This document shows, in pieces, positions 1 through 64,000 of a stretch of 64,000 nucleotides of DNA. The position numbers were made by a program, and so were the translations under genes. Source of the DNA: Thermoleophilum album (lineage in GTDB: Bacteria; Actinomycetota; Thermoleophilia; Solirubrobacterales; Thermoleophilaceae). The notes beneath the pieces were generated by a model. That model saw nothing but the letters and a program-made list of their open reading frames with translations. It was not told the origin of the DNA and made no database searches. Position 1 is the stretch's first letter, and every line of letters starts with the position of its first letter. Location: positions 568,382 through 632,381 of the forward strand of contig NZ_FNWJ01000002.1 of NCBI RefSeq assembly GCF_900108055.1, written 5' to 3'.

Positions 1-904
1 CGATGTCGATGTGTACGAACTTCGCGCGGGGCGCGAACTCCGAGAGCTTGCCGGTGACCCGATCGTCGAAGCGCGCACCGATCGCGACGATCAAGTCGGC
101 CTCGTCCATCGCGTAATTGGCGGCGCGCGTACCGTGCATCCCGAGCATCCCAAGGAACTGCGGGTGGTCGCCGGGCAGCGCGCCGAGCCCCATCAAGGTG
201 AGCGTGACCGGGAAGTTGTCGGAGCTGCAGAACTGACGGAACTCCTCGGCAGCGTTCGCGTTGATGATGCCGCCGCCGCCATAGATCACCGGACGCCGAG
301 CGTTCGCCAGCGCCTTGGCGGCGAGGCGGATCTGCTTGGCGTTGCCCTCGGTGGTGGGTTGGTACCCAGGGAGCGAGATTTTGTCGAGGTCGATCGGTTC
401 GTAGGGGATATCGGCCCGCGAGAGGTCCTGCGGGATATCGACGAGCACGGGACCGGGGCGGCCGGTACGCGCGATGTGGAACGCCTCGTGGATCGTGCGG
501 GGGATCTCGCGGGGATCTTGGATCAAGAAGGAGTGCTTGACGATCGGCATGGTGATGCCGGTTACGTCAGCCTCCTGGAAACCGTCGGTGCCGATCAGTT
601 CAGTACGCACCTGGCCGGTGATGAACACGCAAGGCACCGAGTCCATGTGCGCGTCGGCGATCGGCGTGACCAGGTTGGTGGCTCCCGGCCCGGAGGTCGC
701 AAGCGCCACGCCCACCTTTCCGGAGGCCTTCGCGTACCCCTCGGCGGCGTGCCCCGCACCCTGCTCGTGGCGGCACTGAATGTGGCGGATCCCGGCGTCG
801 TAGAGGGCGTCGTAGGTCGGCAAATTGGCGCCGCCGGGGATGCCGAAGAGATGCTCGACCCCCTCCGCCTTGAGACACTCGATGATCGCGTCGACAGCTC
901 GCAT
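1..904 (-). CDS. ilvB: Acetolactate synthase large subunit, N-terminal part (runs off the window)
   Basis: First common enzyme of branched-chain amino acid synthesis: a ThDP- and FAD-dependent enzyme condensing pyruvate with pyruvate or 2-oxobutyrate. About 301 residues are visible. The N-terminal ThDP (PYR) domain begins MRAVDAIIECLKAEGVEHLF and carries the expected FGIPGG stretch, the glutamate in CRHEQGAGHAAEGYA, and the TSGPGATNLVT loop; the start of the middle domain (VAIGARFDDRVTGKL) reaches the window edge. The ATG at 904 fits the family N-terminus. A TACACT hexamer about 53 bp upstream could be its -10. ilvD lies at the other end of the window, so the ilv genes are not one cluster here. 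Catalytic versus regulatory partner (ilvN) cannot be seen. Confidence 0.96.
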   Translation of the reverse strand, partial: MRAVDAIIECLKAEGVEHLFGIPGGANLPTYDALYDAGIRHIQCRHEQGAGHAAEGYAKASGKVGVALATSGPGATNLVTPIADAHMDSVPCVFITGQVRTELIGTDGFQEADVTGITMPIVKHSFLIQDPREIPRTIHEAFHIARTGRPGPVLVDIPQDLSRADIPYEPIDLDKISLPGYQPTTEGNAKQIRLAAKALANARRPVIYGGGGIINANAAEEFRQFCSSDNFPVTLTLMGLGALPGDHPQFLGMLGMHGTRAANYAMDEADLIVAIGARFDDRVTGKLSEFAPRAKFVHIDI

Positions 905-956
905 TCGCCGCTCGCATCGGTGCGCATCGCCCCCTAGCGTGCGCCCGGCGCAGGCG

Positions 957-962
957 AGTGTA
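957..962 (-). promoter_or_regulatory. Candidate -10 element (TACACT) for ilvB
   Basis: TACACT on the minus strand, 52 nt before the ilvB ATG. No convincing -35 is visible, so this is a weak call; it would give a leader of roughly 45 nt. Confidence 0.35.
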
Positions 963-1010
963 CCAGCGGCTCGACGACCCCCGATCGCGGTCAGCGAGCG
1001 GCCGCGACAC

Positions 1011-1289
1011 TCAGGCTGGCGGCTCGGAGAGCTCGCTCGGCGGCGGCAGGTCGAGCCCGCAGCGCATGCACACCTGGTCGGAGATCGGCAACGACACGCC
1101 GCAACCAGGACAGGCGCGACGCGGCTCGAGTCGCTCGGAGCGGTAGAGCAGCGCCGCGACGGTGCCAAGCAGTGGCAGCACCGCGCCGATCAGAAACCAA
1201 ATGAGGAACGAGCTGCCCTTGATGCGCCCGACGATCCCCGCGGAGAGCCCGCAGAAGAAGGCGATCGCCAGGTAAGCCCCGCCGGCCAC
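1011..1289 (-). CDS. Small membrane protein with C-terminal zinc ribbon
   Basis: A 92-residue product if the GTG at 1289 is used, two bases after the stop of the upstream small gene. Residues about 5-25 and 27-50 form two hydrophobic helices, followed by a four-cysteine zinc-ribbon-like knuckle with Cys60, Cys63, Cys74 and Cys77 (CPGCG...CMRCG). No enzyme domain is visible. A longer frame reaching 1481 exists, but its first 64 residues are low-complexity arginine-rich sequence lying over the neighbouring gene, so I reject them. Function unknown; the layout, membrane anchor plus cytosolic zinc ribbon, resembles small zinc-ribbon membrane proteins found across bacteria. Confidence 0.7.
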   Translation of the reverse strand: MAGGAYLAIAFFCGLSAGIVGRIKGSSFLIWFLIGAVLPLLGTVAALLYRSERLEPRRACPGCGVSLPISDQVCMRCGLDLPPPSELSEPPA

Positions 1290-1291
1290 GG

Positions 1292-1465
1292 TCAGCGCGC
1301 CGCGAGGGCGAACCAGAACAGCGCTGCGGCGACGATCACCGCCGCGACCAACCACGCGAAGAAGACGACCGCGCCCAGCACGAGCTTGAACAGCAACCAA
1401 CCGAGCACCGCGAGCAGCAGGAAGGAGGCCAGCGCACTGCGGTGTCCGCGCAACCTTGAGCGCAC
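1292..1465 (-). CDS. Small membrane protein, 57 residues
   Basis: A short frame starting at GTG 1465 and ending in TGA two bases before the next gene's GTG. After a basic N-terminus (VRSRLRGHRS) it is almost entirely hydrophobic, with one or two membrane helices (SFLLLAVLGWLLFKL and VVFFAWLVAAVIVAAALF). Tight spacing to the zinc-ribbon gene downstream argues for one operon and for real translation. The same frame is open for about 14 codons upstream and would add a CQTCG knuckle, but only a CTG could start it there, so the true N-terminus is uncertain. Function unknown. Confidence 0.6.
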   Translation of the reverse strand: MRSRLRGHRSALASFLLLAVLGWLLFKLVLGAVVFFAWLVAAVIVAAALFWFALAAR

Positions 1466-1494
1466 ACCGCAAGTCTGGCATGGCCAGGTGCCTT

Positions 1495-1545
1495 GTACGA
1501 CCAGCTAGCTCGCACGACCAGCGAGCCTGTGCGACCAGCTGCCGT
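1495..1545. repeat. Three tandem 17-bp repeats
   Basis: Units at 1495-1511, 1512-1528 and 1529-1545 share the core CGACCAGC, with a more degenerate fourth unit to about 1562. They lie between the GNAT gene and the small membrane-protein genes. The 17-bp period is not a multiple of three, so this is not coding structure. Confidence 0.7.
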
Positions 1546-1583
1546 CACGACTGACTGGCTGCCGACTGCCTGGCTGTCACACC

Positions 1584-1609
1584 CGCGGGCGCAGCGGTCG
1601 CCGCCCGCG
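1584..1609. terminator. Hairpin downstream of the GNAT gene
   Basis: Perfect 8-bp inverted repeat CGCGGGCG / CGCCCGCG with a 10-nt loop, 26 nt past the GNAT stop. There is no T-run, so factor-independent termination is only possible, not shown. Confidence 0.4.
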
Positions 1610-1624
1610 ACGGCCGTGTGACCC

Positions 1625-1642
1625 TTTAGAGCATTTAGAGCA
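1625..1642. repeat. 9-bp tandem duplication over the GNAT stop codon
   Basis: TTTAGAGCA occurs twice in direct succession (1625-1633 and 1634-1642). On the minus strand this duplicates the last codons and the TAA stop of the GNAT gene. One of several stop-codon duplications in the window. Confidence 0.85.
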
Positions 1643-2585
1643 GCACCGGCGGCTGCACTGGCAGGTAGCGGTCGGTGGCGGGCAGCGGCACCGACGAGAG
1701 CACCCAGTTGGTCGCCGCAACACGGAAGCCGAGCACGTGCAGGCGACGCAGCAACCACCAGCTGGCGGTGCTGCAACGCACCTCGAGCGCCTCCCTATCG
1801 CAGGTACTTGCGACGCGGTCGAGGGCAGCCAGGACGACCGGCACCAGCTCTTCCGCCGACCACGCGACGGCAGGTCCGATGTCGCCGTCGGCGCTCACCC
1901 AACAAACGGCGCGCGGCGTCGAGCCGTGCCCGAGCAAGCCGAGGCAGACGCGCGACCGCCCGAACCACTCGTGCAACCACGGCCGCGCGTAGCCGAGCGC
2001 CGGCGGTTCCAGCTCACGCCAGGCCTCGAGAGCGGTTGCAAGCTCCAACACGTGCACCGGCACGCGTTGTTCGTCGACGCGCTCGCTTGCCCGTCGCTCG
2101 CGGTAGGCAGCGGCGGGTAAGCGCAGCTGCCAGCTGCCAGCTACTGGCATTACGCCGAACGACATGAACAGGCCGAGGTCGCGTGCCGCACCCGGCACGA
2201 CCGCGAGGCGGCCGAGCTCCGGGGTCGGCGTACCGGGCCACGCCGCCTCGAGCAGCCGCCGCGCGATGCCGCGCCCCGCGTACTCCCGCGCGACAGTGAG
2301 CTCGAGCGCTTCCTCCATCCCCTCGAAGCGGGTGGTGCGCAGCACACCGACAAGCTCCCCCGCGCGTTCGCACAGCCAGAAGGACGCGCCCGGCTGCGCG
2401 GCCAGAAACTCCTGAAGCCCGGCCTCCTGCTCCCATGGTCGCGTTCTAGCTGCCAAGCTCGCGCTCGCCACATCGCACTGATCGCGCCACGCCTTGGCAG
2501 CAGCGCGCGCAAACTCGTGCGCACGCCGGAGCTCCGTAATACGTCCGCGACGTACAGCGACGCCTTCGCCGTCAGCGAGCGTCAA
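1635..2585 (-). CDS. GNAT-family N-acetyltransferase
   Basis: A 316-residue protein. The N-terminal half has a GNAT fold: a strand ending at about 75-85 (ASFWLCERAGELVGVLR) and the acetyl-CoA loop near residues 98-112 (VAREYAGRGIARRLLEAA, a Q/RxxGxG/A-type motif). The C-terminal half (170-316) resembles a degenerate second GNAT-like domain with no clear loop. Start is TTG 2585, chosen because GGAGG lies 6 nt upstream; that Shine-Dalgarno sits in a small hairpin. Acceptor substrate cannot be deduced from sequence or neighbours, which are unknown membrane proteins. Confidence 0.8.
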   Translation of the reverse strand: MTLADGEGVAVRRGRITELRRAHEFARAAAKAWRDQCDVASASLAARTRPWEQEAGLQEFLAAQPGASFWLCERAGELVGVLRTTRFEGMEEALELTVAREYAGRGIARRLLEAAWPGTPTPELGRLAVVPGAARDLGLFMSFGVMPVAGSWQLRLPAAAYRERRASERVDEQRVPVHVLELATALEAWRELEPPALGYARPWLHEWFGRSRVCLGLLGHGSTPRAVCWVSADGDIGPAVAWSAEELVPVVLAALDRVASTCDREALEVRCSTASWWLLRRLHVLGFRVAATNWVLSSVPLPATDRYLPVQPPVLL

Positions 2586-2587
2586 GT

Positions 2588-2602
2588 CGCGCCTCCGGCG
2601 CG
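2588..2602 (-). promoter_or_regulatory. Ribosome-binding site inside a hairpin, GNAT gene
   Basis: CGCGCC-TCC-GGCGCG on the plus strand is a perfect 6-bp stem with a 3-nt loop. On the mRNA the loop and stem contain the GGAGG that should serve the TTG start 6 nt downstream, so initiation may be partly occluded. Confidence 0.45.
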
Positions 2603-2667
2603 CGGCGTGCCACGATCGCTAGTTGCACGGGGAGACCACATCGCTACCGAAAGTACTGGGCTCGGCA

Positions 2668-2686
2668 GGCCGCGGCTCAAGCGGCC
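2668..2686 (-). terminator. Hairpin carrying the stop codon of the upstream gene in its loop
   Basis: GGCCGC / GCGGCC 6-bp stem with a 7-nt loop that contains the TGA of the gene ending at 2677. No T-run follows. Confidence 0.35.
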
Positions 2687-3375
2687 GTCGAGGCCCGTCG
2701 TTGCTGGCGGATAGCGCTGTCGAGCGCTTGTCGTGCAACTGCGTCGAGCCGCCGGCGCAAGCGCCTCGTGCTTCCCGCCCACACGTGGTTCGCCACCGTC
2801 GCGAAACCGCGCTCGTCCTCCCGGAGGGCAAGCAGCAGGTGCGCCGTGCGATCGGCCGACGGCAGATCTTCGCCATCGACCTGCACGCAGAAACAGTGGC
2901 AGCGGCGCGCACCGGGCTCTACGAGCACCGCACCGTGCCAGCCGATCACCCACGTGCCGAGCTGTCCCCGCTCCACCGCGTAGCCGGTTTCCCGACAAAG
3001 TTCGCGCGCCTCGTGGCCCAAGAGGTCGCCGAGCAACCCGAGGGCTCGCTGCTCCGCGGCGCCGCCGGCGCGCGCGGCCGGTCGCCGCAGCACGGTAGCG
3101 CCGCGGCGCACGTGGAGCATCGGGATCAGTAGCGCGTGCGCCGCCGCCACGCACGCTAAGGGCAACGCGCGCAGGTCAAGCAGGACGAGCACGCACGCGA
3201 CCACCCCGAAGGGCAGCGCCAACCCCCAGGTCCACAAGGTCCATGCGAGCGCTCGGCGGCGCAGACTCAGCGGACCGACCAGCGACCGCCAAGGCACACG
3301 GGCGAGCTCCGCAAGCCCGCCGGAGCCGGCAGGCCTAGGTGCTTGCGACGCCCGCCCCTCGAGCGAGGTAGACAC
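2677..3375 (-). CDS. Membrane protein of unknown function with nuclease-like soluble tail
   Basis: A 232-residue product starting at GTG 3375, nine bases after the stop of the small gene upstream, so probably cotranscribed with it. Two hydrophobic helices occupy about residues 42-66 and 69-90. The soluble C-terminal half (115-225) includes GTWVIGWHGAVLVEPGARR and a basic tail rich in Arg. The pattern of a membrane anchor followed by a domain with a G-x-W-x-V strand vaguely recalls nuclease-related (NERD-like) membrane proteins, but key residues are not recognisable, so I do not assign it. Confidence 0.6.
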   Translation of the reverse strand: MSTSLEGRASQAPRPAGSGGLAELARVPWRSLVGPLSLRRRALAWTLWTWGLALPFGVVACVLVLLDLRALPLACVAAAHALLIPMLHVRRGATVLRRPAARAGGAAEQRALGLLGDLLGHEARELCRETGYAVERGQLGTWVIGWHGAVLVEPGARRCHCFCVQVDGEDLPSADRTAHLLLALREDERGFATVANHVWAGSTRRLRRRLDAVARQALDSAIRQQRRASTAA

Positions 3376-3377
3376 CG

Positions 3378-3405
3378 CGGCCGATCAGCCGCCAGCGATC
3401 GGCCG
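3378..3405 (-). terminator. Hairpin spanning a stop codon
   Basis: CGGCCGATC / GATCGGCCG, a perfect 9-bp stem with a 10-nt loop. The TGA of the 74-residue gene (3385-3387) lies at the stem-loop junction and the next gene starts at 3375, directly after the hairpin. It may act on translation coupling rather than termination. Confidence 0.4.
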
Positions 3406-3609
3406 ACGCATGATCACGAGCTCGGCGTCGCGCGGCAACTCGCGCACGTGCAGAGCCCGACCGGGTGCCTCCGGAACCGTGCCGATGTAACCGAGCTCCA
3501 GCTGCCTCCGGAACTCGCTACGTGCTCGCTCGTAGGCGTGTTGGTCGCTGACCGTCCATTCCGCGAGCTCGCTGTGACCGCTCGCGTCGAGACGCACCAG
3601 CTTGCCCAT
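3385..3609 (-). CDS. Small conserved-type protein, paralogue of the one at 63.2 kb
   Basis: A 74-residue soluble protein beginning MGKLVRLDASGHSELAEW. A strong GAGGAGGG Shine-Dalgarno precedes ATG 3609. Its core, EFRRQLELGYIGTVP followed by RDAELVIMRRP, matches the small protein near 63.4 kb (EFRRQLDAGMWAGVP ... DAEAVIFFPRA), so the window encodes two members of one small family. No catalytic motif is apparent. It heads a short run with the membrane protein ending at 2677. Function unknown. Confidence 0.7.
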   Translation of the reverse strand: MGKLVRLDASGHSELAEWTVSDQHAYERARSEFRRQLELGYIGTVPEAPGRALHVRELPRDAELVIMRRPIAGG

Positions 3610-3706
3610 CGCTGCCCTCCTCTCGCTGCTCTGCCGACCGCAGGTGCGGCCTTGCGATCAAGAATAGGGACGCAGCAGTGACCGCCGAGCGGGTCGCGTC
3701 GAGAGC

Positions 3707-5158
3707 TCAGAGACCGAGCTTTGCGCGCACGAGTCGCTGCACCTCGGCACCGTCGGCGCGGCCTTGGGTGGCGCGCATAACGGCCCCCACGATCGCCCCG
3801 ATCGCCTGCACCTTGCCGCCTCGAATCTTCGCCACCGCGTCCTCGTTCTCACGAATCGCGCGTTCGACGATTGCCTCCAGCTCGTCGGCCTCGGCAAGCT
3901 CGAGACCGAGCTCGGACACCAGGCGCTCGGGCTCGCCGCCTTCCTCGACGAGGCGGTCGAGCAGCTCTTTAGCGGCGGCAGCGGATACGCGGCGCTGCTG
4001 CACCATCGCGACCAGCGATGCGAGCGCAGCCGGCGTCAGCGCCGTCTCCTGAGGGTCGCGCTCGCCGAGGCGCGCCGCGAGCTCGTTGGTAGTCCAGTTT
4101 GCGAGCGCGCGCGCATCGACACCGTCGGCGGCGGCGAGCGCCTGCTCGAAAAAGTCACCCAGCTCAAAACGGTAAGCGAGCATGCGGGCAAGCTGGGGCG
4201 CGAGACCTAGCTCGCGCTCGAAGCGCTCAGCGCGTTCAAGGGGCAGCTCGGGAATTGCCTGCCGCGCACGCGCAAGCATCTCCTCGGTCGGCACCACCGG
4301 CACTAGATCGGGCTCTGGGAAATAGCGGTAGTCGTGCGCCTCCTCCTTCGAGCGCATAGCGGTGAGGGAACCGCTGCGGGGATCGAAGTGCAGCGTCTCC
4401 TGCACGACTTGCTCGCCCGCTTGGAGCAGCGCACGCTGGCGTTCGATCTCCGCCGCCAGTCCCCGCTCGAGAAAGCGGAACGAGTTCAAGTTCTTGAGCT
4501 CGGTCTTGGTGCCGAGCTGCTCGCTACCGCGCGGACGGACGGAGACGTTGGCGTCGATGCGCAGCGACCCCTCCTCCATGTTCACGTCGGACACGCCCAG
4601 GCGGCGCAGGGTCGCCTGCAGCAGCCGCCCGAACTCGGCGGCCTGCTCGGGACTGCGGAGGTCCGGCTCGGTAACGATCTCGACGAGCGGAGTGCCGCCG
4701 CGGTTGAAGTCGACGATCGACGCCTCGGAACCGTGGATCCGCCCCGAACTAGAAGCGTGAACGAGCTTCGCCGCATCTTCCTCGAGATGCACGCGGTGGA
4801 TGCGAACGTCGCCGAGCCTGCCGTTGCGAGCCAGCGGCTCGTCGTACTGACTGATTTGGTAGCCCTTCGGGAGGTCGGGGTAGAAGTAGTTCTTGCGGTG
4901 GAAGATCGCGCGCGGGGCCACCTCGCAGGCGAACGCCAGTGCGATCATCAAGCCGAAGTGCAGGGCCTCGGCGTTGGGAACCGGCAACGCCCCAGGCAGA
5001 CCGAGGCAGACGGGGCAGATACGCGTGTTCGGCTCCCCGCCGAAAGCCAGCGGGCACGCACAGAACATCTTCGTGCGGGTGTTCAACTGCACGTGAATCT
5101 CGAGACCGATCACCGGTTCGAGCTGCGAAACAGCGGTGCTCGCCGGCTGCGCGCTCAC
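3707..5158 (-). CDS. gatB: Asp-tRNA(Asn)/Glu-tRNA(Gln) amidotransferase subunit B
   Basis: GatB, 483 residues, the kinase-like subunit that binds misacylated tRNA and activates its side-chain carboxylate with ATP before amidation. It opens with [21 protein letters not shown] and has the zinc-site [15 protein letters not shown] region, the [21 protein letters not shown] block, and a YqeY-like C-terminal domain ending VRAKLGL. The start is GTG 5158: its bases overlap the gatA stop as GTGA. A much longer upstream frame is only a shadow of gatA. Gene order is gatC-gatA-gatB, with all three overlapping, so stoichiometric coupled translation is likely. Confidence 0.97.
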
Positions 5159-6582
5159 GTCGCGACCTCCGCCAGCGGTCGCGGCACACCGCTGAACGCG
5201 AGCGCCTGCTCTAGCGCGTAGGCGGCTTCGAGGATCCGGTTCTCGGAGAAGGCGGGTCCTGCGATCTGCAAGCCCACGGGCAGGCCTTCCGCCAATCCCG
5301 CGGGGATCGAGATCGCGGGGATGCCGGCGAGCGACATCGGCACCGTGCAAACGTCCGACAGGTACATGGCGAGCGGGTCAGCGAGCTTCTCGCCGAGGCG
5401 AAAGGCGACCGTCGGCGAGGTCGGCGCGACGATCAAGTCGACGCGCGAGAAAGCTTCTTTGAAGTCCTCGACGATCTTCGTGCGCACGCGCTGCGCGGTC
5501 GCGTAGTAGGCGTCGTAGTAGCCCGACGAGAGCGCGTAAGTGCCGAGCATGATGCGTCGCTTCACCTCCGCTCCGAAGCCGGTCGCGCGAGTCGCCTCGT
5601 ACATCGCTGTGAGGTCCGGCGCGTCGACGCGTAGCCCGTAGCGGACGCCGTCGTAACGAGCCAGGTTGGCGCTCGCCTCGGCCGGTGCGATCACGTAGTA
5701 AGCGGAGATCGCGTAGGGGGCGTGCGGGAGTCGCACCTCTTCGACCGTCGCGCCCAGTTCCTCGGCCACCGCGAGCGCTCGCTCGACACACGCGCGTACG
5801 CCTGGCTGGATGCCCTCCCCCATCAACTCCACCACCACGCCGAGCCGTGTGCCATCCAAGCGATCCGCCTGCGGGATGCGCACCTCCTCGGGTAAACCGA
5901 CCGAGGTCGCATCGGCCGGATCGCGTCCCACCATGTGTCGCAACAAAAGCGCGCAATCGCGGACGTTGCGAGCGATCGGCCCGGCCTGATCGAGCGACGA
6001 AGCAAAGGCGATCATGCCGTGGCGCGAGCACGCACCGTAGGTTGGCTTCAGACCGACCACTCCGCACAGCGCTGCCGGCTGGCGGATCGAGCCGCCCGTA
6101 TCGGTGCCGATCGCCCACGGGGCCAGACCCGCCGCGACGGCCGCGGCCGAGCCGCCGGAGGAACCGCCGGGGACGCGCTCGCGATCCCACGGGTTGCGCA
6201 CCGGACCGAAGGCCGAGTTCTCGTTCGACGAGCCCATTGCGAACTCGTCCATGTTGGTCTTGCCGAGGGTCGGCGCACCAGCAGCCTCGAGCAGACTCAC
6301 GACGGTCGCCGTATAGGGCGGCACGTAGCCCTCGAGGATCCGCGAGGCGGCAGTCGTCGGAACGCCCTCGATGCAGAAAATGTCTTTGACGGCCAGCGGC
6401 ACGCCGGCCAGCGGTGCGCCGGGATCGATCGGTCTGGCCTCCTCGGCCACCCACAGAAATGCGCCCAGCGGGTCCCGTTCGCAACGCGCTCGGTAGGTCT
6501 CGAAGAGCTCGCGGGGCGCCAGCTCCCGGCGACGCAACGCCTCGATCAGCCCGTGCGCGTCGAGGTCGACGATCGCCGTCAT
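5155..6582 (-). CDS. gatA: Asp-tRNA(Asn)/Glu-tRNA(Gln) amidotransferase subunit A
   Basis: GatA, 475 residues, amidase-signature subunit that releases ammonia from glutamine or asparagine for GatB. The Lys-cisSer-Ser triad is visible: Lys in PLAVKDIFC near residue 66, and the two serines in [16 protein letters not shown] and [12 protein letters not shown] near 140-165. ATG 6582 shares its first base with the gatC TGA (TGATG); a GTG one codon earlier is an alternative. Presence of the complex together with a GluRS in the window suggests that Gln-tRNA (and perhaps Asn-tRNA) is made by transamidation in this organism. Confidence 0.97.
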
Positions 6583-6869
6583 CACGACGCCCCAGGGCTG
6601 GGCACGCGGAAGCCTCCCTCGGCCGCGTCGGGGGCCTGCGCTAACACGACTTCGCGCTCCAGGCAGGGACCGGGCTCGTCCGGCCGGAGCACGTTCTCGA
6701 GGGCGACCACGTGGCTGGTCGGCGGCACCTCCTCGAGGTCCAGCTGCTGAATCCGCTCGACGTGCTCGAGGATCGTGCCGAGCTCACGAGTGAACCGCTC
6801 GACCTCCTCGTCGCTCAAGCGCAAGCGCGCGAGCCGTGCCACGTGCAGGACTTGGTCGCGGTCGATCAC
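6582..6869 (-). CDS. gatC: Asp-tRNA(Asn)/Glu-tRNA(Gln) amidotransferase subunit C
   Basis: GatC, 95 residues, the small linker subunit that wraps between GatA and GatB. It has the typical start [18 protein letters not shown], a helical hairpin ([22 protein letters not shown]), the EVPPTSHV turn and the C-terminal LRPDEPG/ EGGFRVP segments. It is the first gene of the gatCAB operon and lies 11 bp after the stop of the membrane-protein gene upstream, so transcription may begin further upstream. Confidence 0.95.
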
Positions 6870-6880
6870 GGCCGGCGATT

Positions 6881-7387
6881 CTACGGTCGCTCGCCCGCTC
6901 CGGCGGCGCCCTCCTGGGAGATCGGCGGCGCGGGCAGGCGTTCGACCTTGGGCAGCGCTTCGTGCGCCACGCGCGCGCCCGTCTGATCACGCGGATCCTG
7001 CGGACTACCTAGCCGTTCGTCACGCAAGCCCGCCCACAGCCCGGCCAGCTCGAGCCAGGCCAGGGCCACGGCGAGCCACCCGCCGAATGCCGTGTCACCG
7101 GCCTCGTGCAGCGCTCGTGCGGAAGCCAAGAGCGCGGCGACCGCGACCAACAGGCCCGCGCAGGCGGTGCCGGCAACCGGCAGAGCGGGCGTATCGGAAG
7201 CGGCAACCACCAACCAAATCGCGATGCCGGCAAGGGCGGCCAGGACCAGCAACAGGTCGATAGCGCCAGGGTCGGCTAGCGCGGCGCGTCGGCTGCCGTC
7301 AGCCGGGAGCGCGAGCAAGTCGACCAGCAGCAAGGTGGCGGCCAGCGCCGCCAGCCACTCGCCCGGGGTCAACCGTTCGAGGCGCAC
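6881..7387 (-). CDS. Four-helix membrane protein of unknown function
   Basis: A 168-residue protein. Hydrophobic segments at about 10-26, 42-62, 70-90 and 100-120 suggest four membrane helices, followed by a polar tail of about 45 residues rich in Pro and charged residues. No known domain is recognised. It immediately precedes gatC on the same strand with 11 bp between, so it may be cotranscribed with gatCAB; I see no functional link. Confidence 0.65.
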   Translation of the reverse strand: MRLERLTPGEWLAALAATLLLVDLLALPADGSRRAALADPGAIDLLLVLAALAGIAIWLVVAASDTPALPVAGTACAGLLVAVAALLASARALHEAGDTAFGGWLAVALAWLELAGLWAGLRDERLGSPQDPRDQTGARVAHEALPKVERLPAPPISQEGAAGAGERP

Positions 7388-7452
7388 GTGCGGCAGCGTA
7401 GCCAGCGACCCAGCTGCCGGTCCCCGCCAGCGCCACTAGGGTGAGGCGAGCT

Positions 7453-8664
7453 GTGCAGCTCGCTCGCAACATCGTGCTTTCCACCGCGCGTACTGCCGAG
7501 CGCGTGAGCGCACTAATGGCTACTGCACTAACGGCCTTGCTGCTGACGGCACCGGCGGCGTCTGCTGCCGGCGCGGTGCGCGATCCCGGTCGCTGGCTCC
7601 TCACCGGCTACACGGGTTTGCCGACCGACTACTGGCAGGGGCTCACCGGCGACGGCCGCTTCCTGTTCTTCGCCGGTTTTGCCCAAGGGATCTGGCGCAC
7701 GGACGCGAGCGGCCGCCGACTCGACGGTCGTCCGCAGGCGATTCCCGCCGACGTCGCGGCAGCGATCGGTTTCAACCACATCGGCGACCCGGGCTTCGAG
7801 CGCCGACGCCGCCGGCTGCTTCTGCCTCTGGAGTGCTACGTGCCTGGCAAGGGCAACACCTGCCAACGGGGTGGCCTCGCGGTGGTCGATCCCGACGCGC
7901 TGGCTTGGCGCTACCTGGTGCTCCTCGACCGGCGCGAAATCGCCAAGGCGATGTGGGTAGAAGTGGCCCCCGACTCCGAGCTTGCCTGGACGTCGTCGGG
8001 ACGCGACCTGCTCGCCTACCGCACGAGCGAGATCGCGCCTGCCCGTGCCTGGCCGACGGGACGGCCCTTGCGCGCCGTGCGGCGCTTACGGGGAGCGGTG
8101 CCGCCGAGCGGCGTCACTGGCGCCGCGTTCGTCGGCGGCAGGCTCTTCCTAGCTGGCCAGGACGCTGGCTTCGAAGTCTGGGCTGTCGATCCTCGCAGCG
8201 GCCGGCGGCGACTCGAGATTGCGCTCGGCCAGGTGGCGGGCGAGTCCGAAGGCCTGCACTACGAACGCCTGCTCGGCGGCCAGCTGCACTGGCTGATCGC
8301 CCCCCTAGCCGCGCAACCGACGTTCGGTCGCTGGGTCGCGATGCTGCACTTCGTGCGCGCGAGCGGTCGGCCGGGCCTGCTGGTGCGAGCCCGCGTGTTG
8401 GCGGCCCGAGCGATCGCTGAGGGCGCCGAGCAGCTAGCGAAGATCGAGGTACGCGTCAGCCGGCGGGGGCGCGCCGTGGCAGGCGCCGTCGTGGCGGTCG
8501 CGGGCTTCCGTGCCCGCACCGATCGCCGCGGGGTGGCGCGGCTTTTGGTTCGCACCGCTGCGCCCGGCCAATATGCGGCGCTCGCGCACGCGGGAAACTG
8601 GCGGGGCCTTTCCCAGCGGCTGGTGCTGGGACCGCCAGCCCCCGCCACCGTCGCCGTTCGTTAA
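7453..8664 (+). CDS. Secreted protein, propeller-like with C-terminal Ig-like domain
   Basis: About 403 residues from GTG 7453 (GTG 7441 is also in frame). TAGGGT lies 10 nt before GTG 7453, favouring that start as a leaderless one. A signal peptide is evident (SALMATALTALLLTAPAASAAG). The body has repeated Trp/Gly-rich segments (WQGLTGDGRFLFFAG, IWRTDASGRRLDG, GGLAVVDPDALAW, GGRLFLAGQD, WAVDPRSGRR) consistent with a six-bladed beta-propeller of the type common in secreted actinobacterial proteins, and a C-terminal module (KIEVRVSRRGRAVAGAVV ... GVARL) resembling a carboxypeptidase-regulatory or Ig-like fold. One disulphide (Cys in LECYVPGKGNTC) is likely. No catalytic site seen. It is convergent with the next gene and the two share stop-codon bases TTAA. 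Confidence 0.7.
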   Translation: MQLARNIVLSTARTAERVSALMATALTALLLTAPAASAAGAVRDPGRWLLTGYTGLPTDYWQGLTGDGRFLFFAGFAQGIWRTDASGRRLDGRPQAIPADVAAAIGFNHIGDPGFERRRRRLLLPLECYVPGKGNTCQRGGLAVVDPDALAWRYLVLLDRREIAKAMWVEVAPDSELAWTSSGRDLLAYRTSEIAPARAWPTGRPLRAVRRLRGAVPPSGVTGAAFVGGRLFLAGQDAGFEVWAVDPRSGRRRLEIALGQVAGESEGLHYERLLGGQLHWLIAPLAAQPTFGRWVAMLHFVRASGRPGLLVRARVLAARAIAEGAEQLAKIEVRVSRRGRAVAGAVVAVAGFRARTDRRGVARLLVRTAAPGQYAALAHAGNWRGLSQRLVLGPPAPATVAVR

Positions 8665-9620
8665 GCGGCGCGGTCGGCGACGCCTTCGTCGCGGCGCCGA
8701 TCGGACGGCGCCTGCGGCTCTGCGGCCAGCGCTTCATCTCGAGACTCGGCGACGGCAATCCCCAGGCGCGGATCTTGGACCGTCTGCACGACCTCGGGGT
8801 CGGCGAGACGAACCGCTTCGGCGATCGTGCCGCGACGGATCGCGACCGCTTCCGAGAGGGGCTGCAGAAATCCCCGCAAAGCCAGCACAGCTCCGACCCA
8901 GCGAGGCGCCCAGACCCGCGCCTTGCGGTCCGCAACGGCACGCTCGATCGCCGCGGCCGCGCGTTCCACCGGAATCGGGCGACGCAGGAACGCCGGCAGG
9001 GTGCGTTCGCCAACCTTCGTCGACGGGTGCTCGAAGCTGCGACGCACGAGGTCGGTGTCGATGAAGCCGAAGTAGGCGCAGCCGACGCGCGTGCCGGTGT
9101 GCGCGAGCTCGAGGCGCAAGGAGTTGGTGAACGCCTCTACCCCGGCTTTCGACGCCGCGTAGGCGCTCATCAGCGGCAGGTGCGTGGCGGCGGCGAGCGA
9201 CGCCACCACGAGCACATAGCCGCGCCGCTCGACGACGTGCGGCAAGGCGAGCTTGACGGTGCGAACGGCGCCCAGCAAGTTGACCTCGAGTTCCCGCTCA
9301 AGCTGCTCAAGCGGCGCGGTCGCCACCGCCCCGATCAAGTGGATGCCGGCGTTGGCCACCACCACGTCGAGCGCGCCGAACCGCTCGAGCGTGCCCGCGA
9401 TCGCGCGTTCGAGCGCCGCGCGGTCGGTCACGTCGGCCTCAAACCAGGCTGCCCGCTCGGCACCAAGTCGTTGCGCAAGCTGCTCGAGACGCTGCGGCTC
9501 GAGCCCGACCAGCGAGAGCCGCGCGCCGCGCTGCGCCAGTCGCTCGGCTGCCGCGCGCCCGATGCCGCGCGCGGCTCCCGTGATCATCACGACCCTGCCC
9601 TCGCTGCCCCAACGTGCCAC
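8661..9620 (-). CDS. Short-chain dehydrogenase/reductase (classical SDR)
   Basis: A 319-residue NAD(P)-dependent oxidoreductase. It has the TGAARGIG cofactor loop near the N-terminus, ADVT near 65, NAG at about 88-90, and the catalytic S...YAASKAG (YxxxK) near 150. A C-terminal extension of about 100 residues (EAVAIRRGTIAEAVRLADPEV...) follows the usual fold and includes a possible membrane-associated segment. GTG 9620 was chosen because AGGAGGAG lies 7 nt upstream. The last four bases overlap the convergent gene. Substrate unknown; a truncated relative occurs near 49.5 kb. Confidence 0.88.
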   Translation of the reverse strand: MARWGSEGRVVMITGAARGIGRAAAERLAQRGARLSLVGLEPQRLEQLAQRLGAERAAWFEADVTDRAALERAIAGTLERFGALDVVVANAGIHLIGAVATAPLEQLERELEVNLLGAVRTVKLALPHVVERRGYVLVVASLAAATHLPLMSAYAASKAGVEAFTNSLRLELAHTGTRVGCAYFGFIDTDLVRRSFEHPSTKVGERTLPAFLRRPIPVERAAAAIERAVADRKARVWAPRWVGAVLALRGFLQPLSEAVAIRRGTIAEAVRLADPEVVQTVQDPRLGIAVAESRDEALAAEPQAPSDRRRDEGVADRAA

Positions 9621-9627
9621 GGAACTA

Positions 9628-9635
9628 CTCCTCCT
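9628..9635 (-). promoter_or_regulatory. Strong ribosome-binding site deciding the SDR start
   Basis: AGGAGGAG on the minus strand, 7 nt before GTG 9620. It rules out the longer frame that begins 26 codons upstream. Confidence 0.8.
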
Positions 9636-9640
9636 GCGCC

Positions 9641-9672
9641 CGAGCGGACTGTTACATCGAGCAGTGTTACAT
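9641..9672. repeat. Tandem duplication over the folD stop codon
   Basis: CGAGCGGACTGTTACAT (9641-9657) is followed by CGAGCAGTGTTACAT (9658-9672). TGTTACAT is identical in both copies and, on the minus strand, contains the ATG-TAA end of folD; the second TAA lies 15 bases downstream. Confidence 0.75.
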
Positions 9673-10554
9673 ACCCGGCCGGTCGCTGCTCGCGCCACCG
9701 CCCGCTCCGCTTTGCTGCTCCGCCGCGAGCAGCGTGTTCTCGAGCAGCATCGCGACGGTCATTGGCCCGACGCCACCCGGTACGGGCGTCAACAAGGCGG
9801 CCTTGTCACGCACTGCCGACTGATCAACGTCGCCGCACAAGCCCTCTGCCAGCCGATGGATGCCGACGTCGATCACAACCGCCCCCCTTCGCACGTGCTC
9901 ACGGCCGATCAAGCGCGGCACCCCCGCCGCCGCGACCAACACCTCGGCGCGGGAGCAGACCGCGGCGAGAGAACGGGTCCGCGAATGGCAGACGGTGACC
10001 GTCGCGTTGCGCTCCAGAAGAAGCTGCGCGAGCGGCTTGCCGACCAGTTGCGAGCGCCCCACCACCACCGCCTCGCGACCCTCGAGTGCCACTTCGTAGG
10101 CGTCGAGCAGCTCGAGCACGCCCCGTGGTGTGCAGGGCCGCAGACCGGGCCGGCCGCTTAGCAAGCGCCCCTGCGAGATCGTCGTCAGGCCATCGACGTC
10201 CTTAGCGGGGTCAATGAGGTCAATCAGCGGCGCCGCGTCGAGGCCATGGGGTAGCGGCAGCTGCAGGAGGATCCCGTGCACACGCTGGTCGGCGTTCAAG
10301 CGACCGATCAGCGCGGCGATCTCGTCGGCTCGCGCGTCAGCCGCCAGCCGGTGGTCGAAGGGCGTGATTCCGACCTCCCGGCAAGCCTCCTGTTTGCGGC
10401 TCACGTAGATCGCCGAGGCGGGATCCTCGCCGACCAGAATCGTCGCCAAGCCGGGAGCCGGCAGACCTCGCCCGAGGCGATCGGCAACACCGTGCTTCAC
10501 GCGCTCTCTAACGCGGGCGGCAACGGCGCTGCCGTCGATCAGTTCGGCTGGCAC
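9667..10554 (-). CDS. folD: Methylenetetrahydrofolate dehydrogenase / cyclohydrolase
   Basis: Bifunctional FolD, 295 residues (family about 285). It interconverts 5,10-methylene-, methenyl- and 10-formyl-tetrahydrofolate. Visible signatures: the YVSRKQEACREVGI helix with the catalytic Lys, QLPLPHGLDA, DPAKDVDGL, the PCTPRGVLELL segment, VVGRSQLVGKPLAQLLL for NADP binding, and PGGVGPMTVAMLLENT near the C-terminus. Start GTG 10554 lies 11 bp after the pcrA stop, so the two are probably cotranscribed. The C-terminal extension after NTLLAAEQQ is Gly/Ser rich and not part of the core. Confidence 0.95.
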   Translation of the reverse strand: MPAELIDGSAVAARVRERVKHGVADRLGRGLPAPGLATILVGEDPASAIYVSRKQEACREVGITPFDHRLAADARADEIAALIGRLNADQRVHGILLQLPLPHGLDAAPLIDLIDPAKDVDGLTTISQGRLLSGRPGLRPCTPRGVLELLDAYEVALEGREAVVVGRSQLVGKPLAQLLLERNATVTVCHSRTRSLAAVCSRAEVLVAAAGVPRLIGREHVRRGAVVIDVGIHRLAEGLCGDVDQSAVRDKAALLTPVPGGVGPMTVAMLLENTLLAAEQQSGAGGGASSDRPGM

Positions 10555-10565
10555 GGCGGGGCAGG

Positions 10566-12743
10566 CTACAACCGCCGCAGCGGTGCGAACTCCGTCATCA
10601 AACGGCGTTCGCTGCGGTCGCGGGCAAAGCGCACCAGGATCGTCCCGTCGCGCTCGACCGACAGCACTACGCCGGGTCCAAACTGGGCGTGCTCGACGTC
10701 GTCGCCAACCGCCAACGGCGGTGCGCCGTTGGCAGCACGCTCCCTGCTGTGGGCGGTCGCCGCCGCGAACAGCGGCTGATCGGCCAAGCGAGCGGGCGCG
10801 GTGGCTCCAACGAACTCGCAACAGTGGCTCGGCAACTCACCGAGAAAGCGGCTTGGCGGCGCCCACTCACGGTCACCGAACAAGGCCCGACTACGCGTGT
10901 AGGTGAGATATAGGCGCCGACGCGCACGGGTGATTCCCACGTAACAGAGCCGTCGTTCTTCGTCGACCTCTCCCGCATCGATGGCTCGCTGATGCGGGAA
11001 TACACCCTCCTCCAAGCCGATAATGAACACGACGTCGAACTCGAGCCCCTTGGCGTTGTGGAGAGTCATCAGCGTCAGCGCCCCCTCGCCCGCAAGCAAG
11101 CGGTCCTGCTCGGAGAACAGTGCGACCTCTTCCAGGAAGCGCTCAATCGATGGATCCTCGGCACGGCGCTCGAACTCGCGCGCCGAGGCGACCAGCTCCT
11201 CCAAGTTCTCGAGCCGCGCGTCCGCTTCCGGTGTCCCCTCGTTGCGGAGTTCCTCGAGATACCCGGAGCGCTCGAGCGCGGCTAGTAGCACCTCGCCGAC
11301 TCCCTCTCCAGCGTCGCGGAGTGCGCGCAACTCTTCGAGCAGCTCGCCGCAACGCTCAAGTCCGCGCCGGGCGCGTGCGTTCACGCCCGGGATCGCGGCC
11401 GGGTCGCGCAGCAGTTCGAACACCGGCACACCGAGCGTGTTCGCGTGGGCCAGTACGCGCGCCTGCGTGCGTTCGCCCACACCGCGCGCCGGAGAGTTGA
11501 CGATCCGGCGGAAGGAAACCTCGTCGGCGGGATTCACCACGGCGCTCAGATAGGCGAGCGCGTCCTTCACTTCGGCGCGCTCGTAGAAGCGCGGGCCGCC
11601 AAGCACGCGATAGCGGATGCCGCGCCTTACGAGCACGTCCTCGAGCGTGCGCGCATGCGCGTGCGTGCGGTAGAAGACGGCGATCTGCGCGAGCGACTCG
11701 CCTTCGTCGAGCAAGCGCTCCACTTCGGTTACCAGGAAACGCGCCTCCTCCTGCTCGTCGTCGCACTCCACGACGCGCACTGGGTCGCCCCCGCCGAGCT
11801 CGCTGCGCAAACGTTTCGGCTTGCGCTCGGGGTTGTTGGCGATTACCGCGTTCGCGGCCTCGAGGATCGTCTCCGTCGAGCGATAGTTGCGCTCCAGCTT
11901 GACGACCTTGGCATCGGGAAAGTCGCGCTCGAAGTCGAGGATGTTGCGCACGTCGGCACCGCGGAAGCGGTAGATCGACTGGTCGTCGTCGCCGACCACA
12001 CAGACGTTGCGGTGCTCAGCGACCAGTAAGCGCAGCCAGCGGTACTGGGCGTGGTTGGTGTCCTGGTACTCGTCGACCAGTACCCAGCGGAACTGCTTGC
12101 GGTAGCGCGCCAAGACCTCGGGGTGCCGCTCGAACAGTTCCACGCAACGAACCAAGAGGTCGTCGAAGTCGAGCGCGTTCGCCGCTCGCAACCGCCGCTC
12201 GTAGAGCTCGTAAGCGGCGACACCGTGCTCGTCGCCGAAGGCGCCAGGATCGGCGCGCAGCTCGGCCGGTCGCAGCAGTCTGCTCTTCGCATCCGAGATC
12301 CGTCGACGCAAAGCCCGCGGCGGCAGGCGGCGAGGATCGAGCCCCGCCTCCTCAGCGCAGCTGCGCACCAGCCGCAGCGAGTCCTGCTCGTCGTAGATCG
12401 TGAAGTTGCGCGTCAAACCCAAGCGCTCGGCGTGCGCCCGAAGGATGCGCACGCAGGCCGCGTGGAAGGTCATCACCCACATCGGCCGCGTCCGCTCCTC
12501 GCCGACCAGTCCCGCGACCCGCTCGCGCAGCTCCTCCGCGGCCTTGTTGGTGAAGGTGATCGCGAGTATCTCGTGCGGCCGGGCGCGGCCGGTAGCGAGC
12601 AGGTGAGCGATGCGGTGGACGAGGACCCGCGTCTTCCCCGAGCCCGCTCCCGCCAACACGAGCAGCGGACCCTCGCCGTGCTCCACCGCCTCACGCTGCT
12701 CGGGATTGAGCTGTTCCAATAACTCTTCGACGGCGGTAGGCAC
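10566..12743 (-). CDS. pcrA: ATP-dependent DNA helicase, PcrA/UvrD type
   Basis: Superfamily 1A helicase, 725 residues, the usual PcrA length. Motifs in order: Q motif LNPEQREAVEH, Walker A LAGAGSGKTRVL near 28-40, VDEYQDTNHAQY (motif II), GDDDQSIYRFRGAD (III), LERNYRST (IV), TLMTLHNAKGLEFDVVF with GLEEGVFPH (V), and EERRLCYVGITRARRRLYL (VI), then a C-terminal tudor-like domain (VGDDVEHAQFGPGVVLSV). Acts in repair and removal of replication or transcription blocks. GTG 12743 is chosen because TATCCT ends 6 nt upstream (leaderless) and the longer frame would overlap the divergent MFS gene. Confidence 0.95.
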   Translation of the reverse strand: MPTAVEELLEQLNPEQREAVEHGEGPLLVLAGAGSGKTRVLVHRIAHLLATGRARPHEILAITFTNKAAEELRERVAGLVGEERTRPMWVMTFHAACVRILRAHAERLGLTRNFTIYDEQDSLRLVRSCAEEAGLDPRRLPPRALRRRISDAKSRLLRPAELRADPGAFGDEHGVAAYELYERRLRAANALDFDDLLVRCVELFERHPEVLARYRKQFRWVLVDEYQDTNHAQYRWLRLLVAEHRNVCVVGDDDQSIYRFRGADVRNILDFERDFPDAKVVKLERNYRSTETILEAANAVIANNPERKPKRLRSELGGGDPVRVVECDDEQEEARFLVTEVERLLDEGESLAQIAVFYRTHAHARTLEDVLVRRGIRYRVLGGPRFYERAEVKDALAYLSAVVNPADEVSFRRIVNSPARGVGERTQARVLAHANTLGVPVFELLRDPAAIPGVNARARRGLERCGELLEELRALRDAGEGVGEVLLAALERSGYLEELRNEGTPEADARLENLEELVASAREFERRAEDPSIERFLEEVALFSEQDRLLAGEGALTLMTLHNAKGLEFDVVFIIGLEEGVFPHQRAIDAGEVDEERRLCYVGITRARRRLYLTYTRSRALFGDREWAPPSRFLGELPSHCCEFVGATAPARLADQPLFAAATAHSRERAANGAPPLAVGDDVEHAQFGPGVVLSVERDGTILVRFARDRSERRLMTEFAPLRRL

Positions 12744-12749
12744 GCCGCG

Positions 12750-12755
12750 AGGATA
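12750..12755 (-). promoter_or_regulatory. Leaderless -10 (TATCCT) for pcrA
   Basis: TATCCT on the minus strand, 6 nt before GTG 12743. It lies in the 58-bp gap between divergent pcrA and the MFS gene. Confidence 0.55.
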
Positions 12756-12787
12756 GAAGTAGCGGCGGGCGCGAGCGCGGCGCGCGG

Positions 12788-12793
12788 TACGGT
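12788..12793 (+). promoter_or_regulatory. Leaderless -10 (TACGGT) for the MFS gene
   Basis: TACGGT with exactly 8 nt to GTG 12802. It supports GTG 12802 over the TTG at 12793, which the hexamer itself overlaps. Confidence 0.6.
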
Positions 12794-12801
12794 TGCGGAC
12801 C

Positions 12802-13965
12802 GTGCGCCAGCGCAACCTCGCCTTCTACGTCGGCGGTTTTCTGGGGCCGTTCGGTGGCGCCATCGTGGCGGTCATGGTGCCGGAGCTGCGCGCGGCGTTC
12901 GACGCCTCGACCGCCCAGGTAGCGCTCGCGATTCCCGCCTACCTGGTGCCGTTCGCCGCCGTGCAACTGGTCTCGGGCACGCTCGGTGAACGGCTCGGTC
13001 GGCGCCGTGCGGTACGCGCGGGTTACCTCGCGTACGCGGCCGCCTCGTTGGCCGCAGCGTTCGCTCCGGGTTTGCTTCCGTTCCTCGTCGCGCGAGCGCT
13101 ACAGGGGGTGGCTAACGCCTTCTTGACCCCGCTGCTCGTGGCGTCGCTTGCTGAGGCAACCCCGCCGGACCGGCTCGGCCGCGCGATGGGCACCTTCGGC
13201 GCCACGCAAACGCTCGCAGTGACCCTCTCGCCGATCTGCGGCGGACTCGCTGCGGCGATCGACTGGCGGCTGGCTTTCGTAGCGCCGGCGCTCGTCGGGT
13301 TGGTACTCGCAAGCGTGCCCGCGCCGTCCGCGCAGCGGGCCGGCAAAGCGCCGGCTCGCCTGCGCGCGCTTGCCAACCGGCGCGTCGCGCTGCTCGCCGC
13401 GGGTGCTTTCGCTGCCTACATGGGCGTCACCGGGCTGGCGTTCCTGGTGGCTCTGTACGCCGAAGACGCGTTCGGGCTGGGGGCGAGCGAGCGCGGCTTG
13501 CTGCTGGCCGTCTTCGGTGCCGCCGGAGTCTTTGCCGGTCGCCCCGCGGGAATGCTCGTCGACCGCTTCGGGCGCGTGCCGGTGGCGACGGTTGGAGCGA
13601 CCGGCGCTGCCGCCTGTGTCGCGGCGCTGGGGTTGGCGGGGTCGGTCGCCTGGCTGACCGTGCTGTGGTTCTTGGCGGGAACCTTCTCGGCGGTTATGTG
13701 GGCGGCCCTCAACACGCTCGTCGTGGAGGCCGCGCCCAGCAACCGCGCTGGCGCGACGTCCTTGGTTTCGGCGTTCAAGTTCTCGGGCCAAGCAGTCGCA
13801 CCGCTCACCTGGCTGTCGCTTTACCACCACGGAGCCGCGACAGCGTTTGCCGCCGCGGGCGCCTTGGCGCTGAGCACCGTTGCCTTCGTCGCGCCGCTAC
13901 GGGAGCCACGCGCGCGGCGGCTGCCGACCAGCGGACAGCAGTCGCTGACCGCTCGCTCGGGATGA
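12802..13965 (+). CDS. Major facilitator superfamily transporter
   Basis: A 387-residue MFS protein with about 12 membrane helices. The cytosolic loop 2-3 motif is GERLGRRRAVRAGYL and its repeat in the second half is VDRFGRVPVATVG, both matching the family motif A. Resembles drug or sugar:proton antiporters of the DHA type, but the substrate cannot be assigned. A leaderless -10 precedes GTG 12802. Its 3' end is tandemly duplicated, and its TGA overlaps the ATG of the following queuosine-salvage gene (ATGA), suggesting coupled translation. That coupling raises the possibility that it imports a queuine-related compound, which is inference only. Confidence 0.88.
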   Translation: MRQRNLAFYVGGFLGPFGGAIVAVMVPELRAAFDASTAQVALAIPAYLVPFAAVQLVSGTLGERLGRRRAVRAGYLAYAAASLAAAFAPGLLPFLVARALQGVANAFLTPLLVASLAEATPPDRLGRAMGTFGATQTLAVTLSPICGGLAAAIDWRLAFVAPALVGLVLASVPAPSAQRAGKAPARLRALANRRVALLAAGAFAAYMGVTGLAFLVALYAEDAFGLGASERGLLLAVFGAAGVFAGRPAGMLVDRFGRVPVATVGATGAAACVAALGLAGSVAWLTVLWFLAGTFSAVMWAALNTLVVEAAPSNRAGATSLVSAFKFSGQAVAPLTWLSLYHHGAATAFAAAGALALSTVAFVAPLREPRARRLPTSGQQSLTARSG

Positions 13966-13998
13966 CCGCAGTCGCTGACCGCTCGCTCGGGATGACCG
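13939..13998 (+). repeat. Perfect 30-bp tandem duplication joining MFS end and Qng1 start
   Basis: Two identical 30-bp units, 13939-13968 and 13969-13998, each starting CAGTCGCTGACC and ending GGGATGACCG. Each unit carries an overlapping ATG/TGA, so the MFS stop and a possible start of the next gene are both present twice in one reading frame. Confidence 0.95.
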
Positions 13999-14939
13999 TA
14001 CCCGGGCTCCCTCCGCCAGCCGATGCCCCGCAACCGGCGCTCGATCTGCCCGAGCGAGTGCGGGCCTGGACGCGCCGCATAGTCGAGCGGGCAGAGCTCG
14101 TGAGGATCGACTGGCAGCAGCTGGAACGCGCGGTCGAGCAGTGGCTGTCGGACGGGCTGACCGTGCAGGCGCCGGCGCTCGATCCGAGCGACCACTATCT
14201 CGAGGGTTCGCGCGCTGAGGTCTGCGCCTACCTGCTGACGCTCGACGCCATCAACTTCGGTTCCGGCTGGTTCCCCACTATCCGCAAGCGTCCGGGACGC
14301 TCCGGTTACCGCACGATCGCCTCGGCGCTGGCCGACCACTTCCGCACGCACGGTCCCTGGTCGAACGAGGATCTGCGCACGCTCGACGCCGCCACCCTGG
14401 CGCGCGTGCTCGACCAGCCGCCCGGCCACCAACTGATCGAGCTCTACGCGCGGGCACTCCGGGATCTCGGCGCGTTCCTCGCCGACCGCACGCCGTTGGA
14501 GGTGTTGGCGGACGCCGGGCGTTCGGCTGTCGCCCTCGCCTGCACGCTCGCGCGCGCGATGCCTTTCTTCGATGATCGCGGCTTCTGGAAGCGGGCCCAG
14601 ATCACCGCTAACGACCTCGCGCTGGCGGGGGTCGCGGCGTTCGACGATCTCGACCGCTTGACGATCTTCGCCGACAACCTCGTGCCCCACGTTTTGCGCG
14701 TCGACGGCGTCCTGCAGTACGCCCCGCAGCTGGCACACAAGATCGACCAGGGAGTGCTGCTGCCACCGGGCAGTCGCGCGGAGCTTGAGATCCGCGCCGC
14801 CGCCGTCTGCGCCTGCGAGCGCATTGCCGAACTCACCGGGCTGCCGCCGCGATCGATCGACGTCTGGCTCTGGAACCGCGGCCAAGCGGCCCGCTACAAG
14901 GCGGTACCGCGCCACCGCACGCGCACCGTCTTCTACTGA
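13962..14939 (+). CDS. Queuosine salvage protein, Qng1/DUF2419 type
   Basis: A 325-residue protein (315 if the second duplicated ATG at 13992 is used). It matches the queuosine 5'-phosphate N-glycosidase family that frees queuine for salvage: YLLTLDAINFGSGWFP near 85-100, FWKRAQITANDLALAGV near 205-221, LTIFADNLVPHVLRVDGVL near 230-250, and LPPGSRAELEIRAAAVCACERI plus IDVWLWNRGQ towards the C-terminus. These segments contain the family's Asp/Trp-rich pocket residues. No queuosine synthesis or tgt gene lies nearby. The upstream MFS gene overlaps its start. Assignment is from remembered family pattern, no search was run. Confidence 0.85.
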   Translation: MTAVADRSLGMTVPGLPPPADAPQPALDLPERVRAWTRRIVERAELVRIDWQQLERAVEQWLSDGLTVQAPALDPSDHYLEGSRAEVCAYLLTLDAINFGSGWFPTIRKRPGRSGYRTIASALADHFRTHGPWSNEDLRTLDAATLARVLDQPPGHQLIELYARALRDLGAFLADRTPLEVLADAGRSAVALACTLARAMPFFDDRGFWKRAQITANDLALAGVAAFDDLDRLTIFADNLVPHVLRVDGVLQYAPQLAHKIDQGVLLPPGSRAELEIRAAAVCACERIAELTGLPPRSIDVWLWNRGQAARYKAVPRHRTRTVFY

Positions 14940-14965
14940 GCGAGTGCAACCGCGCGGGTCGCAAG

Positions 14966-15011
14966 GCCGCTAAGGACCGACCCGAAAAGCCGCTAAGGAC
15001 CGACCCGAAAG
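14966..15011. repeat. 23-bp tandem duplication over the phosphoesterase stop codon
   Basis: GCCGCTAAGGACCGACCCGA with its three following bases is repeated at 14966-14988 and 14989-15011 with one final mismatch. On the minus strand the unit encodes FRVGP-stop, so the end of the phosphoesterase gene, including TAG, is duplicated directly downstream. Confidence 0.95.
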
Positions 15012-16210
15012 CGCACGACGCGGCGGTACAGGCGCCCGTCGAAGGAACGCAAGGCGATCGTCAGCCGGTAACCACCGGTCGGCAGGCCACTCGGCACGCG
15101 CAGCCTGAACGAACCGGTCGCGGCGAGCGGCGCCCGCGTGTACGCCGGCGACACATGTCGCTGCGTGGAGCAGGGCGCTGCGCGGAAACGCATGGGCTCG
15201 CCCTCCCCGCCCACCAACACCGCGCAACGCCGCGCGTCGAGCCGGCGCACCAGTGTTAGCGACACTCGCCGCGCGAAGCGCGCCTCGCCGACGAGCTCGC
15301 GCAGCCGCTCATAGCGCTCGCCGTAGCGTGGGCGCAGCAACTCGGCGGTGGCGCGTAGTGGCCGGTGGGTGCGACACTCGAGTACGCCACTGTCGAGCAC
15401 CTCCCCATCGGCGCGCACGAACTCGTAACTGGCCTCCCCCACCGCCAACCGCAGACGCAGGGCTCCGATCACGTTGCCCGCACCGGCGGCCACTCGCGGG
15501 TCACGCAGATCCGGAGAACTCGGCTCGTGCCCCCCGGTCCCCACCACGAACTGCGTGATCCCTCTGATCGGCAAGAGCCGCTGGTAGTTGTGGGCGTGCC
15601 CGGCGAGCCACGCCACCGCGCGCCCCGCAGTCGCCGCGAACAGCGGTTCCAGGCGTGGCGTGTTGTACTGCGGGCCGGCCGAGAAGCGCGGATAGTGGGT
15701 GAACACGATCGTGCAGGTACCGGGGTAGCGAGCGAGGTCTTGGCGTAGCCACGCCTCCTGCGGGGAGCCTTGGTCGCCACGCTCCATGCTGCTGAGGCTG
15801 ATCAGGTGCCAGCCGCCGAGGTCGAACGAGTACCAGTGGCCGCCGTCGGCCTGGCGCACCCGCGAGCCCCAGTAGGCGTCGTAACCCTCCGCTCGCTGCT
15901 CCCACTCGTGGTTGCCGGGTGTCGGATAAGTGAAGTCCCGGAAACGGCCGAAGGGGTTTTCGTACCAGGCTCGGAACTCGTCGGCCGTGCCCCGCTCGTA
16001 GACGTCGCCGAGGTAGAGAAACGCCGCCGGCGGGTCGCCGGCGACTAGCGAGGCGACGTCGAAGCGCGCCGGCTCGGGCCCGGCGCCGTCGCCGACCGCC
16101 CACACGGTCGTCGCCGTCTCCGTCTGCGCCAGCGCCGCGGCGCTGGTGAGCGCCGCCCAACAGCAGACGACCGCGAGCGCCGCCCCGAGGCGGCCTGCCC
16201 GAGCCACCAC
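14993..16210 (-). CDS. Secreted metallophosphoesterase
   Basis: A 405-residue exported protein. Signal peptide at 1-29 (AALAVVCCWAALTSAAALA). The calcineurin-like dimetal core is abbreviated: the first motif reads VWAVGDGAG instead of DxH, then YLGDVYERG (GDxxE/Y), PTPGNHEWE (GNHE), VFTHYPRF (H) and LAGHAHNYQRL (GHxH). The C-terminal 130 residues form a beta-rich domain (SFRLRVPSGLPTGGYRLTIAL) seen after purple-acid-type phosphatases. Starts 6 bp after cysE, so it may be the last gene of that operon. Substrate unknown. The initial DxH is altered to VGD, so one metal ligand may differ. Confidence 0.85.
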   Translation of the reverse strand: MVARAGRLGAALAVVCCWAALTSAAALAQTETATTVWAVGDGAGPEPARFDVASLVAGDPPAAFLYLGDVYERGTADEFRAWYENPFGRFRDFTYPTPGNHEWEQRAEGYDAYWGSRVRQADGGHWYSFDLGGWHLISLSSMERGDQGSPQEAWLRQDLARYPGTCTIVFTHYPRFSAGPQYNTPRLEPLFAATAGRAVAWLAGHAHNYQRLLPIRGITQFVVGTGGHEPSSPDLRDPRVAAGAGNVIGALRLRLAVGEASYEFVRADGEVLDSGVLECRTHRPLRATAELLRPRYGERYERLRELVGEARFARRVSLTLVRRLDARRCAVLVGGEGEPMRFRAAPCSTQRHVSPAYTRAPLAATGSFRLRVPSGLPTGGYRLTIALRSFDGRLYRRVVRFRVGP

Positions 16211-16216
16211 CTGCCG

Positions 16217-16963
16217 CTAACCCCCCGCCGAACTGGGACCGCGTCGCCGCTCGAAGCGCTTGACTTCGCCCACCGGGCGGCGCCCCGTCAGGCTCTCGAC
16301 GAGACACTCGAGCTGGTCGATGCGCTCCGCTAGGTGCTTGATCGCGTCGGCCACGGGATCTGGCAAGTGCGCCCAGTCGGCGTCCGGACCCTCGGGACGC
16401 CGCCCTTCGACGCGCACCGGGTGGCCAGGGTTGCCGACCACCGTGGCGTTCGCCGGCACATCGTGAATCACCACGCTGTTCGCCCCGACCTTGGCACCTC
16501 GACCGATCGCCACCGGACCGAGGACCTTCGCCCCCGAACCGATCACTACCCGGTCACCCACTGTCGGGTGGCGCTTGCCACGGGCAAAACCGGTGCCGCC
16601 AAGCGTCACGCCCTGGTAGAGCGTCACGTCGTCGCCGACCTCCGCGGTCTCGCCGATCACCACCCCGACCCCGTGATCGATGAACAGGCGCCTGCCGAGT
16701 GTCGCGGCCGGGTGAATTTCGACGCCCGTGGTGAGGCGCACGAGGTGCATGATCAAGTGCGGAACCAGCGGCACCCGGCGTCGCCACAGTTGGTGAGCGA
16801 CGCGGTGGGCGAGCACCGCTTGCACGCCACCGTAGGTAAGGAGAATCGTGGCTGTGCCGAGCTCGCGCGCCGCGGGATCGCGCTCGCGGGCGGCCGTGAC
16901 CGCCTCGCCGACGGCCTTGGTAGCCGTAGCGAACAGGCGCACGAGGCGGCGGCCCGGGCGCAT
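16217..16963 (-). CDS. cysE: Serine O-acetyltransferase
   Basis: CysE, 248 residues, making O-acetylserine from serine and acetyl-CoA for cysteine synthesis. It has the short actinobacterial/SrpH-like N-terminal helix region and a left-handed beta-helix of hexapeptides with [44 protein letters not shown] and [19 protein letters not shown]. The catalytic His residues are in the IHP and DHG motifs. ATG 16963 shares one base with the cysK TGA (TGATG). The C-terminal 60 residues, ending in a basic tail, go beyond the usual length and include a helical segment ([20 protein letters not shown]) that could mediate assembly. Confidence 0.95.
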
Positions 16964-17922
16964 CACTCGATGAAAAACGGGGTCGTCACGTAGCGCTCGC
17001 CGGAGTCCGGCAGGACGACGACGATGCGGCGGTCGCGCCACTCCGGACGACGCCCGACTTGGAGCGCTGCCCACAATGCCGCACCCGCCGAGATGCCGAT
17101 CGAGACCCCTTCGCGGCGCGCGCAGAGCCGCGCCGTGGCGATCGCGTCGTCGTCGGCGACGGCGATCACCTCGTCGATCACTTCACGGTTCAAAACCGGC
17201 GGCACGAAGCCCGCGCCGATGCCCTGAATGCGGTGCGGTCCGGGGGGACGACCGGACAACACCGCCGAGCTGCGCGGCTCCACCGCCACCACATGCAGCG
17301 CCGGGTTGCGCTCCTTGAGACGCTCGCCGCAGCCGGTGATCGTGCCGCCGGTTCCGACCCCGCAGACGAGCACGTCGATGCGTCCGTCGAGGTCGCGCCA
17401 GAGTTCCTCGGCAGTGGTGCGTCGATGCGCCTCTGGGTTCGCCGGGTTCGAGAACTGGTCGGGCATGAAGTACTCGTCGCCGGAGGCGGCGAGGTTGCGC
17501 GCCGCCTCCACCGCCTCGTCCATTCCGCCCATCGACTCGGTCTCCAAGACCTCGGCGCCGTAGAGGCGCAACAGGCGCTCCCGTTCGCGGCTCATTCCCT
17601 GCGGCATCGTCAGGATCAGCCGATACCCACGCGCCGCACACACGAAGGCCAGAGCGATGCCGGTGTTGCCCGACGTCGGCTCGACGATCGTCGTGCGGCC
17701 CGGCTCGATCCGCCCCTGCTCTTCGGCGGCAGCAATCATCGCCCAGCCGATCCGATCCTTGACCGATCCGGCGGGGTTGTAGGCCTCGAGCTTGCCGACG
17801 ATTTCGGCGCCGCAGTTGGGATCGATGCGACGCAAGCGAACCATCGGCGTACCGCCGATTAGCTCGGCGAGATTGTCGGGGATCGTTCGACGGGCCCGCT
17901 CGACTCCCAGATCACGCAGCAT
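16963..17922 (-). CDS. cysK: Cysteine synthase (O-acetylserine sulfhydrylase)
   Basis: CysK-type PLP enzyme, 319 residues, joining O-acetylserine and sulfide. The PLP lysine is in [11 protein letters not shown] near residue 50; the asparagine loop is [13 protein letters not shown], and the phosphate loop is [16 protein letters not shown]. It follows the Rrf2 regulator by 24 bp and overlaps cysE, so regulator-synthase-acetyltransferase form one operon. CysE is known to bind the CysK active site in the cysteine synthase complex; CysK here lacks any obvious feature preventing that. Cystathionine beta-synthase-type activity cannot be excluded. Confidence 0.95.
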
Positions 17923-17946
17923 GCGTGCCCACCGTTGCCACCGCTC

Positions 17947-18348
17947 TTAGATCCAGTACATGGTGGCGCCCGCCTGGTGTGCCTCGCGTTCGACGGCGTC
18001 GCGCAAGGTTTGCGAGGCGAGCACGTCGCGCACCGCCCGCACCACGTCCTCCCAGATCGGCCCGTGCTCGGAGGCGCCTTGCCCGAGCTCGCCCTCGAGC
18101 AGCTCGACGACCTCCAGCAAGTTGATCTCCTCGGGCGGACGCGCCAGCTGGTAGCCGCCCTTGACGCCTCGCTGACTTTGGAGGATCCCGCCCCGTCGGA
18201 GCGTGGCGAAGAGCCCCTCCAAGAACTGCACGGGGATGTCGCGGGCGCGCGCGATCTCGGCGATCGGCACGGGACCCTCGTCACCGCGGCGCGCGAGTTC
18301 GCAGAGGGCTTTCAGCGCGTAGGGTGATTTGGTCGTGATGACGAGCAC
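17947..18348 (-). CDS. Rrf2-family transcriptional regulator, CymR-like
   Basis: A 133-residue winged-helix regulator. N-terminal ITTKSPYALKALCELARR, recognition helix region IAEIARARDIPVQFLEGLFATLRRGGILQSQRGVKGGYQLARP is classic Rrf2. The three clustered cysteines that hold the Fe-S cluster in IscR and NsrR are absent; the only cysteine is in the first helix. This, and its position directly before cysK and cysE, favour a CymR-type role in cysteine metabolism, possibly sensing O-acetylserine through CysK. GTG 18348 is preceded by TAGAGT with 8 nt between, so its mRNA is probably leaderless. Confidence 0.9.
   Translation of the reverse strand: MLVITTKSPYALKALCELARRGDEGPVPIAEIARARDIPVQFLEGLFATLRRGGILQSQRGVKGGYQLARPPEEINLLEVVELLEGELGQGASEHGPIWEDVVRAVRDVLASQTLRDAVEREAHQAGATMYWI
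18320..18325 (+). promoter_or_regulatory. Leaderless -10 (TAGGGT) for the VanZ-like gene
   Basis: TAGGGT ends 9 nt before GTG 18335. It lies inside the 5' coding end of the divergent Rrf2 gene, so transcription of the two may interfere. Confidence 0.45.
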
Positions 18349-18829
18349 CGCTGTTCACTCTACGGGATCGCCTGGCGGGGTCGGTCAAGCCTCGGCCGAA
18401 GTTCCCGCACGCAACACGCGCCGCCAGCACGAACGGCCTCCGACCAACACCCGCTACCTAACGCTGTGGCTCCCGCCGCTCGCGTTGATGGCGGTGATCT
18501 TCTTCCTCTCCGACCAACCCAACCTGCACACCAACCTCGGGATCGTCGATCTGATCGGACGCAAGCTGATTCACTTCGGCGAGTACGCGCTGCTCTGTTG
18601 GTTGCTGCAGCGCGCCTTCCTCGGGACCTTCACCATGGGGACCCGAAGTGCGGTGCTCGCCGCGCTTCTGGTCTCGAGCGCCTACGCCGCCAGCGATGAG
18701 TTCCATCAGAGCTTCGTGCCGGGGCGATCTGCCACCGTTCGCGACTGGGCGATCGACACGGCGGGGGCACTCCTGGCCAGCTATCTACGGCTCCGTGAGG
18801 TGGGCAGCAGGAACGGGCGATCGGGATGA
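18335..18829 (+). CDS. VanZ-like membrane protein
   Basis: About 164 residues. After a polar N-terminus it has four hydrophobic segments and the VanZ pattern: FFLSDQPNL after helix 1, KLIHFGEYALLCWLL, and SSAYAASDEFHQSFVPGRSATVRDWAIDTAGALL, where the DEFHQ...PGR...D...D signature is typical. VanZ proteins are linked to glycopeptide tolerance or cell-envelope functions, but most are uncharacterised. Start is GTG 18335 or ATG 18338; both overlap the divergent Rrf2 gene by about a dozen bases. Its TGA overlaps the ATG of the next gene (ATGA). Confidence 0.82.
   Translation: MMTSTAVHSTGSPGGVGQASAEVPARNTRRQHERPPTNTRYLTLWLPPLALMAVIFFLSDQPNLHTNLGIVDLIGRKLIHFGEYALLCWLLQRAFLGTFTMGTRSAVLAALLVSSAYAASDEFHQSFVPGRSATVRDWAIDTAGALLASYLRLREVGSRNGRSG
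18357..18362 (-). promoter_or_regulatory. Leaderless -10 (TAGAGT) for the Rrf2-cysKE operon
   Basis: TAGAGT on the minus strand, exactly 8 nt before GTG 18348. A TTGACC occurs upstream, but with a 20-bp spacer, longer than usual. Confidence 0.6.
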
Positions 18830-19977
18830 ACGCAACCGCCGGTAAATCCACCCAGGGCGCGGATCAGCTGACCGACAGCAAGCGCCGAGCGCAGCTCGCG
18901 CTGATCGCCGCCCCAGGACTGCCGCACCAGCTCGCCCTGGAGCTGGCCGAGCCGCTGCGAGCCACGCTCGCCGAGCGCTACCCGTACGTCGACTGGGAGG
19001 TCCCAATCCTCCCCGATCCCTTGGTCGCCCCGCCGGCATCGGCCACCGAGGTCGTGGCGGAGGCGCGACGTCGGTTGCTCGACCGCGATTGGGAGCTCGC
19101 GGTGGTGCTGACCGACCTGCCGCTGCGCATCGGTGGCCGGCCGGTCGTTTGGCACGCTAGCCCCACGCATGGCGTCGCGGTGGTTTCGGTACCAGCGATC
19201 GGGCCGGTCGGTGTGCGCCGGGGCTTGGAACGCGCGATCAGCGCCCTGGTCGACGCGCTGCTTGGCGAGCGGGTCACCGAGGAGAGCGACGAGCGGCGCG
19301 AGCGGGCGCGCGACGCACGACGCGCTCGGCGCATGCGCCGATGGCTTGACGAGCTCGTCGAACTGCACACCGAGGACTCGCATCCCGACACCGGCTGGGT
19401 GTCGCTGGCTTCCCCGGGGCGCCTGCGTCTGCTCGCCGGGATGGTGCGCGCAAACCGCCCTTGGCGAGTCGCCCTGCGGCTGTACAAGGCGGTCGTGGCA
19501 TCGCTCGCGGCGATCGCCTTCAGCCTCGTCACCCCCGACGTGTGGGCGATCGCCGATCGTCTGCCGACGAGCCGACTACTGGCACTGTCGCTGGCCTCTA
19601 TCGCAACCACCGCTACGACGCTGATCGTCGCCCACGGCCTTTGGGAACGGGCGCCGAACCAGCACACGCGTGACGAGGTCGCACTGTTCAATGCAGCCAC
19701 CGCTCTGACGGTCCTGATCGGCACCTCGGTGCTCTACGCGACGCTGTTCGGGCTCGCGCTGGTCGGAGCTCTGTTGCTGCTCCCCTCCTCGCTGCTCGAG
19801 GCACGCACCGGCAACACCGCGGCCTTCGCCGACTACGTGCGGCTCGCCTGGCTGCTGAGTTCGTTGGCCACCTTCGGTGGTGCACTCGGTGCCGGCCTCG
19901 AGTCGAGCGACGCGGTTCGCGAGGCCGCTTACGCCTACCGCGGCGAGGAGGAGCGGGCACTCCCCGGTTCGGCCTAG
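18826..19977 (+). CDS. Membrane protein of unknown function with soluble N-terminal domain
   Basis: A 383-residue protein translationally coupled to the VanZ-like gene. Residues 20-150 form a soluble alpha/beta domain (LIAAPGLPHQLALELAE, DWELAVVLTDLPLRIGG, GVAVVSVPAIGPVG) that looks like a metallopeptidase- or Rossmann-like fold without recognisable catalytic residues. Residues 220-365 contain four or five membrane helices with short loops. A basic, coil-prone linker (EERRERARDARRARRMRRW) joins them. The stop TAG shares bases CTAG with the convergent HDOD gene. I do not recognise the family; it is plausibly conserved in Thermoleophilia. Confidence 0.7.
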   Translation: MNATAGKSTQGADQLTDSKRRAQLALIAAPGLPHQLALELAEPLRATLAERYPYVDWEVPILPDPLVAPPASATEVVAEARRRLLDRDWELAVVLTDLPLRIGGRPVVWHASPTHGVAVVSVPAIGPVGVRRGLERAISALVDALLGERVTEESDERRERARDARRARRMRRWLDELVELHTEDSHPDTGWVSLASPGRLRLLAGMVRANRPWRVALRLYKAVVASLAAIAFSLVTPDVWAIADRLPTSRLLALSLASIATTATTLIVAHGLWERAPNQHTRDEVALFNAATALTVLIGTSVLYATLFGLALVGALLLLPSSLLEARTGNTAAFADYVRLAWLLSSLATFGGALGAGLESSDAVREAAYAYRGEEERALPGSA

Positions 19978-21062
19978 AGCCAGCCGCGCTCGGTCGCGAT
20001 CAGTACTGCCTGCGCGCGGTCGACAGCGCCGAGCTTGGCGTAGGTGTTGTGCAGGTGGGTGCGCACGGTGCTGGTGGAGAGACCCAGCTCGGCGGCGATC
20101 TGTTTGTAAACCTTGCCTTCCGCGAGTCGCCGCAAAACCTCGAGTTCACGGCTGCTAAGGGGACACGGCTCGACTGCTCGCCGTTCGCCCCCGCCGCCGT
20201 GAGGAAGCTCGTAGAGAACCGACCGCAGCTGACGCGTAGCGAGCCCGCAGCGTTTCGCTACCTCCAGCAGCTTGCCCGGGCTGATCGCCTGACCGTGCGC
20301 ATAGTGCGCGAGCATGTCGGCAAGTCTTACGAGGGCGGCTTCTCCCGATGCCTCGTCTGCATGGTGGCGTTCGATGGCCGATGCGAGGCGGCCCGGCAAC
20401 GCCCAGCGGCGCGCCAGCACGCCACCAACCACGCCGTGATCGACGCCCAGCTCGCGGCGCTCTCGGTACACGCGCTCCTCCGGGGTCCGCGCCCCGCGGT
20501 GGATTTGCGCGGGATAGGCCGGATAGGCGTGCATCAGCACCAGCTTGCCGATGTCGTGGAGCAGCGCCGTGCACAGAAGCTCGTCGCGGTTCGGATACTC
20601 GAGCTCGCGCGCCAAGCGATCGGCGGCCACCTGCGTAGCGATCGCGTGCAGACGGAACCGCTCGGGAGCCGCTTCCCAGCCAGGCGTGCGTTCGAAAAAG
20701 TCGAACGTCCGCGTGCGCGAGGCCAGGGCGGCAATGCCCTCGCGGGTGAGCACCTCGACCGCGTCGGGTACGCTCGCGATGCGCCCGCGACGGTTGCCGG
20801 CGAGGCGGTTAGCGATCCGCAGGACGGTGATCACCAGCGCCACGTCCGATTCGATCGCCCGGATGATCTCGCCGATCGAGGCCCGCTCGTCGCGCACCAC
20901 CTCGAGCACACGGTCGCGCGAGGCCGCCAACGCGGGGAAGCTTTCGAGCGCCTCGAAGGCCTTGATCAGTCGGCGTCCGTGACCCTCGTTGTGACCACGA
21001 ATGACCGGGTCGACCCTCGGGGGGCCACCGCTCGCGGGTCTGACTGCGACTTGCGAAGACAC
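19974..21062 (-). CDS. HDOD-domain protein with C-terminal LuxR-type HTH
   Basis: A 362-residue regulator. Residues about 35-240 are an HDOD domain (IGEIIRAIESDVALVITVLRIAN, PDAVEVLTREGIAALASR, CTALLHDIGKLVLMHAYP, VVGGVLARRWALP), a fold found in signalling proteins; an HD pair is visible in LLHDIGK. Residues 301-362 are a LuxR/GerE HTH (LSSRELEVLRRLAEGKVYKQIAAELGLS TSTVRTHLHNTYAKL). A DNA-binding output fused directly to HDOD is unusual: HDOD is more often paired with GGDEF or EAL, or standalone. GTG 21062 has AAAGAGG upstream. Target genes unknown. Confidence 0.87.
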   Translation of the reverse strand: MSSQVAVRPASGGPPRVDPVIRGHNEGHGRRLIKAFEALESFPALAASRDRVLEVVRDERASIGEIIRAIESDVALVITVLRIANRLAGNRRGRIASVPDAVEVLTREGIAALASRTRTFDFFERTPGWEAAPERFRLHAIATQVAADRLARELEYPNRDELLCTALLHDIGKLVLMHAYPAYPAQIHRGARTPEERVYRERRELGVDHGVVGGVLARRWALPGRLASAIERHHADEASGEAALVRLADMLAHYAHGQAISPGKLLEVAKRCGLATRQLRSVLYELPHGGGGERRAVEPCPLSSRELEVLRRLAEGKVYKQIAAELGLSTSTVRTHLHNTYAKLGAVDRAQAVLIATERGWL

Positions 21063-21131
21063 TCGGGACGGCCTCTTTCAGGCGGGCGCCGTAGGTGCGG
21101 GCCGGAGCCTCGTCGCCGGACCTATCGGCAA

Positions 21132-22472
21132 CTAACGCGGACCGCTTGAGCGCGCGGCCGCGGGGCTACCGCCGAGGCGCGCGAGCGTCGCGTCGATCCG
21201 CGCGAGCGCCTCTTCACGACCGAGCGCAGCCAGCGACTCGAAGATGCCGGGAGAGACCTTGCTGCCGGCGATCGCCACACGTACTGGCTGGAAGATCGCA
21301 GCGCCCTTGACGCCGAGCTCCTCGGCGAGCGATCGCAGAGCTTCCTCGATCGTCGGAGGGTCGAAGCGCTCGAGCGCCGCCAGTCGCTCGCGAGCCAGGC
21401 GCAGGCGCTCCACGCCACCGGTCTCGAGCAGCCAGGAGCGAAGCTCCTCGGACGGCTCGCGACGCTCCAAAACGAAGCCCGCGAGAGGCCAGAAGTCGGC
21501 CAACGTCTGCAGTTTCTCCTGGCTGGCGCGGGCAGCCGCGCGCAGGCGCTCACGATCGAGACGGTCGCGCGGGACGATCCCTTGCCGGTCAAGGTATTCG
21601 GCGAGCCGCTCGACCAGGTCGTCGAGCTCCAGGCCACGCAAGTAGTGCCCGTTCATCCATCGCAGCTTCTGCTCGTCGAAGACCGCCGGTGAGCGCGACA
21701 CGCGCTCCAGCGAGAAGTGCTTGATCAGTTGCTCGGTGGAGATGAACGTCGTGCGGTCGTCGAGCCCCCAGCCGAGCAGCGCCAGATAGTTGCGAACTGC
21801 CTCCGGTAGGTATCCCCGCGCTCTCAGCTCTTCGACCGACGTCGCACCGTGGCGCTTCGAAAGCTTCTTGCCGTCGGGACCGAGCAGCAGCGGGAGGTGC
21901 GCATAGGCGGGCGGCTCGTGGCCGAGCGCGCGGATGATCATCAGTTGGCGTGGAGTGTTCGAGAGATGGTCGTCGCCCCGCACGACGTGGCTGATGCGCA
22001 TGTCGACATCGTCGACCGCGACCGCGAGGTTGTATAGCGGGCTGCCGTCGGAGCGGCGAATCACGAAGTCCTTGATCGCCTCGTGTGGAAAGCGGATCTC
22101 GCCGCGTATTAGGTCGTGGACGACGGTTTCCCCCGGGGGCACCCGGAAGCGCACGGCACCCTCGTCCTCGTAGGCGTGGCCTGACGCGAGCAGCTGCTCG
22201 ATCGCCTCCAGGTGGCGCGGCGCTCGCTCGGCCTGCGAGTAGGGTCCTTCGTCCCAATCGAGCTCGAGCCACCGCAGTGCCTCGAGTATTCGGTCGCGGT
22301 TCTCGGCGGTCGAGCGCTCGCGGTCGGTGTCTTCGATGCGCAACACGAACGACCCCCCGGAACCGCGCGCCAGGAGCCAGTTGTAGAGTGCCGTGCGCGC
22401 ACCGCCGACGTGCAGCTCGCCGGTCGGCGACGGCGCGAAACGGACGCGCATCGGAGTTCGCGCGGAGGACAC
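21132..22472 (-). CDS. gltX: Glutamyl-tRNA synthetase
   Basis: Class I GluRS, 446 residues from GTG 22472 (ATG 22451 alternative). The HIGH motif is PTGELHVGGARTAL near residue 15 and the KMSKS equivalent is KLSKRHG near 230. Anticodon-binding domain follows. The presence of gatCAB nearby suggests a non-discriminating enzyme that also charges tRNA-Gln. The GTG start is favoured because TAGCAT ends 6 nt upstream; this -10 overlaps the ATG of the divergent nfo gene. No zinc-binding cysteines are present in the family's Zn position. Confidence 0.96.
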   Translation of the reverse strand: MSSARTPMRVRFAPSPTGELHVGGARTALYNWLLARGSGGSFVLRIEDTDRERSTAENRDRILEALRWLELDWDEGPYSQAERAPRHLEAIEQLLASGHAYEDEGAVRFRVPPGETVVHDLIRGEIRFPHEAIKDFVIRRSDGSPLYNLAVAVDDVDMRISHVVRGDDHLSNTPRQLMIIRALGHEPPAYAHLPLLLGPDGKKLSKRHGATSVEELRARGYLPEAVRNYLALLGWGLDDRTTFISTEQLIKHFSLERVSRSPAVFDEQKLRWMNGHYLRGLELDDLVERLAEYLDRQGIVPRDRLDRERLRAAARASQEKLQTLADFWPLAGFVLERREPSEELRSWLLETGGVERLRLARERLAALERFDPPTIEEALRSLAEELGVKGAAIFQPVRVAIAGSKVSPGIFESLAALGREEALARIDATLARLGGSPAAARSSGPR

Positions 22473-22478
22473 GCCTGG

Positions 22479-22484
22479 ATGCTA
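22479..22484 (-). promoter_or_regulatory. Leaderless -10 (TAGCAT) for gltX, overlapping the nfo start
   Basis: TAGCAT on the minus strand is the complement of the first six bases of nfo (ATGCTA), with 6 nt to GTG 22472. Polymerase bound here would cover the nfo start codon. Confidence 0.5.
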
Positions 22485-23363
22485 ATCGGGGCTCACGTAT
22501 CGACGGCTGGTGGTCTCGTCAAGGCCTGGGAGCGAGGGCGGGAACTCGGCTGCGACGCGATCCAAGTGTTCAACCAGTCGCCCCGACAGTGGCGTCCAAC
22601 GGCCTGGAAAGACGAAGACATCGCACGTTTCCGGGAGCTGCTTGCTGACGGGCCGGTGCGTGCCGTAGTGATCCACGCGGTCTACTTGCTCAACTGCGCG
22701 GCGGCCGACCGCGAGCTTTGGGAAAAGTCGGTCGCTTCGCTCGTCCACTCGCTGCGGATGGGCGACGCGATCGGGGCGGTGGGTGTCGTCTTGCATCCCG
22801 GCTCGGCGCGCGGTGAGCCGATCGCGGAAGCACACGCGCGGGTCGGCGAGGCGCTGCGGCGGGCGCTCGCCGAGTCCGAGCAGTGCCCGATCTTGCTGGA
22901 AGACACCGCTGGAGCGGGCGAGACGATTGGTCGCGATTTCGGCGAGCTGGCACGGCTTCTGGAGCTCGCCGGCGGCGATGGCCGGCTCGGCATCTGTCTC
23001 GACTCTTGCCATCTGCTGGCGAGCGGCTACGACGTGCGCGATGCCGAACGACTGGCGGCGGTGCTCGACGAGTGCGACCGCCTGATCGGGCTCGATCGTT
23101 TGCGCTGCCTGCACGTCAACGACTCGCGCGAACCGCTCGGTTCGAACCGCGATCGTCACGCACCGCTCGGCACCGGCGAGCTGGGGGTCGAGGGGTGCGC
23201 CGCGTTCCTCGCGGAGCCGCGTTTCGAAGGACTACCGGCGATCTTCGAAGGTCCCGGCGTGGCCGGCAAGGCACCGGTCGCCGAGGACGTCAAGACGATG
23301 CGCGAGCTGCGCGCCCGGGGGCTCGAGCGACGCCGCGCCTTGCAAACGCGCGACGCTGGCTGA
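22479..23363 (+). CDS. nfo: Endonuclease IV (AP endonuclease)
   Basis: Nfo-type AP endonuclease, 294 residues, cutting 5' of abasic sites with three zinc ions in a TIM barrel. It begins MLIGAHVSTAGGLVKAWERG; metal ligands are in IHAVYLLNCA, GVVLHPGS, LLEDTAG, GICLDSCHLLASGYD, LHVNDSRE, GSNRDRHAPLG and PAIFEGPG. ATG 22479 is supported by GGAGGA nine bases upstream and by the conserved N-terminus. Divergent from gltX with only 6 bp between start codons. A bidirectional hairpin follows its stop. Confidence 0.95.
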   Translation: MLIGAHVSTAGGLVKAWERGRELGCDAIQVFNQSPRQWRPTAWKDEDIARFRELLADGPVRAVVIHAVYLLNCAAADRELWEKSVASLVHSLRMGDAIGAVGVVLHPGSARGEPIAEAHARVGEALRRALAESEQCPILLEDTAGAGETIGRDFGELARLLELAGGDGRLGICLDSCHLLASGYDVRDAERLAAVLDECDRLIGLDRLRCLHVNDSREPLGSNRDRHAPLGTGELGVEGCAAFLAEPRFEGLPAIFEGPGVAGKAPVAEDVKTMRELRARGLERRRALQTRDAG

Positions 23364-23394
23364 CGGCAGGCGCTCCGCTGACGGCGGGCGCTCC
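23359..23394. repeat. 18-bp tandem duplication over the nfo stop codon
   Basis: GCTGACGGCAGGCGCTCC (23359-23376) is followed by the same 18 bases with one A/G change (23377-23394). The nfo TGA (23361) is thus repeated at 23379. The second copy also supplies one arm of the adjacent terminator hairpin. Confidence 0.9.
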
Positions 23395-23402
23395 GTCAGC
23401 GG
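23375..23402. terminator. Bidirectional terminator-like hairpin between nfo and the Cys-rich gene
   Basis: CCGCTGACGG / CCGTCAGCGG, a perfect 10-bp stem with an 8-nt loop, exactly between two convergent stops. The stem also contains a TGA in each direction. No T-run on either side. Confidence 0.6.
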
Positions 23403-23794
23403 TCGAGCCCGTCGCGCAGATCGAAGGCGCCGTCGCCGGGCAGCGGGTCTGGTTCCTGCCAGAAGTCAGGGTTGACGCATTCGAACGCCGGGCCGCTGCC
23501 GTAGTAAGCGCGCTCGACGCCGGTGCGGCACAGCGGCAACGGATGAGCGGCAAGACGCATTCCCCCGAAACCTTGGCGGGTGCGCTGTGCCTGCTCGAAC
23601 AGCTCGACGTCGATCTCCCCGCGGAAGACCTTATGCAGGCACCCCATGTAGCGCCGCCCGCTGGCCTCGTCGTCGTAGAAGTAGAGAAACGGGCACTGGG
23701 CCTCGACGCAGCCAGCGGGGTACACGAGCCGGTCGCAGAACGCGCAGCACTGACGGCACTCGCGGACGCTCTCGATCCCGGATGGGGCTCGCAC
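23396..23794 (-). CDS. Cysteine-rich small protein of unknown function
   Basis: A 132-residue soluble protein with nine cysteines, seven of them in the first 52 residues (Cys13, 16, 17, 20, 29, 34, 52; pattern CxxCCxxC...C....C), plus Cys89 and Cys106. The spacing suggests metal or Fe-S binding rather than disulphides. Aromatic-rich patches (CPFLYFYDDEASGRRYMGCLHKVF) sit between them. GTG 23794 is preceded by TAGACT with 6 nt between, again a leaderless arrangement. It is followed on the opposite strand by nfo and lies upstream of nothing it obviously serves. Function unknown. Confidence 0.75.
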   Translation of the reverse strand: MRAPSGIESVRECRQCCAFCDRLVYPAGCVEAQCPFLYFYDDEASGRRYMGCLHKVFRGEIDVELFEQAQRTRQGFGGMRLAAHPLPLCRTGVERAYYGSGPAFECVNPDFWQEPDPLPGDGAFDLRDGLDR

Positions 23795-23800
23795 GCAGCG

Positions 23801-23806
23801 AGTCTA
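23801..23806 (-). promoter_or_regulatory. Leaderless -10 (TAGACT) for the Cys-rich gene
   Basis: TAGACT on the minus strand, 6 nt before GTG 23794, in the 47-bp gap after the dnaE stop. Confidence 0.55.
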
Positions 23807-23841
23807 CCCCGCCCCTTGTCGCGCGACCGCCGGCGCTGGCG

Positions 23842-26800
23842 TTAGCCACGCACCGCGCGGAGACCACCGAGGCTCGCTACCTCGGCGCGGAAGGCACCGT
23901 CGCCCGAGACTCGCCAGGACTCCCCCAGCGCCAGCCGTCGCTCGCCGACGCGCACCACCACGGGTCGCTCGCCAGGGTGATGCGCGAGCACCTCGCGCAG
24001 CTCCTCGACCAGCGTGGTTGGGACCTCGGAGGCGAGCTCGAGCTCGATCGGTGCGTAGCGCGCCCGGCCGTTACCGCGCTGCACCCCCTTAGCGGCCGCC
24101 GCGGCACCGTTGGTCGTGCGTGTCGTGACCGGCGTCGAGCGATCGCCACCCTCCCCGCCGCTCGCGGCGAGCGCGGCCGCCGCTCGTTCGATCTCCTCGG
24201 GCGTGGGCTCGAAGGCGCGCACTTCCTGGGCTATCAGCTTGGTCTCCGACTGTTCCTTGTGGTCTACGCGGCCGCGGATCAGCAGCACGCGGTCTGGCTC
24301 CACGAGCGTCGCCGCCTGCTCGTAGCACGCACCCATCACGAGCACCTCGACTTGGCCCTCGAGATCGTCGAGGGTCGCGAAGACCATCGGGTCGCCGTTT
24401 TTCGTGCGGATGCGCTTGCGTTCGGTGACCATCCCGCCGATCGTGAGGACCTCGCCGTCGCGGCGGTCGGCCAACTCCGCCAGCGAACAGTCACAGGCCG
24501 CGCGCAGCGCTGGTCGTAGCTCCTTAAGGGGATGACTCGAGAGGAACAGGCCGAGCGTCTCCTTCTCCCAGGCGTTGATCTGCTCACGCTGGTCGGGCAG
24601 CGGCGGCACCGGCGGATCCTCCTGCTCGTGCTGCGCAGCGGCGGTACCTGCGCCGTCGAGATCGAAGATCGACGCCTGACCCAGCTGCGCGTCCTGCTGG
24701 TGCTTCTGGCCGGCGGCCTGGGCCTGCGCGAGCACCGAAAGCATGCCGCTGCGCGTGGCACCAGTCGAGTCCAGCGCCCCACACTTGATGAGCGCCTCGA
24801 TCGCCTTCTTGTTGACCGCGCGGTAGTCGACGCGCCGACAGAAGTCCCAGATCGAGCGGAACGGTCCGCCCTCTTCACGAGCTTTGAGAATCGCCGAGAC
24901 CGCTTGCGAGCCGACGTTCTTGACGGCGTCCAGCCCGAAACGAATCTTCCCTGGACGCTCCGCACCCGGCGTGTGGATTACGCGGAAATCGTGGCCCGAC
25001 TCGTTGACGTCGGGCGGCAGCACCTCGATCCCCATGTCCTCGCACTGCGCGACGAAGAACGGGACCTTGTCCTTGGTCTGCATGACCGAGGAGATCAGCG
25101 CCGCCATGTACTCCGCCGGATAGTTGGCCTTGAGCCACGCCGTGCGGTACGAAATCAGCGCGTAGCAAGCGGCGTGCGAGCGGTTGAAGGAGTAGTCGGC
25201 GGCCGCCTCGTTCGCCGCCCACAGCTCCTGGATCACGCGCTCGTCGGTGCCGGTGCGGCGTGCACCCTCGACGAAACGGTCCTTCAGCTGCGCCATCTTG
25301 TCGCGCAGCTTCTTGCCGATCGCCTTGCGCAGATCGTCGGCTTCGGCGCCGGAAAAGCCGGCGATCTCCTTGGCGATCTGCATCGACTGCTCCTGGTAGA
25401 TGATCACGCCGTAGGTCGATTCGGTGATCGGCCGTAGCCGCTCGTCGAGGTACTCGACCGCCTGAGGGTTGCGCTTGTTGCGGGCGTAGGTGTCGATGTG
25501 GCGCATCGCCCCCGGCCGGTAAAGGGCGACGAGCGCGACGAGGTCGTTGAACTCCGTGGGACGCACCTTGCGCAGCGCCTCGCGCATGCCCTCCGATTCG
25601 AACTGGAAGACCCCGATCGAATCGCCGCGGGCGAGCATCTCGTAGGTCTTGCGATCGTCGAGGGGCAGCCTCGCCATGTCCGGCCGCTCACCCGTGGACT
25701 GCTCGATGATGTCGAGCGCCGACTCGATTACGTCGAGGTTGCGCAGCCCGAGGAAGTCCATCTTCAAGAGGCCGATCTCCTCGAGCGGCTTCATCGAGTA
25801 CTGGGTGACGATCCGGTAGCGGCGCTCACCGTCGCCGCCGCGCGTGTCCTCCGCGAGCTGCAGCGGGACGATCTCGGTGAGCGGCCGGTCGGCGATCACC
25901 ACTGCGGCGGCATGGATCGAGTTGTTGCGGACGATCCCTTCCAGGCCCTTGGCGGTGTCGATGATGCGACGCGCGTCCGGCTCGGTCTCGTAGACGCGGC
26001 GAAGATCGGGTTCCTCGGCGAGGTATTCATCGAAACTCTTGGTGCGCCCCATCACCGGCTCGGGGATCAGCTTCGCTAAGCGATCGCCGGTGGCGTAGTC
26101 GTAACCGAGCACTCGGGCCGCGTCGCGGGTGGCTGCCCGCGGCAGCATGCGGCCGAAGGTGATGATCTGGGCAACGCGGTCGCGACCGTACTTCTCGGCC
26201 ACGTAGTCGATCACGCGTTCGCGGCCCTTGACCGAGAAGTCGATGTCGATGTCGGGCATCGAGACGCGCTCGGGATTGAGGAAGCGCTCGAACAGCAAGC
26301 CGTAGGCGAGCGGATCGACGTCGGTGATCTCCAGGCAGTAGGCGACGATCGAGCCGGCCGCCGAACCGCGACCAGGACCTACCGCGATGCCGTTCTGCTT
26401 GGCGAAGCGGACGAAGTCCCAGACGATCAGGAAGTACGCGCTGAAGCCCATCCGGTCGATCACCGCGAGCTCGTACTCGAGCCGCTCCCGCGCTTCGGCC
26501 GGTGGCGGCTCGCCGTAGCGCTTGCGCAGACCGGCCTCGGCGAGCTCCCGCAGGTACGCGCTCTCACTCTTGCCATCCGGGGTCGGGAAGCGCGGCAGCA
26601 GCATCTTCCCGAGCTCCAGCTCGACCTCGCAGCGCTCGGCGATCTCCAAGGTCGAGGCGATCGCTTCCGGCAGATCGGCGAACGCTCGCTCCATCTCCGA
26701 AGAGTCCTTCAAGTAGAACTCGTTGGTCTCGAAGCGCAGCTTCGGATTGGCCAGCGTGCTCTTGGTCTGCACGCACAGCAGCGCCTGGTGGTTGTCGTAG

Positions 26801-27432
26801 TCCTCGCGACGCAGGTAGTGGACGTCGGCGGTAGCGACCAGCGGTCGGCCGACCTCGCGCGCGATCCGGACGATTCCCTGGTTCGCCTTCTCCTGCGCGG
26901 CGATGCCGTTGCGCTGGATCTCGAAGTAGACGTTCTCGGGACCGAAGATCTGCAGCAGGTCGTCGACGTGAGCGCGCGCCTCGGCTGGGTTGTCGTCGAC
27001 CAGCCGGCGGCAGAAGCGCGACTGCAAGCAGCCGGTAAGCACGATCACGCCCTTGCTGTGGCGCTCCAGAAGCGCAAGGTCGACGTTCGCCTTGCCGCGC
27101 TTGTAGCCCTCGAGGAAGCTGGCCGAGGAGAGCTTGACGAGGTTGCGGAACCCCTCGTCAGTGGCCGCCAACAGCGTCAGGTGATTGCGCTCGTAGCGCA
27201 GCGCCTTGCTGCGCACGTCGTCGACCAGGTACGCCTCGAGACCCAGGATCGGCTTGATGCCGTGCCGCTTGCACGCCTGATAGTGCTCGACCGCGCCGTT
27301 CAGTACGCCGTGGTCGGTGAGCCCGAGCGCCGGTTGCTCGAAGGCCGCCGCACGCTCCGCGAGCTGGTCGATCCGACAGGCGCCGTCGAGCAGCGAATAC
27401 TCGGAGTGGACGTGCAGATGGACGCAGCTCAC
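23842..27432 (-). CDS. dnaE: DNA polymerase III subunit alpha
   Basis: DnaE1-type replicative polymerase, 1196 residues. The N-terminal PHP domain keeps its metal-site motifs (HLHVHSEYSLLDG, LTDHGVLNG, and the later HSKGVIVLTGC / TADVHYLRRED), so it may have proofreading activity as in other PHP-intact DnaE1. Palm carboxylates are in PDIDIDFSVKGRERVIDYV near residue 400. Tandem HhH, then an OB fold (LTIGGMVTERKRIRTKNGDPMVFATLDDLEGQVEVLV) and a C-terminal tail after a Gly/Ala/Thr-rich linker of about 40 residues. GTG 27432 with TACACT 10 nt upstream. Confidence 0.97.
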   Translation of the reverse strand: MSCVHLHVHSEYSLLDGACRIDQLAERAAAFEQPALGLTDHGVLNGAVEHYQACKRHGIKPILGLEAYLVDDVRSKALRYERNHLTLLAATDEGFRNLVKLSSASFLEGYKRGKANVDLALLERHSKGVIVLTGCLQSRFCRRLVDDNPAEARAHVDDLLQIFGPENVYFEIQRNGIAAQEKANQGIVRIAREVGRPLVATADVHYLRREDYDNHQALLCVQTKSTLANPKLRFETNEFYLKDSSEMERAFADLPEAIASTLEIAERCEVELELGKMLLPRFPTPDGKSESAYLRELAEAGLRKRYGEPPPAEARERLEYELAVIDRMGFSAYFLIVWDFVRFAKQNGIAVGPGRGSAAGSIVAYCLEITDVDPLAYGLLFERFLNPERVSMPDIDIDFSVKGRERVIDYVAEKYGRDRVAQIITFGRMLPRAATRDAARVLGYDYATGDRLAKLIPEPVMGRTKSFDEYLAEEPDLRRVYETEPDARRIIDTAKGLEGIVRNNSIHAAAVVIADRPLTEIVPLQLAEDTRGGDGERRYRIVTQYSMKPLEEIGLLKMDFLGLRNLDVIESALDIIEQSTGERPDMARLPLDDRKTYEMLARGDSIGVFQFESEGMREALRKVRPTEFNDLVALVALYRPGAMRHIDTYARNKRNPQAVEYLDERLRPITESTYGVIIYQEQSMQIAKEIAGFSGAEADDLRKAIGKKLRDKMAQLKDRFVEGARRTGTDERVIQELWAANEAAADYSFNRSHAACYALISYRTAWLKANYPAEYMAALISSVMQTKDKVPFFVAQCEDMGIEVLPPDVNESGHDFRVIHTPGAERPGKIRFGLDAVKNVGSQAVSAILKAREEGGPFRSIWDFCRRVDYRAVNKKAIEALIKCGALDSTGATRSGMLSVLAQAQAAGQKHQQDAQLGQASIFDLDGAGTAAAQHEQEDPPVPPLPDQREQINAWEKETLGLFLSSHPLKELRPALRAACDCSLAELADRRDGEVLTIGGMVTERKRIRTKNGDPMVFATLDDLEGQVEVLVMGACYEQAATLVEPDRVLLIRGRVDHKEQSETKLIAQEVRAFEPTPEEIERAAAALAASGGEGGDRSTPVTTRTTNGAAAAAKGVQRGNGRARYAPIELELASEVPTTLVEELREVLAHHPGERPVVVRVGERRLALGESWRVSGDGAFRAEVASLGGLRAVRG

Positions 27433-27442
27433 TGCGTCGGCG

Positions 27443-27448
27443 AGTGTA
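27443..27448 (-). promoter_or_regulatory. -10 element (TACACT) for dnaE
   Basis: TACACT on the minus strand, 10 nt before GTG 27432, so a near-leaderless start. Confidence 0.5.
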
Positions 27449-27455
27449 CGACCGG

Positions 27456-27461
27456 TATAAG
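27456..27461 (+). promoter_or_regulatory. -10 element (TATAAG) for the small membrane gene
   Basis: TATAAG, 10 nt before ATG 27472. Together with the dnaE -10 it fills the 39-bp divergent gap. Confidence 0.5.
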
Positions 27462-27471
27462 ACGTCTAACG

Positions 27472-27840
27472 ATGATGCGCCAGGGCCCGATTCCGCTGTT
27501 CGTGCACGGGTTGCTCGAGTACCTCGGTGGCATCGCCTTCCTCGCGGCGCCGATCGTCCTCGACTTCAAGGCGGGGGCGGCGATCGGGCTCTCGCTGGTG
27601 ATCGGTGTCGCGATGCTGGTGATCGCAGCCGTCTCCGAGGGGCCGACCGGGCTCGTCTCTCAGCTACCGCGTTCCGCGCACCTGGTGCTCGACGTGCTGA
27701 TCGCGATTGCAGCGATCGCGCTGCCGGTGCTCGCCGGCTTCTCCGACGAGCGCAACGCGACCGCCTTCTTCATGGTCGCCGGCGTGCTCTATCTGTTGAT
27801 CGCGATCGGGACGCGTTTCCGTCCGCGCGCTCAGGGCTGA
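27472..27840 (+). CDS. Four-helix membrane protein (SPW-repeat-like)
   Basis: A 122-residue protein beginning at tandem ATGs 27472/27475. Four hydrophobic helices at about 10-30, 36-53, 70-88 and 95-112 are joined by short polar turns. Two similar halves (LEYLGGIAFLAAPIVL and LDVLIAIAAIALPVLAGF) recall small SPW-repeat membrane proteins, though the SPW motif itself is not seen. Divergent from dnaE. Its last ten bases overlap the end of the convergent 57-residue gene. Function unknown. Confidence 0.7.
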   Translation: MMRQGPIPLFVHGLLEYLGGIAFLAAPIVLDFKAGAAIGLSLVIGVAMLVIAAVSEGPTGLVSQLPRSAHLVLDVLIAIAAIALPVLAGFSDERNATAFFMVAGVLYLLIAIGTRFRPRAQG

Positions 27841-28004
27841 AGTGCCCGCCGCGCGGTGCGTGCGCCGGCAACGGCCAGCAGCGTCGCGGCGAGTGCAGCA
27901 CCGAGCGCCAGGCGGTGGCGACCGAGCCAGCGACGAGCGAGCCGCCGCGCGATGCGCACGGTGATCCAGCCGACGAGCGCGTAGGCGTCGCGCCGCGCGT
28001 TCAC
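27831..28004 (-). CDS. Small basic membrane protein coupled to argG, 57 residues
   Basis: Starts at GTG 28004, whose bases overlap the argG TGA as GTGA, and ends at 27831 inside the 3' end of the convergent gene. The sequence is basic in its first 30 residues (RRLARRWLGRHR) followed by one hydrophobic helix (LALGAALAATLLAVAGA). The start overlap and lack of any other use of this stretch make translation plausible. It would be a single-pass protein made with argininosuccinate synthase. No homologue is recognised. Confidence 0.55.
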   Translation of the reverse strand: MNARRDAYALVGWITVRIARRLARRWLGRHRLALGAALAATLLAVAGARTARRALQP

Positions 28005-29314
28005 CGCTTGACCTCCGGTTCCCGCCCCGCGCGCGCGGCTTCGCTGCGCAACCGGTGTGCCATCCGCGACTGCAGCGTAAACAGTTCGATGAAGCCGGGG
28101 GCTGCGTGCTGCGAGAAAAGGCCGCCGGACTCACCGAACGTCGCTAACGCGGGGTCATAGAGGGCGTTCGGCGAGCTGCGCGCAACCGGCCGCACCGAAC
28201 CCTTGTAAAGCCGCACGGTGACGCTGCCGGTGACCTGCTCGTTGACCGAGTCCATGTACGCGTTGAGGTCAGCCAGCAGCGGCTCGTACCAGAGGCCCGC
28301 ATAAACCAGCCACGACCACTGCTCCTCGAGTACCGGCTTCAAGCGATTCTGGAGACCGGTCGAGACGAGCTTCTCGAGCTCCCGGTGGGCACACAGGAGG
28401 ATCGCCGCGGCCGGCACCTCGTAGAGATCGCGGACCTTCAAGCCCACCACCCGGTCCTCGATGTGGTCGACGATCCCCACACCGTGGCGGGCACCGATCT
28501 CGGTCGCGCGCTGCAGCAGCTCGACGAGACCCAGTCGCTCGCCGTCGAGCGCCACCGGGCAGCCGCGTTCGAACTCGACCACCAGATCCTGGGGTTCGTC
28601 GGGTGCCTTGCGCGGGTCCGTTACCAGCGTGATCGCGTCGTCCGGCGTCGGCTCAGTCAAGTCCTCGATGCGGCCGCCCTCCGACGAGCGGCCCCAGAGG
28701 TTGTCGTCGATCGAGTAGGGCGGCGCCTCGCTGCCGCCCTTCACCGGGATACCGTGCTCGCGCGCGTAACGGATCTCCTCCTCCCGGCCCATCTGCCAAC
28801 TGCGCACGGGCGCCACGATCTTCAGGTCGGGCGCGAGCGCAAGTACCGTCGACTCGATGCGCACCTGGTCGTTGCCCTTGCCGGTGCACCCGTGTGCGAT
28901 CGCGTCGCAGCCGTGCGCACGGGCCTGCTCGACAGCGATGCTCGCGATCAGCGGTCGGCCGAGCGCGGTGAACAGCGGATAGCCACCGCCGTACAGCGCA
29001 TTGGCTTTGATCGCCGGCAGCACGTACTCGTAAGCGAAGCGCTCGCGAGCGTCGATCAGCAGCGCCTCAACGGCACCGAACTGCAGTGCCTTGCCGCGCA
29101 CCACCTCGAAATCTTCGCCCGGTTGGCCCAGATCGACGGTAAGCGCGACGACCTCGGCCCCGTACTCCTCCTGGATCCACTTGAGCATCACGCTGGTGTC
29201 GAGGCCGCCCGAGTAGAGCAACAGCACGCGGCCGACCTCCCCCGGCGCGGCCTCGTAGCTCGCGCGCTGCACGACCCGTCGGTCGCCGTTACCGTCGCCG
29301 CTCACTCGGTTCAT
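28001..29314 (-). CDS. argG: Argininosuccinate synthase
   Basis: ArgG, 437 residues, ATP-dependent condensation of citrulline and aspartate. The N-terminal PP-loop is LLLYSGGLDTSVMLKW; other landmarks are AHGCTGKGNDQVR, VKGGSEAPPYSIDDNLWGRS and FERGCPVALDGE. The first 28 residues extend beyond the fold. The ATG 29314 has TAGCTT nine bases upstream, so argG probably has its own leaderless promoter and is not strictly dependent on argD. argH does not follow; instead a small membrane-protein gene overlaps its stop. Confidence 0.97.
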   Translation of the reverse strand: MNRVSGDGNGDRRVVQRASYEAAPGEVGRVLLLYSGGLDTSVMLKWIQEEYGAEVVALTVDLGQPGEDFEVVRGKALQFGAVEALLIDARERFAYEYVLPAIKANALYGGGYPLFTALGRPLIASIAVEQARAHGCDAIAHGCTGKGNDQVRIESTVLALAPDLKIVAPVRSWQMGREEEIRYAREHGIPVKGGSEAPPYSIDDNLWGRSSEGGRIEDLTEPTPDDAITLVTDPRKAPDEPQDLVVEFERGCPVALDGERLGLVELLQRATEIGARHGVGIVDHIEDRVVGLKVRDLYEVPAAAILLCAHRELEKLVSTGLQNRLKPVLEEQWSWLVYAGLWYEPLLADLNAYMDSVNEQVTGSVTVRLYKGSVRPVARSSPNALYDPALATFGESGGLFSQHAAPGFIELFTLQSRMAHRLRSEAARAGREPEVKR

Positions 29315-29323
29315 CGGCTCGGC

Positions 29324-29329
29324 AAGCTA
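29324..29329 (-). promoter_or_regulatory. Leaderless -10 (TAGCTT) for argG
   Basis: TAGCTT on the minus strand, 9 nt before ATG 29314, in the 79-bp gap after argD. Confidence 0.5.
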
Positions 29330-29349
29330 ACAGCCGAGCGCGCGCGGAG

Positions 29350-29433
29350 GCTCAGCCACCGCGCAGCCGGGCGAGCCGCGCGTGCGCGCAAGCTCAGCCA
29401 CCGAGCAGCCGGGCGAGCCGTGCGAGCGCCTCG
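29350..29433. repeat. 42-bp imperfect tandem duplication over the argD stop codon
   Basis: 29350-29391 and 29392-29433 share GCTCAGCCACCG-[C/A]-GCAGCCGGGCGAGCCG and then diverge. On the minus strand the genic copy encodes ARLARLLGG-stop and the downstream copy ARLARLRGG-stop, so the argD C-terminus is duplicated outside the gene. Confidence 0.9.
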
Positions 29434-30584
29434 TCGAGCTGCTGCTCGCTGATCACGAGCGGCGGCACCAGGCGAACGGTGGTGGGACCGGTGGCGTTCA
29501 GCACCAGGCGCTGCTCGTACAGCGCCCTTTCGACCAAGGCCGGGGCGTCTTCGATCTCGAAGGCGAGCATCAGGCCGCGCCCCCGCACCGCGAGCCCGAG
29601 CGACGCGAGCCCTGCCCGCAAGCGCTCGCCGCGATCACGCACGCCCCGCAGGAAGGCGACGTCGTCGACGACGTCGAGCACGGCGTTCGCGACCGCGCAA
29701 GCCAGGGCGTTGCCACCGAAGGTCGAGCCGTGGTCGCCGGGCTGAAGGGCCTCGCGCAGCGCCGGCCGGGTGATGCAGGCGCCGATCGGGAAGCCCCCGC
29801 CGAGCCCCTTAGCGAGGCACAGCACGTCCGGTTCGACGGCGACCTCCTCGTGGTGGTAGGCGAACAGCGATCCGGTGCGGCCGATGCCGCATTGCACCTC
29901 GTCGAAGACGAGCAGCGCTCCTTGCTCGTCGCAGGCCGCGCGGGCTGCCGCGAGCACCTCGGACGCGATCGGATGGACGCCGGCCTCGCCCTGAACGGGC
30001 TCCACCAGGACCGCCGCGCAGCGCTCGTCAACGAGCGCGCGGAGGGCCTCCGGATCGTCGCGGGGAGCCACCCGCACACCCGGCACGAGCGGCGCGAACG
30101 GCTCTTGCTTGGCGGGTTGCGGAGTTACCGACAGGGCCCCGAAGGTACGACCGTGGAAGGCGCCCTCCAAAACCACGAAATCGCCGCCCGGGCGGGCGCG
30201 ACGCGCGAGCTTAAGGGCACACTCGATCGCCTCCGCGCCGGAGTTGCAGAAGAAGACGCCGCCGCCCAGCGAGCGGCGCGCCAGGCGTTCGGCCAACCGC
30301 ACCATTGGCTCTGTGTAAAAGAAGTTCGAGACGTGCCACAGGCGCTCTCCTTGAGCGCGCAGCGTCGCTACCAGCAGCGGGTGGGCGTGACCCAGCTGCG
30401 TGGTAGCGATGCCGGCGAGGAGGTCGATGTACTCGTTGCCGTCGGCGTCCCACAACAGGGCGCCCGCGCCGCGCACGAACTCGATGTCGAAGCGGCGGTA
30501 GGTCGGCAACAGCCACTCGGCACCCGCGGGCGCCCGCGCGGAGCGCTCCGAAGTTGACGTCTCGGGAGATCGCTGGCGGCTCAC
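29394..30584 (-). CDS. argD: Acetylornithine aminotransferase
   Basis: ArgD, 396 residues, PLP-dependent transaminase of acetylornithine biosynthesis (class III). PLP Lys lies in LCLAKGLGGGFPIGA near residue 240; LLVFDEVQCGIGRTG holds the PLP aspartate; FFCNSGAEAIECALK the phosphate-binding region. GTG 30584 has a strong GGGAGGGAGG five bases upstream; the longer frame is argB shadow. It follows argB by 19 bp. Ornithine or succinylornithine activities are possible but arg context is clear. Confidence 0.95.
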   Translation of the reverse strand: MSRQRSPETSTSERSARAPAGAEWLLPTYRRFDIEFVRGAGALLWDADGNEYIDLLAGIATTQLGHAHPLLVATLRAQGERLWHVSNFFYTEPMVRLAERLARRSLGGGVFFCNSGAEAIECALKLARRARPGGDFVVLEGAFHGRTFGALSVTPQPAKQEPFAPLVPGVRVAPRDDPEALRALVDERCAAVLVEPVQGEAGVHPIASEVLAAARAACDEQGALLVFDEVQCGIGRTGSLFAYHHEEVAVEPDVLCLAKGLGGGFPIGACITRPALREALQPGDHGSTFGGNALACAVANAVLDVVDDVAFLRGVRDRGERLRAGLASLGLAVRGRGLMLAFEIEDAPALVERALYEQRLVLNATGPTTVRLVPPLVISEQQLDEALARLARLLGG

Positions 30585-30603
30585 GAGCCTCCCTCCCGGC
30601 TGG

Positions 30604-31491
30604 TCATTGGGCCTCCCGACCGAGGGTGATCTTGGTACCGATGCCGGTGTCAGTGAACAGCTCCAACAGCAGCGAGTGCGCGACCCGGCCATCGATGATG
30701 TGGGCGCTCTCGACGCCGGCCTCGAGCGCACGTAGGCACGCTTCGAGCTTCGGGCGCATACCGCCGGAGACCGACGGTAGTCGCGCCCGCACCTCGGCGG
30801 CGGTCGCCTCGGAGATCGTTGAGTCCGGATCGTCGGGATCGGCCCGCCAGCCCTCGACGTCGGTGAGAAACACGAGCTTGTAGGCACCGAGCGCTGCCGC
30901 CACTGCCCCGGCGGCAGCGTCGGCGTTGATGTTGTAGGAGCGACCCTCGGCGTCGGAGCCGACCGACGCCACGACCGGGATGAAGTTCTCCGCGATGTCG
31001 TTCAGAACCTCGGTGTCGACGCGCTCGATCTCACCGACGAAGCCGATGTCGGCACCACCAGGACCGAGCTGCTTACGCACCCGAAACAGCAAGCCGTCGT
31101 CCCCGCACAGGCCCACCGCCGGCTGACCGTGCCGGTTGATGCGCAGGACGATGTCCTTGTTCTGCTTGCCGACGAGCACCATCTTCGCGATCTCCACCGT
31201 CTGCTCGTCGGACACCCGCAAACCCTCGACGAACCGCACCTCGAGACCGAGGCGCTCCATGTAGCGCGTGATGTCGGGACCGCCACCGTGAACGACGATC
31301 GGGTTCATCCCGACGTACTTGAGGAGCACGACGTCGCGCGCGAACTCCTCGCGCAGGTGTGCCTCGGTCATCGCCGCGCCGCCGTACTTGATAACCACCG
31401 TGCGTCCGTGGAACTGACGGATGTAGGGCAGTGCCTCAAGCAGCGTGGCGACGTCGCGCCCAGCTGCCGACCGTGCTCTCGACTCGCCTAT
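30604..31491 (-). CDS. argB: Acetylglutamate kinase, apparently with an ATA start
   Basis: ArgB, phosphorylates N-acetylglutamate; second step of arginine synthesis. The core is clear: VVIKYGGAAM, IVVHGGGPDITRYMERLG, VGLCGDDG, INADAAAGAVAAALGAYKLVFLTDVEG and SGGMRPKLEACLRAL. The conserved N-terminal block LLEALPYIRQFHGRT lies upstream of the first GTG and must be translated, yet between it and the in-frame TAG at 31498 there is no ATG, GTG or TTG. ATA at 31491 has GGAGG nine bases before it and gives 295 residues, the usual actinobacterial length; CTG 31457 is the other option. Lies between argJ (25 bp) and argD. Confidence 0.9.
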   Translation of the reverse strand: MGESRARSAAGRDVATLLEALPYIRQFHGRTVVIKYGGAAMTEAHLREEFARDVVLLKYVGMNPIVVHGGGPDITRYMERLGLEVRFVEGLRVSDEQTVEIAKMVLVGKQNKDIVLRINRHGQPAVGLCGDDGLLFRVRKQLGPGGADIGFVGEIERVDTEVLNDIAENFIPVVASVGSDAEGRSYNINADAAAGAVAAALGAYKLVFLTDVEGWRADPDDPDSTISEATAAEVRARLPSVSGGMRPKLEACLRALEAGVESAHIIDGRVAHSLLLELFTDTGIGTKITLGREAQ

Positions 31492-31500
31492 GGCCTTCTA

Positions 31501-31505
31501 CCTCC
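31501..31505 (-). promoter_or_regulatory. Ribosome-binding site pointing to the ATA start of argB
   Basis: GGAGG on the minus strand, ending 9 nt before ATA 31491. No usable ATG, GTG or TTG lies at a suitable distance in the argB frame. Confidence 0.6.
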
Positions 31506-31516
31506 GCGCTTTCGCT

Positions 31517-32788
31517 CTAGGTCGTGTACTCGGCGTTGATCCGCACATACTCGTGGCCGAGGTCGCTGAAGAACAGCTCCGTCGCGCCGCCGCTGCCCGG
31601 GACCCGCAGCTCAAGCTCGACTTCGCGCTGTGCGAAGGCGCGCTCGAGGCTCTCCAGCAGGCGTCCGTCGAGCGGTACCGCGACGCCGGCACTGGCCGCC
31701 GGAATGCCCTCCACCTCGATGTCCACGAGACCAGGAGCTCGGCGTTCAGCGAGCGCTTGCCCCGCTGCCTGAAGGATCCGCCCGACGTTCGGGTCGGCGC
31801 CCGCGAGCGCGGTCTTCACGAGCGGCGACTCGGCGACCGCACGGGCGACCGGCTCGACTAGCTCCGGCGCACCTTGCACCACCACGCGGGCGACCCGCTC
31901 GGTCCCCTCACCGTCGGCGACGATCTCCAGCGCCAGCTGGCGGAAGAGCGCGTCGAGCGCCTCCCCGAGGCGCACCTCCGCTTCGCTCTCGAACGTCACT
32001 TCGACACCGCTCGCCCCACTGGCCAGCAGGAACACGCTGTCGCTGGTCGAGAGCTGACCATCGACCGAGATGCGCTCGAAGGAGCGCCGCACGCAGACGG
32101 TCGTGAGTAGTTCCAGCGACTGGGGTGCGACGCGCGCGTCGGTTTCGCAGAAGCAGAGCATCGTCGCGAAGCGGGGAGCGATCATGCCGGCCCCCTTCGC
32201 CTGGGCCGCGAGCCGCACGCGCCCTCCTGGCAGGTCGACCTCCAGACACGCCCGTTTCGGCCAGCGGTCGGTGGTCATGATCGACCGCGAAAAGGCGTCG
32301 GCATCGGCCGCGAGCGCCCCGCAAGCGCGCTCCACACCGGCCAGGAGCAGCTCCTGTGGGAGCGGCCGGCCGATCACGCCGGTGGCGGCGCACCCGACGC
32401 GGCTGGGCGCAACCCCTAAATGTTCGGCGAGCGCTCGCTGGGCTGCGCGAGCGGCGCGCAGCCCCTCATCGCCGAGCGCGACGTTGGCGTTCCCCGAGTT
32501 GACGACGATGCCACGCAGGCGGCCGCGATCGGCCTCGCGGCTCACCGTCACCGGCGCTCCGACCACCGCGTTGGCGCAGAAGCGCGCACTCGACACGGCG
32601 TCGTCGCGATCGCAGACCAGCACACCGACGTCGAGCTCTCCACCGGGCTTGATCCCCGCCGCGACGCCGGCACTGCGGAAGCCGGCAGGCAACGCCGTCG
32701 GCTCGAGCTCACGCACGTGATCGGGCCGTTCGACCCAACGTGAGCGGAAGAAGGTGGGCGATGCCTGCTCGGGGTTGGCCGCCGCCAC
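31517..32788 (-). CDS. argJ: Glutamate N-acetyltransferase / ornithine acetyltransferase
   Basis: ArgJ, 423 residues, transfers the acetyl group from acetylornithine to glutamate and thus recycles acetate in arginine synthesis. The self-cleavage site is in KGAGMIAPRFATMLCF; Thr209 of this start is the nucleophile after processing into alpha and beta chains. GVIGRPLPQELL and GVEVTFESEAEV / NVGRILQAAGQA are also characteristic. GTG 32788 lies two bases after the argC TAG. The first 30 residues exceed the family N-terminus, so a later GTG (about residue 28) is possible. Confidence 0.95.
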   Translation of the reverse strand: MAAANPEQASPTFFRSRWVERPDHVRELEPTALPAGFRSAGVAAGIKPGGELDVGVLVCDRDDAVSSARFCANAVVGAPVTVSREADRGRLRGIVVNSGNANVALGDEGLRAARAAQRALAEHLGVAPSRVGCAATGVIGRPLPQELLLAGVERACGALAADADAFSRSIMTTDRWPKRACLEVDLPGGRVRLAAQAKGAGMIAPRFATMLCFCETDARVAPQSLELLTTVCVRRSFERISVDGQLSTSDSVFLLASGASGVEVTFESEAEVRLGEALDALFRQLALEIVADGEGTERVARVVVQGAPELVEPVARAVAESPLVKTALAGADPNVGRILQAAGQALAERRAPGLVDIEVEGIPAASAGVAVPLDGRLLESLERAFAQREVELELRVPGSGGATELFFSDLGHEYVRINAEYTT

Positions 32789-32790
32789 CG

Positions 32791-33777
32791 CTAAGCGAGC
32801 CCGCTCGTCTCGGGCAGCCCGAGCATCAGGTTGAGGCACTGAACGGCTTGCCCTGCCGCACCCTTCCAGAGATTGTCGATCGCGCCGAAGGCGATTACCC
32901 GCCCGTGCGCGTCGGTGGTGGCGTAGACCCGGCAGCGGTTGGTCTCGTGTACGTCGCGTGTGCCGGGTGCCGACCGGGCAAGCTCGACGAACGGCTCGGC
33001 CGCGTAGCTGCGCTGGTAGAGAGCGCTCAGCTCCTCCGCCGAGATCGGCTCCGCGAGCTCCGCGTAGCAGCTCGCGATCAGCCCCTGGTCGACGGGAACG
33101 AGGTGCGGTACGAAGGTGATCGCAAGCTGCGGGCCGAGCTGCTCTTCGAGTTCCGCGCTGTGTCGATGTCCCTCCACCTTGTAGGGCTTCACGTTCTCGG
33201 CAACGGCGACGAAGTGCGTCGCGGCGGTCGGCTCGCGACCGGCGCCGGAGACCCCCGACTTGGCGTCCACGAACACGCTCCGTAGCCGCTCGCGCAGCGG
33301 CCAAAGGGCAAGCAAGGTGGCGGTCGGATAGCAACCGGGCGCTGCGACCAGCCGCGCACCTCTGATCTCCTCGCGGTAGACCTCCGGCAGGCCGTAGACC
33401 GCTTCTTCGATCAGCTCCGGATGGGGGTGCTCGCCGTACCACCGGCGGTAGCGGTCGAGCTCGAGACGGAAGTCAGCGGAGAGGTCGACCACCTTCAGCC
33501 CGCGCTCGATGAGCGCGGCGACCACCGCTGCCGAGGCGCCGTGCGGCAACGCCACGAGCGCGACGTCGGCACGCTCGGCGACACCGTCGGGGTCGAACGC
33601 CACGAGCTCGGCCGACACGCCGTAGCGGGGGTAGAGATCATCCAAGCGACGTCCGACGTCACTGCGCGCGCAGGCGACGGTGAGCTCGAGCGTCGGGTGG
33701 CGCTCGACGATCGCGCAACACAGCGCGCCGGCGAAGCCGCTGGCGCCGACCACCGCGCAGCGCACCGGCTCAGCCAC
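32791..33777 (-). CDS. argC: N-acetyl-gamma-glutamyl-phosphate reductase
   Basis: ArgC, 328 residues, NADPH-dependent reduction of acetylglutamyl phosphate. N-terminal CAVVGASGFAGALCC is the Rossmann loop; the catalytic Cys is in VAAPGCYPTATLLAL near residue 145, with SGVSGAGREP, FVPHLVPVDQGL and the final NLWKGAAGQAVQCLNLMLGLPE. GTG 33777 has GGAGGG seven bases upstream and overlaps the pheT stop by eight bases (GTGGCTGA), so arg genes are translationally coupled to pheT. Confidence 0.96.
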   Translation of the reverse strand: MAEPVRCAVVGASGFAGALCCAIVERHPTLELTVACARSDVGRRLDDLYPRYGVSAELVAFDPDGVAERADVALVALPHGASAAVVAALIERGLKVVDLSADFRLELDRYRRWYGEHPHPELIEEAVYGLPEVYREEIRGARLVAAPGCYPTATLLALWPLRERLRSVFVDAKSGVSGAGREPTAATHFVAVAENVKPYKVEGHRHSAELEEQLGPQLAITFVPHLVPVDQGLIASCYAELAEPISAEELSALYQRSYAAEPFVELARSAPGTRDVHETNRCRVYATTDAHGRVIAFGAIDNLWKGAAGQAVQCLNLMLGLPETSGLA

Positions 33778-36259
33778 GGATGCGCCCTCCAAGCGCCTCC
33801 AGCCGCGCCACCGCCCGCGCGCGCACCGAGGCGGCGTCCTCGTCGGTCAAGGTGCGGTCGGGGGCGCGCAGCACGATGCGCATCGCGACCGACTTGTGCC
33901 CCTCCGGTATCTGCGCGCCCCGGAAGACGTCGAAGACGCGCACCTCCTCGACCAACTCGCCGCCGGCCTCGCGCAGCGCGTCGAGGAGCTGGGCGGCCGG
34001 CACCGACTCCGGCACGACCACCGCCAGATCCTCGACCACCGCCGGAAAGCTCGGTAGCGGGCGGAATCGCGGCTGGCGTTGCGCCGCGAGCTGCGCGAGC
34101 GCGTCGAGGTCGAGCTCCAGGCAACCGACCGTCGGTTGCCGGGCGGCGGCGGTGCCGAGCTCGAGGTCGCGGACCAACTGGGGGTGCAGCTCGCCCACCA
34201 AGCCGAGGGTCTCGCCGTCGGCGACGACCTGCGCTGCACGGCCGGGGTGCAGGAAGGAGTACTCGCCGACCACGAACGTCGCCTCAACCCCCGCTGCCGC
34301 GAGCAGCGCTTCGGCCAACGCCTTGATCGCGAAGAAATCGGCCGAGCGGGCCGCGGTCCGCCAACCGCGCGGGCCGAGTTCGCTAGCCACCACGCCGACG
34401 TGCAGTCGCTCCCGTGCCGGCTCGGCGCCGTTTGGCGCTCCAGCGATCGTCCGCAGCGGTCCGCTGAAGACCCGCGCGACTTCGAACAGCGCAACATCCG
34501 GACGCCCGCGCGCGGCGTTGCGCTGCAGTGACTCCAGCAGCCCCGGCAGCAGGAGCGGCCGCAGCACGCTCTGTTCTTCGCTCAGCGGGTTGTGTAGAGC
34601 GATCGCGTGGTCGTCGAGCCCGAGCCTCGCCAGCAGCCGCGGCGCGACGAAACTGAAGTTGATCGCCTCCAACAGTCCGCGGTCGCGCAGAAGATCCTCG
34701 AGTCTCCGCCGCAGCCGCTGGGCGGCGCTCAGGCGACCGACCGCTGCCCGCCGCGCCGGCAAGGTCGTCGGCAGCTTGTCGAGCCCGTGGATGCGCGCGA
34801 CCTCTTCGACCAGGTCGACCTCGCGCTGGACGTCGCCGTCGCGCCACCATGGCACCTCGACAAGGAGCGACGGCTCCGCGCTATCGGCAGGGCCCGCGGC
34901 GGGCGCCGGGTCGGCGGGCGCTGCGCCGACAAAACCGAGCCGCGCGAGGATCTCCCGCGCCCTCTCGGGGGCGATCTCCTCGCCCAGCAGGCGGCGTAAC
35001 CGGCGGTGGCGGAAGCGCACGCGCCGAGGCTCGGCGGGCTGCGGATAGCGGTCGAGCGTACCGGGCCGCAGCCGCGCCCCGCAGATCTCCACCAACAGCT
35101 TGGAGGCGGCACGCAGAGCGATTTCTGCGAGCGTCGGATGAAGCTGCTTCTCGAAGCGATTGCTGGCCTCGGTGCGCAGACCCAGGCGCGCTTCGCTGCG
35201 CAGGATGTCGGAGCCAATCCAGGTCGCCGACTCGAGCAGCACACGACGGGTGTCGGCACGCACCTCGGTCCGTTCACCGCCCATGATCCCCGCGATCGCG
35301 GCCGGGCCCGCAGCGTCACAAACGAGCGTCGTGCCTTCCGGCAAAAAGCGCTCTTGGCCGTCGAGCGTGACGATCCGCTCCCCGCCGGCACGGGCCGGCC
35401 GCACCTCGATCCGGCGCTCGGCCAGCCGTTCCAGGTCGAACGCGTGCAGCGGCTGTGCGAGCAGCAGCATTAGGTAGTTGGTGATGTCGACGACGTTCGC
35501 GATCGGCCGCATCCCGCAGGCGAGCAGCCGCTGCTTGAGCCACAGGGGCGAGGGGGCGACCGTGACGTCCTCGAAAACGCGCGCCGCGAAGCGCAGGCAG
35601 GCAGCGTCGGGGGCCAGTTCGACGGCGGCTGCCTCCGCCACGTCGGTGAGCTGCTGGTCGGGTTCGGCATCCCAGGTGAGCACCGAGTCATCGAGCGGGG
35701 CGCCGAACAGAGCGTGCAGTTCGCGCGCGACGCCGAGCACGCCGAGACAGTCCGGTCGGTTGGGAGAGACCTCGAGCTCGAGTACCTCGTCGCGCAGCGG
35801 AACGACCTCCTGGAGCGGCTGACCAGGTCGCAAACCGTCGCTGGCATCGAGCTCCACGATGCCGCTGTGGTCGTCCCCGAGGCCGAGCTCGTCCTCGGCC
35901 AAGATCATGCCCTCGGAGCGGACACCGCGTAGTTCCGCGGCGCGCAGTTCCCGACCGTCCGCCAGCCGCGCGCCCGGTAGTGCAACCGGCACGAGCAACC
36001 CGTCGCGGACGTTGGGGGCACCGCAAACGATCGTTCGCCGCTCGACACCGACGTCGACCACGCACACGCGCAGGCGATCGGCGTTGGGATGCGGCTCCAC
36101 ACGCTCCACGCGACCGACCACGTAGTTGTCAGTCGATTCGAGGCCGAAGCGATCGATGCGCGCGACCTCGAGTCCGGCCAGCGACAAGCGCTCGGCGATC
36201 TCCTCGGCCGTGACGCCGGGATCGCAGAGCGAGCGCAGCCACGACAACGGAACCCTCAT
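33770..36259 (-). CDS. pheT: Phenylalanyl-tRNA synthetase beta subunit
   Basis: PheT, 829 residues. Domains in order: B1 start (MRVPLSWLRSLCDPGVTAEEIAERL), EMAP-like OB fold at about 40-150 (NYVVGRVERVEPHPNADRLRVCVVDVG), B3/B4 editing domain, B5 domain around 400-490 (VRFRHRRLRRLLGEEIAPERAREILARLGF), the inactive class II core, and the C-terminal FDX-ACB domain (FPAVVEDLAVVVPESVPAAQ ... IPEGHKSVAMRIVL). Together with PheS it forms the alpha2beta2 enzyme. Follows pheS by 51 bp, where the pheS 3' end is partly duplicated. Confidence 0.97.
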   Translation of the reverse strand: MRVPLSWLRSLCDPGVTAEEIAERLSLAGLEVARIDRFGLESTDNYVVGRVERVEPHPNADRLRVCVVDVGVERRTIVCGAPNVRDGLLVPVALPGARLADGRELRAAELRGVRSEGMILAEDELGLGDDHSGIVELDASDGLRPGQPLQEVVPLRDEVLELEVSPNRPDCLGVLGVARELHALFGAPLDDSVLTWDAEPDQQLTDVAEAAAVELAPDAACLRFAARVFEDVTVAPSPLWLKQRLLACGMRPIANVVDITNYLMLLLAQPLHAFDLERLAERRIEVRPARAGGERIVTLDGQERFLPEGTTLVCDAAGPAAIAGIMGGERTEVRADTRRVLLESATWIGSDILRSEARLGLRTEASNRFEKQLHPTLAEIALRAASKLLVEICGARLRPGTLDRYPQPAEPRRVRFRHRRLRRLLGEEIAPERAREILARLGFVGAAPADPAPAAGPADSAEPSLLVEVPWWRDGDVQREVDLVEEVARIHGLDKLPTTLPARRAAVGRLSAAQRLRRRLEDLLRDRGLLEAINFSFVAPRLLARLGLDDHAIALHNPLSEEQSVLRPLLLPGLLESLQRNAARGRPDVALFEVARVFSGPLRTIAGAPNGAEPARERLHVGVVASELGPRGWRTAARSADFFAIKALAEALLAAAGVEATFVVGEYSFLHPGRAAQVVADGETLGLVGELHPQLVRDLELGTAAARQPTVGCLELDLDALAQLAAQRQPRFRPLPSFPAVVEDLAVVVPESVPAAQLLDALREAGGELVEEVRVFDVFRGAQIPEGHKSVAMRIVLRAPDRTLTDEDAASVRARAVARLEALGGRIRG

Positions 36260-36275
36260 CGCGAAACCTCGCCCC

Positions 36276-36315
36276 CAGCACTCGTCTCAGGGACCGGCGC
36301 AGGACTCATCTCAGG
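36276..36315. repeat. Degenerate tandem duplication over the pheS stop codon
   Basis: CAGCACTCGTCTCAGG (36276-36291) and CAGGACTCATCTCAGG (36300-36315) match at 14 of 16 positions with a 24-bp period. The pheS TGA (36311-36313) has a counterpart at 36287-36289. Confidence 0.6.
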
Positions 36316-37366
36316 CTCCGAACTGCTCCAGGAAGCGCGCGTCGTTGTCGAACAGGAGGCGCAGGTCCGGCACGCCGTAGCGCAGCATCGCGATGCGGTC
36401 GATCCCGAGCCCGAAGGCGAACCCCTGCACACGCTCGGGGTCGTAGCCGCGGTCGCGCACGAACTCGAAAACGTTGGGGTCGACCATCCCGGCACCCAGG
36501 ATCTCGATCCAGCCGGAGCCCTTGCAGATCCGGCAGGGCGAGCCGTCGCGGGTACACGCGAAACAGGAAACGTCAACCTCCACACTCGGCTCGGTGAACG
36601 GGAAGTAGCCGGCGCGCAGCCGAATCTCCCGGTCAGGGCCGAAGACCGCGCGCGCGAACTCCAGCAGCACACCCTGGAGGTCGGCGAGCGTGATGTCCTC
36701 GTCGACCGCCAAACCCTCGAGCTGATGGAACATCGGCGTGTGCGTGGCGTCGGAATCGCGGCGGTAGACGCGCCCCGGCACGACGACGTAAAGGGGCGGC
36801 CCCTCCGCCTCCATCGCCCGGATCTGCATCGGCGAGGTGTGAGTGCGCAGAACGACCTCGCCGTCGAGGTAGAAGGTGTCCATCGTCGTCCGCGCCGGAT
36901 GACCGGGCGGAATGTTGAGGGCCGTGAAGTTGTAATAGTCGTACTCGACCTCCGGGCCCTCGAGCACCTTGAAGCCGAGGCCGAGGAAGACGTCCTCGAG
37001 CAGGCGTCGCGTCTCGCTGACGATGTGCAGACGGCCGAGCGGCTGCGGTGGATCGCCGGGGAGGGTCACGTCAACCCGGTCGGCGGATAGGCGTTGCTCG
37101 AGTTCACGCCGCTCGAGCTCGCCGCCGCGTTCGTCGAGCAGAGCCTCGAGCTCTCGGCGCGCAGCGTTCGCCTGCTTGCCGACCTCCGCGCGGCGTTCGG
37201 GGGGCAGCGAGCCGATCGAGCGCAAAAGCTGCGAGAGCTCGGACTTGCGGCCCAAGTAGCGGACGCGCAGGTCCTCCAACTCGGCAAGGCTCGCGGCGGC
37301 CCGAATCGCCCGCTTGGCCTCCTCGACCAAGCGAGCCGGATCAAACCGCTCCGCTACCTCTGCCAT
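36311..37366 (-). CDS. pheS: Phenylalanyl-tRNA synthetase alpha subunit
   Basis: PheS, 351 residues, class II catalytic subunit. N-terminal coiled coil (1-95), then motif 2 (HTSPMQIRAME... VPGRVYRRDSDATHTPMFHQLEGLAVDEDI) and motif 3 (GFAFGLGIDRIAMLRYG). Four cysteines in CFACTRDGSPCRICKGSGW form the zinc-knuckle-like insertion seen in many PheS. ATG 37366 has TAGGAT seven bases upstream: a leaderless start for pheST and probably the arg genes behind it. Confidence 0.97.
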   Translation of the reverse strand: MAEVAERFDPARLVEEAKRAIRAAASLAELEDLRVRYLGRKSELSQLLRSIGSLPPERRAEVGKQANAARRELEALLDERGGELERRELEQRLSADRVDVTLPGDPPQPLGRLHIVSETRRLLEDVFLGLGFKVLEGPEVEYDYYNFTALNIPPGHPARTTMDTFYLDGEVVLRTHTSPMQIRAMEAEGPPLYVVVPGRVYRRDSDATHTPMFHQLEGLAVDEDITLADLQGVLLEFARAVFGPDREIRLRAGYFPFTEPSVEVDVSCFACTRDGSPCRICKGSGWIEILGAGMVDPNVFEFVRDRGYDPERVQGFAFGLGIDRIAMLRYGVPDLRLLFDNDARFLEQFGA

Positions 37367-37373
37367 GTCCAGG

Positions 37374-37379
37374 ATCCTA
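37374..37379 (-). promoter_or_regulatory. Leaderless -10 (TAGGAT) for pheST-arg
   Basis: TAGGAT on the minus strand with 7 nt to ATG 37366. It would drive pheS, pheT and the overlapping argC. Confidence 0.6.
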
Positions 37380-37426
37380 TTTGGCCATGCGCGCGGCCAA
37401 GCAAAGTGCGGCCCCGGCCGGGGCAG

Positions 37427-38104
37427 TCAACGGGGAGATCTGCGCTGCGCCTCATAAAGCGCGACGGTCGCGGCCATCGCGACGTTCAGCGAGTCGCCCT
37501 TAACGGGGATTCGCGCGACCGCGTCGGCCTGCTCGCGGAGCGCTCGCGACACGCCGCTGCGCTCGGCCCCCACGCAGATCGTCAGCGGCGGTGTGAGGTC
37601 ACATTCCCAGATCGGCAGATCGCCGTGTGCGTCGAGCACAACCAAGCGACCTTCTGGTGGCCCCTCCACGCATGCTGGCGGCGCGGAGAACAGCGCGCCC
37701 ATCGATGCCCTCACCGCCTTCGGCGCGAACGGGTCTGCGCACCCTGGGCCAAGCAGCACGACGCCCCCGAACGCGTGCGCGGAGCGAATGCATGCGCCAA
37801 CGTTTCCCGGATCCCTAACGCCGTCGAGGTAGAGGCGCGTGGGCGCGCTGTCGGGCTCGCCCCAGCGGCGTCGGAAGACGGCCAGCACGCGCGTGCCCGA
37901 GCCGAGCGCGCTGACTTCGGCGAGCAGCGTCGGCTCGACGTCGACGCCGGCGCGCAACAGGTGAAGCAGCTCCCAACCGGCTTCGCAGCCGGCCTCCACG
38001 AGGTCCTCGCCCTCGGCAACGAAGGCGTCGCAACGTTCGCGCCAGCGCCGGTCCCTGAGCTTGCGTACCAGCTTCAGCGTCGGGTTGGCGCGCGACGTGA
38101 TCAC
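37427..38104 (-). CDS. SpoU/TrmH-family RNA 2'-O-methyltransferase
   Basis: A 225-residue SPOUT methyltransferase. N-terminal substrate-binding region starts MITSRANPTLKLVRKLRDRR, followed by the knotted domain motifs LYLDGVRDPGNVGACIRSAHAFG (motif 1), ICVGAERSGVS (motif 2) and IPVKGDSLNVAMAATVALYEAQRR (motif 3). Genes of this type between rplT and pheS are annotated as 23S rRNA (guanosine-2'-O-) methyltransferases in actinobacteria; the exact target base is not deducible. GTG 38104 has TAGCCT seven bases upstream. Confidence 0.93.
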   Translation of the reverse strand: MITSRANPTLKLVRKLRDRRWRERCDAFVAEGEDLVEAGCEAGWELLHLLRAGVDVEPTLLAEVSALGSGTRVLAVFRRRWGEPDSAPTRLYLDGVRDPGNVGACIRSAHAFGGVVLLGPGCADPFAPKAVRASMGALFSAPPACVEGPPEGRLVVLDAHGDLPIWECDLTPPLTICVGAERSGVSRALREQADAVARIPVKGDSLNVAMAATVALYEAQRRSPR

Positions 38105-38111
38105 GCGCGCG

Positions 38112-38117
38112 CGAGGC
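38112..38117 (-). promoter_or_regulatory. Leaderless -10 (TAGCCT) for the rRNA methyltransferase
   Basis: TAGCCT on the minus strand with 7 nt to GTG 38104, in the 37-bp gap after rplT. Confidence 0.55.
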
Positions 38118-38141
38118 TAACGCCGCCTTCGCACAGCTAGA

Positions 38142-38498
38142 TCAGGCGCCCGCCGCCGCGCGCGCACGCTCGGCGAGGTGACGGAAGGCTTCGGGATCGC
38201 GCACCGCGATGTCGGCTAGGACTTTCCGATCGAGCTCGATACCAGCGCCCTTCAAGCCGTGCATGAAGATGCTGTAACTGAGGCCGTGCTGGCGCGCCGC
38301 GGCATTGATGCGGACGATCCACAGGCGCCGGAAGTCGCGCTTGCGATTGCGCCGATCCCGATAGGCGTAGCGATCGGCCTTGAGCAGCGCCTCCTTGGCG
38401 CGCTTGTAGCTGCTCTTGGCCTGGCCGCGATAGCCCTTGGCTCGCTCGAGCGCCGCACGGCGCTTCTTGCGCGCGTGAACCGATCGCTTCACCCGCAT
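38142..38498 (-). CDS. rplT: 50S ribosomal protein L20
   Basis: L20, 118 residues. [58 protein letters not shown] and DRKVLADIA are all canonical. It binds 23S rRNA early in 50S assembly and in many bacteria represses its own operon through the infC leader. Sixteen bases after rpmI. Confidence 0.98.
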
Positions 38499-38513
38499 AA
38501 CGCCACCGACCCC

Positions 38514-38714
38514 TCAGATACCGAGCAGCCGCTTGACGGTGCGGCGGTCCTGCGGACTGACCACCAAAGCCTTGGCGAGCCGCCGCTTGCGGCGCGGGCG
38601 CTTCTTGCCGAGGTTGTGACTCGTCATCGCGTGCCGACCGACGAGCTTGCCCGACCCGGTCTTGCGGAAGCGCTTCTTGGCGCCGGAATGGGTCTTGATC
38701 TTGACCTTCGGCAT
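38514..38714 (-). CDS. rpmI: 50S ribosomal protein L35
   Basis: L35, 66 residues, MPKVKIKTHSGAKKRFRKTG, with the characteristic HNLGKKRPRRKRRLAK segment. It is placed between infC (13 bp upstream) and rplT as in most bacteria. Confidence 0.97.
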   Translation of the reverse strand: MPKVKIKTHSGAKKRFRKTGSGKLVGRHAMTSHNLGKKRPRRKRRLAKALVVSPQDRRTVKRLLGI

Positions 38715-38727
38715 CGCAACCGGCCAT

Positions 38728-39297
38728 TCAAGCAGACTTCGCGCGATCCTTGCGCTTGAGCGGGGCCAGCAGCATCGTCATGTTGCGCCCGTCCTGGGCC
38801 GGCTGCTGCTCGACGACCCCGAGGTCGGCGACGTCTTCCGCGAGCTTGCGCAGCAGCGCCTCGCCGCGCTCGGGGTGGGTCTGCTCGCGACCCCGGAACA
38901 TGATCGTCACCTTCACCCGATCGTCCCGCTCGAGGAAGCGGCGAACGTGCCCCATCTTCGTTTCGTAGTCACGTTGCGCGATCTTCGGGCGCAGCTTGAT
39001 TTCGCGCACGTGCACCTGCTTTTGATGCCGCCGCGCGGCCTTGCGCTTCTGCTCCTGCTCGTAGCGGTACTTCGAGTAGTCGAGGACTCGCACCACCGGC
39101 GGGCGCGCCTGGGGCGCGACCTCGACTAAGTCGAGCGAGCGCTCGCGCGCGTAGCGCAGGGCTTGATCGGTCGGGACGATCCCGACCTGCTGGCCGCGCT
39201 CGTCGATGAGCCGCACCTGCGGCACGCGAATCCGCTCGTTGATGCGCGTCTCGTCGCGCTCGGGCGGGCGCCGATCGAACTTCTTTGGGACCGGCAC
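38728..39297 (-). CDS. infC: Translation initiation factor IF-3
   Basis: IF-3, 189 residues. N-terminal domain [29 protein letters not shown], linker helix ([17 protein letters not shown]), and C-terminal domain [22 protein letters not shown] with [15 protein letters not shown]. It starts at GTG 39297 rather than the AUU found in E. coli. A 139-bp leader before it contains nested hairpins and a TATACT box. IF-3 discriminates start codons, which is of interest given the apparent ATA start of argB on the same transcript region. Confidence 0.97.
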
Positions 39298-39350
39298 TAG
39301 GCGATCTGCACGTCGAAGCGTTCGCTCAACTCAGGTCCACCGGCTCGAGG

Positions 39351-39404
39351 AGGGCACGGGCACGTCTCACAGGCGAAGGACGTGCGTGTCGCGAGGAGTG
39401 CCCT
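39351..39404 (-). promoter_or_regulatory. Structured leader RNA candidate upstream of infC
   Basis: Two nested perfect 7-bp stems: AGGGCAC (39351-39357) with GTGCCCT (39398-39404), enclosing GCACGTC (39360-39366) with GACGTGC (39379-39385). They lie between a TATACT box and the infC start, where L20-binding autoregulatory leaders occur in other bacteria. No match to a named leader family is claimed. Confidence 0.5.
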
Positions 39405-39419
39405 GCATCGGTGCGCGCG

Positions 39420-39425
39420 AGTATA
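39420..39425 (-). promoter_or_regulatory. -10 element (TATACT) for infC-rpmI-rplT
   Basis: TATACT on the minus strand, five of six bases of the TATAAT consensus, 122 nt before GTG 39297. Not leaderless, which suits the structured leader. No clear -35. Confidence 0.6.
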
Positions 39426-39436
39426 ACGGCGCCTCG

Positions 39437-41383
39437 TCACTCCCGCGCCCTCTCGGCGTAGGCACGTGCGCGCTCCGCGACGAAAGCTTCCAGCGGCACG
39501 CGCCCGACGTCCCCGCGCCCGCGCCGACGCACCGCAACCGTACGCTCTCGCTCCTCGGCATCGCCGACGACGAGCATGTAGGGCACCTTCTGCAGCTCGG
39601 CGGCCCGGATCTTGCGGCCGACCGATTCGCTGCGCTCGTCGACCTCTGCCCGCAGCCCCTCTGCACGTAGTCGCTCTGCGACCGTGCGGGCATACGCGAG
39701 ATGCCGATCGGCGACCGGTAGCACCGCCACTTGCAAAGGTGCCAGCCAAAACGGGAAGTCCCCCCCGTAGTGCTCGATCAGTATGCCGATGAAGCGCTCG
39801 AATGAACCCATGAGGGCGCGGTGGATCATCACCGGGCGGTGCTCGGCGTTGTCGTCCCCCACGTAGGTCAGCGCGAACCGCTCGGGCATTTGGTAGTCGA
39901 GCTGGATTGTCCCGAGCTGCCAGCCTCGACCGAGCGCATCGGTCATGTGGAGATCGATCTTGGGACCGTAGAAGGTCCCCTCGCCCGGATCGATTCGGTA
40001 GTCGAGGCCCCGCGCCTCGAGCGCCGAGCGCAGGGCACCCTCGGCGCGGTCCCACAACTCGTCGCTGCCGATGCGCTGCGGCGGTCTCGTCGAGAGGTGG
40101 GCACGCGGTTCGAAGCCGAACAGCTGGTAAAGGTCGAAGGCGAACTCCAGACAGGCGAGCACCTCGTCGCGGACCTGCTCCTCCCGGCAGAAGATGTGCG
40201 CATCGTCCTGCGTGATGTGACGCACCCGCAGGAGACCGTGGAGCGTCCCGCTCGGCTCGTGGCGGTGAACGAGCCCCTGTTCGGCGAACCTCAGTGGCAG
40301 GTCACGGTAGGAGCGGCGCTCGCGCCGGTAGATCTGGATGTGGGCGGGGCAGTTCATCGGCTTCAGCCCCATCGGCCTGCCCTCCACCTCGGTGAAGTAC
40401 ATGTTGTCGCGGAACTTCTGCCAATGCCCCGACTGCTTCCAAAGTTCGCGGTCGTAGAGGATCGGGGTGCGCACCTCCAGGTAGCCGCGGCGACTGTTCT
40501 CCTCGCGCCATAGGCGGGTCAACTCGTTCCAAACGGCGGTTCCGCGCGGCAACCAGAAGGGCGAGCCGGGCGACAGCTCGGAGAGCATGAAGAGGCCGAG
40601 CTCGCGGCCCAGACGGCGATGGTCGCGGGCCTTCGCCAGCTCGATGCGCGCGAGGTGCTGCTCGAGGTCGCGCTTGCGAAAGAAGGCCGTGCCGTAGATG
40701 CGCGTGAGCTGCTTCCGGCTGGGATCTCCGCGCCAGTAAGCGCCTGCGACGGAGGTCAGCTTGAAGGCACCGATCCTGCCCGTGGATGGGCCGTGTGGAC
40801 CGCGGCAGAGGTCGAGGAACGGCCCGTTGCGGTACAGCGAGACCGTCTCGACGCCTTGCTCCCGCACGAGATCGTCGATCAATTCGACCTTGTACTGCTG
40901 CCCCGCGCGCTCGAACAGCTCGCGCGCCTCGGCCGCCGGCATTTCGATCCGCTCGAACGGTTCGTCGGCCGCCACGTGCTCGCGCATCCGCTCTTCGATG
41001 CGCGGCAGATCGTCGACTGTGACGGTGACGCCGGGCGGGAACTCGAAGTCGTAGTAGAAGCCGTCCTCGATCGGCGGACCGATCGCGACCTTCGTGCCGG
41101 GCCACAGCTCGAGCACCGACTCGGCGAGCACGTGCGCGGCATCGTGGCGGATCAGCCACAGCGGCCCCAGGGTGTCCTCCGCACTGCGCTCGGTGAGGAT
41201 CTCGATGCGATCCCCGTCACGCAAGGGCAGCGCCAGGTCTTGGACGAAGCGCTGCCCGTCGCGCTCGATGCGCACCGCTAGCGCCGCCCGCGCCAGTCCC
41301 GCACCGATCGCAGCGGCGGCGTCGGCACCGGTCGCGCCCTCTGCGAGCGCTAGCGCAGTGCCGTCCGGCAAGTACACGGTCAT
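39437..41383 (-). CDS. thrS: Threonyl-tRNA synthetase
   Basis: ThrRS, 648 residues. TGS domain at 1-65, editing domain with HDAAHVLAES near 80 (HxxxH) and its Cys/His partner, class II core with the zinc ligands in MNCPAHIQIY, later HITQDDAHIFC and VMIHRALMGSFERF, and the anticodon-binding domain at the C-terminus (QVAVLPVADRHLAYARTVAERL ... RIRAAELQKVPYMLVVGD). It follows the MBL hydrolase gene by 10 bp, so both may start at the bidirectional promoter near 42.15 kb. Confidence 0.98.
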   Translation of the reverse strand: MTVYLPDGTALALAEGATGADAAAAIGAGLARAALAVRIERDGQRFVQDLALPLRDGDRIEILTERSAEDTLGPLWLIRHDAAHVLAESVLELWPGTKVAIGPPIEDGFYYDFEFPPGVTVTVDDLPRIEERMREHVAADEPFERIEMPAAEARELFERAGQQYKVELIDDLVREQGVETVSLYRNGPFLDLCRGPHGPSTGRIGAFKLTSVAGAYWRGDPSRKQLTRIYGTAFFRKRDLEQHLARIELAKARDHRRLGRELGLFMLSELSPGSPFWLPRGTAVWNELTRLWREENSRRGYLEVRTPILYDRELWKQSGHWQKFRDNMYFTEVEGRPMGLKPMNCPAHIQIYRRERRSYRDLPLRFAEQGLVHRHEPSGTLHGLLRVRHITQDDAHIFCREEQVRDEVLACLEFAFDLYQLFGFEPRAHLSTRPPQRIGSDELWDRAEGALRSALEARGLDYRIDPGEGTFYGPKIDLHMTDALGRGWQLGTIQLDYQMPERFALTYVGDDNAEHRPVMIHRALMGSFERFIGILIEHYGGDFPFWLAPLQVAVLPVADRHLAYARTVAERLRAEGLRAEVDERSESVGRKIRAAELQKVPYMLVVGDAEERERTVAVRRRGRGDVGRVPLEAFVAERARAYAERARE

Positions 41384-41393
41384 GGCGCGTCAG

Positions 41394-42137
41394 CTAGTCG
41401 TCGAGCTCGACGATGCTGCCGGGGACGATCTCGTCGCGCCGCTCGCGGCCAAGCCGCACCCAGGCCTTGCGGCCTCCGTCGTAATCGCGCGCGAGAACCA
41501 CGAGCTCGGCCTCCTCGCCAGCGACCCGGCAGCGGCGACCATCGGGCTGTTCGCGGCCCAACCAGACCCGTACGAACGGGTTCGCCGCGAGCTCCTCGCG
41601 CACCGTGGTGGGATCGCTGTGTCCCGGGTAGAGCCGGGTGTCTGGCGGCAGGGTGAGCAACACGTCGACGACCGAGCGCCGCAGATCTTCGTAACCGCTT
41701 GCGCCCGGCGCACGAACGCCGCCGACCGAACCCTTGAACAGCGTGTCGCCGGTGAAGGCGACCCCGTCGACCACGAACGCCAGCATCCCGTCGGTGTGCC
41801 CGGGCGTGTGCAGGGCGACCACTGGAATCCCGTCGAACTCGTGGCGCCCGGGCTCGAGCGCCTCTACGCCACGATCGATCCGCGCGGCCTCCCGCGGATG
41901 CGCGTAGGCCGCCTCAAAGTCGAGCGCTTCGCGCAGCTCGTCGAGCGCCGCGACGTGATCGTGGTGGTGGTGAGTCAACAGCGCCGCCACCACCCGCAAG
42001 CCGTGGCGCTCACGCGCCCGCACCAGCGGTGCGACCGGCCCGCCCGCGTCGATCAGCAGCGCCGGGCCGTTGGGCTGCGGGGCCACTAGGTAAGTGCAGG
42101 AGAGCCAGTCGGGATGGAGGGCACGCTCGACGATCAC
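41394..42137 (-). CDS. Metallo-beta-lactamase-fold hydrolase (glyoxalase II-like)
   Basis: A 247-residue MBL protein. Dimetal motif LLTHHHHDHVAALDEL (HxHxDH), then VALHTPGHTDGML (H), FTGDTLFKGSVGG (D) and RLYPGHSDPTTV (H): the full ligand set. The pattern LFKGSVG and PGH resembles hydroxyacylglutathione hydrolase-like enzymes; the C-terminal 60 residues form a small beta domain. Substrate uncertain. GTG 42137 is 8 nt from a -10 shared with the divergent aminotransferase gene. Confidence 0.88.
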   Translation of the reverse strand: MIVERALHPDWLSCTYLVAPQPNGPALLIDAGGPVAPLVRARERHGLRVVAALLTHHHHDHVAALDELREALDFEAAYAHPREAARIDRGVEALEPGRHEFDGIPVVALHTPGHTDGMLAFVVDGVAFTGDTLFKGSVGGVRAPGASGYEDLRRSVVDVLLTLPPDTRLYPGHSDPTTVREELAANPFVRVWLGREQPDGRRCRVAGEEAELVVLARDYDGGRKAWVRLGRERRDEIVPGSIVELDD

Positions 42138-42144
42138 GCGCCCG

Positions 42145-42151
42145 TAGTATC
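42145..42151. promoter_or_regulatory. Bidirectional shared -10 element for two leaderless genes
   Basis: The seven bases TAGTATC read TAGTAT on the plus strand and GATACT on the minus strand. Each hexamer is exactly 8 nt from a GTG: 42159 on plus, 42137 on minus. One element therefore appears to serve both divergent genes. Confidence 0.7.
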
Positions 42152-42158
42152 ACCGTTC

Positions 42159-43304
42159 GTGCCGGCGAGCCGTCAGTCGGTCACTGCGAGCGGCGCGCTG
42201 CGCGCCCGTTTCCCGGTTTTCGAGCGCGGGATCGCCTACCTCAACGCCGGAACCAACGGACCGGTTCCCGCCAACGCTGCTCGTGCCGCAAGCGCCGCGG
42301 TCGAGCGCCAGAGCTGCGACGGTCGCTCGGGGAGCGCATTCTTCGAGGAGCTCGTTGAACGACCCGCGCAGGCGCTGCGCGCGGCCGCCGCGCGCTGGCT
42401 CGGCTGCGAGCCGGGCGAGGTCGCGCTGACCCGCTCGACGACGGATGGCATCAACGTCGCCTTGGCTGCCTTCCCGTTGGGCCGCGGCGACGAGGTCCTC
42501 ACCTCCGACCAGGAGCACCCAGGTCTGCTCGCGCCCCTTTTGCAGCGCGCCCGCGACCGCGGCTTCTCGGTGCGAACGGCGCCCCTGCGCGAGCTGCCTA
42601 ACGCGGTCGGCCCCCGCACTCGTCTGATCGCTTGCTCGCACGTCTCCTGGGTGAGCGGGCAGATGGCCCCGCTGGCGGCGCTCGCCGATCTCGGTGTGCC
42701 GACGCTCTTCGATGGCGCGCAGGCACTCGGGGCGCTAGCGGTCGACGTGCGGGGGTGCGGCTGCACGTTCTACGCGGCGCCGGCTCAAAAGTGGTTGTGC
42801 GGCCCCAACGGCATCGGTTTCCTCTACGTCCGCGGCGACCTCGGGGAGACGCTCGCTCCGCCCTGGCCGGGCTACCAGTCGCTTGCCAATCCCCACGATC
42901 CGAGCGCGCTCCAGTGGCATTCGGGGGCGCGCCGGTTCGACACCCTCGAGCCCGTCCCCCACGATCTGGCTTGGGCGCTGGCGGCGCTCGAGGAGCTCGA
43001 AGCAGAGGGCCGATCGCGGGTGCTGAGCGCTGGACCGGCGCTGGCCGAGCAGGCCGCGCGGTCGTTGCGCGAAGAAGGCCTCGAGGTCGTGCCCCGTGGC
43101 CCGTCGACGCTCGTGTCGGTGCGGCTCGGCGAAGACGCTGCGCAGGTGGTCCAGGCGCTCGCCGCACAGCGTGTGATCGTGCGCGACGTGCCTGGCTGGG
43201 GACTGCTCCGCGCCTCGTTCGGAGCCTGGAACGATGAATCTGACCTTGCCCGCCTGCTTGAAGGTTTGCGCCGTTGGCGGCGCCGCGGTTCAGCTGCGCT
43301 TTAG
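42159..43304 (+). CDS. Class V aminotransferase-fold PLP enzyme
   Basis: A 381-residue PLP enzyme. IAYLNAGTNGPVPANA near the N-terminus, TRSTTDGINVAL near 95, SHVSWVSGQMAP and the PLP Lys in APAQKWLCGPNGIGFLYV near 225. It resembles isopenicillin-N epimerase / EgtE-type C-S lyases and cysteine desulfurase relatives. No egt or suf genes lie nearby, so the reaction is open. GTG 42159 is chosen for its leaderless -10. Its 3' end overlaps the convergent PhoU-like gene by 15 bp. Confidence 0.85.
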   Translation: MPASRQSVTASGALRARFPVFERGIAYLNAGTNGPVPANAARAASAAVERQSCDGRSGSAFFEELVERPAQALRAAAARWLGCEPGEVALTRSTTDGINVALAAFPLGRGDEVLTSDQEHPGLLAPLLQRARDRGFSVRTAPLRELPNAVGPRTRLIACSHVSWVSGQMAPLAALADLGVPTLFDGAQALGALAVDVRGCGCTFYAAPAQKWLCGPNGIGFLYVRGDLGETLAPPWPGYQSLANPHDPSALQWHSGARRFDTLEPVPHDLAWALAALEELEAEGRSRVLSAGPALAEQAARSLREEGLEVVPRGPSTLVSVRLGEDAAQVVQALAAQRVIVRDVPGWGLLRASFGAWNDESDLARLLEGLRRWRRRGSAAL

Positions 43305-43919
43305 AGCGATTCCGTCGAGCGTGTTGGCCACACGCTCGGTTGCGTCGATCGCCGCCTCGAGCCGCTCGAAGAGGTCCTTCCAGCGGATAACCACCATCGG
43401 GTCGATGCCGCCCTCGAAGAGCGAAGCGAGGGCCTCGCGGGTGACCCGATCGCCGTCGTTCTCGAGACGGTTGATCTCGACCGTTTCGTGCGAATAGTCG
43501 GCACCGGTGCGGAGCTTTGGTAGCGCCTTCTCGATCTCGCGGCAAGCGTCGAGCAGGATCCGCGCTAGCTGTTGCGCCTGTTCCATTGGCGCCTCGATCT
43601 TGTAGAGCCCGAGGAAGTCGGCGACTTCCTCGACGTAGTCGACGACATCGTCGAGCGCGGCTGCCAACTCGTGGACGTCGTGCCGCTCGAGCGCTTCTGG
43701 CGGGTGCTGGTTGACGTGCTGGTAGACGCCGTGTGTCAGACGGTCGCCCTCCTGCTCGCAGATCAGGATGTCGCGGGCAAGGTCAGCGCGGTCCGGATAG
43801 TTGCTGAGCAGCTCGTCGAGGAGCGATGCGGCGCGGCGGACGTTCGCCGCCGCTGCTTCGAGCAGATCGAACAGCTCGCTATCGCGGGGGCGGTGAGCGG
43901 AACGCTTGAGGATCGGCAT
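43290..43919 (-). CDS. PhoU-like DUF47 protein
   Basis: A 209-residue all-helical protein of the DUF47/TIGR00153 group. The E/D-rich helices typical of the family are visible: LLSNYPDRADLARDILICEQEGDRLTHGVYQHVNQ and the repeat INRLENDGDRVTREALASLFEG, plus VDYVEEVADFLGLY. Such proteins usually partner a PiT phosphate transporter, but none lies in the window. The ATG 43919 is preceded by TAGCGT 27 bases upstream. Convergent overlap of 15 bp with the PLP enzyme. Confidence 0.88.
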   Translation of the reverse strand: MPILKRSAHRPRDSELFDLLEAAAANVRRAASLLDELLSNYPDRADLARDILICEQEGDRLTHGVYQHVNQHPPEALERHDVHELAAALDDVVDYVEEVADFLGLYKIEAPMEQAQQLARILLDACREIEKALPKLRTGADYSHETVEINRLENDGDRVTREALASLFEGGIDPMVVIRWKDLFERLEAAIDATERVANTLDGIALKRS

Positions 43920-43983
43920 CGGTCGGCTTTTCGCTCGCGGGCAGCGACGCTAGCAGAGCTCTCGGCGGCCGCTCGACTGCTGC

Positions 43984-44012
43984 TTCACGAGCAGGGCCGC
44001 AACGGTTATGCT
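43984..44012 (+). promoter_or_regulatory. Promoter of the penicillin-acylase-family gene
   Basis: TTCACG (43984-43989), a 17-bp spacer, then TATGCT (44007-44012), 29 nt before GTG 44042. One of the few non-leaderless promoters seen here. Confidence 0.6.
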
Positions 44013-44041
44013 CGCCGCGCGGCCTGCGGCCGCGGGCAGGG

Positions 44042-46921
44042 GTGAGGAAGATCAGGAACACAAGGCTGCGCCTGTGCGTCGCGCTCGGCTGCGCGCTGGT
44101 CGCTGCGTTCGCCGCGGCGGGCGTTCCGGCACGCGCCGCTGACCCGGCGCCCTACCGCGCCAACGACGGCGGCGGCTTTCGCAACATCTTGCCGCCGGGC
44201 CAGAACGGGGTTGCACCGGCCCCTGCGCTCGCCCAGTTCCTGCTGGCGTGTCCGCCCAATGGACCCCAGGGCTGCCCCAACGCTCCACGTCCGCCTCACT
44301 ACGACGACCAGCTCGCGATGTACGGAGACCTTGTCTACGCGGTTCCCGGGCTGACCGCGGGGCAGCTCGATCGTTTCTTCAAGGACGCGAGCTTCGGGGT
44401 GCCAGCGGGCGAAGCGGAGAGGATCTACAGCCCCCGGCCCGACGTCACGATAGTCCGCGATCGCCGGTTCGGCGTGCCGCGGGTCTACGGCCGCACGCGC
44501 GAGGCGGCGCTGTTCGGACTCGGCTACGTGGCAGCCGAGGACCGCTTGTTCGTGATGGACGTGCTGCGGCACGCCGGCCGCGCCCAGCTCAGCTCGTTCG
44601 TTGGTGGCTCGCTCGGCAACCGTGAGCTCGACCGCGAGCAGTGGCGGATCGCGCCCTACACCGAGGCAGACCTGGAGCGGCAGTTCGAGCTCGGTGACGA
44701 CCTCTACGGCGACGCCGGTCGCCGGCTGCAAGAGGACGCGCGCGCCTACGTGGCGGGGATCAACGCCTACATCGACGAGGCCCGCCTGGACCCGGCACGC
44801 AAGCTGCCTGCGGAGTACCTAGCGATCGGCCGGCCACTGGGGCCCGATCCCTGGAAGGTCACCGACCTGATCGCCACCGCGAGCTTGATCGGCGGCATCT
44901 TCGGCAAGGGCGGTGGCGGCGAGCTGCAATCGGCGCTGCTGCTCCAGGAGGCACAGCGGCGGTTCGGTAACCGGCGGGGTCGGGCGGTCTGGCACGACCT
45001 CCGTGAAGCCGACGATCCGGAAGCACCGGTGACCGTCGAGGGGCGTCGCTTTCCGTACCAAACCGAGCCCCGCAAGCTCGCGCCCGACAGCCTCGCGCTG
45101 CCGGATCCCGGCTCGGTGCGCTTCGTCGACGTGGTCGCCGGCGAGAGCGGCAGCTCCGGCTCGCAGCCGCCCGGCCCGCCGAGTCTGCCCGGTCTACCGC
45201 TCTCAACCCCAAAGGCGGGACGCGGCGATGTCGGCAGCCGGCTGCTCGATCTTTTGCGACGCCAGCGACCGGGGTCGAACGCGCTGCTCGTATCGGCGCG
45301 AGAGTCCGAGTCGGGGCGACCGCTCGCGGTGATGGGTCCGCAGACCGCATACTTCGTGCCGAACCTGCTGCACGAGATCGAGGTCCACGGGCCGGGCCTC
45401 GAGGCGCGCGGCGCGGCGTTCGCTGGCGTCGGGCTGTACGTGTTGCTGGGGCGGGGACGCGACTACGCCTGGAGTGCAACGTCGGCCGGCCAAGACATCA
45501 TCGACACGTTCGCGCTACCGCTCTGCGAGCCGGATGGTTCACAGCCCACGCTCGCCTCCGACCACTACCTGTACCGCGGTCGCTGCCTTCCCTTCGAAGT
45601 GCTCGAGCGGCACAACTCGTGGACCCCGAACCTCGCCGATCAGACCCCGGCGGGCTCGGAGACGCTGCGCACGTTGCGCACCAAGTTGGGGCTGGTCATA
45701 GCGCGCGCGACGATCGGCGGCCGCCCGGTCGTCTATACCCAGCTGCGTTCGACGTACTTCCACGAAGTCGACTCGGCGCTGGGCTTCGATGCGCTCAACG
45801 ACCCCGGGCGGATCCGCTCACCGCGCGACTTCATGGCGGCGGTGTCGAAGATCGGCTTCACCTTTAACTGGTTCTACATCGATCACCGCCACATCGCGTA
45901 CTTCAACTCCGGCAACAATCCGGTGCGTGCCCCGGGTGTCTCGCCAGACCTACCGACCGATGGGCGCTTCGAGTGGCGCGACTGGAACCCAGAGCTTTGG
46001 ACGGCTCGTTACACCCCCATGCGCGAGCACCCGCAGGTCGTCGACCAAGCTTTCCTCGCCAACTGGAACAACAAGCAGGCGCGCGGTTACCGGGCCGCCG
46101 ACGACAACTTCGCGTACGGCTCGATCTACCGCTCCGATCTTCTGTCCGACCGTATCCGTGCGCTGCTCGCCGGTCGCCGGAAGGCGAACTTGGTCGAGCT
46201 GGTATCGGCGATGGAGGATGCCGGCACCGTCGATCTGCGGGGAGCGAAGGTGCTGCCCTACCTGCTGCGGGTAATCGGTACGCCCCGCGACCCCGAGCTG
46301 CGCCGCGCGGTCGCAATCTTGCGCTCCTGGGTGCGAAGCGGCGCTCACCGCATCGACCGCAACCGCGACCGCATTTACGAGGACGCGGAGGCGGTGCGCA
46401 TCATGGACGCCTGGTGGCCGCGCCTTCTGCACGCGATTTTCGAGCCCGTGCTGGGCGAGCGCCTCTTCCGCCAGCTGGAAGCTATCCGCGACCCCGATGA
46501 CGAGCCGAACGCCGCCGGCCAGCACCGCGGTTCGGCCTACAACGGCGGTTGGTACCACTACGTAGAGAAGGATCTGCGCACGCTGCTCGGTCGGCGCGGC
46601 ACGCGCGGTTTGCGGCCACCGCCGGCTGCGCCAGCCCGCTACTCGCGCACCTATTGCGGCGGCACCGCCAGCCGGGGCGGCACCCTGGGCCGCTGCCGCG
46701 ACCGCCTACTGGACTCGCTCGAAGCGGCGCTGGCGGTGCCTAATGCGGAGCTCTACGGCAACGACCCGGTGTGTCCGCGTTACGGCCTAGCCGGCGATCA
46801 ATGGTGCTTCGACGCGGTTTGGCACCGCCCGTTCGGAGCGATCTCCGAGCCGCTCATCCACTGGATCAACCGTCCGACCTTCCAACAGGTCGTCGAGGTC
46901 GAGCGGCCGGCGCCACGCTGA
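44042..46921 (+). CDS. Secreted penicillin acylase-family N-terminal nucleophile hydrolase
   Basis: A 959-residue exported enzyme. Signal peptide at about 7-32 (LCVALGCALVAAFAAAGVPARA). An A-domain with VTIVRDRRFGVPRVYGRTREAALFGLGYVAAEDRLFVMD, then a low-complexity spacer (GSSGSQPPGPPSLPGLPLSTP) and the B-domain. The nucleophile is Ser412 in RPGSNALLVSARESESG; in this family it becomes the N-terminus of the beta chain after autocleavage. Such enzymes hydrolyse penicillins or acyl-homoserine lactones; substrate not deducible. Unusually long (family about 750-850) with an extended, Cys-containing C-terminus (YSRTYCGG...GRCRDRLL, PVCPRYGLAGDQWCFD). Confidence 0.88.
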   Translation: MRKIRNTRLRLCVALGCALVAAFAAAGVPARAADPAPYRANDGGGFRNILPPGQNGVAPAPALAQFLLACPPNGPQGCPNAPRPPHYDDQLAMYGDLVYAVPGLTAGQLDRFFKDASFGVPAGEAERIYSPRPDVTIVRDRRFGVPRVYGRTREAALFGLGYVAAEDRLFVMDVLRHAGRAQLSSFVGGSLGNRELDREQWRIAPYTEADLERQFELGDDLYGDAGRRLQEDARAYVAGINAYIDEARLDPARKLPAEYLAIGRPLGPDPWKVTDLIATASLIGGIFGKGGGGELQSALLLQEAQRRFGNRRGRAVWHDLREADDPEAPVTVEGRRFPYQTEPRKLAPDSLALPDPGSVRFVDVVAGESGSSGSQPPGPPSLPGLPLSTPKAGRGDVGSRLLDLLRRQRPGSNALLVSARESESGRPLAVMGPQTAYFVPNLLHEIEVHGPGLEARGAAFAGVGLYVLLGRGRDYAWSATSAGQDIIDTFALPLCEPDGSQPTLASDHYLYRGRCLPFEVLERHNSWTPNLADQTPAGSETLRTLRTKLGLVIARATIGGRPVVYTQLRSTYFHEVDSALGFDALNDPGRIRSPRDFMAAVSKIGFTFNWFYIDHRHIAYFNSGNNPVRAPGVSPDLPTDGRFEWRDWNPELWTARYTPMREHPQVVDQAFLANWNNKQARGYRAADDNFAYGSIYRSDLLSDRIRALLAGRRKANLVELVSAMEDAGTVDLRGAKVLPYLLRVIGTPRDPELRRAVAILRSWVRSGAHRIDRNRDRIYEDAEAVRIMDAWWPRLLHAIFEPVLGERLFRQLEAIRDPDDEPNAAGQHRGSAYNGGWYHYVEKDLRTLLGRRGTRGLRPPPAAPARYSRTYCGGTASRGGTLGRCRDRLLDSLEAALAVPNAELYGNDPVCPRYGLAGDQWCFDAVWHRPFGAISEPLIHWINRPTFQQVVEVERPAPR

Positions 46922-46962
46922 GCGGCAATCGCGGGGCGACGGGCGTAATCGAGCAGAGCCAG

Positions 46963-47035
46963 TGGGCCGTGCTGGGCTCGAACCAGCGACCTCCGGCTTG
47001 TCGAGCCGGCGCTCTCCCAGCTGAGCTAACGGCCC
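46963..47035 (-). tRNA. tRNA-Val (anticodon GAC)
   Basis: A 73-nt cloverleaf: acceptor GGGCCGT / ACGGCCC with discriminator A, D-arm AGCTCAGCTGGGAGAGC, anticodon stem CCGGC / GCCGG with loop TCGACAA (anticodon GAC), TPsiC arm with GTTCGAGCC. CCA is not encoded. Confidence 0.95.
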
Positions 47036-47047
47036 CTGCGGGGGGCG

Positions 47048-47053
47048 AGAATA
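47048..47053 (-). promoter_or_regulatory. -10 element (TATTCT) for tRNA-Val
   Basis: TATTCT on the minus strand, 12 nt before the mature tRNA 5' end. Confidence 0.5.
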
Positions 47054-47120
47054 GCAGCGCACGGTCCCCCGAGAGGACTGCTGCGACGCCCTCTTGCGGC
47101 CACTCGAGCGCTTGGCGCAG

Positions 47121-49106
47121 TCACTCTTCGGCGGCTTGGAGCTCCCGCACCTTCGTCTCGAGCTGCGCGATCACCTCGGGGTCGCGCAAGGTCGTGACAT
47201 CGCCGAGCGCGCGACCTTCCGCGATGTCCCGAAGGAGTCGCCGCATGATCTTGCCCGAGCGCGTTTTCGGCAGCTCGTTGGCCCAGATGATTCGCGCCGG
47301 CCGCGCCAGCTTGCCGATGCGCTCGGCAACCCCCTGGCGGATCTCCTCCGCCAGACGCTCATCAGGCTCGACCCCCGCTTCGACCGTCACGAACGCGCAG
47401 ATCGCCTGCCCGGTGCGCTCGTCCGCCTGCCCGATCACGGCCGCTTCCGCCACCTTCGGGTGGGCGACGATCGCCGACTCCACCTCAGCGGTCGAGAGAC
47501 GGTGCCCGGAGACGTTGACGACATCGTCGACCCGGCCAACCACCCAGAAGTAGCCGTCCTCGTCGAGACGGGCCGCGTCGCCCACGAAGTACGTCTCTCG
47601 CCCGAAGCGCGAGAAGTAGGTTTCGACGAAGCGGTCGGGATCCTTGTAGAGGGTGCGCAACATCCCCGGCCACGGGCGGCGCAGCACCAGGTAACCCTGC
47701 TCGCCCGGTGCCACTTCGCGCCCCGCGTCGTCGACCACGGCGGCGTCGACGCCCGGCAAGGGGCGCGTCGCCGAGCCCGGTTTGAGCGTCGTAACGCCAG
47801 GGAGCGGCGAGATCAGAATGTGCCCGGTCTCGGTTTGCCACCAGGTGTCGACGATCGGGCAACGACCGCCGCCGATCACCCGCCAATACCAGAGCCACGC
47901 CTTCGGGTTGATCGGCTCACCGACACTGCCGAGCAAACGCAGCGACGAGAGGTCGTGACGCAACGGATACTCGACGCCCCACTTGATGCAGGTGCGAATG
48001 GCGGTCGGGGCGGTGTAGAAGATCGTCACCCCGTAGCGCTCACAGATCTCCCACCAGATGTCCTTGTCCGGATAGTCGGGCGCACCCTCGTACATCACCG
48101 AGGTCGCGCCGCACACGAGCGGTCCGTAGACGATGTAGGAGTGCCCCGTCACCCAACCGACGTCGGCCGTGCACCAGTAGACGTCGTCGTCGTGGAGGTC
48201 AAACACGTGGCGTTGCGTCCAGGCGACGCCGGTCAGGTAGCCGCCGGTGGTGTGCAAAACGCCTTTCGGCTTGGCCGTCGAGCCGGACGTGTAGAGAACG
48301 AACAGAGGGTGCTCGGCGTCGAGCGGCTCCGGCGGCGTGGGGCCCGCCCCAGCCAGCGCCTCGTGCCACCAGATGTCGCGGCCGCGGCGCATCGGCGCGC
48401 CCTCGCCGGTGTGACGCACACAGATCACGGTTCCCAGCGACGGCAGCTCGTCGAGGATGCGGTCGACGGCCGCCTTGACCGCCACCGTCTTCCCTTTGCG
48501 CCGCGCGCCGTCGACACAGATCAACGCCTTGGCCTCCGAGAAGTGCAGTCGATCGCGCAGCGCCTCGACCGAGAAGCCACCGAAGACGACGTTATGCGGT
48601 GCACCGATCCGCGAGCAGGCGAGCATCGCCACGACCACCTCGGGGATCATCGGCAGATAGATGCCGACGACATCGCCCGGCCCGATTCCGCGCTCGCGCA
48701 GCACGGTCGCCAGACGCTCGGCGTCGTGGAGCAGCTGGGCGTACGTCACTTGGCGCTCTTCGCCCTCCTCGCCCCGCCAGTAAAAGGCAACACGATCGCC
48801 GCGGCCGGCGCGCACGTGCCGATCGAGCGCGTTCTCGCAGGCGTTCAAGCGCCCACCTACAAACCAGCGGTAAAAGGGCGGGTTGGAGTCGTCGAGCGCC
48901 CGCTGCCAAGGCTCGCTCCAGTCGAGCAGCGCCCGAGCCTGGCGCTCCCACCAGGCAACCGGGTCGGCCTGGGCCTCGCGCCAGGGAGTGTCGTCGCGGA
49001 TCAGCGCCCGGCGCCGGAACTCCTCAGGGGGCGGGAACGTCTCCCGCGTCAGCAGCGACTCCAGCTCGCGCTCGATCTCCTCGGCGCGGACGGACCTCGT
49101 AGCCAT
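47121..49106 (-). CDS. acs: Acetyl-CoA synthetase
   Basis: Acs, 661 residues, AMP-forming acetate activation. Motifs: VLYTSGSTAKPKGVLHT (A3, P-loop) near 265, the acetate-pocket and CoA region TADVGWVTGHSYIVYGPL, WWQTETGHILIS (A5), and the C-terminal PKTRSGKIMRRLLRDIA with the acetylatable Lys near 610. RBS AGGAGG lies before ATG 49106; the longer frame runs into tRNA-Cys. It lies between tRNA-Val and tRNA-Cys on the same strand. Acetylation control by a Pat/Gcn5-like enzyme is known for the family, not shown here. Confidence 0.97.
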   Translation of the reverse strand: MATRSVRAEEIERELESLLTRETFPPPEEFRRRALIRDDTPWREAQADPVAWWERQARALLDWSEPWQRALDDSNPPFYRWFVGGRLNACENALDRHVRAGRGDRVAFYWRGEEGEERQVTYAQLLHDAERLATVLRERGIGPGDVVGIYLPMIPEVVVAMLACSRIGAPHNVVFGGFSVEALRDRLHFSEAKALICVDGARRKGKTVAVKAAVDRILDELPSLGTVICVRHTGEGAPMRRGRDIWWHEALAGAGPTPPEPLDAEHPLFVLYTSGSTAKPKGVLHTTGGYLTGVAWTQRHVFDLHDDDVYWCTADVGWVTGHSYIVYGPLVCGATSVMYEGAPDYPDKDIWWEICERYGVTIFYTAPTAIRTCIKWGVEYPLRHDLSSLRLLGSVGEPINPKAWLWYWRVIGGGRCPIVDTWWQTETGHILISPLPGVTTLKPGSATRPLPGVDAAVVDDAGREVAPGEQGYLVLRRPWPGMLRTLYKDPDRFVETYFSRFGRETYFVGDAARLDEDGYFWVVGRVDDVVNVSGHRLSTAEVESAIVAHPKVAEAAVIGQADERTGQAICAFVTVEAGVEPDERLAEEIRQGVAERIGKLARPARIIWANELPKTRSGKIMRRLLRDIAEGRALGDVTTLRDPEVIAQLETKVRELQAAEE

Positions 49107-49177
49107 ACATCCTCCTCCCTCTCGCTCGGCCCACGGCCGACCTGCGCACCCGCAACCAGCGGGGGAACGCCGCGAGG

Positions 49178-49248
49178 AGGCGCCGCCGGGAATCGAACCC
49201 GGGTCCAGGGCTTTGCAGGCCCTTGCGTAGCCACTCCGCCACGGCGCC
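49178..49248 (-). tRNA. tRNA-Cys (anticodon GCA)
   Basis: A 71-nt cloverleaf: acceptor GGCGCCG / CGGCGCC with discriminator T, D-arm TGGCGGAGTGGCTACGCA, anticodon stem GGGC / GCCC with loop containing TGCAA (anticodon GCA), T-arm CCGGGTTCGATTCCCGG. The U73 discriminator is typical for Cys. CCA not encoded. Confidence 0.95.
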
Positions 49249-49260
49249 CAGCTTGAGCGA

Positions 49261-49266
49261 AATCTA
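49261..49266 (-). promoter_or_regulatory. -10 element (TAGATT) for tRNA-Cys
   Basis: TAGATT on the minus strand, 12 nt before the mature tRNA 5' end. Confidence 0.4.
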
Positions 49267-49318
49267 GCGCCGCTACCCCGGCCGCTCACAGCCTGCCCAA
49301 GAGGCCGTAAGCGGCGCC

Positions 49319-49324
49319 TATAAT
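49319..49324 (+). promoter_or_regulatory. Consensus -10 (TATAAT) for tRNA-Gly
   Basis: An exact TATAAT, 12 nt before the mature tRNA 5' end. No clear -35 at 17 bp. Confidence 0.75.
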
Positions 49325-49336
49325 GCGGCTTTGCAT

Positions 49337-49410
49337 GCGGCTGTAGCTCAGTTGGCTAGAGCGTCTGCTTGCCATGCAGAAGGTCGGGGGTTCGAGTCCC
49401 CTCAGCCGCT
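49337..49410 (+). tRNA. tRNA-Gly (anticodon GCC)
   Basis: A 74-nt cloverleaf: acceptor GCGGCTG / CAGCCGC, D-arm TAGCTCAGTTGGCTAGAGC, anticodon stem TCTGC / GCAGA with loop TTGCCAT (anticodon GCC), T-arm CGGGGGTTCGAGTCCCC. CCA not encoded. Confidence 0.95.
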
Positions 49411-49428
49411 CTCAACGAAGCCGCTCAC

Positions 49429-49457
49429 AAGGGGCGTCGGCATCGGCGCCCTTTTTG
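49429..49457 (+). terminator. Rho-independent terminator after tRNA-Gly
   Basis: GGGCG / CGCCC stem around TCGGCATCGG with a run of five T after it (CCCTTTTTG). This is the clearest intrinsic terminator in the window. Confidence 0.8.
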
Positions 49458-49462
49458 TTTCA

Positions 49463-49494
49463 CGTGCCGGTTGCGGCCGTCCGTGCCGGTTGCG
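49463..49494. repeat. 19-bp-period tandem repeat after the tRNA-Gly terminator
   Basis: CGTGCCGGTTGCG occurs at 49463-49475 and 49482-49494. The second copy supplies the TTGCGT used as -35 by the following SDR remnant. Confidence 0.8.
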
Positions 49495-49518
49495 TCCGGG
49501 ATATCTGACAAATAGTGT
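49490..49518 (+). promoter_or_regulatory. Complete promoter of the SDR remnant
   Basis: TTGCGT (49490-49495), exact 17-bp spacer, TAGTGT (49513-49518), then 7 nt to GTG 49526: a leaderless promoter. ATAGTG also repeats 11 bp apart here (49512 and 49523), a possible operator. Confidence 0.65.
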
Positions 49519-49525
49519 TTTCATA

Positions 49526-49680
49526 GTGCCATCTGCTTTACGCAGCGTTAGCGGCGGGAGCCGCAGGAACCGGCGGTGGTCGCTGGCGGGCCGCACGGTG
49601 CTGATCACCGGAGCGGCTCGCGGTCTCGGTGCGGGCTTGGCCCGCGCCTGCGTGGCGAAGGGCGCGCGGGTCGTAACGGC
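49526..49680 (+). pseudogene. Truncated SDR: N-terminal cofactor-binding fragment only
   Basis: From GTG 49526 the frame encodes a short basic leader and then LAGRTVLITGAARGLGAGLA and RACVAKGARVV, an unmistakable SDR TGxxxGxG region like that of the SDR at 8.7-9.6 kb. Homology ends after about 50 residues, where the sequence runs into the convergent lipoprotein gene. The frame stays open to 50005 (159 residues), but that part is antisense to the lipoprotein. The YxxxK active site is missing, so it is no enzyme; promoter and start are intact, suggesting recent 3' loss. Confidence 0.7.
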
Positions 49681-49689
49681 GGCGGGCTT

Positions 49690-50163
49690 TCAGCGCTTGG
49701 ACGAGCTGCTGCCGGAGCCCAAACCGGCTTGCGGGCGTGCGGTGAGAACCCGCCACTCGCCGTCCTCTTTACGCATCTGCAGCGTGACGGTGCGCTCCTG
49801 GGAGCCCAGCCCAGTGACCGTTATCCGCGCGCGGGCGGTATCACCATCGACCGACACGGAGGTCTTCTTCGACTTCGCCAACACCTCGACGACGCCGCGC
49901 AGGAGGCGGCCACCAGGGGTCTCGAACTGCTGCTTGACGATCGTCGCGCAGTCGCCCCGGCGCTCGACCGTACGCCGCGATTCCTCGGCGAGGAGCTCGC
50001 AGTAACGCTTAGCGTCGCCTTTGACCGCGGCGTTCAGCCAGGCGCGTAGGTTCTCCCGCGCCTTCTCTTCCTCGGACTTGCCGCCGCAGCCAGCCGCAAG
50101 CCCTGCGAACGCCAGCGCCGCGAATATCAAGGCGGTGCCGGCACGGGGGCGTATTGGACGCAT
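49690..50163 (-). CDS. Lipoprotein of unknown function
   Basis: A 157-residue lipoprotein: basic N-terminus, hydrophobic ALIFAALAFAGLAAGCGG with lipobox LAAGC (Cys26). The mature domain EEKARENLRAWLNAAVKGDAKRYCELL ... VTLQMRKEDGEWRVL looks like an NTF2/DUF4878-type cone that binds small ligands or acts as a periplasmic accessory. ATG 50163 has TAGGTT six bases upstream (leaderless). Its 3' end is overlapped in antisense by the SDR remnant. Confidence 0.8.
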   Translation of the reverse strand: MRPIRPRAGTALIFAALAFAGLAAGCGGKSEEEKARENLRAWLNAAVKGDAKRYCELLAEESRRTVERRGDCATIVKQQFETPGGRLLRGVVEVLAKSKKTSVSVDGDTARARITVTGLGSQERTVTLQMRKEDGEWRVLTARPQAGLGSGSSSSKR

Positions 50164-50169
50164 GGCGGC

Positions 50170-50175
50170 AACCTA
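50170..50175 (-). promoter_or_regulatory. Leaderless -10 (TAGGTT) for the lipoprotein gene
   Basis: TAGGTT on the minus strand with 6 nt to ATG 50163. Confidence 0.55.
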
Positions 50176-50243
50176 CCAGTCGACCGAACTCAGGGGCTGG
50201 CGCGCTCCGCCACGAAACCGCCGAGCAGCCTCCCGTGTTCGTC

Positions 50244-50684
50244 TTAGAGCGCCGCTTCCGCGGCAGGACGATCAAGCGCTTGATTCAGGAGCTCGTCGGG
50301 CTCGCGGTTCTGGTCGCGCGCGACGGAGCGGATCCGCCAACTCTCGAAGTCCTCGAGTTCTCGCCGAGCACGCTCGAAAAGCGGCTTCAGGCCTGGATTC
50401 TTGACCCGGTACTCGCCGCGTAGCTGCTTCGCCACGAGTTCCGAATCGCAAACCAGCTCGAGCTCGCGCGCCCCCAACTCGCGTGCCAGCTCGAGCGCCA
50501 GCAACAGGCCCTGATACTCGGCGACGTTGTTGGTGGCGCGCCCGAGCCGCCGCGCACGCTGCGCCAGTCGGCGACCGTCACGCGAGAAGGCGACAGCGGC
50601 GCAAGCGGCCGGTCCTGGGTTGCCGCGAGCACCGCCGTCGAACTTCACGACGATGCTCTCAGCTCCCGCCGTCGCCGCGGTCAA
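50244..50684 (-). CDS. RNase HI-like protein
   Basis: A 146-residue RNase H fold: VVKFDGGARGNPGPAACAAV (first Asp), NNVAEYQGLLLALELA (Glu), LELVCDSELVAKQLRGEY (second Asp) and SVARDQNREPDELLNQAL (final acidic residue). This matches the short RNase HI type lacking an HBD domain, which removes RNA from RNA:DNA hybrids. The start is TTG 50684, sharing TTGA with the stop of the upstream small gene; a GTG about 12 codons later is less likely. Confidence 0.88.
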   Translation of the reverse strand: MTAATAGAESIVVKFDGGARGNPGPAACAAVAFSRDGRRLAQRARRLGRATNNVAEYQGLLLALELARELGARELELVCDSELVAKQLRGEYRVKNPGLKPLFERARRELEDFESWRIRSVARDQNREPDELLNQALDRPAAEAAL

Positions 50685-50890
50685 GACACTCCGCCCGGCA
50701 CGTCGATCGGCGGGAAGGTGCCGGCTACACGCTTGCGCCGGCGGCCCCGGTCGGCGGGCTTAGGACCAGGCTTGCCGCCACGGCGGCGGTCGATGATCAC
50801 CTCGACGTTGGGGTCATCACGGTAGTAGTCGGACAGCTTCTCGTAGAGCTGGTCCGCGAGCGGGCGCGGAATCACGCAGTAGATGGTCAT
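50681..50890 (-). CDS. Small conserved-type protein, 69 residues
   Basis: MTIYCVIPRPLADQLYEKLSD, then YYRDDPNVEVIIDRRRGGK and a basic, proline-rich tail. Strong GAGGAGGAGG before ATG 50890. Overlaps the RNase H gene start (TTGA), so the two are coupled. Similar short proteins ending in an IxDRR motif are frequent next to other genes in actinobacteria, but I know no function. Confidence 0.7.
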   Translation of the reverse strand: MTIYCVIPRPLADQLYEKLSDYYRDDPNVEVIIDRRRGGKPGPKPADRGRRRKRVAGTFPPIDVPGGVS

Positions 50891-50935
50891 CGCTGTCGCT
50901 CCTCCTCCTCGGACGGTCCTCGACGGCAGACGCTC

Positions 50936-51745
50936 TCAGGCGGTGCGGACCAGGTGGCCAGCCGTGTCCAGCAGCGCGTTCCAGGCGCGCAGCTCCGCGG
51001 GCAGCTCCGTAAGCTCGTCGCCCTTGTCAACGAGCGCCACCGGATCGGCCTCGTCCCCCAGGTCCACACGGAAGCGATACCACGAAAGCTCCCAGCCAAC
51101 CACCACGTCGACGAGCGCGGCCGCACCAGCGACCGGCACCGCCGCGATCTGGGCGGGGCCGAGAGCACGCGCGATCCCCAGCATCGTTTGACAGTGGTCG
51201 GTGGTCGCGAACAGCTCCAGTGCTCGCTCCACCCGCGCGGCGGTGCCGCTGGGAACGGCACGGACGTGCCGCACTTCCGGGGCCGTTTGATCGCCGCGCG
51301 CGCGCACACCGTTTTCGCCCCGCTCAGAGGCGTGCTGATCGTCTGCCCCGGCAACGACCTCGTCGGTGCGCACCGGCGCGTCGCTGGCTTGCGCGTGTCG
51401 CGCTCCGCGAACGTCGCCTGCCGGCGCACTCTGCGCCTCAATAGGCGCCGCCTCCCCAGCGCCCGTGTGGTCGCGGCGTCGCCTTAGCCGCCGCCAGATC
51501 GCCGTGAGCCGCTGCCGCCGCGCCGAGCCGCGCGCAGTGGTCGGCGGTGGGAACTCGGTCATCTGCTCGGCGCGCACCCACCCATGGGCACGCGCGCGAT
51601 CGCCACAAAGCTCGCAGACCGCTTCCTCCGGACCACCCCGCAGCGGGTCGCGAACGTACAGCTCGAAACGCTCCCCGCGGAGAATGGTGCGGCCGCAAAC
51701 CTCGCAGCGAACGTGTTCGTTGGTAGGGCGCAACTCGCGGCGCAT
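50936..51745 (-). CDS. Protein with N-terminal zinc ribbon, function unknown
   Basis: A 269-residue protein from ATG 51745; the longer frame is shadow of the EF-G-like gene. Cys14, Cys17, Cys44 and Cys47 (CEVCG...CELCG) form a treble-clef or zinc-ribbon-like site around a RGERFELYVRDP core. After a disordered, charged middle (about 85-165) comes a folded C-terminal domain (RVERALELFATTDHCQTMLGIARALGP ... ELSWYRFRVDLGDEAD). TATCAT lies nine bases before the ATG. No known family recognised; it is followed by the small and RNase H genes. Confidence 0.68.
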   Translation of the reverse strand: MRRELRPTNEHVRCEVCGRTILRGERFELYVRDPLRGGPEEAVCELCGDRARAHGWVRAEQMTEFPPPTTARGSARRQRLTAIWRRLRRRRDHTGAGEAAPIEAQSAPAGDVRGARHAQASDAPVRTDEVVAGADDQHASERGENGVRARGDQTAPEVRHVRAVPSGTAARVERALELFATTDHCQTMLGIARALGPAQIAAVPVAGAAALVDVVVGWELSWYRFRVDLGDEADPVALVDKGDELTELPAELRAWNALLDTAGHLVRTA

Positions 51746-51754
51746 GGCCCGCTG

Positions 51755-51760
51755 ATGATA
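51755..51760 (-). promoter_or_regulatory. Leaderless -10 (TATCAT) for the zinc-ribbon gene
   Basis: TATCAT on the minus strand with 9 nt to ATG 51745. Confidence 0.5.
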
Positions 51761-51795
51761 GGCGGCCGCTTGCGCCCTACCGGGTGCCCGCGTGC

Positions 51796-53874
51796 TCAAG
51801 CTTTGGCAGTAACCGCCTCGCCGGCCTCCTCCGCAGCGATCCGCTTGGCGATCTGCGCCGGGACCTGCTCGTAGCGAGCGAGCTCCATCGCGTAGTCGCC
51901 ACGGCCGCCGGTCAACGACCGCAGGTCGGCTCCGTAGCTCAGCATCTCCGCCATCGGGACCTCGGCACGGACCTCGGTGACGCCACCCCGCGGCTCCATG
52001 CCGAGCGGTCGCCCCCGACGCGCATTGAGGTCGCCGATCACGTCGCCTACGCACTCGTCCGGAACCGTGACGGTGACCCGCATGATCGGCTCGAGGAGTA
52101 CCGGACCGGCCTCCGCCATCGCTTGCTTGAAGGCCATCGAACCGGCGATCTTGAACGCGATCTCCGACGAGTCGACCGGGTGGTGTTTGCCGTCGACGAC
52201 GCGCACCCGCACGCCCTGCACTGGGTAGCCGGCGACGACGCCCGCGCTCATCGCCTCGCGCACCCCTTTCTCGACCGCCGGGATGAACTGACCGGGAATC
52301 ACACCGCCGCGGATCTCGTCCACGAATTCGAATCCGCCATCGGCCCCGAGTGGTTCGATCACGATGTGGCAGTCGGCGAACTGACCACGACCACCGGTCT
52401 GCTTTTTGTGGCGAGCGTGCGCCCGCGCTTGTCGCGTGATCGTCTCGCGATAGGGGACGCGCGGGGGTTTGAGGTCGACTTCGACGCCGAAGCGCTCCTT
52501 CAGGCGACCCACCACCACTTCGACGTGCATCGGCGTGAGCCCGGCGACGATCAGTTCGCCGGTCTGCGGGTCGCGGTGGACGTCGAGCGTCGGATCCTCC
52601 TCGCAGAGCCTTGCGAGGGCGCCCGTCACCTTGTCCTCGTCGGCCCGCGAGTGCGGTTCTACTGCGAAAGCCATAACCGGGCGGGGCAGCTCCGGCATCG
52701 CCAGCGCCGGGGCCTCTTTGCGACCGGTCAGAACGTCGCCGACGTGCGTGTCCTTGAGCTTCGCGACGGCACCGAAGTCGCCGGGGCCCACCGCCTCGAC
52801 CGGCTCGCTGCTCTTGCCAAGCAGCGACAAGAGCTGCCCGACGCGCTCGCGTTGACCGGTGCGGCCGTTGAGAAGCTGACTCTCCGAGCGCACGGTGCCC
52901 TCGTAGACCCGCAGCAGATTGAGCGTGCCCGCGTACGGGTCAGCAAGCGTCTTGAAGACCAGCGCCACCGGAGGTACGTCGGCGGCACCGCTCAGGGGAT
53001 CGCCTGCGGCCAGCGAGGGAAGGGCGATCTCGGCCGGCGACGGCAGGTCTTCGACCAGCGCATCGAGCAAGCGCAGGGTCCCGATATTGCGGGTCGCTGA
53101 ACCGCAGGCGACGGGGAAGATGCGTCCCTCGCTGACGCCGCGCTCGAGCGCCGCCACGATCTCCTCGTGCGAGATCGCCTCACCCTCGAGGTAGCGCTCC
53201 ATCAGTTCGTCGGAGAGCTCGGCGACCTCGTCCATCAAGCGCTCGCGGTACTTCTCCGCGCGCTCCGCAAGCTCGTCCGGTATCTCCGCTTCGACCGTCT
53301 GACCGCGCTCTGGCCGGGGCGTGACGAACGCTTTCATGTCAACGAGGTCGACGACCCCGCGGAACTCTTGCTCGCTACCGATCGGCACCTCGGTCGCCAC
53401 CACATGCGGGCCGAAGCGCTCCTTGAGCTGCTCGAGCACGGCATCGAAGTCGGCTCGCTCGCGATCCAGCATGTTCACGAACACGAGGCGCGCGAGCCCG
53501 AGCTCCTCCGCGCGTTGCCACAGGCGCTCGGTGCCCACCTCCACGCCCATCGCACCGTTGACGACGAACACAGCGGTTTCACAAACACGCAAGGCGGCGA
53601 TCGCGTCGGCCACGAAGCTCGGCTCGCCGGGCGTATCGATCAAGTTGATCTTGTAACCACGCCAGCGGAACTGGGCGAGCGCCGCGGATATCGACATCCG
53701 CCGAGCGCGCTCGTCGGGCTGCGAGTCGCAGGTGGTCGTCCCCTCGGCGACCGAGCCGAGCCGATCGATCGCCCCGGCTTCGTAGAGCAGCGCCTCGGCG
53801 AGCGACGTCTTGCCGCTTCCGCGGTGGCCGACGAGGGCGACGTTGCGGATACGCCGCGGATCCTCGAGCGCCAC
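51796..53874 (-). CDS. EF-G-like translation GTPase (EF-G2/FusA2 type)
   Basis: A 692-residue paralogue of elongation factor G. G1 is GHRGSGKTSLAEALL, G3 is DTPGEPSFVADA and G4 is NMLDRERAD; domains III-V follow (PVMAFAVEPHSRADEDKV ... LEPIMRVTVTVPDECVGDVIGDLNARRGR). The catalytic histidine of DTPGH is replaced by Glu, and G1 and G4 deviate from the EF-G consensus, so GTP hydrolysis and translocase activity are doubtful. GTG 53874 has AGGAGG six bases upstream. Canonical fusA is presumably elsewhere with the str operon. Confidence 0.93.
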   Translation of the reverse strand: MALEDPRRIRNVALVGHRGSGKTSLAEALLYEAGAIDRLGSVAEGTTTCDSQPDERARRMSISAALAQFRWRGYKINLIDTPGEPSFVADAIAALRVCETAVFVVNGAMGVEVGTERLWQRAEELGLARLVFVNMLDRERADFDAVLEQLKERFGPHVVATEVPIGSEQEFRGVVDLVDMKAFVTPRPERGQTVEAEIPDELAERAEKYRERLMDEVAELSDELMERYLEGEAISHEEIVAALERGVSEGRIFPVACGSATRNIGTLRLLDALVEDLPSPAEIALPSLAAGDPLSGAADVPPVALVFKTLADPYAGTLNLLRVYEGTVRSESQLLNGRTGQRERVGQLLSLLGKSSEPVEAVGPGDFGAVAKLKDTHVGDVLTGRKEAPALAMPELPRPVMAFAVEPHSRADEDKVTGALARLCEEDPTLDVHRDPQTGELIVAGLTPMHVEVVVGRLKERFGVEVDLKPPRVPYRETITRQARAHARHKKQTGGRGQFADCHIVIEPLGADGGFEFVDEIRGGVIPGQFIPAVEKGVREAMSAGVVAGYPVQGVRVRVVDGKHHPVDSSEIAFKIAGSMAFKQAMAEAGPVLLEPIMRVTVTVPDECVGDVIGDLNARRGRPLGMEPRGGVTEVRAEVPMAEMLSYGADLRSLTGGRGDYAMELARYEQVPAQIAKRIAAEEAGEAVTAKA

Positions 53875-54007
53875 TGTTCCCTCCTTTCCCGCGCCGGTCG
53901 GTAACCGGCAGCGGACCACACTCTCACTCCCTCATGACCGAGCCTAGCCGCCGTGGCACCGAGTGGCGAGTGGTCACCCCGCTGCGCGCGAGGTAGCGGT
54001 TGGGCGG

Positions 54008-54796
54008 CTACTCCCCGTCGTCGCCTTCGCCCTGTAGGCGCGACTTGAGGCGCAGAACCGCCTTTGTATGTAGCTGCGAGACACGCGACTCGGTGACGCC
54101 GAGCACTTCGCCGATCTCGCGCAAGGTCAGGTTCTCGTAGTAGTAGAGCGCGATTACCAACTTCTCGCGCTCCGGGAGTCGCGCGATCGCCTCGGCGAGG
54201 CGATCCTTCATCTCCGTGGTGTCCATCTCCTGAGCCGGGTCGACGGCCGACGGGTCTTGCAGGGTGTCGAGCAGTGACACCTGGTCCCCCGAGGCATCAG
54301 AGACCGTCCACAGCTCGTCGAGCGCCACGATCGACGAGTTGGAAATCTGCAACAGCGACTCCTGGAACTCCTCGACCGTCATCCCCAGTGCATCCGCCAT
54401 CTCTTGGTCGGTCGGCGGCCGCTGCAACTCGTTCTCGAGCTTCGCGTTGACCCGCTCGATCTCGCGCGCGCGGGCACGCACCGAGCGGGGAACCCAGTCG
54501 AGCGAGCGCAATTCGTCGATGATCGAACCCTTGATGCGGGTGATCGCGAAGGTCTCGAACTTGATCTCCCGTTCGGGCTCGTAGCGCTCGATCGCCGAGA
54601 TCAAACCGAGCAGTCCGTAGGAGATCAGGTCGGCCTCTTCGACATGCGCGGGCAGGCCGCTAGCCATGCGCCCGGCGACGTACTTCACGAGCGGCGAATA
54701 GGCGAGCACCAAACGCTCCCGCGCCTGCTCGTCGCCGTCCTCTTTGTAGCGGCGCCAGAGTTCGCGAAGCTCGATCTCCTTGAGATGTGTCTCCAA
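54008..54796 (-). CDS. RNA polymerase sigma factor, FliA/WhiG type
   Basis: Sigma-70 family group 3, 262 residues. Region 2 (LVLAYSPLVKYVAGRMASGLPAHVEEADLISYGLLGLISAIERYEPERE, with region 2.4 IKFETFAITRIKGSIIDELRSLDWVPRSVR), region 3 (RPPTDQEMADALGMTVEEFQ) and region 4 (LPEREKLVIALYYYENLTLREIGEVLGVTESRVSQLHTKAV). In actinobacteria this type (WhiG) controls development or motility; no flagellar genes are seen here. TTG 54796 has GAGGG about 10 bases upstream; adjacent XerC-like gene is a conserved neighbourhood in actinobacteria. Confidence 0.93.
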   Translation of the reverse strand: METHLKEIELRELWRRYKEDGDEQARERLVLAYSPLVKYVAGRMASGLPAHVEEADLISYGLLGLISAIERYEPEREIKFETFAITRIKGSIIDELRSLDWVPRSVRARAREIERVNAKLENELQRPPTDQEMADALGMTVEEFQESLLQISNSSIVALDELWTVSDASGDQVSLLDTLQDPSAVDPAQEMDTTEMKDRLAEAIARLPEREKLVIALYYYENLTLREIGEVLGVTESRVSQLHTKAVLRLKSRLQGEGDDGE

Positions 54797-54816
54797 AGCC
54801 GGGCCGTCCCTCGGGT

Positions 54817-55755
54817 CTAGGCGCGGGGGTGAGCGCGCCTATACGCCTCACGCAACCGCGCCGACTCTAACCGAGTGTAAATCTGGGTGGTGCGAATCGA
54901 TGCATGGCCGAGTAACTCCTGTACGACCCGGAGATCGGCCCCTCCTTCCAAGAGATGAGTGGCGAATGAGTGCCGCAGGGCGTGCGGTGTTACGGCTAGT
55001 CCGGAGCGCCGCGCGAGCGCTGCAACGCGGCGCCGCACGTCGCTGGTCGAGATGCGGCGCCCGCTGCGCGAAACGAAGAGCGCGCGCTGTTCGACGTTTC
55101 GGCACAGCAGAGGACGTCCCCGCTCGAGCCAGTCGTTAAGCGCCCGCAGCGCTAGCTCACCGAGCGGGACGACCCGCGTACGCCCCCCCTTCCCCTCGAC
55201 CCGCAGCTGCTCTCGATCGAAGTCGAGATCGTCGAGGTCGAGCGACACCAGCTCCGCGGCCCGCACGCCAGACCCGTACGCGAGCTCGGCGAGCGCGCGG
55301 TCGCGCAGCGCCAGCGGGCCGTCGGCCGGTGCGGACCGCAACAGCCGCTCGACCTGAGCGCTGGGCAGCGCTCGCGGCAGTGGGCGCCGACGCTTTGGCG
55401 CCGGGACGAGCTCGCCGGGGTTAGCAGCGAGCTCGCCGCGTCGTACCAGCGTTGCGAAAAAGGCACGCGCCGCCGACAGCTTGCGTGCTACTGAGCTCCG
55501 TGCCAAACGCCGTTCGACGAGGTGGCCGGCGAAGTCCCGCAGCTCCCGATGCTTCAGCTCTCGCGCGTCGCGCCCACGTCGCTGTGCCCATTCGGCTAGC
55601 TCGGCGACGTCGCGTAGGTATTCGCGGCGCGTGCGTTCGGTGAGACCGGCAGCGGCCAGGTCGCGCTCAAAACGCTTGAGGAGCCGCTGCCACCGCCGGG
55701 CCAGGGGATCCGGATGGATCCTCGACTCGGCATGGTTGGGTGTGCGCGCCGCCAC
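54817..55755 (-). CDS. xerC: Tyrosine recombinase, XerC/XerD type
   Basis: A 312-residue integrase. N-terminal SAM-like domain (FERDLAAAGLTERTRREYLRDVAELAEWA), catalytic domain with Arg in YGSGVRAAELVSLDLDD, Lys in GKGGRTRVVPLG, HALRHSFATHLLEGG (HxxR), LLGHASIRTTQIYT with His and the nucleophilic Tyr. Such enzymes resolve chromosome dimers at dif together with XerD. GTG 55755 chosen over TTG one codon earlier; 6 bp after the L,D-transpeptidase stop, so probably cotranscribed. Whether it is XerC or XerD cannot be separated. Confidence 0.9.
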   Translation of the reverse strand: MAARTPNHAESRIHPDPLARRWQRLLKRFERDLAAAGLTERTRREYLRDVAELAEWAQRRGRDARELKHRELRDFAGHLVERRLARSSVARKLSAARAFFATLVRRGELAANPGELVPAPKRRRPLPRALPSAQVERLLRSAPADGPLALRDRALAELAYGSGVRAAELVSLDLDDLDFDREQLRVEGKGGRTRVVPLGELALRALNDWLERGRPLLCRNVEQRALFVSRSGRRISTSDVRRRVAALARRSGLAVTPHALRHSFATHLLEGGADLRVVQELLGHASIRTTQIYTRLESARLREAYRRAHPRA

Positions 55756-55761
55756 CAAGCG

Positions 55762-56868
55762 TCAGCCACCGATGTAGATCGGCGTACCGACCGGCACTCG
55801 CTCGTAGAGGTCGATCACGTCCGGGATGCGCATGCGAACACAGCCGTGCGAAGCGCGGCTACCGATCGACCCGACGGCGTCCGTCCCGTGAATCCCGGCG
55901 CCGTCATAGAAGCCGAGCCAACGCGCCTTGATCGGGTTGTCCGGCCCGGGCGGGATCACCTTGCCCGCCAGCTTGCCGGCCCAGGGACGGTTGGGGACGT
56001 GCCAGACCGGATTTACGGCCTTGCTTTGGATGCGGTAGAGGCCGGCCGGCGTTTCGTAGCCCACGGCACCGATCGCGACCGGATAGCTGCGCACCAGACG
56101 CAGATGGTCGTAGAGCCGGAGCGTGAAACTCGAGCGATCGACCACGATCAAGAGCGGCCAACGAGCCGGTAGGTCGGCGAGCGTCACCCGCGGACGCTCG
56201 CTGCGGACCGGCACCCGCACAGCGCCCCGGGATCCGCTCGCCAAGGCGCGTTCGATACGTGCCGCCAGCCGCTCGCGTTCGACCCTCACGCCGCGGCGCT
56301 CGGCCACCCGCTGCATCGACGGCAGCAGTAGCTGAGCGTCGCGCGGAGGTACGTCGACCCTTTGCGCTACCGCCCCGACCAGCTGCCGCAGCGCCTGATG
56401 GGACCAGACCGACCGCAGCGGAAGGTCGACTGCGAGACGCTCGCCGGTCAGGCGGCGAAGCGCACGCCCTACTGGTCCGCCGGCACGACTGCGTACCAGC
56501 GCCTCGTCGACCATCGCTCCCACGTCCGGGCGCCAGCGCAAGCGGCGGTGGACGTCGATCCGCTCGACCAGGTGCGGACCCACCAGCTCCAACCGCGGTC
56601 GGTAGTCCGCAAGGCGCGCACGCAGCCGCGCGGCGGCAGCGTCGGCTGTGAGGCCACCGACGTCGATCCCCGCGACGCGCACTCCGGGTGCGATGGCGTC
56701 GCGCGTCGAGCGGTCGATCGCCGCGATCGCGACAGTGGCCGCCACGAAGGTGCCGAGGACGACTGCCAGAGCTACAGCGACAGCGCGGCGCGTCAGCGCC
56801 CGATCACCCCTCGGCGCTGCTGACGGTGTGCCGAGCGGGAGCTCGCGGCGTGACGAGGGGAGTTTCAT
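55762..56868 (-). CDS. L,D-transpeptidase (YkuD) with peptidoglycan-binding-like domain
   Basis: A 368-residue cell-wall enzyme. Single N-terminal membrane anchor at about 28-50 (AVAVALAVVLGTFVAATVAIAAI), a PG_binding_4-like domain (60-210), then the YkuD domain with HGTDAVGSIGSRASHGCVRM near 330-350, where the Cys is catalytic. It forms 3-3 crosslinks in peptidoglycan. ATG 56868 overlaps the epimerase stop (ATGA). Confidence 0.93.
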   Translation of the reverse strand: MKLPSSRRELPLGTPSAAPRGDRALTRRAVAVALAVVLGTFVAATVAIAAIDRSTRDAIAPGVRVAGIDVGGLTADAAAARLRARLADYRPRLELVGPHLVERIDVHRRLRWRPDVGAMVDEALVRSRAGGPVGRALRRLTGERLAVDLPLRSVWSHQALRQLVGAVAQRVDVPPRDAQLLLPSMQRVAERRGVRVERERLAARIERALASGSRGAVRVPVRSERPRVTLADLPARWPLLIVVDRSSFTLRLYDHLRLVRSYPVAIGAVGYETPAGLYRIQSKAVNPVWHVPNRPWAGKLAGKVIPPGPDNPIKARWLGFYDGAGIHGTDAVGSIGSRASHGCVRMRIPDVIDLYERVPVGTPIYIGG

Positions 56869-58067
56869 CGCCCGCGATCTTCGACGGACTCCTCCGCGCC
56901 TCCTTGCGCTTTCCCCGCTGCTACCGCCTCCTCAGAGCCGCCGGACGTCTCGCCGATCCTCTCAGCAAGCCGTCTGACCAACCGCTCGAGCTCTGCGAGC
57001 TGCTCGCGCGTCGCCTCGTCGCTGGCGGCCTCACGCCGCACGTAGGGACTCCAGCGCAGGAACTCCTCGACCTCGCGCTCGTAGCGGTACGGCTCCTGTG
57101 CGCCCCGCACGATCGGGTGCAGACGCAGATGCTCGGCCAACTTCTGCACGGCCTCTCGCGACGTGTACCGGTACTCGAAGCCCGTGGCTTTGAAGCGCCG
57201 GTTGTCGACGCCCCGACCGAAGCGCAGCAGGCGGAGACCCTCGGGCGTCAACGGCAGGCCGAGGCGCCGCAACATGGTTGCCGCGATCGACGTTCCCCAA
57301 GGCGGCAAGAGGGGGACGTAGGGCTTGCCCAGCAGCCCCGCCACCTCGCTCAACGCGAGCACGCCGTCGGCGGCGACATTGAAGATCCCGTGCAGGTCGT
57401 TGACAACCGCGTGCTCCAGCGCCCGCACAACGTCGTCTTCGTGGACGAACTGGTAGCGCGGGTCGAAGCCCAAGATCATTGGCACGGAGGGCAGCGAAAA
57501 GAGCCGCACGTGCGAGGTGTCGATGTCCGGGCCGAGGACGTTCACGCAGCGCAAGAGCGTGACCCGGCATTGCGGGTTTTGTTCGGCGAACTCGGCGACC
57601 GAAGCCTCCGCTTCGAGGATTTCCCGCTCGAGCGGCGTGTCGGGTGGGTAGGTGCGCGGCATCGACTCCTCGAAGAACGCCGGGTCGTCCTGGTGGCAGC
57701 CGTAGTAGTGCGCCGAGGACTTGAAGACGAGCTTCCGTACGGGCGAATCGGAGCCGCTGCAGGCGGCGAGGATGTTCATCGTGCCGAGCGCGTTGTTGTC
57801 GTGCAGTTCGGCGGTCGAGTGTCCCCACGAATCGACGATCAGGCGGGTGTCGACCACGGTGTCGATCTCTGCTGCTTCGACGATCCGCCGCAGCAGGGCG
57901 TGCTCGGCGCCGACCTTTACGAACTCCGTGCGTTCGAGCTCCACATGCGGCTCGCGGGTGTCGACGCCGACGATCGCCTCGAGACTCGCGTCACGCTCGA
58001 GGGCTTGCGCCAGACGACCACCCCAGTAGGTCGAAAGACCGGTTATCAGCACGCGCTTCGAGCTCAC
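56865..58067 (-). CDS. NAD-dependent epimerase/dehydratase
   Basis: An extended SDR, 400 residues: RVLITGLSTYWGGRLAQAL (Rossmann loop, here GLSTYWGG), DTRLIVDSW, FKSSAHYYGCHQ (YxxxK-like active-site region is altered), and a C-terminal arm rich in Glu/Arg. It resembles the actinobacterial galE2-type protein (Rv0501 in M. tuberculosis), which likewise precedes a PlsC-like acyltransferase. The canonical catalytic YxxxK is not clearly present, so activity is uncertain. GTG 58067 has GGAGG upstream. Confidence 0.85.
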   Translation of the reverse strand: MSSKRVLITGLSTYWGGRLAQALERDASLEAIVGVDTREPHVELERTEFVKVGAEHALLRRIVEAAEIDTVVDTRLIVDSWGHSTAELHDNNALGTMNILAACSGSDSPVRKLVFKSSAHYYGCHQDDPAFFEESMPRTYPPDTPLEREILEAEASVAEFAEQNPQCRVTLLRCVNVLGPDIDTSHVRLFSLPSVPMILGFDPRYQFVHEDDVVRALEHAVVNDLHGIFNVAADGVLALSEVAGLLGKPYVPLLPPWGTSIAATMLRRLGLPLTPEGLRLLRFGRGVDNRRFKATGFEYRYTSREAVQKLAEHLRLHPIVRGAQEPYRYEREVEEFLRWSPYVRREAASDEATREQLAELERLVRRLAERIGETSGGSEEAVAAGKAQGGAEESVEDRGR

Positions 58068-58137
58068 GCCTCCACCTCGCTGGCCCTAGTCTGATCGATC
58101 CGCGAGCTTGGCGCGCAAGGCGATCTCGATCTCTCAC

Positions 58138-59061
58138 TCAGCCGAGCCATACCGACCTGCGCTCGGCAAGCATCCGCTCGAGGCTTGTCCGCAACGCCTC
58201 GCGTAGCGCTACCGCGAAGCTGGCGTCGCTTACCGACTCGCCGGGATCGCGTACGTGCTCGAAGTGGATCAGCATCTTCGCCGGCAGATAGGGCGGTGCG
58301 GCAAATCCCGGGAGCATTCCGGCGAGCGCCAGCGGTCGCCCGACGGCACCTCTGCCGAGCCGACGCAAAGCGCCGACCGCACCGCGCAGCGGCCGCGGTA
58401 CCCGGGGGCGCGTGAAAAACACCGGGTGGGCCTCCTCGGCACCGACGACCGCCGCGACGAGGATCGGTACCCGCGCCCGCCGAGCGATCGTGATCGGTGC
58501 GAGGTCGTCGAACGGCGCCACTCGGTAGCGCTGCGCGAGCGGTTTGCGTGACATCCGTCGCGGCTCTGGGAACGCCAGCACGAGCTCACCTTCGTCGCAC
58601 AGGAGGCGCTCGACGTTGGCGCGCACCGCGCTTACGCAGCCGAGCTTGGTGAGCAGCGGGTCGAGCCCCGGCAGCCCTCGCACGGTCGGTTCCGTCAACA
58701 CGTAGAGGCGCCTGCAGGGCCCATGCCGTTCGCTGACGACGCGCGCGATCATCGCGGCGTGCGCCGGCACTAGCCCGGCGCGGTGGGTGACGATCAGCGC
58801 ACCGCCGCTCGCCGGGACGCGCTCCGCACCCCGCGCCTCCACTCGGAACCAGCAGTCGTAGAGGAAGGTTCCAACTGTGCGCTGAAAGAGCCGTTCGAGA
58901 CGCTCCGAGCGTCCCCAGTCGTCGAGCTCGCGACCCGGCTCGAAGCCAGGCAAAAGCTGACGACCGCGGGCTGGCAGGAGACGATCGCCGCGCAGCCGCG
59001 AACGCGTGTGGACGGCGTCGCCGGCGTCGTTCGAGGGCGGCATCGCGCGCGATTCTCGCAC
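58138..59061 (-). CDS. PlsC-like acyltransferase
   Basis: A 307-residue lysophospholipid acyltransferase-fold protein with a degenerate first block: THRAGLVPAHAAMIARV instead of NHxxxxD, so the usual HX4D is absent, though other blocks (ELVLAFPEPRRMSR resembling FPEGTRS, and VPILVAAVVGAEEAHPV for the PxxP block) are there. Basic N-terminus. The neighbouring epimerase gene gives the same pair order as the Rv0501-Rv0502 locus of mycobacteria. GTG 59061 or ATG 59043 as start. Acyl substrate unknown. Confidence 0.78.
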   Translation of the reverse strand: MRESRAMPPSNDAGDAVHTRSRLRGDRLLPARGRQLLPGFEPGRELDDWGRSERLERLFQRTVGTFLYDCWFRVEARGAERVPASGGALIVTHRAGLVPAHAAMIARVVSERHGPCRRLYVLTEPTVRGLPGLDPLLTKLGCVSAVRANVERLLCDEGELVLAFPEPRRMSRKPLAQRYRVAPFDDLAPITIARRARVPILVAAVVGAEEAHPVFFTRPRVPRPLRGAVGALRRLGRGAVGRPLALAGMLPGFAAPPYLPAKMLIHFEHVRDPGESVSDASFAVALREALRTSLERMLAERRSVWLG

Positions 59062-59100
59062 GGCCGCGCCACACCGCGAGCGCCCGGCGGCGGGCGCGAT

Positions 59101-59131
59101 CAGCGGCTCACGACACGAAGCAGCGGCTCAC
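59101..59131. repeat. Tandem repeat over the HAD gene stop codon
   Basis: CAGCGGCTCAC at 59101-59111 and 59121-59131, 20-bp period. On the minus strand it contains TGA of the HAD gene (59128-59130) and a second TGA 20 bases downstream. Confidence 0.65.
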
Positions 59132-59679
59132 TCGAGCAAGTCGGCGAGCTTGGCGCGCAGCTCCCGCCAATCGCGAGCGGCGGTGAACCCGAAGGTCTCG
59201 ACGACCTCCTCGTTCCAAGGATGCAGCAGCGTCGCCACGCGGATACCGGCTTCGTGCGCCCGCACCAAGTTGACCGGGCTGTCGTCGATCAGGAGCTCGA
59301 CTCCGAGTTCGACGCAGCGCGTCACTTTGTCGAACGAACAGTGCAGGTCGTCGTAAGGAAGCCCGATGCGTTCTAGCCACTGTGCGGTAGCCAGCCGTGC
59401 CGACTCGCGACGGTGGCTCGTGATTTGGATCCAGTGGCCGCGCTGCTTCCACGCTCGCACGGTTTCGACCGCTTGCGGATAGGGCTCGGCGGAAAGGACG
59501 TTTTCGTCAGAGTGGCTCTCCTCGACGCAGTGCACTAGCGCGTCGCCGGCTAGCGCCGAGATCTGCCAGTCGCGCTGCTCTTCGTAGCGCAAATCGACCC
59601 CGTAGCGGTCGCGCGCGATCCGCGCCAGGATCCGCCAGTAGTCGTGGAGGGTCGAGTCGATGTCGATCGCGACACGCAT
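59128..59679 (-). CDS. HAD-superfamily phosphatase, 5'-nucleotidase-like
   Basis: A 183-residue HAD enzyme: MRVAIDIDSTLHDYW (DxDxT, nucleophile Asp7), WIQITSHRRES (motif II) and LLIDDSPVNLVRAHEAG (motif IV). The cap region between 20 and 90 is helical and contains DLRYEEQRDWQISALAG. It resembles 5'(3')-deoxyribonucleotidases (NT5C type). ATG 59679 fits the family N-terminus; divergent from the hydrolase at 59.75 kb. Confidence 0.88.
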   Translation of the reverse strand: MRVAIDIDSTLHDYWRILARIARDRYGVDLRYEEQRDWQISALAGDALVHCVEESHSDENVLSAEPYPQAVETVRAWKQRGHWIQITSHRRESARLATAQWLERIGLPYDDLHCSFDKVTRCVELGVELLIDDSPVNLVRAHEAGIRVATLLHPWNEEVVETFGFTAARDWRELRAKLADLLE

Positions 59680-59736
59680 CGGCAAGTTCCCGTCCGCGGA
59701 GCCGCTCACGCGGTTCCTCGCCACGGACGCGGCGTG

Positions 59737-59742
59737 TAGCGT
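59737..59742 (+). promoter_or_regulatory. Leaderless -10 (TAGCGT) for the alpha/beta hydrolase
   Basis: TAGCGT with exactly 8 nt to GTG 59751. Confidence 0.6.
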
Positions 59743-59750
59743 ACGCGCCC

Positions 59751-60704
59751 GTGGCGACAACTAATGAACGCCTCGCCGAGAGCGGCCGAGAAGCAGCGCT
59801 CGCCGACGACTACGGACTCACCGCCGAGCCGAGCTGGCGGGAAGTTGATTGGCCGCGTCACCTGCGCCGCGCGCAGCTCGGCGCCGTAACCGTCAACTTC
59901 GTCGCACTGGGCGACGCTCGTGCCGAGGCGATGCCAGTGGTCTTCGTTCACGGTCTCTCCGGGCAGTGGCAGAACTGGCTGGAAAACCTTCCTTTCGCGG
60001 CTCTCTCGCGCCGTGTCGCGGCGCCCGATCTGCCGGGTTTCGGCCGCTCGCCACTGCCGGCCGGCGGGGAACTTTCGATCCCGTTCTACGCGAGCGTGGT
60101 CGCGCGACTGTGCGACCACTTGGGTTTCGAGCGGTACGTGGTGTGCGGCAACTCGATGGGCGGTCTGATCGCCGCCCAGTTGGCGCTCGATCAACCCCAG
60201 CGGGTAAGGGGGCTGGTGCTGGTCTCGCCGGCGGGCGTTTCCAGCGCGACCGTGAGGGCTCTTCCGGTCGTCGTCGCGGGCAGCGCGATTCGGCTCGTGG
60301 GGGTCTACGGGCGACGCTTCCACGGCGCCGTGGCACGACGACCACGCGCTCGCGCCCTTGGCCTGGGGCTGGTCGCGAAGCACCCCGAGCGGCTCGCCCC
60401 GGATTTGGCTTTCGAGGGCCTCATAAAGGGTGCCGGTAAGCCGGGGTTTGAGCCCGCGTTACGGGCCACGCTTGGCTACGACTTGCGCGATCGTCTCGGC
60501 GAGATCGAGGCTCCGGCGCTGGTCGTGTGGGGCGCCGACGACCGCGTGATCCCGGTTCGTGACGCGGAGGTTTGGAAGTCGCGGCTGCGCCGCTGCGAAC
60601 TCGTGATCCTGCCCGACACCGGCCACGTCGCGCAGCTCGAGCGACCGCGAACCTTCAACCGCCTGCTCGCTTCTTTCCTCGAACAGGTCGACACAGGCGC
60701 CTGA
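59751..60704 (+). CDS. Alpha/beta-fold hydrolase
   Basis: A 317-residue hydrolase. Oxyanion region VVFVHGLSGQWQNW, nucleophile elbow GNSMGGLIAAQ (Ser near residue 137), acid in VVWGADDRVIPV and His in PDTGHVAQLERP: a full triad. A helical cap lies at about 170-225. Leaderless GTG 59751 as start. Similar enzymes act as esterases or in meta-cleavage pathways; no pathway genes nearby. Confidence 0.85.
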   Translation: MATTNERLAESGREAALADDYGLTAEPSWREVDWPRHLRRAQLGAVTVNFVALGDARAEAMPVVFVHGLSGQWQNWLENLPFAALSRRVAAPDLPGFGRSPLPAGGELSIPFYASVVARLCDHLGFERYVVCGNSMGGLIAAQLALDQPQRVRGLVLVSPAGVSSATVRALPVVVAGSAIRLVGVYGRRFHGAVARRPRARALGLGLVAKHPERLAPDLAFEGLIKGAGKPGFEPALRATLGYDLRDRLGEIEAPALVVWGADDRVIPVRDAEVWKSRLRRCELVILPDTGHVAQLERPRTFNRLLASFLEQVDTGA

Positions 60705-60705
60705 C

Positions 60706-60732
60706 GCGAGCCTGCATCGGCAAGCGCTCGCG
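60706..60732. terminator. Hairpin between hydrolase and ilvD 3' ends
   Basis: CGCGAGC / GCTCGCG, a 7-bp stem with a 13-nt loop, between two convergent genes. No T-run. Confidence 0.45.
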
Positions 60733-60752
60733 GCTGCCCGGGGGCGGCTCCC

Positions 60753-62444
60753 TTAGGACGCGGGCTGGCCAGCCGGCGCGGTGACCGCGCCGCGTGCCGC
60801 CGAACCAACCTCTTGCGCGTACTTCGCGAGCACGCCACGAAGCGTCCTGCGCGGCGGTTCGTAGGACTGGAGGCGCCGCGCCAGCTCGGCCTCGTCGAGT
60901 TCGACGCGTAGCTCCCGACGGTCGACGTCGAAGACCACCACGTCGCCGTCACGGAGTGCTGCGATCGGACCACCGCGCACCGCCTCCGGCGCTACGTGGC
61001 AGGCCATGAAACCGTGTGTTGCGCCAGAGAAGCGGCCGTCGGTGAGCAGCGCGACGGAGTCGCCGAGGCCCTCGCCGACGATCGCCGCCGTGACCGCCAG
61101 CATCTCCCGCATGCCCGGCCCTCCGGCGGGCCCTTCGTTGCGGATCACGACGACGTCGCCCGCGCGAATGCGCTTCTCCTTGACGGCGGTGAAGGCCTCT
61201 TCCTCGGAGTCGAAAACGCGCGCCGGGCCCCGATGCTCGCGTCGGTCGTGGCCCGCGAGTTTCACCACGCAGCCTTCGGGAGCGAGGTTGCCGCGAAGGA
61301 TCGCGAACCCTCCGTTCGGCTTGAGCGGGTCGTCGATCGGGCGGATCACCTGCTGGCCGGGCGTCTCCTTGGCCGCCGCCGCGACGTCGCCGATGGTGCG
61401 CCCGTCAACGGTCAACGCGCTCTCGTGCAGGAGCCCAAGCTCGCGCAGTCTTTTCAGCACGAGCGGGACGCCCCCGGCCTCGTAGAGGTCGGTGGCGACG
61501 AACCGTCCCCCGGGCTTGAGGTCACCGAGCAGCGGCGTGCGCTCGGCGATCCGATCGAAGTCCTCGAGGTCGAGGGCGACACCGGCCTCGTGCGCGAGCG
61601 CCAAAAGGTGCAGCACGGCGTTGGTCGAGCCGCCGGTGAGGGCGACCGAGGCGATCGCGTTCTCGAACGCTTGACGTGTGAGTATGCGGCTTGGGCGAAG
61701 GTCGCGCGCGATCGCCTCGACGGCTAGGCGCCCGCAGAGCGCGGCGACCTCGCCTTTGCGACCCTCGGCCGCGGGCACCATCGCACTGCCTGGTGGCGAC
61801 AGCCCGATCACCTCGAAGGCGACCGCCATTGTGTTGGCGGTGTACTGACCACCGCAGGCGCCCGGCCCGGGTGATGCGCTCGCCTCGAGCTCCCGCAGCT
61901 CTTCGTCACTGAGCTCGCCGGCGGCGTGCGCGCCGACGGCTTCGAAAACGTCCTGGATCGTGACTTTCTTGCCGCGCCAGGTACCCGGTCGAATCGACCC
62001 GCCGTACAGCAGAACGGCCGGCACGTCGAGCCGCGCGAGGGCCATCGCGCAGCCGGGGATCGTCTTGTCGCACCCGCTCAGAGCGACGATCGCGTCGAAC
62101 ATGTGCGCGCCGCCGACCAGCTCGATCGAGTCGGCGATCAGCTCGCGACTGACGAGGGAGGCACGCATACCCTCGGTGCCCATCGTGATGCCGTCGGAAA
62201 TGGCGATCGTGTTGAACTCCATCGGTGTTCCGCCGGCCGCGCGCACGCCTTCCTTGACGCGCTCGGCCAGCCGGCGCAGGTGGAAGTTGCACGGCATCGT
62301 CTCGGTCCAGGTGTTGGCGATCCCCACGATCGGCCGCGCTAGCGCGTCGTCGTCGTAGCCGATGCCCTTGAGGTAGGCGCGTGCCGGCGCCCGGTCGGGA
62401 CCGTCGAGCAGTTTGCGGCTTCTGTGACGCAGGTCAGGGGTCAT
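60753..62444 (-). CDS. ilvD: Dihydroxy-acid dehydratase
   Basis: IlvD, 563 residues, Fe-S dehydratase making 2-ketoacids for Val, Ile, Leu. Cluster ligands: Cys in [22 protein letters not shown], and [15 protein letters not shown]; further [17 protein letters not shown] and [18 protein letters not shown]. Start ATG 62444 with AAGGAGG eleven bases upstream. Other ilv genes are not adjacent; ilvB lies at the other end of the window. Confidence 0.96.
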
Positions 62445-62498
62445 TTGGAACGCATCCTCCTTGTGCCAAGACGGTGAGCCGCCGGGCCCCAGCGGAGC

Positions 62499-63248
62499 TC
62501 ACGGACTGAGGCCGACGGAGGGATCGGAGCGGCGACCCGAGCGCCGAGCGCTGCGGCGACGCTCCCACGCTGCGAGTCGCCAGAGGTCGCGACGTACGCG
62601 CGCCGGATCGTGTTGGCGTCCGACGAGGTGCATGTTGGCGCGACGCAGCAGACGCTCCTCGTCGGAGGTGAGCGCCATCCATTTAGCGAGCACATCATCG
62701 GAGGGCGGTAGACGCTGGCCATCCAGGTCTGGGAACTCCACGCAGTACTCGGCGATCAACTCGCCGGTCGCCGGGAAGAAAGCAACGAGCGGCTTGCGCG
62801 GGTACACCAGGTACGCGTAGCGCGGCTGGCCGGCGCGGCGCGACCGGCCATAGACGCGGATAAATCCGAGGTCGCGGTACATCTCCCACTCCTCGGGACC
62901 CACGCAGGACTTGAGGAGCTCCCGTGCGCGCCGCTCCGCGCGCCGTTCCCGCCCGGGATCCGGCACGCTTAGCCCCCCCGAGCGAGGGACTGGCTTTTGG
63001 CGCGGCGACGGGAACATCGCTGGCGCGACCCTCGGCCTCGGGGCTGCCGCGGCTGGTAGCTGACTATCGGGCTCGGGCATGCCGAGCGCAGCCTCGTCAT
63101 CGCGCTCAACGAGCGTGCCGCGACGCCGACTTCGCCAGCCCGGACGCCCCCGATTGCAACGCTCGAGATGCGCGATGAGAGCTTCGAACAAGAGTGCTGC
63201 GACCAACGCGCCGCACAAGGCAAGCAGGACGGCCGCGGACGGGCTCAC
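62499..63248 (-). CDS. Membrane-anchored protein of unknown function
   Basis: A 249-residue protein from GTG 63248, overlapping the small gene stop as GTGA. One N-terminal helix (AAVLLALCGALVAALLFEALIA), a Pro/Arg-rich linker (25-90), then a soluble domain with CVGPEEWEMYRDLGFIRVYGR and PRYAYLVYPRKPLVAFFPATGELIAEYCVEF, ending in a basic tail (RRRSARRSGRRS). It follows the small paralogue gene and is followed by ilvD. I do not recognise the family. Confidence 0.68.
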   Translation of the reverse strand: MSPSAAVLLALCGALVAALLFEALIAHLERCNRGRPGWRSRRRGTLVERDDEAALGMPEPDSQLPAAAAPRPRVAPAMFPSPRQKPVPRSGGLSVPDPGRERRAERRARELLKSCVGPEEWEMYRDLGFIRVYGRSRRAGQPRYAYLVYPRKPLVAFFPATGELIAEYCVEFPDLDGQRLPPSDDVLAKWMALTSDEERLLRRANMHLVGRQHDPARVRRDLWRLAAWERRRSARRSGRRSDPSVGLSP

Positions 63249-63475
63249 AGCGTGCGGCCCCTGCGCGAGCACCGCTGCTCGCTACTCCCGTCGCCCCCCT
63301 GGGCGCGAGGGAAGAAGATCACCGCTTCGGCGTCGGGCGGAACCTCCGCCAGGTTCGACACCAGGAGCGCCTCGCGCCGGCCGTTGCGCACACCCGAGAG
63401 TGGCACGCCGGCCCACATTCCTGCGTCGAGCTGGCGCCGAAACTCGCGCTCGAGACGCTCGAGGTCGGCATCCAC
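63245..63475 (-). CDS. Small protein, paralogue of the one at 3.4 kb; start uncertain
   Basis: From GTG 63475 the product has 76 residues with LEREFRRQLDAGMWAGVP and VPPDAEAVIFFPRA, matching the protein at 3385-3609. The frame stays open upstream to about 63.56 kb and there encodes IKFLRLKPGFGEVLLAEG, which parallels the paralogue's N-terminus GKLVRLDASGHSELAEW. No ATG, GTG or TTG begins that longer form; an ATC preceded by GAGGA is the only hint. So either a non-canonical start is used or the N-terminal strand is lost. The tail after RAQGG is frame-specific and poorly conserved. Overlaps the next gene as GTGA. Confidence 0.65.
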   Translation of the reverse strand: MDADLERLEREFRRQLDAGMWAGVPLSGVRNGRREALLVSNLAEVPPDAEAVIFFPRAQGGDGSSEQRCSRRGRTL

Positions 63476-63581
63476 TCGCGGATCTCCCTCCGCTAGGAGG
63501 ACTTCGCCGAACCCTGGTTTGAGCCGTAAGAATTTGATCGTCCGTCCTCGCTTGCGCTGCGGTGTACCCCGACCCGACCGC

Positions 63582-63597
63582 CGGCGAGCGCTCGCCG
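63582..63597. promoter_or_regulatory. 16-bp perfect palindrome between thiD and the small gene
   Basis: CGGCGAGC / GCTCGCCG without spacer, 19 nt past the thiD stop. It could be an operator or a terminator stem; there is no T-run. Confidence 0.35.
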
Positions 63598-63615
63598 TAC
63601 GCTCGGTGCCTCCGA

Positions 63616-64000
63616 TTATGCCAGCGCCCGACGGTCCCCCCTGCCAGCTGGCGACGCCGCCTCGCGCTGCGCGCGCCGCCGCAGACCGAAGACATCAACC
63701 GGTCCGGCGCCTTTACCGACCTCGACGAGTCCGTCGCGCACTGCCGCTCCGGCGACTCGCTTGGCCCGGCGCGCAGCGTCGAGGGGCGTGAAGCCCCGCG
63801 CTAGGAACGCTGCTAGGGCAGCCGAGTGTGTGCAACCTGAGCCGTGCGCGGCAGCTGTCGGCCAACGCCGACCGCGTATCAGGACCGTGCGCGAGCCGTC
63901 GTAGTAGACGTCAGCGGCGTGCGTTGTGTGTCCGCCGGTGACGACGACGACGCGCGGGCCGAGCGCGTGGAGGGCCCGCGCGAGCTGTTCGCTTACGCTG
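63616..64000 (-). CDS. thiD: Phosphomethylpyrimidine kinase ThiD, C-terminal part
   Basis: About 127 residues at the window end. VVVVTGGHTTHAADVYYDG, then HGSGCTHSAALAAFLARGF (the GTGC-type catalytic motif GSGCT with the catalytic Asp replaced by the family's Cys context) and AARRAKRVAGAAVRDGL ... GKGAGPVDVF are typical of the C-terminal third of hydroxymethylpyrimidine (phosphate) kinase, which makes the pyrimidine half of thiamine. The rest lies beyond the window; a fused domain cannot be excluded. Confidence 0.85.
   Translation of the reverse strand, partial: SVSEQLARALHALGPRVVVVTGGHTTHAADVYYDGSRTVLIRGRRWPTAAAHGSGCTHSAALAAFLARGFTPLDAARRAKRVAGAAVRDGLVEVGKGAGPVDVFGLRRRAQREAASPAGRGDRRALA

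Follow-up and report, generated by a model that had tools for sequence, protein, structure and literature searches.

A probable AUA start codon for argB in Thermoleophilum album, and AUA and AUC starts of other genes on the same contig

Where does translation of argB begin in Thermoleophilum album? The gene lies in the analysed window, a stretch of 64,000 nucleotides to whose positions the coordinates below refer unless they carry the prefix C2, for the contig; all features given by window position are on the minus strand. Its identity is clear: argB is present in a single copy in the genome, and its product matches Pfam AA_kinase (E 7e-46), scores above the cut-off of TIGR00761 and aligns with PDB 2jj4 from residue 10 onward (E 5.6e-87), as acetylglutamate kinase (NAGK). 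The start is not. An in-frame TAG (31498-31500) shuts the frame upstream, and the codons that follow it are AAG GCC ATA(31491-31489) GGC GAG TCG AGA GCA CGG TCG, then GCA GCT GGG CGC GAC GTC GCC ACG CTG CTT GAG GCA CTG, and finally CCC TAC ATC CGT CAG TTC CAC GGA CGC ACG GTG(31398). Translation of this frame meets zero ATG, GTG or TTG between the TAG and that last codon, the first canonical one in the list of open reading frames (31396-31398), which would open a protein of 264 aa without the N-terminal extension of the enzyme. ATA and ATC are among the possible starts of genetic code 11, and ATA starts, though rare, do occur in bacteria. Read from the ATA, the coding sequence spans 30604-31491 and encodes 295 aa. 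The earlier note on this DNA had reported the lack of a canonical codon after the TAG, the ATA with GGAGG at 9 nt and 295 residues, and an encoded conserved N-terminus; the first two are confirmed in the sequence and its translation, and the third by the comparison that follows.

Do the codons in front of GTG 31398 encode protein? The genus comparison set consists of three genomes, one of the window species and those of two congeners. Against each congener (L004 and L005, which are identical to each other across this segment), the 21 codons from 31461 to 31399, encoding GRDVATLLEALPYIRQFHGRT, show six differences, all of them at synonymous third positions. When six differences were placed at random, all were synonymous in 0.3% of trials (P 0.003). 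Relatives have the same residues, MRDVATLLEALPYIREFHG, at this position. Since the differences from the congeners are synonymous only, these codons are translated, and the extension is, by this pattern of substitution, under protein selection. In arginine-sensitive NAGKs, the N-terminal extension serves to join dimers (PMC3329491). E. coli NAGK does not have it, and 1gs5 aligns from residue 32. This trait of the arginine-sensitive enzyme is present in the argB studied here, provided that ribosomes begin 5′ of 31461. Initiation at GTG 31398, which the earlier note had placed at 31401, would have the advantage of a canonical codon and would give an E. coli-like, arginine-insensitive NAGK whose fold begins with the same strand as that of the E. 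coli enzyme, with the LLEALPYIRQFHGR stretch left untranslated. However, the conserved part would then be lost, although the 21 codons preceding this GTG evolve as protein in the lineage and the extension is present in all 107 argB loci compared, and we consider such a start highly improbable.

Upstream of the conserved segment, the codons one base off ATG past the TAG are AAG 31497 and ATA 31491. AAG 31497 was rejected because it is only 3 nt from GGAGG, which is too close. The ATA (31489-31491) is the sole near-cognate codon with a Shine-Dalgarno (SD) sequence between TAG 31498 and the conserved segment. This GGAGG (31501-31505), complementary to the anti-SD of the 16S 3′ end, lies 9 nt 5′ of the ATA; spacings of 4-10 nt are common in the genome and 9 nt is ordinary, and GGAGG is expected by chance at any of 8 given positions in about 1.1% of cases. 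Two other near-cognate codons, ACG 31446 and CTG 31443, are found inside the conserved segment. Translation from one of them would yield a protein beginning near LLEALPYIR, and CTG is an accepted rare start that would keep most of the N-terminal extension. Nevertheless, neither codon has an SD upstream, and the preceding codons for GRDVAT (within the GRDVATLLEALPYIR stretch) are conserved in congeners and relatives, so that a start here is very unlikely. The earlier note had named CTG as the only other choice, and was correct about the missing SD; no CTG begins at its position 31457, the in-frame one being 31443. Least probable of all, to the point of being hardly credible, is that ribosomes get to argB by reading through the stop of argJ and then shifting frame. 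The argJ gene is directly 5′ of argB, and its frame would be open to 31439 if its TAG (31517-31519) were read through. This route requires two rare events, whereas no slippery site was seen, the local structure is not unusual, and argB of the relatives has its own start. A search for special RNA structure at the argB start found none (z between -0.6 and +1.0). From the sequence, ATA 31491 is most likely the sole credible start of argB.

The ATA is one base away from ATG. If the assembly has a base wrong here, the real sequence might have a canonical start at 31491, or it might have no TAG at 31498, in which case the frame would be open from ATG 31548 in argJ. The genome is a 2.2 Mb draft in 5 contigs (95.6% complete), and the species is represented by one genome in the comparison set. 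On the other hand, only one of 533 conserved genes on the contig is frame-broken relative to a congener, over about 590 kb aligned, and the other AUH starts of the contig are common to independent genomes. Because of this low rate of broken genes and this recurrence, a sequencing error is unlikely, if less so than a start inside or downstream of the conserved segment. A single indel within 31500-31462 would not rescue the gene either, as none of the frames would then offer a canonical start downstream of the argJ stop. The sole broken case is a GGDEF-domain gene (C2:54694-57183), which a frameshift divides in two relative to the congener.

How did argB come to lie behind such a codon? A canonical start is found 17-48 codons before the KYGG motif in 106 of the 107 argB loci, and the argB of the window is the sole exception. 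In both congeners, the argB GTG overlaps the argJ stop, a TGA at the place corresponding to 31517-31519, as ACGACGTGA; this is a coupled start without an SD. In the window species, the distance from the argJ stop to the conserved segment is longer by about 20 nt net, the overlap is gone, and an SD and ATA are found in place of it. The ten codons from the ATA to 31462 are not conserved, and 31462-31516 aligns poorly with the congeners, so the ATA itself is beyond the reach of the comparison. Alignment to close relatives, which the earlier note had proposed as a check, thus bears out the extension but not the ATA: the ATA start of argB is confined to the window species, and the start codon is not conserved in relatives. 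The likely history is that the ancestor had an argB GTG overlapping the argJ stop, and that a net gain of about 20 nt between argJ and argB in the window lineage would have led to loss of the old start and reliance on SD and AUA.

Is argB alone on the contig in this respect? At least three further genes on the contig start with ATA or ATC in common with relatives, namely gmk, pyrR and a small gene. In each of the three genomes of the genus, the ATA of gmk (C2:383151) overlaps the mihF stop (CG-ATA-G), and an ATA overlapping the stop of the upstream gene is found in nine further genomes of Thermoleophilaceae (12 family genomes in total). Other family genomes have ATC (three) or CTG as the best candidate (two), and gmk of the sister families has ATG, GTG or TTG in 10 of 10 genomes. 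pyrR (C2:372847) has ATC after AAGGAG in all three members of the genus; relatives have canonical starts nearby. The small gene (63245-63538), which encodes 97 aa and has no Pfam match, starts with ATC in 18 Thermoleophilaceae genomes, ATG in three and TTG in one. An SD motif precedes the ATC by 5-9 nt in all 18 of these genomes, compared with 18 of 252 control positions. In most of them, though not in the copy of the window, the gene also contains an ATG five codons further in. Sister families carry ATG or GTG in the position of the ATC. In several of their genomes, this ATG lacks an SD and follows a CATAAT box at a short distance, an arrangement that points to leaderless transcripts of the gene there. 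More surprising than argB itself is that AUA and AUC are conserved in these three genes.

Several other loci were noticed in the course of this comparison. Upstream of the ATG of ylxR (C2:389414-389701), coding-like conservation extends to an ATA that overlaps the nusA-side TAG, and a congener has ATC at the corresponding place, a possible further AUH start. For pyrF (C2 near 61376), which directly follows the HU gene, neither species offers a canonical codon close to the conserved N-terminus, and a clear start was not found. A glycosyltransferase-like gene (C2:338155-339393, minus strand), which begins with GTG in the congener, has no canonical codon at that place; its sole near candidate is CTG. 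Outside the family, an argD directly after argB (G033:C7:275059-276181) has no canonical start before the conserved N-terminus, and this case looks real. The number of AUH-start flags was 3 in the window genome versus 3 in one genome of another family; an excess of AUH starts in Thermoleophilaceae over other families is not established.

The best-supported start of argB is ATA 31491, because the N-terminal extension is translated, an SD precedes the codon, no better alternative exists and other AUH starts are conserved in the genus. We hold it to be very probable that argB is translated from this codon.

Does the initiation machinery of T. album explain the use of AUA? The initiator tRNA has the anticodon CAU, a stem with three G-C pairs below it and a 1-72 mismatch, the 16S 3′ end has a normal anti-SD, and no family-specific change is obvious in IF3 as judged by eye. 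An altered machinery with relaxed start selection was rejected, since initiator tRNA, IF3 and anti-SD are all ordinary. The use of AUA would then rest on context, which is the SD for argB and the stop overlap for gmk, as far as the sequence tells. The earlier note had also suggested that argB output is tied to IF3 through infC, whose gene lies upstream on the same strand. That link finds no support. infC (38728-39297) is about 7 kb from argB, with pheS, pheT, argC and argJ among the genes between, and its position is irrelevant as IF3 acts in trans. Moreover, the start codon of infC is GTG in each of the three genomes of the genus, rather than the AUU or AUA that autoregulation of the infC type would involve. 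This GTG overlaps a TAG (CTAGTG; 39290-39300) in the window species and many relatives, and the TAG may terminate a short leader reading frame.

Initiation at argB most likely proceeds as follows. The 30S subunit would bind GGAGG (31505-31501), probably assisted by ribosomes finishing argJ at 31517, 25 nt upstream of the ATA. The initiator fMet-tRNA would pair its anticodon CAU with AUA, with a mismatch at the third position. The predicted product, 295 aa long, is an arginine-sensitive NAGK, presumably made at reduced yield. The use of AUA in the cell, the lower yield and the help from argJ ribosomes are, like the order of the changes, what we infer from this arrangement. More tentatively, the AUA and AUC starts of gmk, pyrR and the small gene may have been retained in Thermoleophilaceae for a long time because selection favours weak, IF3-sensitive starts as a means of control, with argB of the window as a recent recruit; we regard this as possible but rather doubtful.

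Such starts matter for annotation, as gene finders limited to ATG, GTG and TTG would miss or shorten these genes. For ArgB, the shortened model leads to a false prediction of an arginine-insensitive enzyme. Whether weak starts are selected or merely tolerated is a question to which a comparison of the small gene (ATC, 18 genomes) and gmk (ATA, 12) across the family lends itself naturally.

With respect to known systems, the argB product is the same enzyme as the arginine-sensitive NAGKs, including the N-terminal extension (PMC3329491; PDB 2jj4, 2bty, 2buf), and differs from them in the start codon only. The argB start also invites comparison with AUH starts described elsewhere. One example is E. 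coli infC, which has an AUU start and is autoregulated by IF3 (cited in PMC13009471). It resembles argB in having an AUH start, against which IF3 would be expected to discriminate; unlike it, argB is not infC, and infC of the window genome begins with GTG. In vitro, weak third-position pairs are excluded by IF3 (PMC10158994), which is also thought to modulate weak starts (PMC13009471), and general discrimination of IF3 against AUA is expected here by analogy. In S. aureus, infC, ccpN, citZ (AUA) and cvfC1 (AUU) are AUA/AUU-initiated genes, and in poor medium the yield of ccpN, citZ (AUA) and cvfC1 (AUU) is about 10% of that from AUG (PMC13009471). By the same analogy, IF3 sensitivity and a lower ArgB yield are expected. 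The AUA genes of S. aureus resemble argB in having an SD followed by AUA, and they include a metabolic enzyme, citZ. There is thus a precedent for a metabolic gene with an AUA start, and, judged from its sequence, argB most likely adds one more case. The S. aureus genes have been characterized by ribosome profiling and reporters and have extended SDs (PMC13009471), whereas argB, inferred from sequence, belongs to an actinobacterium and has a 5-nt GGAGG in front of its AUA.
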